This document shows, piece by piece, positions 1-10,794 of a DNA stretch of 10,794 nt. The stretch spans positions 1-10,794 of the forward strand of contig JAITVR010000207.1 of assembly GCA_031285695.1 (NCBI GenBank), read 5' to 3'. The position numbers were made by a program, and so were the translations under genes. How positions within the stretch are numbered: the first letter of the stretch is position 1; each line of letters opens with the position of its first letter. The notes under the pieces were generated by a model, which saw only the letters and a list, made by a program, of their open reading frames with translations, was not told the origin of the DNA and ran no database searches. This stretch comes from Prevotellaceae bacterium. Its GTDB lineage: Bacteria > Bacteroidota > Bacteroidia > Bacteroidales > UBA932.

Positions 1-1661
1 TATTTTCCTTCGCTAAACTTTCCCAGTTTTTTGTACTCCTCGTACAGCTTCATGTAGGCTTTGTGGCTACCTGCATTTGGAATATATTCGGAGGCGAAAC
101 CCTGCGCCATGGCTGCCTGCGCGTCTTCCACTTTTGTGTAAACGCCGGCCACCACCGCGGCAAACATAGAGGCGCCAAAGGCGCACGCCTGCTCGGTTTT
201 GCACACCTTGATGGGCATGTTGAGCACGTCGGCGAGCGTTTGCATCACAAAGGGCGACTTGAGCGAAATGCCGCCGATACCTATCACGCTGTCAATGCGC
301 ACGCCCTCGCTCACAAAGCGGTCAACAATGGCCTTGGAACCGAAGGCTGTAGCTTCAACTAAGGCTCTGAAAATGAGCGGCGCGCTGCTGCCCAAGCTCA
401 AGCCTGCAATGCTGCCTGTGAGCAGCTGGTTGGCGTCGGGCGTGCGCCGACCGTTCATCCAGTCGGTGGCCACAATTAGGCTTTCCTCCACGGGCACGCG
501 CTCGGCTTCGGCGGTAAGCGCAGGAATAATTTTGTCCAACGCTTCATCAACCAACTTTTGGCGCGTAGCCTCATCTACTAACTTCGTTTTTGCCAAAATA
601 TTTTCGATGGGGAATGCCAGCACTTTTTTGAACCAAGCGTAAATATCGCCAAAGGCAGATTGCCCTGCTTCGAGGCCAATCATGTTGGGAATAACCGAGC
701 CGTCCACCTGACCGCAAATGCCGGGAATGAGCTTATCCTTCATTTCCTCGGGCTTTACCACCATAATGTCGCAGGTGGAGGTGCCAATGACACGCACAAA
801 GGTGTAGGGCTTGATTTCGGCGCCCACCGCGCCGTGGTGGCAGTCGAAGGCGCCTACGCCAACGGCAATGCCTGCGGGCAGTCCAAGGCGGTCAGCCCAC
901 TCCTTGGTAAGCTCGCCAGCCTTGTGGTTGCTCGGGCAGGTTTCTGTATATAGTTTATCGCGGTAGCCTGTCAGCAGCGGGTCGAGCGTGGTCAAGAATT
1001 TTTCCGAAGGAAGTCCGCCCCACTTCTCGTGCCACATAGCTTTGTGCCCTGCAGCGCAGCGGCTGCGCGATACTTTTTCGGGCGCGGTATTTCCGGTAAG
1101 AATTGCGGGCATCCAGTCGCAGTGCTCCACCCACGAGTAAGCTGCACGGCGCACTGCCTCGTCCTCACGCAGCACATGCAGCACCTTTGCCCACACCCAT
1201 TCTGAAGAATAAATTCCGCCTTCGTAAGCGGTGTAATCCACCTCCCACTTTTTTGCCAAAGCGTTTATTTCTGCGGCTTCAGCAATGGCGGTATGGTCTT
1301 TCCACAGCACAAACATGGCGTTGGGATTTTCGGCAAACTCGGGCAGCAGCGCAAGCGGCGTTCCGCTTTTATCCACCAGTGCAGGCGTGCTGCCGGTAGT
1401 GTCAAACGAAATGCCCACCACGTTTTTCGCCACCTCGGGCGCGCATTTTTTTAGCGACTGCCGAATGGTTTCCTCCATTGCCTCCACGTAATCCAGCGGG
1501 TGCTGGCGGTAGCGGTTGCTCTTGGGGTCGCAGTATTTTCCTTGCTTCCAACGCGAATAATGATGCACTGCGGTAGCCATTTCTTCGCCCGTAAGCGCAT
1601 TGACCACAATGGCGCGGCACGAATCCGAGCCGTAGTCTAAACCGATAACGAATTTGTTCAT
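1..1661 (-). CDS. araB: Ribulokinase (L-ribulokinase), 3' end cut by window edge
   Basis: ATP-dependent kinase of the FGGY family that turns L-ribulose into L-ribulose 5-phosphate in cytoplasmic L-arabinose catabolism. Translating from the ATG at 1661 gives 553 codons open to the left edge, ending ...KFSEGK followed by TA, so the stop codon probably lies one base outside. That fits the family's length of about 560 residues. Visible motifs are the N-terminal nucleotide-binding DYGSDS (residues 9-14), DTTGSTP (87-93), the ribulokinase-type LWKDHTA (about 119-125), and GAFDCHHGAVG with the likely catalytic Asp near residue 273. A C-terminal GIGGISLKSPFVMQ follows. It sits 96 bp downstream of araA on the same strand, presumably as one operon, with a long hairpin in the gap. 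No Shine-Dalgarno sequence is seen. I am confident of the family; the xylulokinase branch is less likely given araA next door. Confidence 0.93.
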   Translation of the reverse strand, partial: MNKFVIGLDYGSDSCRAIVVNALTGEEMATAVHHYSRWKQGKYCDPKSNRYRQHPLDYVEAMEETIRQSLKKCAPEVAKNVVGISFDTTGSTPALVDKSGTPLALLPEFAENPNAMFVLWKDHTAIAEAAEINALAKKWEVDYTAYEGGIYSSEWVWAKVLHVLREDEAVRRAAYSWVEHCDWMPAILTGNTAPEKVSRSRCAAGHKAMWHEKWGGLPSEKFLTTLDPLLTGYRDKLYTETCPSNHKAGELTKEWADRLGLPAGIAVGVGAFDCHHGAVGAEIKPYTFVRVIGTSTCDIMVVKPEEMKDKLIPGICGQVDGSVIPNMIGLEAGQSAFGDIYAWFKKVLAFPIENILAKTKLVDEATRQKLVDEALDKIIPALTAEAERVPVEESLIVATDWMNGRRTPDANQLLTGSIAGLSLGSSAPLIFRALVEATAFGSKAIVDRFVSEGVRIDSVIGIGGISLKSPFVMQTLADVLNMPIKVCKTEQACAFGASMFAAVVAGVYTKVEDAQAAMAQGFASEYIPNAGSHKAYMKLYEEYKKLGKFSEGK

Positions 1662-1669
1662 TTCCAAAT

Positions 1670-1737
1670 GAAGTTTAAGAAGATTAGGAAGTTTAGGAAG
1701 GAGTCTATTCTTAAACTTCTTAGACTTCCTAAACTTC
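1670..1737 (-). repeat. Long imperfect inverted repeat between araA and araB
   Basis: The arms at 1670-1699 and 1708-1737 can fold into a stem of about 30 positions with about 26 pairs and an 8-base loop. The arms are themselves built from repeated purine-rich units resembling GAAGTTTAGGAAGTCTAA. On the transcribed minus strand the structure lies between the araA stop (1758) and the araB start (1661). No T-tract follows it in the direction of transcription, so it does not look like an intrinsic terminator. An mRNA processing or stability element, or a low-complexity intergenic repeat, are both possible. Confidence 0.6.
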
Positions 1738-1757
1738 TATTTTTCATTTCAAAAAAA

Positions 1758-3266
1758 TTACTGCAACGCCTTGCTCAGCATATAGTACACCTCGTTTATG
1801 CGAATGTCTTTTTTGAAGCTGTCAATCGTTGTGTTTTCGTCAATGGTCAGCATTTCGATGCCGGCAATTTCGGCGTAATCCTGCCAGTATTCAACGGTCA
1901 AATCATACGAAAATGCCGAGTGGTGCGTACCGCCGCCGATAATCCACGCGCCTGCGCCCACCTCGAAGTTGGGGCGCGGAATCCACAACGCCGAAGCTAC
2001 CGGAAGCTTCGGCAGCGGCTTGCTTTTTATGCAATCTACCTTGTTAACAATTAGGCGAAAACGGTTGCCCATATCCACCACAGTTGAAGCCACGCCTTCG
2101 CCCTGCTTTGAGGTAAACACCAAGCGAGCGGGAGGATTTTTTCCGCCAATGCCCAGCTTGTGCACCTCCAACTTTGGCTTGTGCTCAGCAATCATGGGCG
2201 AAACTTCGAGCATGTGTGCCTGAAGAATTGCGCTGTTTGCACCGTCGAAATTCAGCGTATAATCCTCCAAAAACGAGCAGCCCTTGGGCAAACCCTGACC
2301 CATCACGTACATGGTGCGGGCAAGCGCAGCCGTTTTCCAATCGCCTTCGGCGCCGAAGCCGTAGCCCTCGGCCATCAAGCGTTGGCAGGCCAAGCCGGGC
2401 AGCTGGTCAATGCCGTCCAAGTTATCGAAGTGCGTGGTGAATGCCTTTGCGCCGGTTTCCTTCAGCAAGCGGCGAAGCGCAATTTCAATGCGCGCAGCTT
2501 TTACCACCTGTTCATATTCTGCCGAGCCATCTTTAATTGCGCTGCAATCGTACTCCTTTTTGTAAACGTCAACCAGCTCCTTGATTTGCGCATCGGTAAC
2601 ATCGTTTTGGTAGTCGCGCACCTTGGCAATGTTGCAAAAATCCACGTGGTAGCCCAAGCACATTTCGGCCTCCACCTTGTCGCCATCGGTAACGGCAACG
2701 TTGTTCATTTGGTCGCCAAGGCGAATGAGCAGCATGTCCTGCGCATCGGCCCAGCCTGCGCAAACGCGCTGCCATACGGCAATTTTTTCCTGCGTCTTCG
2801 GGTCTTGCCAATGCCCAACAACTACTTTACAAGCCTTACGCATGCGCGAAACAATGTGCCCAAATTCGCGGTCGCCGTGCGCAGATTGGTTGAGGTTCAT
2901 AAAGTCCATATCCATGGTGTCCCAAGGAATTTCTTTGTTGAACTGCGTGTGGAAGTGCAGCAATGGTTTTTTCAATTGCTGCAATCCGTGAATCCACATT
3001 TTGGCGGGCGAAAAAGTGTGCATCCACGTCATTACGCCAATGCATTTTGCCTCATTGTTCGCGGCTTTCATTGTGGCGGTAACCTCTGCCGATGAGTTTA
3101 CAGTTCCTTTGTACACAACTTTTACGGGCAGTTTTCCCGAGTCGTTGAGCCCCTTTACCATTTCGTTGGAATGAGCATCAACGTGCTTTACCGCATCGCC
3201 GCCGTACAGCAGCTGCGCACCGGTTACAAACCAAATTTCGTGAGCGTTAAAATCAAAGTTTAGCAT
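1758..3266 (-). CDS. araA: L-arabinose isomerase
   Basis: Cytoplasmic, metal-dependent isomerase converting L-arabinose to L-ribulose, the first step of the isomerase pathway. The 502-residue product matches the usual AraA length of about 500. It opens with the typical EIWFVTGAQLLYG (10-22). The expected catalytic and metal ligands are all present: Glu307 in FGAEGDW, Glu334 in SFLEDYTLNF, His351 in QAHMLEV and His448/His449 in GGTHHSAFS. The ATG at 3266 is the only sensible start, since it gives the standard AraA N-terminus and lies about 40 bp below a good promoter. It is the first gene of the araA-araB unit. No frame disruption or truncation is seen. The substrate is inferred from the family and from the adjacent ribulokinase. 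Confidence 0.97.
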   Translation of the reverse strand: MLNFDFNAHEIWFVTGAQLLYGGDAVKHVDAHSNEMVKGLNDSGKLPVKVVYKGTVNSSAEVTATMKAANNEAKCIGVMTWMHTFSPAKMWIHGLQQLKKPLLHFHTQFNKEIPWDTMDMDFMNLNQSAHGDREFGHIVSRMRKACKVVVGHWQDPKTQEKIAVWQRVCAGWADAQDMLLIRLGDQMNNVAVTDGDKVEAEMCLGYHVDFCNIAKVRDYQNDVTDAQIKELVDVYKKEYDCSAIKDGSAEYEQVVKAARIEIALRRLLKETGAKAFTTHFDNLDGIDQLPGLACQRLMAEGYGFGAEGDWKTAALARTMYVMGQGLPKGCSFLEDYTLNFDGANSAILQAHMLEVSPMIAEHKPKLEVHKLGIGGKNPPARLVFTSKQGEGVASTVVDMGNRFRLIVNKVDCIKSKPLPKLPVASALWIPRPNFEVGAGAWIIGGGTHHSAFSYDLTVEYWQDYAEIAGIEMLTIDENTTIDSFKKDIRINEVYYMLSKALQ

Positions 3267-3313
3267 AGCAATTTGTAATTTTTGATTGATTATTTATGAT
3301 TTAGTCTATCATG

Positions 3314-3344
3314 TAAAGGTAGGAATTTTTCGGCGTTTTTCAAA
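3314..3344 (-). promoter_or_regulatory. Bacteroidota-type promoter of araA-araB
   Basis: On the minus strand the -33 element TTTG (3344-3341) is followed after 19 bp by TACCTTTA (3321-3314), seven of eight matches to TAnnTTTG. Transcription would start near 3308, giving a leader of about 40 nt. The assignment rests on the Bacteroidota consensus and position only. Confidence 0.65.
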
Positions 3345-3368
3345 AGTGCAAAAAGTTGCAAAAACGCC
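3332..3368. promoter_or_regulatory. Candidate operator upstream of araA (inverted repeat)
   Basis: GGCGTTTTT at 3332-3340 and its exact reverse complement AAAAACGCC at 3360-3368 flank 19 bp that contain the predicted -33 element. A direct repeat TGCAAAAA lies at 3347-3354 and 3357-3364, one helical turn apart. The position suits a regulator acting on the ara promoter. No known operator motif was recognised, and the A/T-rich composition makes chance similarity possible. Confidence 0.3.
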
Positions 3369-3396
3369 ACACAAAACTAAGTTCAGCATAATATAC

Positions 3397-4230
3397 CTAC
3401 GATTTCAACCTCTTTTGCTGCTTTGCAGGCGGCAAAAAGTTTTCTTCGGTAATAACTGATTTTCCTGTTTCCGCCTCAAGTTCCTTACGGGCATTTTTTG
3501 CTACTGCACCACCTCGCTTGCCAGCCACTGCATTTTCCGTAAATCCTTTTGCCCGTTCACTTTCAGCAATTTGTCGCGTAGAAAGTTCAGCCAGTGCCGT
3601 AAAAATTAGCTCCGCTTCGCTCATGTGGTCGCGCAGGTTTTGTGTCTTTAAGTTTTTCAGATTTTTGTGCGCCTTTACGGTTAAGCCCGTCCATTCTTGA
3701 TGAATAATATTGGTCAGCGCAGCAAATTCGTCTTGCTCCTTAACGCCGGATTCTTTCCAATAATCGGTCAACTTGTTGCGAGTTTCCTGCCCGGTCATTC
3801 GCTGCTGAATCCACTTTTCGCTTCGTCCAAGCTTCTGCCAATTTTCGCGCGCACGGTTGAGGCTGTACTCGGGGTCGGTGGTTTCTTGAATGCGCTCGTA
3901 GCCCACCTTTGCTAGCCACTGCTTAAACGGCTCAGCCTTAGGCGATGGAATAGACTGAATGATGCGCAAAAGACTGCGGACATTGGCGCAATCGGTATCT
4001 CGTTTTTTTCCGTCAGGGGCAACCAATTTCAACTGTCGACAAATTGTCGACAGTTCAATTCCGTCTTCAAGCGTGACGCGCTGCTTCATTTTAAACCAGT
4101 AGTCGCGGGGGTTGCTGCTATCGGTTAAAATTTCAACCACATCTATTACCGAAAAATACCACTCTTCGGTGGCTTCGTCCCAGTGGGCACGAACTTTTTT
4201 TTCTTCAAAAAGTTTTACTGCAGTTTCCAT
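3397..4230 (-). CDS. Bro-N domain protein with DinD-like C-terminal part
   Basis: The 277-residue product is soluble, with no signal peptide or membrane segment. Residues about 1-125 resemble the Bro-N domain found in phage antirepressor-type and baculovirus Bro proteins: WYFSVIDVVEILTDSSNPRDYW near 23-45, then the common stretch IIQSIPSPKAEPFKQWLAKVGYERI. The C-terminal half (NLRDHMSEAELIFTALAE, then AKGF and a Gly/Ala/Lys-rich tail) resembles the E. coli DinD group, which has nearly the same length. Bro-N domains are linked to DNA binding; E. coli DinD is an SOS-induced protein reported to affect RecA, but transferring that role is inference. It stands alone between the ara and trp operons with its own weak upstream signals, and may be of phage or mobile origin. 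I do not know its target. The domain call is from remembered sequence patterns. Confidence 0.75.
   Translation of the reverse strand: METAVKLFEEKKVRAHWDEATEEWYFSVIDVVEILTDSSNPRDYWFKMKQRVTLEDGIELSTICRQLKLVAPDGKKRDTDCANVRSLLRIIQSIPSPKAEPFKQWLAKVGYERIQETTDPEYSLNRARENWQKLGRSEKWIQQRMTGQETRNKLTDYWKESGVKEQDEFAALTNIIHQEWTGLTVKAHKNLKNLKTQNLRDHMSEAELIFTALAELSTRQIAESERAKGFTENAVAGKRGGAVAKNARKELEAETGKSVITEENFLPPAKQQKRLKS
4031..4055. repeat. 25-bp near-perfect palindrome inside the Bro-N gene
   Basis: Two exact 12-bp arms, AACTGTCGACAA (4031-4042) and TTGTCGACAGTT (4044-4055), are separated by one base. One mismatch further out the pairing resumes for two more base pairs. Each arm contains GTCGAC. The sequence stays in frame and encodes the ELSTICRQL segment of the protein. 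It could form a stable mRNA hairpin, a cruciform or a dimeric protein-binding site. Confidence 0.7.
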
Positions 4231-4255
4231 GCGCTGCTAAAGTTTAAATGTTACG

Positions 4256-4278
4256 CAAAGAGCGAAGTTAACTCTTTG
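4256..4278. repeat. Short inverted repeat upstream of the Bro-N gene
   Basis: CAAAGAG (4256-4262) and CTCTTTG (4272-4278) form 7-bp arms around 9 bp, about 26 bp before the ATG at 4230. A degenerate promoter may overlap it: TTTG followed after 18 bp by GCTCTTTG on the minus strand, which lacks the TA of the -7 consensus. It may be an operator or part of the leader. The evidence is weak. Confidence 0.3.
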
Positions 4279-4316
4279 TGGCAAAATTGCAAAAATCTAC
4301 CGGCATAAGACCTACG

Positions 4317-4347
4317 AAAAAAGCGGAACTTTTTAAATTCCGCTTTT
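4317..4347 (-). terminator. Intrinsic terminator of the trp operon
   Basis: On the minus strand, four bases after the trpA stop, AAAAGCGGAA (4347-4338) pairs perfectly with TTCCGCTTTT (4328-4319) around a 9-base loop and runs into six T residues. The 10-bp stem plus T-tract is a standard rho-independent terminator. It separates the trp operon from the downstream Bro-N gene. Confidence 0.85.
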
Positions 4348-4350
4348 CAA

Positions 4351-5130
4351 TCAACCTAAAATCCCAATATCCGCCAGCAACTTATCCACCGCCTGTTCTA
4401 CGCTTGCGCTATCGCCAAGCGCCTTGACCAATGCGCTGCCAATGATGGCGCCGCGCGAAAAACGGCAGGCGCTATCGAAGGTTTCTTTATTGGAAATACC
4501 AAAGCCGACTAAGGTCGGATTTTTCAGCTTCATGTCCTGTATTCGCTTAAAATATTTTTCCTTTTCTTCGGAAAAAGAGCTTTGCATGCCGGTGGTGGAG
4601 GCCGACGAAACCATGTAGATAAATCCGTTGCTGTGCTCATCGATAAGGCGAATGCGCTCATCAGGCGTTTCGGGCGTAATGAGCAGAATATTTTCCAATC
4701 CGTAGCGCCGGGCTATGGGCTGAAAGTCGCGCAGGTATTCGCTCATAGGCAAGTCGGGGACAATAAATCCATCGATGCCTACGGACTGCGCTTGCCTGCA
4801 AAACTCCTCAAATCCGAGCTGCAAAATGGGGTTGATGTAGCCCATCAAAATAAGCGGAATGTTGGTAATTTTCCGCACGTTTTTGAGCTGCTCAAAAAGC
4901 AGGCGTTGCGTCATGCCGTTTTGCAGCGCCACTCGGCTGCTGTTTTGTATTACGGGGCCGTCGGCAAGAAGGTCGGAAAAGGGAATGCCGATTTCAATCA
5001 TGTCAACGCCCTTGTTCGATAGCTGGCGAATGACTTCCTCCGTGCTGCTCAGCTGCGGATAGCCGGCCGTGAAGTACACCGAAAGAATGCTGCTGCTCTT
5101 GGCCGCAAAAAGTTCATTAATTCTGTTCAT
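4351..5130 (-). CDS. trpA: Tryptophan synthase alpha subunit
   Basis: Cleaves indole-3-glycerol phosphate to indole and glyceraldehyde 3-phosphate; indole is channelled to TrpB in the alpha2-beta2 complex. The 259-residue TIM-barrel protein has the usual length. The catalytic pair is present: Glu46 in MIEIGIPFSD and Asp57 in LLADGPVIQ (E. coli Glu49 and Asp60). The loop VSSASTTGM (near 173-181) supplies the loop-6 Thr, and GFGIS and GAIIGSALVK form the phosphate site. Oddly, the conserved PFSDPLADGP reads PFSDLLADGP: Leu54 replaces the interface proline (E. coli Pro57). It is the last gene of the operon, and its ATG overlaps the end of trpF by 14 bp, which suggests translational coupling. A terminator follows immediately. 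Confidence 0.97.
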   Translation of the reverse strand: MNRINELFAAKSSSILSVYFTAGYPQLSSTEEVIRQLSNKGVDMIEIGIPFSDLLADGPVIQNSSRVALQNGMTQRLLFEQLKNVRKITNIPLILMGYINPILQLGFEEFCRQAQSVGIDGFIVPDLPMSEYLRDFQPIARRYGLENILLITPETPDERIRLIDEHSNGFIYMVSSASTTGMQSSFSEEKEKYFKRIQDMKLKNPTLVGFGISNKETFDSACRFSRGAIIGSALVKALGDSASVEQAVDKLLADIGILG

Positions 5131-5764
5131 GATAGTTTAATTTTTCTATAAATTGCTTTACTTTTTCTACATTTTTTGCTCCTGCCGTAAGCTCAAATCG
5201 GCTGTTGATGTCCACCGCCCACAGCTGCGGGTGCGCTAGCTGCGCAATGGCGACAGCATCGCTCAAGTCGATACCGCCGCTCAAAAAGAAGGGTGTTGTG
5301 CCCCGATAATTTTCGAGCAGCAGCCAATCAAATTTTGCTCCGGAGCCGCCATGCTGCTGCGTTTTTGTGTCGAACAGAAAGAAATCGCAGCAGCCGCTAT
5401 ACGGCTGCGCGGCTTCAAAATCCTGCGCTTCGGAAATAGAAAATGCTTTGATTACCGTAAAATCCTTGCGCAAAATGCTGCACTGCGCAGGCGTTTCGTT
5501 GCCGTGCAGCTGCAAGGTGGTAATGCCGTATTTGTTGGCAATTTCGCGCATTTTTTCCTCCGATTCGTTGACAAACACCGCAACCTTTTCAACAGCTGAG
5601 AATGAAAAGTTGAGCATTGAGTGCGAAAAATCGGGGTTGCGCAGCGCATATCGGGGCGATTTTTCGTAAAAAATAAAACCCATGTAGTCGGGTTGCAAAG
5701 CCGCAACCTCGTTGATATTTTGCGCATCGCGCATGCCGCAAACTTTTACTTTTAAGCTGCTCAT
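5117..5764 (-). CDS. trpF: Phosphoribosylanthranilate isomerase
   Basis: Catalyses the Amadori rearrangement of phosphoribosylanthranilate to CdRP, the third step of the tryptophan branch. The 215-residue single-domain TIM barrel has the expected length. The general base is Cys9 (KVKVCGM) and the general acid is Asp132 (FFLFDTKT). LQLHGNE (85-91), FFLSGGI and AVDINSRFE mark the remaining strands and phosphate site. It is a stand-alone enzyme here rather than the TrpC-TrpF fusion of enteric bacteria. Its ATG overlaps the trpC stop in a 4-bp ATGA junction and its own end overlaps trpA, so translation of C, F and A is probably coupled. Confidence 0.95.
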   Translation of the reverse strand: MSSLKVKVCGMRDAQNINEVAALQPDYMGFIFYEKSPRYALRNPDFSHSMLNFSFSAVEKVAVFVNESEEKMREIANKYGITTLQLHGNETPAQCSILRKDFTVIKAFSISEAQDFEAAQPYSGCCDFFLFDTKTQQHGGSGAKFDWLLLENYRGTTPFFLSGGIDLSDAVAIAQLAHPQLWAVDINSRFELTAGAKNVEKVKQFIEKLNYHEQN

Positions 5765-6543
5765 TTTACTTGCCCAATAAAGTTGCTCAGCGCTTGCGCC
5801 GGATTTTTTTCCTTCATAAAATTTTCGCCCATCAAAAAGCCCTGAAATCCTGCACGGCGCAGCTCAAGCACCGTTTGCGGCTGCGAAATTCCGCTCTCGC
5901 TTACCTTTACAAAATCGGCGGGAATTTTGTCGGCTAAGTCGAACGAAATTTGCACGTCGGTAGTGAAGGTTTTTAGGTTGCGGTTGTTCACGCCGAGCAT
6001 GTCCACAAACTCGTTGGCATGCGCCAGCTCCTCCTCGCTATGCACCTCAAGCAGCACCTCCAAACCCAGCTCGTGCGCCTTGCTGGCAAAGGCTTTGGTT
6101 TCTTTTACCGAAAGCGCGGCGGCAATGAGCAGCACCAAGTCGGCGCCCATTGCTTTTGCTTCATAAATTTGATATTCGTCCACCGTAAAATCTTTGCGCA
6201 AAATGGGGCAAGCAACCTGTGGGCGCGCAGCGATTAAATCGTTGGGCGTGCCGCCAAAATATTTTTCGTCTGTCAAAATGGAAATGCCGCTTGCGCCGGC
6301 AGCGCTGTAGCCCGCAGTAACGGAAGGCAAATCGGCATTGGCGTGAATCCAACCCTTGGAGGGCGACTTGCGCTTGAACTCGGCAATAATGCCGGACTGC
6401 GACTGCCGCAAGCTGCTTTTTAGCGAAAGCGTTTTTCGCTCAAAATTACTTTCCTTGGTCAGCTGCGCTATGGTGCGCACAGCTTTGCGCTGCGCCACTT
6501 CTACCCGCTTATCGGCTACTATTTTTTCTAAAATATTATTCAT
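5761..6543 (-). CDS. trpC: Indole-3-glycerol phosphate synthase
   Basis: Closes the indole ring, converting CdRP to indole-3-glycerol phosphate with loss of CO2 and water. It is a 260-residue TIM barrel. The catalytic set is intact: Glu55 and Lys57 in IIAEFKRKSPSKG, the TDEKYFGG loop (91-98), Lys117 in ILRKDFTVDEYQIYEA, Glu166 in LLEVHSEEEL, Asn187 in LGVNNRNL and Glu216-Ser217 in VSESGI. The ATG at 6543 gives the typical N-terminus ILEKIVADKRVEV. It follows trpD after 64 bp of repeat-rich spacer, the longest gap within the operon, and shares an ATGA junction with trpF. Confidence 0.97.
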   Translation of the reverse strand: MNNILEKIVADKRVEVAQRKAVRTIAQLTKESNFERKTLSLKSSLRQSQSGIIAEFKRKSPSKGWIHANADLPSVTAGYSAAGASGISILTDEKYFGGTPNDLIAARPQVACPILRKDFTVDEYQIYEAKAMGADLVLLIAAALSVKETKAFASKAHELGLEVLLEVHSEEELAHANEFVDMLGVNNRNLKTFTTDVQISFDLADKIPADFVKVSESGISQPQTVLELRRAGFQGFLMGENFMKEKNPAQALSNFIGQVK

Positions 6544-6556
6544 CTATAAAAGATTT

Positions 6557-6602
6557 AAAGAGCAAAGACTAAAGGAACAAAGACTATAAAGAGCAAGGAC
6601 TA
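6557..6602 (-). repeat. Three imperfect 15-bp tandem repeats between trpD and trpC
   Basis: Plus-strand units aaagagcaaagacta (6557-6571), aaggaacaaagacta (6572-6586) and aaagagcaaggacta (6588-6602) lie head to tail, with one extra T before the last. They fill most of the 64-bp spacer ahead of the trpC start. Each unit differs from the first at no more than two positions. No function is evident; unit-number variation between strains would change the spacing between the two genes. Confidence 0.7.
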
Positions 6603-6607
6603 TGAAT

Positions 6608-7594
6608 TTAAATGCAGCCACTGCTCAAAGGCTTTTTTGCGCTGCCCGAATCAATGGATTTTTCGGCCATCGCCTTGCACTCGTCGAAGCTGCAATTGGG
6701 GCGAATGTTTTGTATGGCAAGGGCAGCGTTGGCAAGCACCACCGATTTTTGCGCAGCGGTGGCGGTATTGCTCAGCACACGAACAAAAATATCCGCCGCA
6801 TGGGCTACGGTGCTGCCGCCGCTCAGCTGCTCGCTTTGCAAGGTTTCAAAGCCCATTTCGTGCGGCGAAATGATGTACTCCTTCGTGTTGGAAATAATTT
6901 TTGCGTCAGCCGTCAGCGACACCTCATCGTAGCCGTCGAGGCTGTGCACAAGCGTGTACTGCGTGCCCATTTGCTGGTTAATGTAGTTGTATAAGCGCAG
7001 CATGCGCAGGCTGTACACGCCCAGCAGCTGGTACTTGGGCTGCGCGGGGTTGGTAAGCGGCCCGAGCACGTTGAAAAAGGTGCGAACGCCCACCGCCTTG
7101 CGCACGGACACAACGTTTTTCATGGCAGGGTTGAATAGCGGAGCGTGCAAAAAAGCAAAGCCCGTTTCCTCAATCGAACGGCGAATGCGCGAGGCATCGG
7201 CGGTGAACTTTGCCCCGAAATACTCCAGCGCATTCGAGGCGCCGCTTACCGAGGTTGCTCCGTAGTTGCCGTGCTTTACCACCTTGTATCCCGCGCCAGC
7301 AAGCACAAATCCGCTTAGGGTAGATATGTTGAAGGTGTTTTTGCCATCGCCGCCCGTGCCCACAATATCGGTGGCCTCGTACTCGCTTAAATCAATTCGT
7401 AATGATTTGATTAGCAACGAGTTACGAAATCCGAGCAGCTCCTCCAGGGTGATTGGGCGCATGAGGTACACAGTTATAAAGGAGGCTATTTGCTCGCTGT
7501 TGTACTTTGCTTCGGCAATGTTGGTCAGCACCTCCTCTGCTTCTTTCTGCCCCAAGCTTTCGTGGTCAAATAGTCGAGTTAATATTTGCTTCAT
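6608..7594 (-). CDS. trpD: Anthranilate phosphoribosyltransferase
   Basis: Transfers phosphoribose from PRPP to anthranilate, the second step of the tryptophan branch. From the ATG at 7594 the product has 328 residues, normal for the stand-alone enzyme; there is no fused TrpG domain. The PRPP-binding GTGGDGKNTFNIS lies at 79-91, KHGNYGATSVSGASN at 107-121, and the anthranilate-contacting HAPLFNPAMKNVVSVRKAVGVRTFFN further on. I chose 7594 rather than an in-frame ATG at 7639 because MKQILTRLFDHESL is the usual TrpD beginning, is preceded by an A-rich leader, and avoids overlapping trpE. It follows trpE directly after 28 bp, where trpG would be expected. Confidence 0.96.
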   Translation of the reverse strand: MKQILTRLFDHESLGQKEAEEVLTNIAEAKYNSEQIASFITVYLMRPITLEELLGFRNSLLIKSLRIDLSEYEATDIVGTGGDGKNTFNISTLSGFVLAGAGYKVVKHGNYGATSVSGASNALEYFGAKFTADASRIRRSIEETGFAFLHAPLFNPAMKNVVSVRKAVGVRTFFNVLGPLTNPAQPKYQLLGVYSLRMLRLYNYINQQMGTQYTLVHSLDGYDEVSLTADAKIISNTKEYIISPHEMGFETLQSEQLSGGSTVAHAADIFVRVLSNTATAAQKSVVLANAALAIQNIRPNCSFDECKAMAEKSIDSGSAKKPLSSGCI

Positions 7595-7622
7595 TTTTTC
7601 ACTTTCTAAAATTAAAAATTGT

Positions 7623-9023
7623 TTAACACGCGCTATCAATGGCTTTTTTCAGCGCGCCAAGCTTGTTGTTGACTTCCTGCAGCTCGCTTGTCTCCACCGA
7701 CTGCGCCACTATTCCTGCTCCGGCTTGATAGTACAGCACGTTATTTTTGCTAAAAAACGAGCGAATGGTAATGGCTTGGTTAAAGCTTCTGTCAAAACCA
7801 ATGTAGCCAATGCAGCCTCCGTACACGCCGCGGTTATGGGTTTCTATTTCGTCAATGAGCCGCAAGGCTTTTACTTTGGGTGCACCCGATAGCGTTCCCG
7901 CAGGAAAGGTATCGGCAAGCAGTTTTATTGCGTTGGCATTTTCGGGCAGCTTACCGCTTACCACCGACACCAAGTGCAGCACGTGCGAGTAGTACTGTAC
8001 CGAGCGAAATGATTCTAACTTCACATCACGGGTATTGCGGCTAAGTTCTTGGAGCACCAAGTTAACCAACATCTCGTGTTCTGCATTTTCCTTAGGGTCG
8101 CGGCGTAGGGCTTCGGCAAGCTCGCGGTCTTTGTCGTCATTACCTGTGCGACGAAACGTACCTGCAATAGGTGTTATGTAGGCGCGACCGTCCTTTAGCT
8201 TGAGGTGCGCCTCGGGCGAGGAGCCAAAAATACGGAATGAGCCAAAGTCAAAGTAAAACAAGTACGGCGAAGGATTGATGGAGCGCAACGTGCGGTACAG
8301 CATAATATCGTCGCCATGGTAGGACTGCTTGAAGCGGCGCGACAGCACGATTTGCTGCACATCACCACAAAGACAGTGCCGCTTGCCGCGCGCCACCATT
8401 TGGAGAAAATCCTCATCGGTAATGTCGGACGATTCCTTGCCCACCTTGGTGAACGAGTACGAGCTGATGTTGGGGCTTGCCAAAATACTTTCGATGTCGT
8501 TTATTTTACTCTCCTCGCCTTCCGTTAGGTTTTCAGTAATGCTTATTTCGTTTTTAAACATGTTCATTGCAACAATGTACTTGTACAAAACGTACTGAAT
8601 TTCGGGGACATCGTTTTCCTCCATTTTAGGAGTGGTCAGCTCAACATCTTCAAAATACTTTACTGCATCGTACGAAGTGTAGCCAAAAAATCCGTTTGCG
8701 CCGACCTTTTTTTGCTCCGCAGAAATGCTAAAAGAATTAATAAATGCATTAAAAGAATCGGGTACGGTATTTTTATTTTCAACCTTTAGCTGCTCCTCCG
8801 TTCCATCGGGGTAGCGCATGGCAATTTCGTTATCCTTCACCTTGTACGAGGCAATGGGCGAAAAGGCAATGTAGGAGTTGCTGTTGGCTGCGGTATTGTA
8901 GTCCGAGCTTTCGAGCAGCACCGAATTTTCGTACAAATCGCGCACCTTAAGGTAAATACCAATGGGCGTTTGCAGGTCGCCAAGCAAAGTTTTGGTGCGT
9001 ACGGTTAGCGTTGTTGTTTTCAT
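7623..9023 (-). CDS. trpE: Anthranilate synthase component I
   Basis: Chorismate-utilising subunit that makes anthranilate with ammonia supplied by a glutaminase partner. The 466-residue product has the expected length. The tryptophan feedback site looks intact: LLES at 36-39 and NPSPY at 250-254. Catalytic and metal residues are present: PIAGT (285-289), Glu312 and Glu315 in KENAEH, His350 in YSHVLHLVS, GTLSGAPK (376-383), Arg421 in ITIRS, QAGAGIVA (433-440), and Glu447/Glu450 before VNNK. Departures from the usual pattern are NLVLQEL at 321-327, where DLxRNDL is expected, and GDVQQ at 220-224, where GDxFQ is expected. It starts 12 bp after trpB. No trpG follows. Aminodeoxychorismate synthase (PabB) is the alternative, but the trp context and LLES site favour TrpE. 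Confidence 0.94.
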   Translation of the reverse strand: MKTTTLTVRTKTLLGDLQTPIGIYLKVRDLYENSVLLESSDYNTAANSNSYIAFSPIASYKVKDNEIAMRYPDGTEEQLKVENKNTVPDSFNAFINSFSISAEQKKVGANGFFGYTSYDAVKYFEDVELTTPKMEENDVPEIQYVLYKYIVAMNMFKNEISITENLTEGEESKINDIESILASPNISSYSFTKVGKESSDITDEDFLQMVARGKRHCLCGDVQQIVLSRRFKQSYHGDDIMLYRTLRSINPSPYLFYFDFGSFRIFGSSPEAHLKLKDGRAYITPIAGTFRRTGNDDKDRELAEALRRDPKENAEHEMLVNLVLQELSRNTRDVKLESFRSVQYYSHVLHLVSVVSGKLPENANAIKLLADTFPAGTLSGAPKVKALRLIDEIETHNRGVYGGCIGYIGFDRSFNQAITIRSFFSKNNVLYYQAGAGIVAQSVETSELQEVNNKLGALKKAIDSAC

Positions 9024-9035
9024 TTTATGTTACAA

Positions 9036-10220
9036 CTAAAATTTTTCAAAATGCTCTAAGTAGGTAGGCATATCCTTATCGCCACGCCCCGATACGGTGC
9101 ACACCACCACGTCGGTTGGCTTAAATTGCATTTTGTGCAGCGCCGCCAGCGCATGCGCACTTTCAATGGCGGGAATAATACCCTCCAGCTTTGTCAGCTC
9201 AAAGGCTGCCGCCAGCGCATCATCATCGGTAATAGGAATTACTTGTGCTCTACCGCTTTTTGCAAGGTGTGCGTGCAGCGGACCAATGCCCGGATAATCC
9301 AAGCCCGCCGAAATGGAGTAGGGCTCGATTACCTGCCCATCACTGGTTTGCATTACCAGCGTGCGGCTGCCGTGCAGCACGCCCTCGCTGCCCAAGTGAA
9401 TGGTGGCCGCCGACTCGCCGGAGTCAACGCCCAAGCCTGCCGCCTCGGCAGCAACAAGCTGCACGCGGTCATTATTCAAGTAGTGGTAAAAAGTTCCTGC
9501 GGCGTTGCTGCCGCCGCCCACGCAGGCCACCAAGTAGTCGGGGTAATTACGACCTTCGCTCTCCTGCAGCTGCGCCTGTATTTCCTCGCTGATGATGGAT
9601 TGCAGCCGCGCCACCATGTCGGGGTAAGGGTGCGCGCCCACCACCGAGCCGATGATGTAAAACGTGTCGGCAGGGTGGTTGCACCAGTCGCGAAAAGCCT
9701 CGTTGGTAGCGTCCTTCAGCGTTTTGTTGCCCGAGGTAACCGGCACCACCTTGGCACCCAGCATTTGCATTTTTTGCACGTTGAGGTGCTGCCGCTTTAC
9801 ATCGGTTTCGCCCATATACACCGTGCAATCCATGTTCATGAGCGCGCACACGGTGGCCGTAGCCACGCCGTGCTGCCCCGCGCCGGTTTCTGCCAAAATG
9901 CGGGTTTTGCCCATGCGCTTGGCCACCAGTATTTGCCCTATGCAGTTGGTTATTTTGTGCGAACCCGTGTGGTTCAAATCCTCGCGCTTGAGGTACACCC
10001 GTGCGCCCACCGCCTCGGACAGCCGCCCGGCAAGGTACAGCGGCGACGGGCGGCCAACGTAATCCTTCAGCAGCGCGTGGAACTCCTTTTGAAAACCCTC
10101 ATCGCCAATGATGGCTAAGTAATTTTTTTGCAGCAGCTCAAAATTCTTTTGCAAAATTTCGGGAATGTACGCGCCGCCAAACCTGCCGTAGTAGCCATTT
10201 TCGTCAATAGAAAAGCTCAT
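9036..10220 (-). CDS. trpB: Tryptophan synthase beta subunit
   Basis: PLP-dependent enzyme joining indole and L-serine to give L-tryptophan, partner of TrpA. The 394-residue product begins YYGRFGGAYIPE in the usual TrpB fashion. PLP Schiff-base Lys89 sits in HTGSHKITN, catalytic Glu111 in ETGAGQHGVATA, the phosphate-binding GGGSNA at 235-240, and the C-terminal SGRGDKDM near 380. It appears to be the standard trpA-partnered form (TrpB1). It is the first structural gene of the operon, 36 bp after the attenuator T-tract, and would therefore be the first cut off when attenuation occurs. Its leader is A/T-rich without a Shine-Dalgarno sequence. Confidence 0.97.
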   Translation of the reverse strand: MSFSIDENGYYGRFGGAYIPEILQKNFELLQKNYLAIIGDEGFQKEFHALLKDYVGRPSPLYLAGRLSEAVGARVYLKREDLNHTGSHKITNCIGQILVAKRMGKTRILAETGAGQHGVATATVCALMNMDCTVYMGETDVKRQHLNVQKMQMLGAKVVPVTSGNKTLKDATNEAFRDWCNHPADTFYIIGSVVGAHPYPDMVARLQSIISEEIQAQLQESEGRNYPDYLVACVGGGSNAAGTFYHYLNNDRVQLVAAEAAGLGVDSGESAATIHLGSEGVLHGSRTLVMQTSDGQVIEPYSISAGLDYPGIGPLHAHLAKSGRAQVIPITDDDALAAAFELTKLEGIIPAIESAHALAALHKMQFKPTDVVVCTVSGRGDKDMPTYLEHFEKF

Positions 10221-10253
10221 GATATTTTTATGTTTTTGTTTGATGTTGAAAAT

Positions 10254-10290
10254 AAAAAAAAGGCCTGTCGTGAGTTCGACAAGCCTTTTT
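10254..10290 (-). terminator. trp attenuator (intrinsic terminator in the leader)
   Basis: On the minus strand, AAAAAGGCTTGTCG (10290-10277) pairs with CGACAGGCCTTTTT (10270-10257) in a 14-bp stem with a single G-U, closing a 6-base loop, and ends in a T-rich run (10261-10254). It lies between the leader peptide and trpB, so if it forms it stops transcription before any structural gene. Bases 10275-10268 of its loop and 3' arm are also complementary to the leader-peptide region, giving a competing antiterminator. Confidence 0.9.
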
Positions 10291-10358
10291 GGTTTTATGA
10301 TTTTATTAGCCTTTACTTACACCAACGGCAACGCTACTCACGAACTTGATTTCGTAAG
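10268..10358 (-). promoter_or_regulatory. trp leader antiterminator and competing helices
   Basis: Three mutually exclusive pairings are visible on the minus-strand RNA. Segment 1, CTTACGAA (10358-10351), pairs with segment 2, TTCGTGAG (10344-10337), in an 8-bp hairpin. Segment 2 (as TCGTGAGT, 10343-10336) pairs instead with ACTCACGA (10275-10268) inside the terminator. The terminator is the third. Segment 1 begins three bases after the Trp codons, so a ribosome stalled there would mask it and free segment 2 to disrupt the terminator. The peptide stop codon lies in segment 2, so a ribosome that finishes the peptide would block antitermination. Confidence 0.8.
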
Positions 10359-10393
10359 CGCCACCAACCGTTGCTAAATAAAAACTTGCTCAT
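10334..10393 (-). CDS. trpL: trp operon leader peptide
   Basis: A 19-residue open frame, MSKFLFSNGWWRLRNQVRE, begins at the ATG at 10393, about 15 nt after the predicted transcription start, and ends with TAG at 10336-10334. Codons 10 and 11 (10366-10361) are adjacent Trp codons. It has no expected function as a peptide; its translation would sense charged tRNA-Trp and choose between the attenuator and the antiterminator. No Shine-Dalgarno sequence is present, as is usual in Bacteroidota. Evidence is the tandem Trp codons, position and fit to the RNA structure. A Bacteroidota trp-leader RNA class (Bacteroid-trp) has, to my memory, been described, and this may belong to it. Confidence 0.85.
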   Translation of the reverse strand: MSKFLFSNGWWRLRNQVRE

Positions 10394-10413
10394 TTCAGTG
10401 AAATTTTATGGTA

Positions 10414-10446
10414 CAAAGGTAAATAGTTTTTATTTGATTTTGCAAA
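10414..10446 (-). promoter_or_regulatory. trp operon promoter
   Basis: On the minus strand TTTG (10446-10443) is followed after 21 bp by TACCTTTG (10421-10414), a full match to the Bacteroidota -7 consensus TAnnTTTG. Transcription should begin near 10408, just before the leader peptide. No TrpR or TRAP site was recognised, consistent with control mainly by attenuation. Confidence 0.75.
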
Positions 10447-10464
10447 AAATCAGCAATATTTTTT

Positions 10465-10491
10465 AATCCTTAAATATATAAATCCTTAAAT
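10465..10491. repeat. Direct repeat in the trp/chrA divergent intergenic region
   Basis: AATCCTTAAAT occurs at 10465-10475 and again at 10481-10491, offset by 16 bp, in an A/T-rich stretch upstream of both divergent promoters. It could be a regulator site or simply A/T-rich sequence. No known motif is recognised. Confidence 0.3.
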
Positions 10492-10549
10492 GTCAAATAT
10501 TTAAAATTATCAAAAAACATAATTTTTATCATGCGTACGCCTTAATTAC

Positions 10550-10557
10550 TATCTTTG
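10550..10557 (+). promoter_or_regulatory. Putative promoter (-7 element) of the chrA-like gene
   Basis: TATCTTTG matches TAnnTTTG fully, 24 bp before the ATG. No clear TTTG is seen at the -33 position, only a T-run around 10523-10527. Transcription would start near 10563 with a leader of about 20 nt. Confidence 0.55.
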
Positions 10558-10581
10558 TCTTTCACAGATTATGCTCAAGGC

Positions 10582-10794
10582 ATGAAAATTTACTTCGACA
10601 TATTTTTTACCTTTCTCAAAATTGGTGCCTTTACGCTGGGCGGCGGATATGCTATGATTCCGCTGGTGGAGCGAGAGGTTGTTGACCGCAAAAAGTGGAT
10701 TGCGCGGCACGATTTTTTAGACCTGCTTGCCGTTACGCAGGCCATGCCGGGCGTCATTGCCATTAACATGGCGGTGTTTGTAGGCTACAAAATT
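10582..10794 (+). CDS. Chromate transporter (CHR/ChrA family), N-terminal part
   Basis: An inner-membrane ion transporter of the CHR family; members export chromate, though many are uncharacterised and the substrate here is unproven. Only the first 71 codons are in the window, open to the right edge. They show the conserved CHR start: FFTFLKIGAFTLGGGYAMIPLVEREVV (8-34), KKWI (37-40), then DLLAVTQAMPGVIAINMAVFVGYK (47-70) with the AVTQAMPG motif. An upstream ATG at 10571 reaches a stop after four codons, so 10582 is the start. It is divergent from the trp operon. In Bacteroidota these proteins are often short single-domain forms encoded in pairs; whether that holds here lies outside the window. 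Confidence 0.9.
   Translation, partial: MKIYFDIFFTFLKIGAFTLGGGYAMIPLVEREVVDRKKWIARHDFLDLLAVTQAMPGVIAINMAVFVGYKI

Follow-up and report, generated by a model that had tools for sequence, protein, structure and literature searches.

A probable tryptophan attenuator of the Bacteroid-trp family whose antiterminator appears to pair with the loop and 3′ arm of its terminator

In the enterobacterial leader trpL, tandem Trp codons are followed by a stop codon in segment 2, and the 1:2, antiterminator and terminator pairings are alternatives to one another. Capture of the 5′ arm of the terminator by segment 2 is a feature of the E. coli trp example and not of attenuation as such. The actinobacterial trp attenuators, as described in passages of Seliverstov et al. 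2005 (PMC1262725), have a leader peptide with a double or triple UGG and a terminator and antiterminator that are called classical; compared by that description, they show a different conserved pattern, gGCC-rGCy-GGCC. The family Bacteroid-trp (RF01692) is listed by Weinberg et al. 2010 (PMC2864571) in their table of motifs; the main text of PMC2965389 does not contain the word "bacteroid". Among the papers listed from open-licence literature, we found neither an antiterminator directed at the loop and 3′ arm nor a study of the leader described here. This leader, which lies in a stretch of 10,794 nt from a Prevotellaceae bacterium (the whole stretch is called the window below), is very probably a ribosome-mediated transcription attenuator of the Bacteroid-trp family that controls the operon trpBEDCFA, with tryptophan as the presumed signal.

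The leader is located directly upstream of trpB (9036..10220), the next gene after it and the first of an operon on the window's minus strand in the order trpB-trpE-trpD-trpC-trpF-trpA, with trpE at 7623-9023, trpD at 6608-7639, trpC at 5761-6543, trpF at 5117-5764 and trpA at 4351-5130. All leader features below are on the same strand. At 10414..10421 stands the promoter-like TACCTTTG, which we take to be a Bacteroidetes-type -7 element (consensus TAnnTTTG). Since a pattern scan found 11 copies of TANNTTTG in the window including this one, where 8.9 are expected, it proves nothing alone. The element that the original prediction placed here recurs, however, among the related leaders, of which 112 of 134 have TANNTTTG upstream and 91 of 134 a TTG 18-22 nt before it (near-identical leaders are included in both counts). 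The predicted 19-residue leader peptide is likewise present as an open reading frame at 10334..10393 that reads MSKFLFSNGWWRLRNQVRE and then stop, with its tandem Trp codons at 10366-10361 and the stop codon TAG at 10336-10334, at the end of segment 2 as had been proposed. No Shine-Dalgarno sequence lies upstream of the leader peptide in the window, again as predicted; such absence is common in Bacteroidota and need not imply a special device for synchronising ribosome and polymerase, a matter that the prediction had raised, and we see no need for one.

The long leader (1:2) hairpin occupies 10308..10386, as supported by the fold, a permutation test, stem counts and the RF01692 model. Its existence had been predicted correctly, its start and extent had not: its inner part starts with the final base of the second Trp codon rather than three bases after the Trp codons, and the whole is larger, with an inner stem of 11 bp and a one-base bulge (10361-10351/10344-10333) as well as outer stems (10386-10375/10319-10308 and 10373-10367/10329-10323). 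In this fold, most leader codons are within the outer stem, paired with downstream RNA, and the hairpin could act as a pause signal. The antiterminator strand is the core of segment 2, UCGUGAGU (10336..10343), and its target is ACUCACGA (10268..10275), which comprises the terminator loop and the first bases of the 3′ arm; the 8-bp pairing 10343-10336/10275-10268 is present at exactly the predicted coordinates. The intrinsic terminator (10257..10290) was also correctly foreseen, with 14 bp (10290-10277/10270-10257), a 6-nt loop (10276-10271) and a T-tract after it. A terminator scan of 10150-10600 returned two terminator-like sites (0.3 expected), both within this hairpin.

Of the two Rfam models proposed as a check, Bacteroid-trp matches the window over its full length (model positions 1-131, uncut, with several pairs non-standard in the alignment) at 43.7 bits and E 0.014, which is 5.3 bits below the cut-off of 49, and Trp_leader (RF00513), whose cut-off is 41, reaches 19.5 bits (E 4.3). 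Trp_leader, together with Thr_leader (23.2 of 55 bits) and the trpB motif RF04312 (24.4 of 59 bits), both also below cut-off, was taken as chance or shared terminator sequence. A whole-genome search with RF01692 gave two matches, the stronger being the window leader (E 4.4e-4); the other, weak one (L002, 26.8 bits, other strand of the window) was dropped. The most similar named trpB loci among the matches listed (L084, L085 and L086, with trpB 87, 85 and 80% identical to the window's) carry leaders above the RF01692 cut-off (54.2, 59.5 and 52.2 bits), and these align throughout with the window leader. Because they pass and align, we regard the window leader, whose own score falls short of the formal cut-off, as a divergent member of this known family and not as a new system. 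It shares with RF01692 the same hairpin, the Trp-codon leader, the place upstream of trp genes and the conserved AAAAAGGCUUGUC at the end of the model; trpB follows next, the Trp codons are in tandem (WW), and the titles of the relatives (best 80 named) are those of the Bacteroidota group. The RF01692 model ends in the 5′ arm of the terminator and shows no terminator or antiterminator pairing, whereas the window has both. Seven of ten loci scanned at the cut-off pass, including L084, L085 and L086, and L075, L027 and L048 fall short. Searches of larger genome sets used strict filters that lose weak matches: RF01692 was found in 23 of 60 genomes in the set of relatives (E ≤0.5; 3 above cut-off, window's genome counted), in 36 of 395 genomes drawn from the class (E 0.01; 17 above cut-off), and in 30 of 296 drawn from the phylum (E 0.001), all of the same class in a set whose class make-up is not listed. 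Three matches (L022, L023 and L025) without a WW leader by eye were dropped as chance.

For conservation of the Trp codons, we collected 110 trpB loci, 30 from 149 same-family genomes (window's included) and 80 that were the best named Bacteroidota records among the matches listed; L027 and L114, which are the same sequence, are both counted. A WW leader reading frame precedes trpB in 92 of these 110 loci; dinucleotide shuffles gave a mean of 0.5 among 109, and the reverse strand gave 1. It was not found in the other 18, in some of which the upstream region is coding or the contig ends too soon; in L045, L110 and L116, a single W or WRW takes the place of WW. One locus, L121, has a terminator of the family type upstream of trpB and no Trp leader reading frame that we could find, and is possibly a decayed attenuator. 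Pooling the trpB loci with leaders found by Rfam, many of them ahead of trpE or trpD, gave 134 leaders, after 12 of 51 Rfam loci had been left out (9 duplicates of trpB loci and 3 chance matches). Family f69 (L074, L075, L077, L078, L082 and L083) has its leader ahead of trpD, with trpF further down, and not ahead of trpE or trpB. At L170 (G041:C131:2800-3700, minus), two tandem Trp attenuators with leaders MNTNRLNNYWWWQFTYSFYREEGKLS and MNNSNLHIWWWHNSGIKP stand ahead of trpE, each with a terminator-like hairpin of its own and, as judged by eye, a matching segment 2. A terminator was detected in 133 of the pooled leaders (131 distinct sequences; L119 was excluded, as the scan gave no terminator), which reduced to 99 non-redundant leaders at <80% identity. 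Alignment A1 holds 73 of the 99 and omits those leading trpE or trpD as well as L016, L019, L045, L111, L139 and L162. Permutation tests of segment 2 and the stems used all 99 leaders, and the test of the bases after segment 2 used the 73; six further matches from the class (L164-L169) are outside the analysed set. All permutation and shuffle statistics given here leave shared ancestry in.

The leader alignment that had been proposed as a check also shows double changes above shuffles. In A1, the inner 1:2 stem, counted together with three outer pairs, has 48 double-change cells compared with 6.7 in shuffles, and the terminator 101 compared with 20.2. Among the 99 leaders, the outer stem pairs better with its own partner than with swapped ones (-13.1 vs -9.3 kcal/mol, 0/5000 permutations), and two control pairings from the region further upstream are unsupported (1540 and 4170 of 5000 permutations). 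In the antiterminator, 91.4% of cells are paired and 35 show double changes, as against 11.7 in shuffles (0/500 as high); two cruder ones among the five covariation measures fail to rise above shuffles, namely pairs with double changes (4 vs 2.8; 110/500 as high) and further pair types (10 vs 8.8; 114/500). Its clearest pair occurs as GC 46 times and as AU 25 times among the 73 leaders, of which 20 lack the pairing at its end (64-173). The second base of the leader stop codon is the 5′ base of this clearest pair in 49 of the 73, not including the window, where the stop is one codon later. Here stop codon and loop base agree in 48 of 49 leaders (UGA with loop C in 27, UAA with loop U in 21, UAA with C in 1). 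More generally, the stop codon overlaps or adjoins segment 2 in 77 of 99 leaders. At the same antiterminator place, L162 carries ACGUUGU with ACAACGU, a sequence quite unlike the rest. The leader thus combines regulatory codons with mutually exclusive 1:2, antiterminator and terminator pairings that covary (for the antiterminator, with two of five measures at the level of shuffles), so that the predicted ribosome-mediated attenuation is well supported. A constitutive promoter-proximal terminator with an incidental small reading frame, with control exerted elsewhere by a repressor or Rho, would leave both the tandem Trp codons kept in 92 of 110 loci (best 80 named included) and the three covarying pairings unaccounted for, and we give this explanation hardly any credence.

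What this analysis adds is a specific complementarity of segment 2 to the loop and descending (3′) arm of the terminator. In the 99 leaders, pairing of segment 2 with its own loop and 3′ arm has a mean of -10.93 kcal/mol, compared with -9.28 for swapped partners and -6.49 for shuffled segment 2, and the own value was reached by 0/10,000 permutations (shared ancestry not removed). With the 5′ arm, the own mean (-6.97) is no better than the swapped (-7.12) and close to the shuffled one (-6.84), with 7978/10,000 permutations as good. The window follows this pattern (-12.4 with loop and 3′ arm vs -6.7 with the 5′ arm), as do 87 of 99 leaders, in which the loop and the 3′ arm each take a mean of 4.1 antiterminator pairs. 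The antiterminator therefore seems, from these sequence comparisons, to grip the loop and 3′ arm of the terminator instead of the 5′ arm that E. coli trp uses, and the textbook geometry of the original prediction does not hold for the window; the observation itself is confirmed and its reading partly supported. Strict textbook geometry, with the 5′ arm sequestered by segment 2 or by the bases just after it, is what E. coli trpL shows (-10.9 with the 5′ arm vs -4.9 with loop and 3′ arm), and pheL (-16.0 vs -13.7) and thrL (-18.7 vs -11.4; its terminator was missed by the scan used for trpL and pheL) show the same preference. This E. coli control is partial, with three of five leaders informative: hisL favours loop and 3′ arm via a long bulged duplex that we do not trust, and for leuL we suspect that the scan picked the wrong hairpin. 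The 5′ arm is also favoured in 12 of our 99 leaders, sometimes narrowly; among these 12 are the four non-redundant members of f69 (L074, L075, L082 and L083), two of which have a strong pairing of segment 2 with the 5′ arm (-13.6), so that both topologies may exist within the class. Nascent folds often show a few pairs between the bases after segment 2 and the 5′ arm. As a second antiterminator helix, these were rejected, since the own helix score (9.73) is no better than swapped (10.03) or shuffled (10.46). Together with the lack of any advantage of the own 5′ arm over swapped ones, this makes the textbook geometry, as an account of these leaders, improbable in our estimate.

Attenuation might also work through a kissing or pseudoknot contact, in which segment 2 touches the terminator loop, leaves the stem intact and weakens or tunes termination. 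The 4.1 pairs in the loop are compatible with such a contact, and in L051, L052 and L054 nearly all of the partner is inside a 12-nt loop. An equal mean number of pairs is found in the 3′ arm, however, and 76 of the 87 leaders have at least 2 pairs on each side, which excludes the inner stem pairs; we consider this kind of contact rather unlikely. With little more than even confidence, we incline to the view that most Bacteroidota trp attenuators have a 1:2, 2:4, 3:4 topology in which segment 2 is a decoy of the 5′ arm, that in most aligned leaders, the window not among them, the stop codon (UGA or UAA) is built into the helix and covaries with the terminator loop, and that the topologies interconvert, one family having the 5′-arm form. 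Under this 2:4 topology, segment 2 would catch the loop and descending arm on their exit from the polymerase, so that the decision would come later and within a much shorter time than in E. coli.

On the proposed mechanism, when tryptophan is plentiful, the ribosome would pass the Trp codons, reach the stop codon and cover segment 2, so that the terminator forms. Without translation, the long 1:2 hairpin would lock segment 2, and the terminator would form as well. When Trp-tRNA is short, the ribosome would stall on the Trp codons and cover segment 1; the freed segment 2 could then pair with the emerging terminator loop and the start of the 3′ arm, for which it would compete with the 5′ arm, and the polymerase would continue into trpB. 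Read-through would in this way respond to charged tRNA-Trp. What the analysis shows is the anatomy, conservation and covariation described above and, when segment 1 is masked, a switch of the predicted nascent fold; that tryptophan is the signal, that termination takes place in cells, and in what sequence the events unfold, we infer. For this switch, nascent RNA was folded to six bases into the 3′ arm, either free from a point 40 bases upstream of where the Trp codons end (unmasked) or covered as far as six bases beyond these codons to mimic a stalled ribosome (masked), and an antiterminator was called at a probability >0.5. It was predicted in 6 of 99 leaders unmasked and in 83 of 99 masked, with probabilities of ~0 and 0.99 for the window. 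With the ribosome placed at the stop codon, it was predicted in 0 of 99, mostly by construction, since segment 2 is itself masked. Once the 3′ arm is complete, the terminator is predicted to win either way (mean probability 0.89 unmasked, 0.86 masked), and antitermination must therefore be kinetic. In 86 of 87 leaders, the antiterminator has the lowest energy of the predicted folds only while the 3′ arm is emerging, up to a median of 8 of its 15 bases; this lead is brief, and it is where the mechanism is weakest.

In a dominant gut phylum, tryptophan synthesis would here be controlled through an RNA that is already annotated. If capture of the loop and descending arm is true, it would amount to a tight kinetic test of ribosome-polymerase closeness, and this in bacteria thought to use Shine-Dalgarno signals little. 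Some further observations concern the genomic setting. In the window, trpE and trpD overlap (7610-7640) with no trpG between them, and CTP synthase is the sole GATase match in the window's genome (a 77%-complete assembly); in a relative (L174), a 189-aa reading frame of TrpG/PabA type (3207-3776) lies between trpE and trpD. Downstream of trpA, a Bro-N domain protein (3397-4230, minus) shows weak likeness to DNA damage-inducible protein D. A second promoter-like sequence, TATCTTTG (10550-10557, plus strand), stands just upstream of a divergent chromate-transporter gene.
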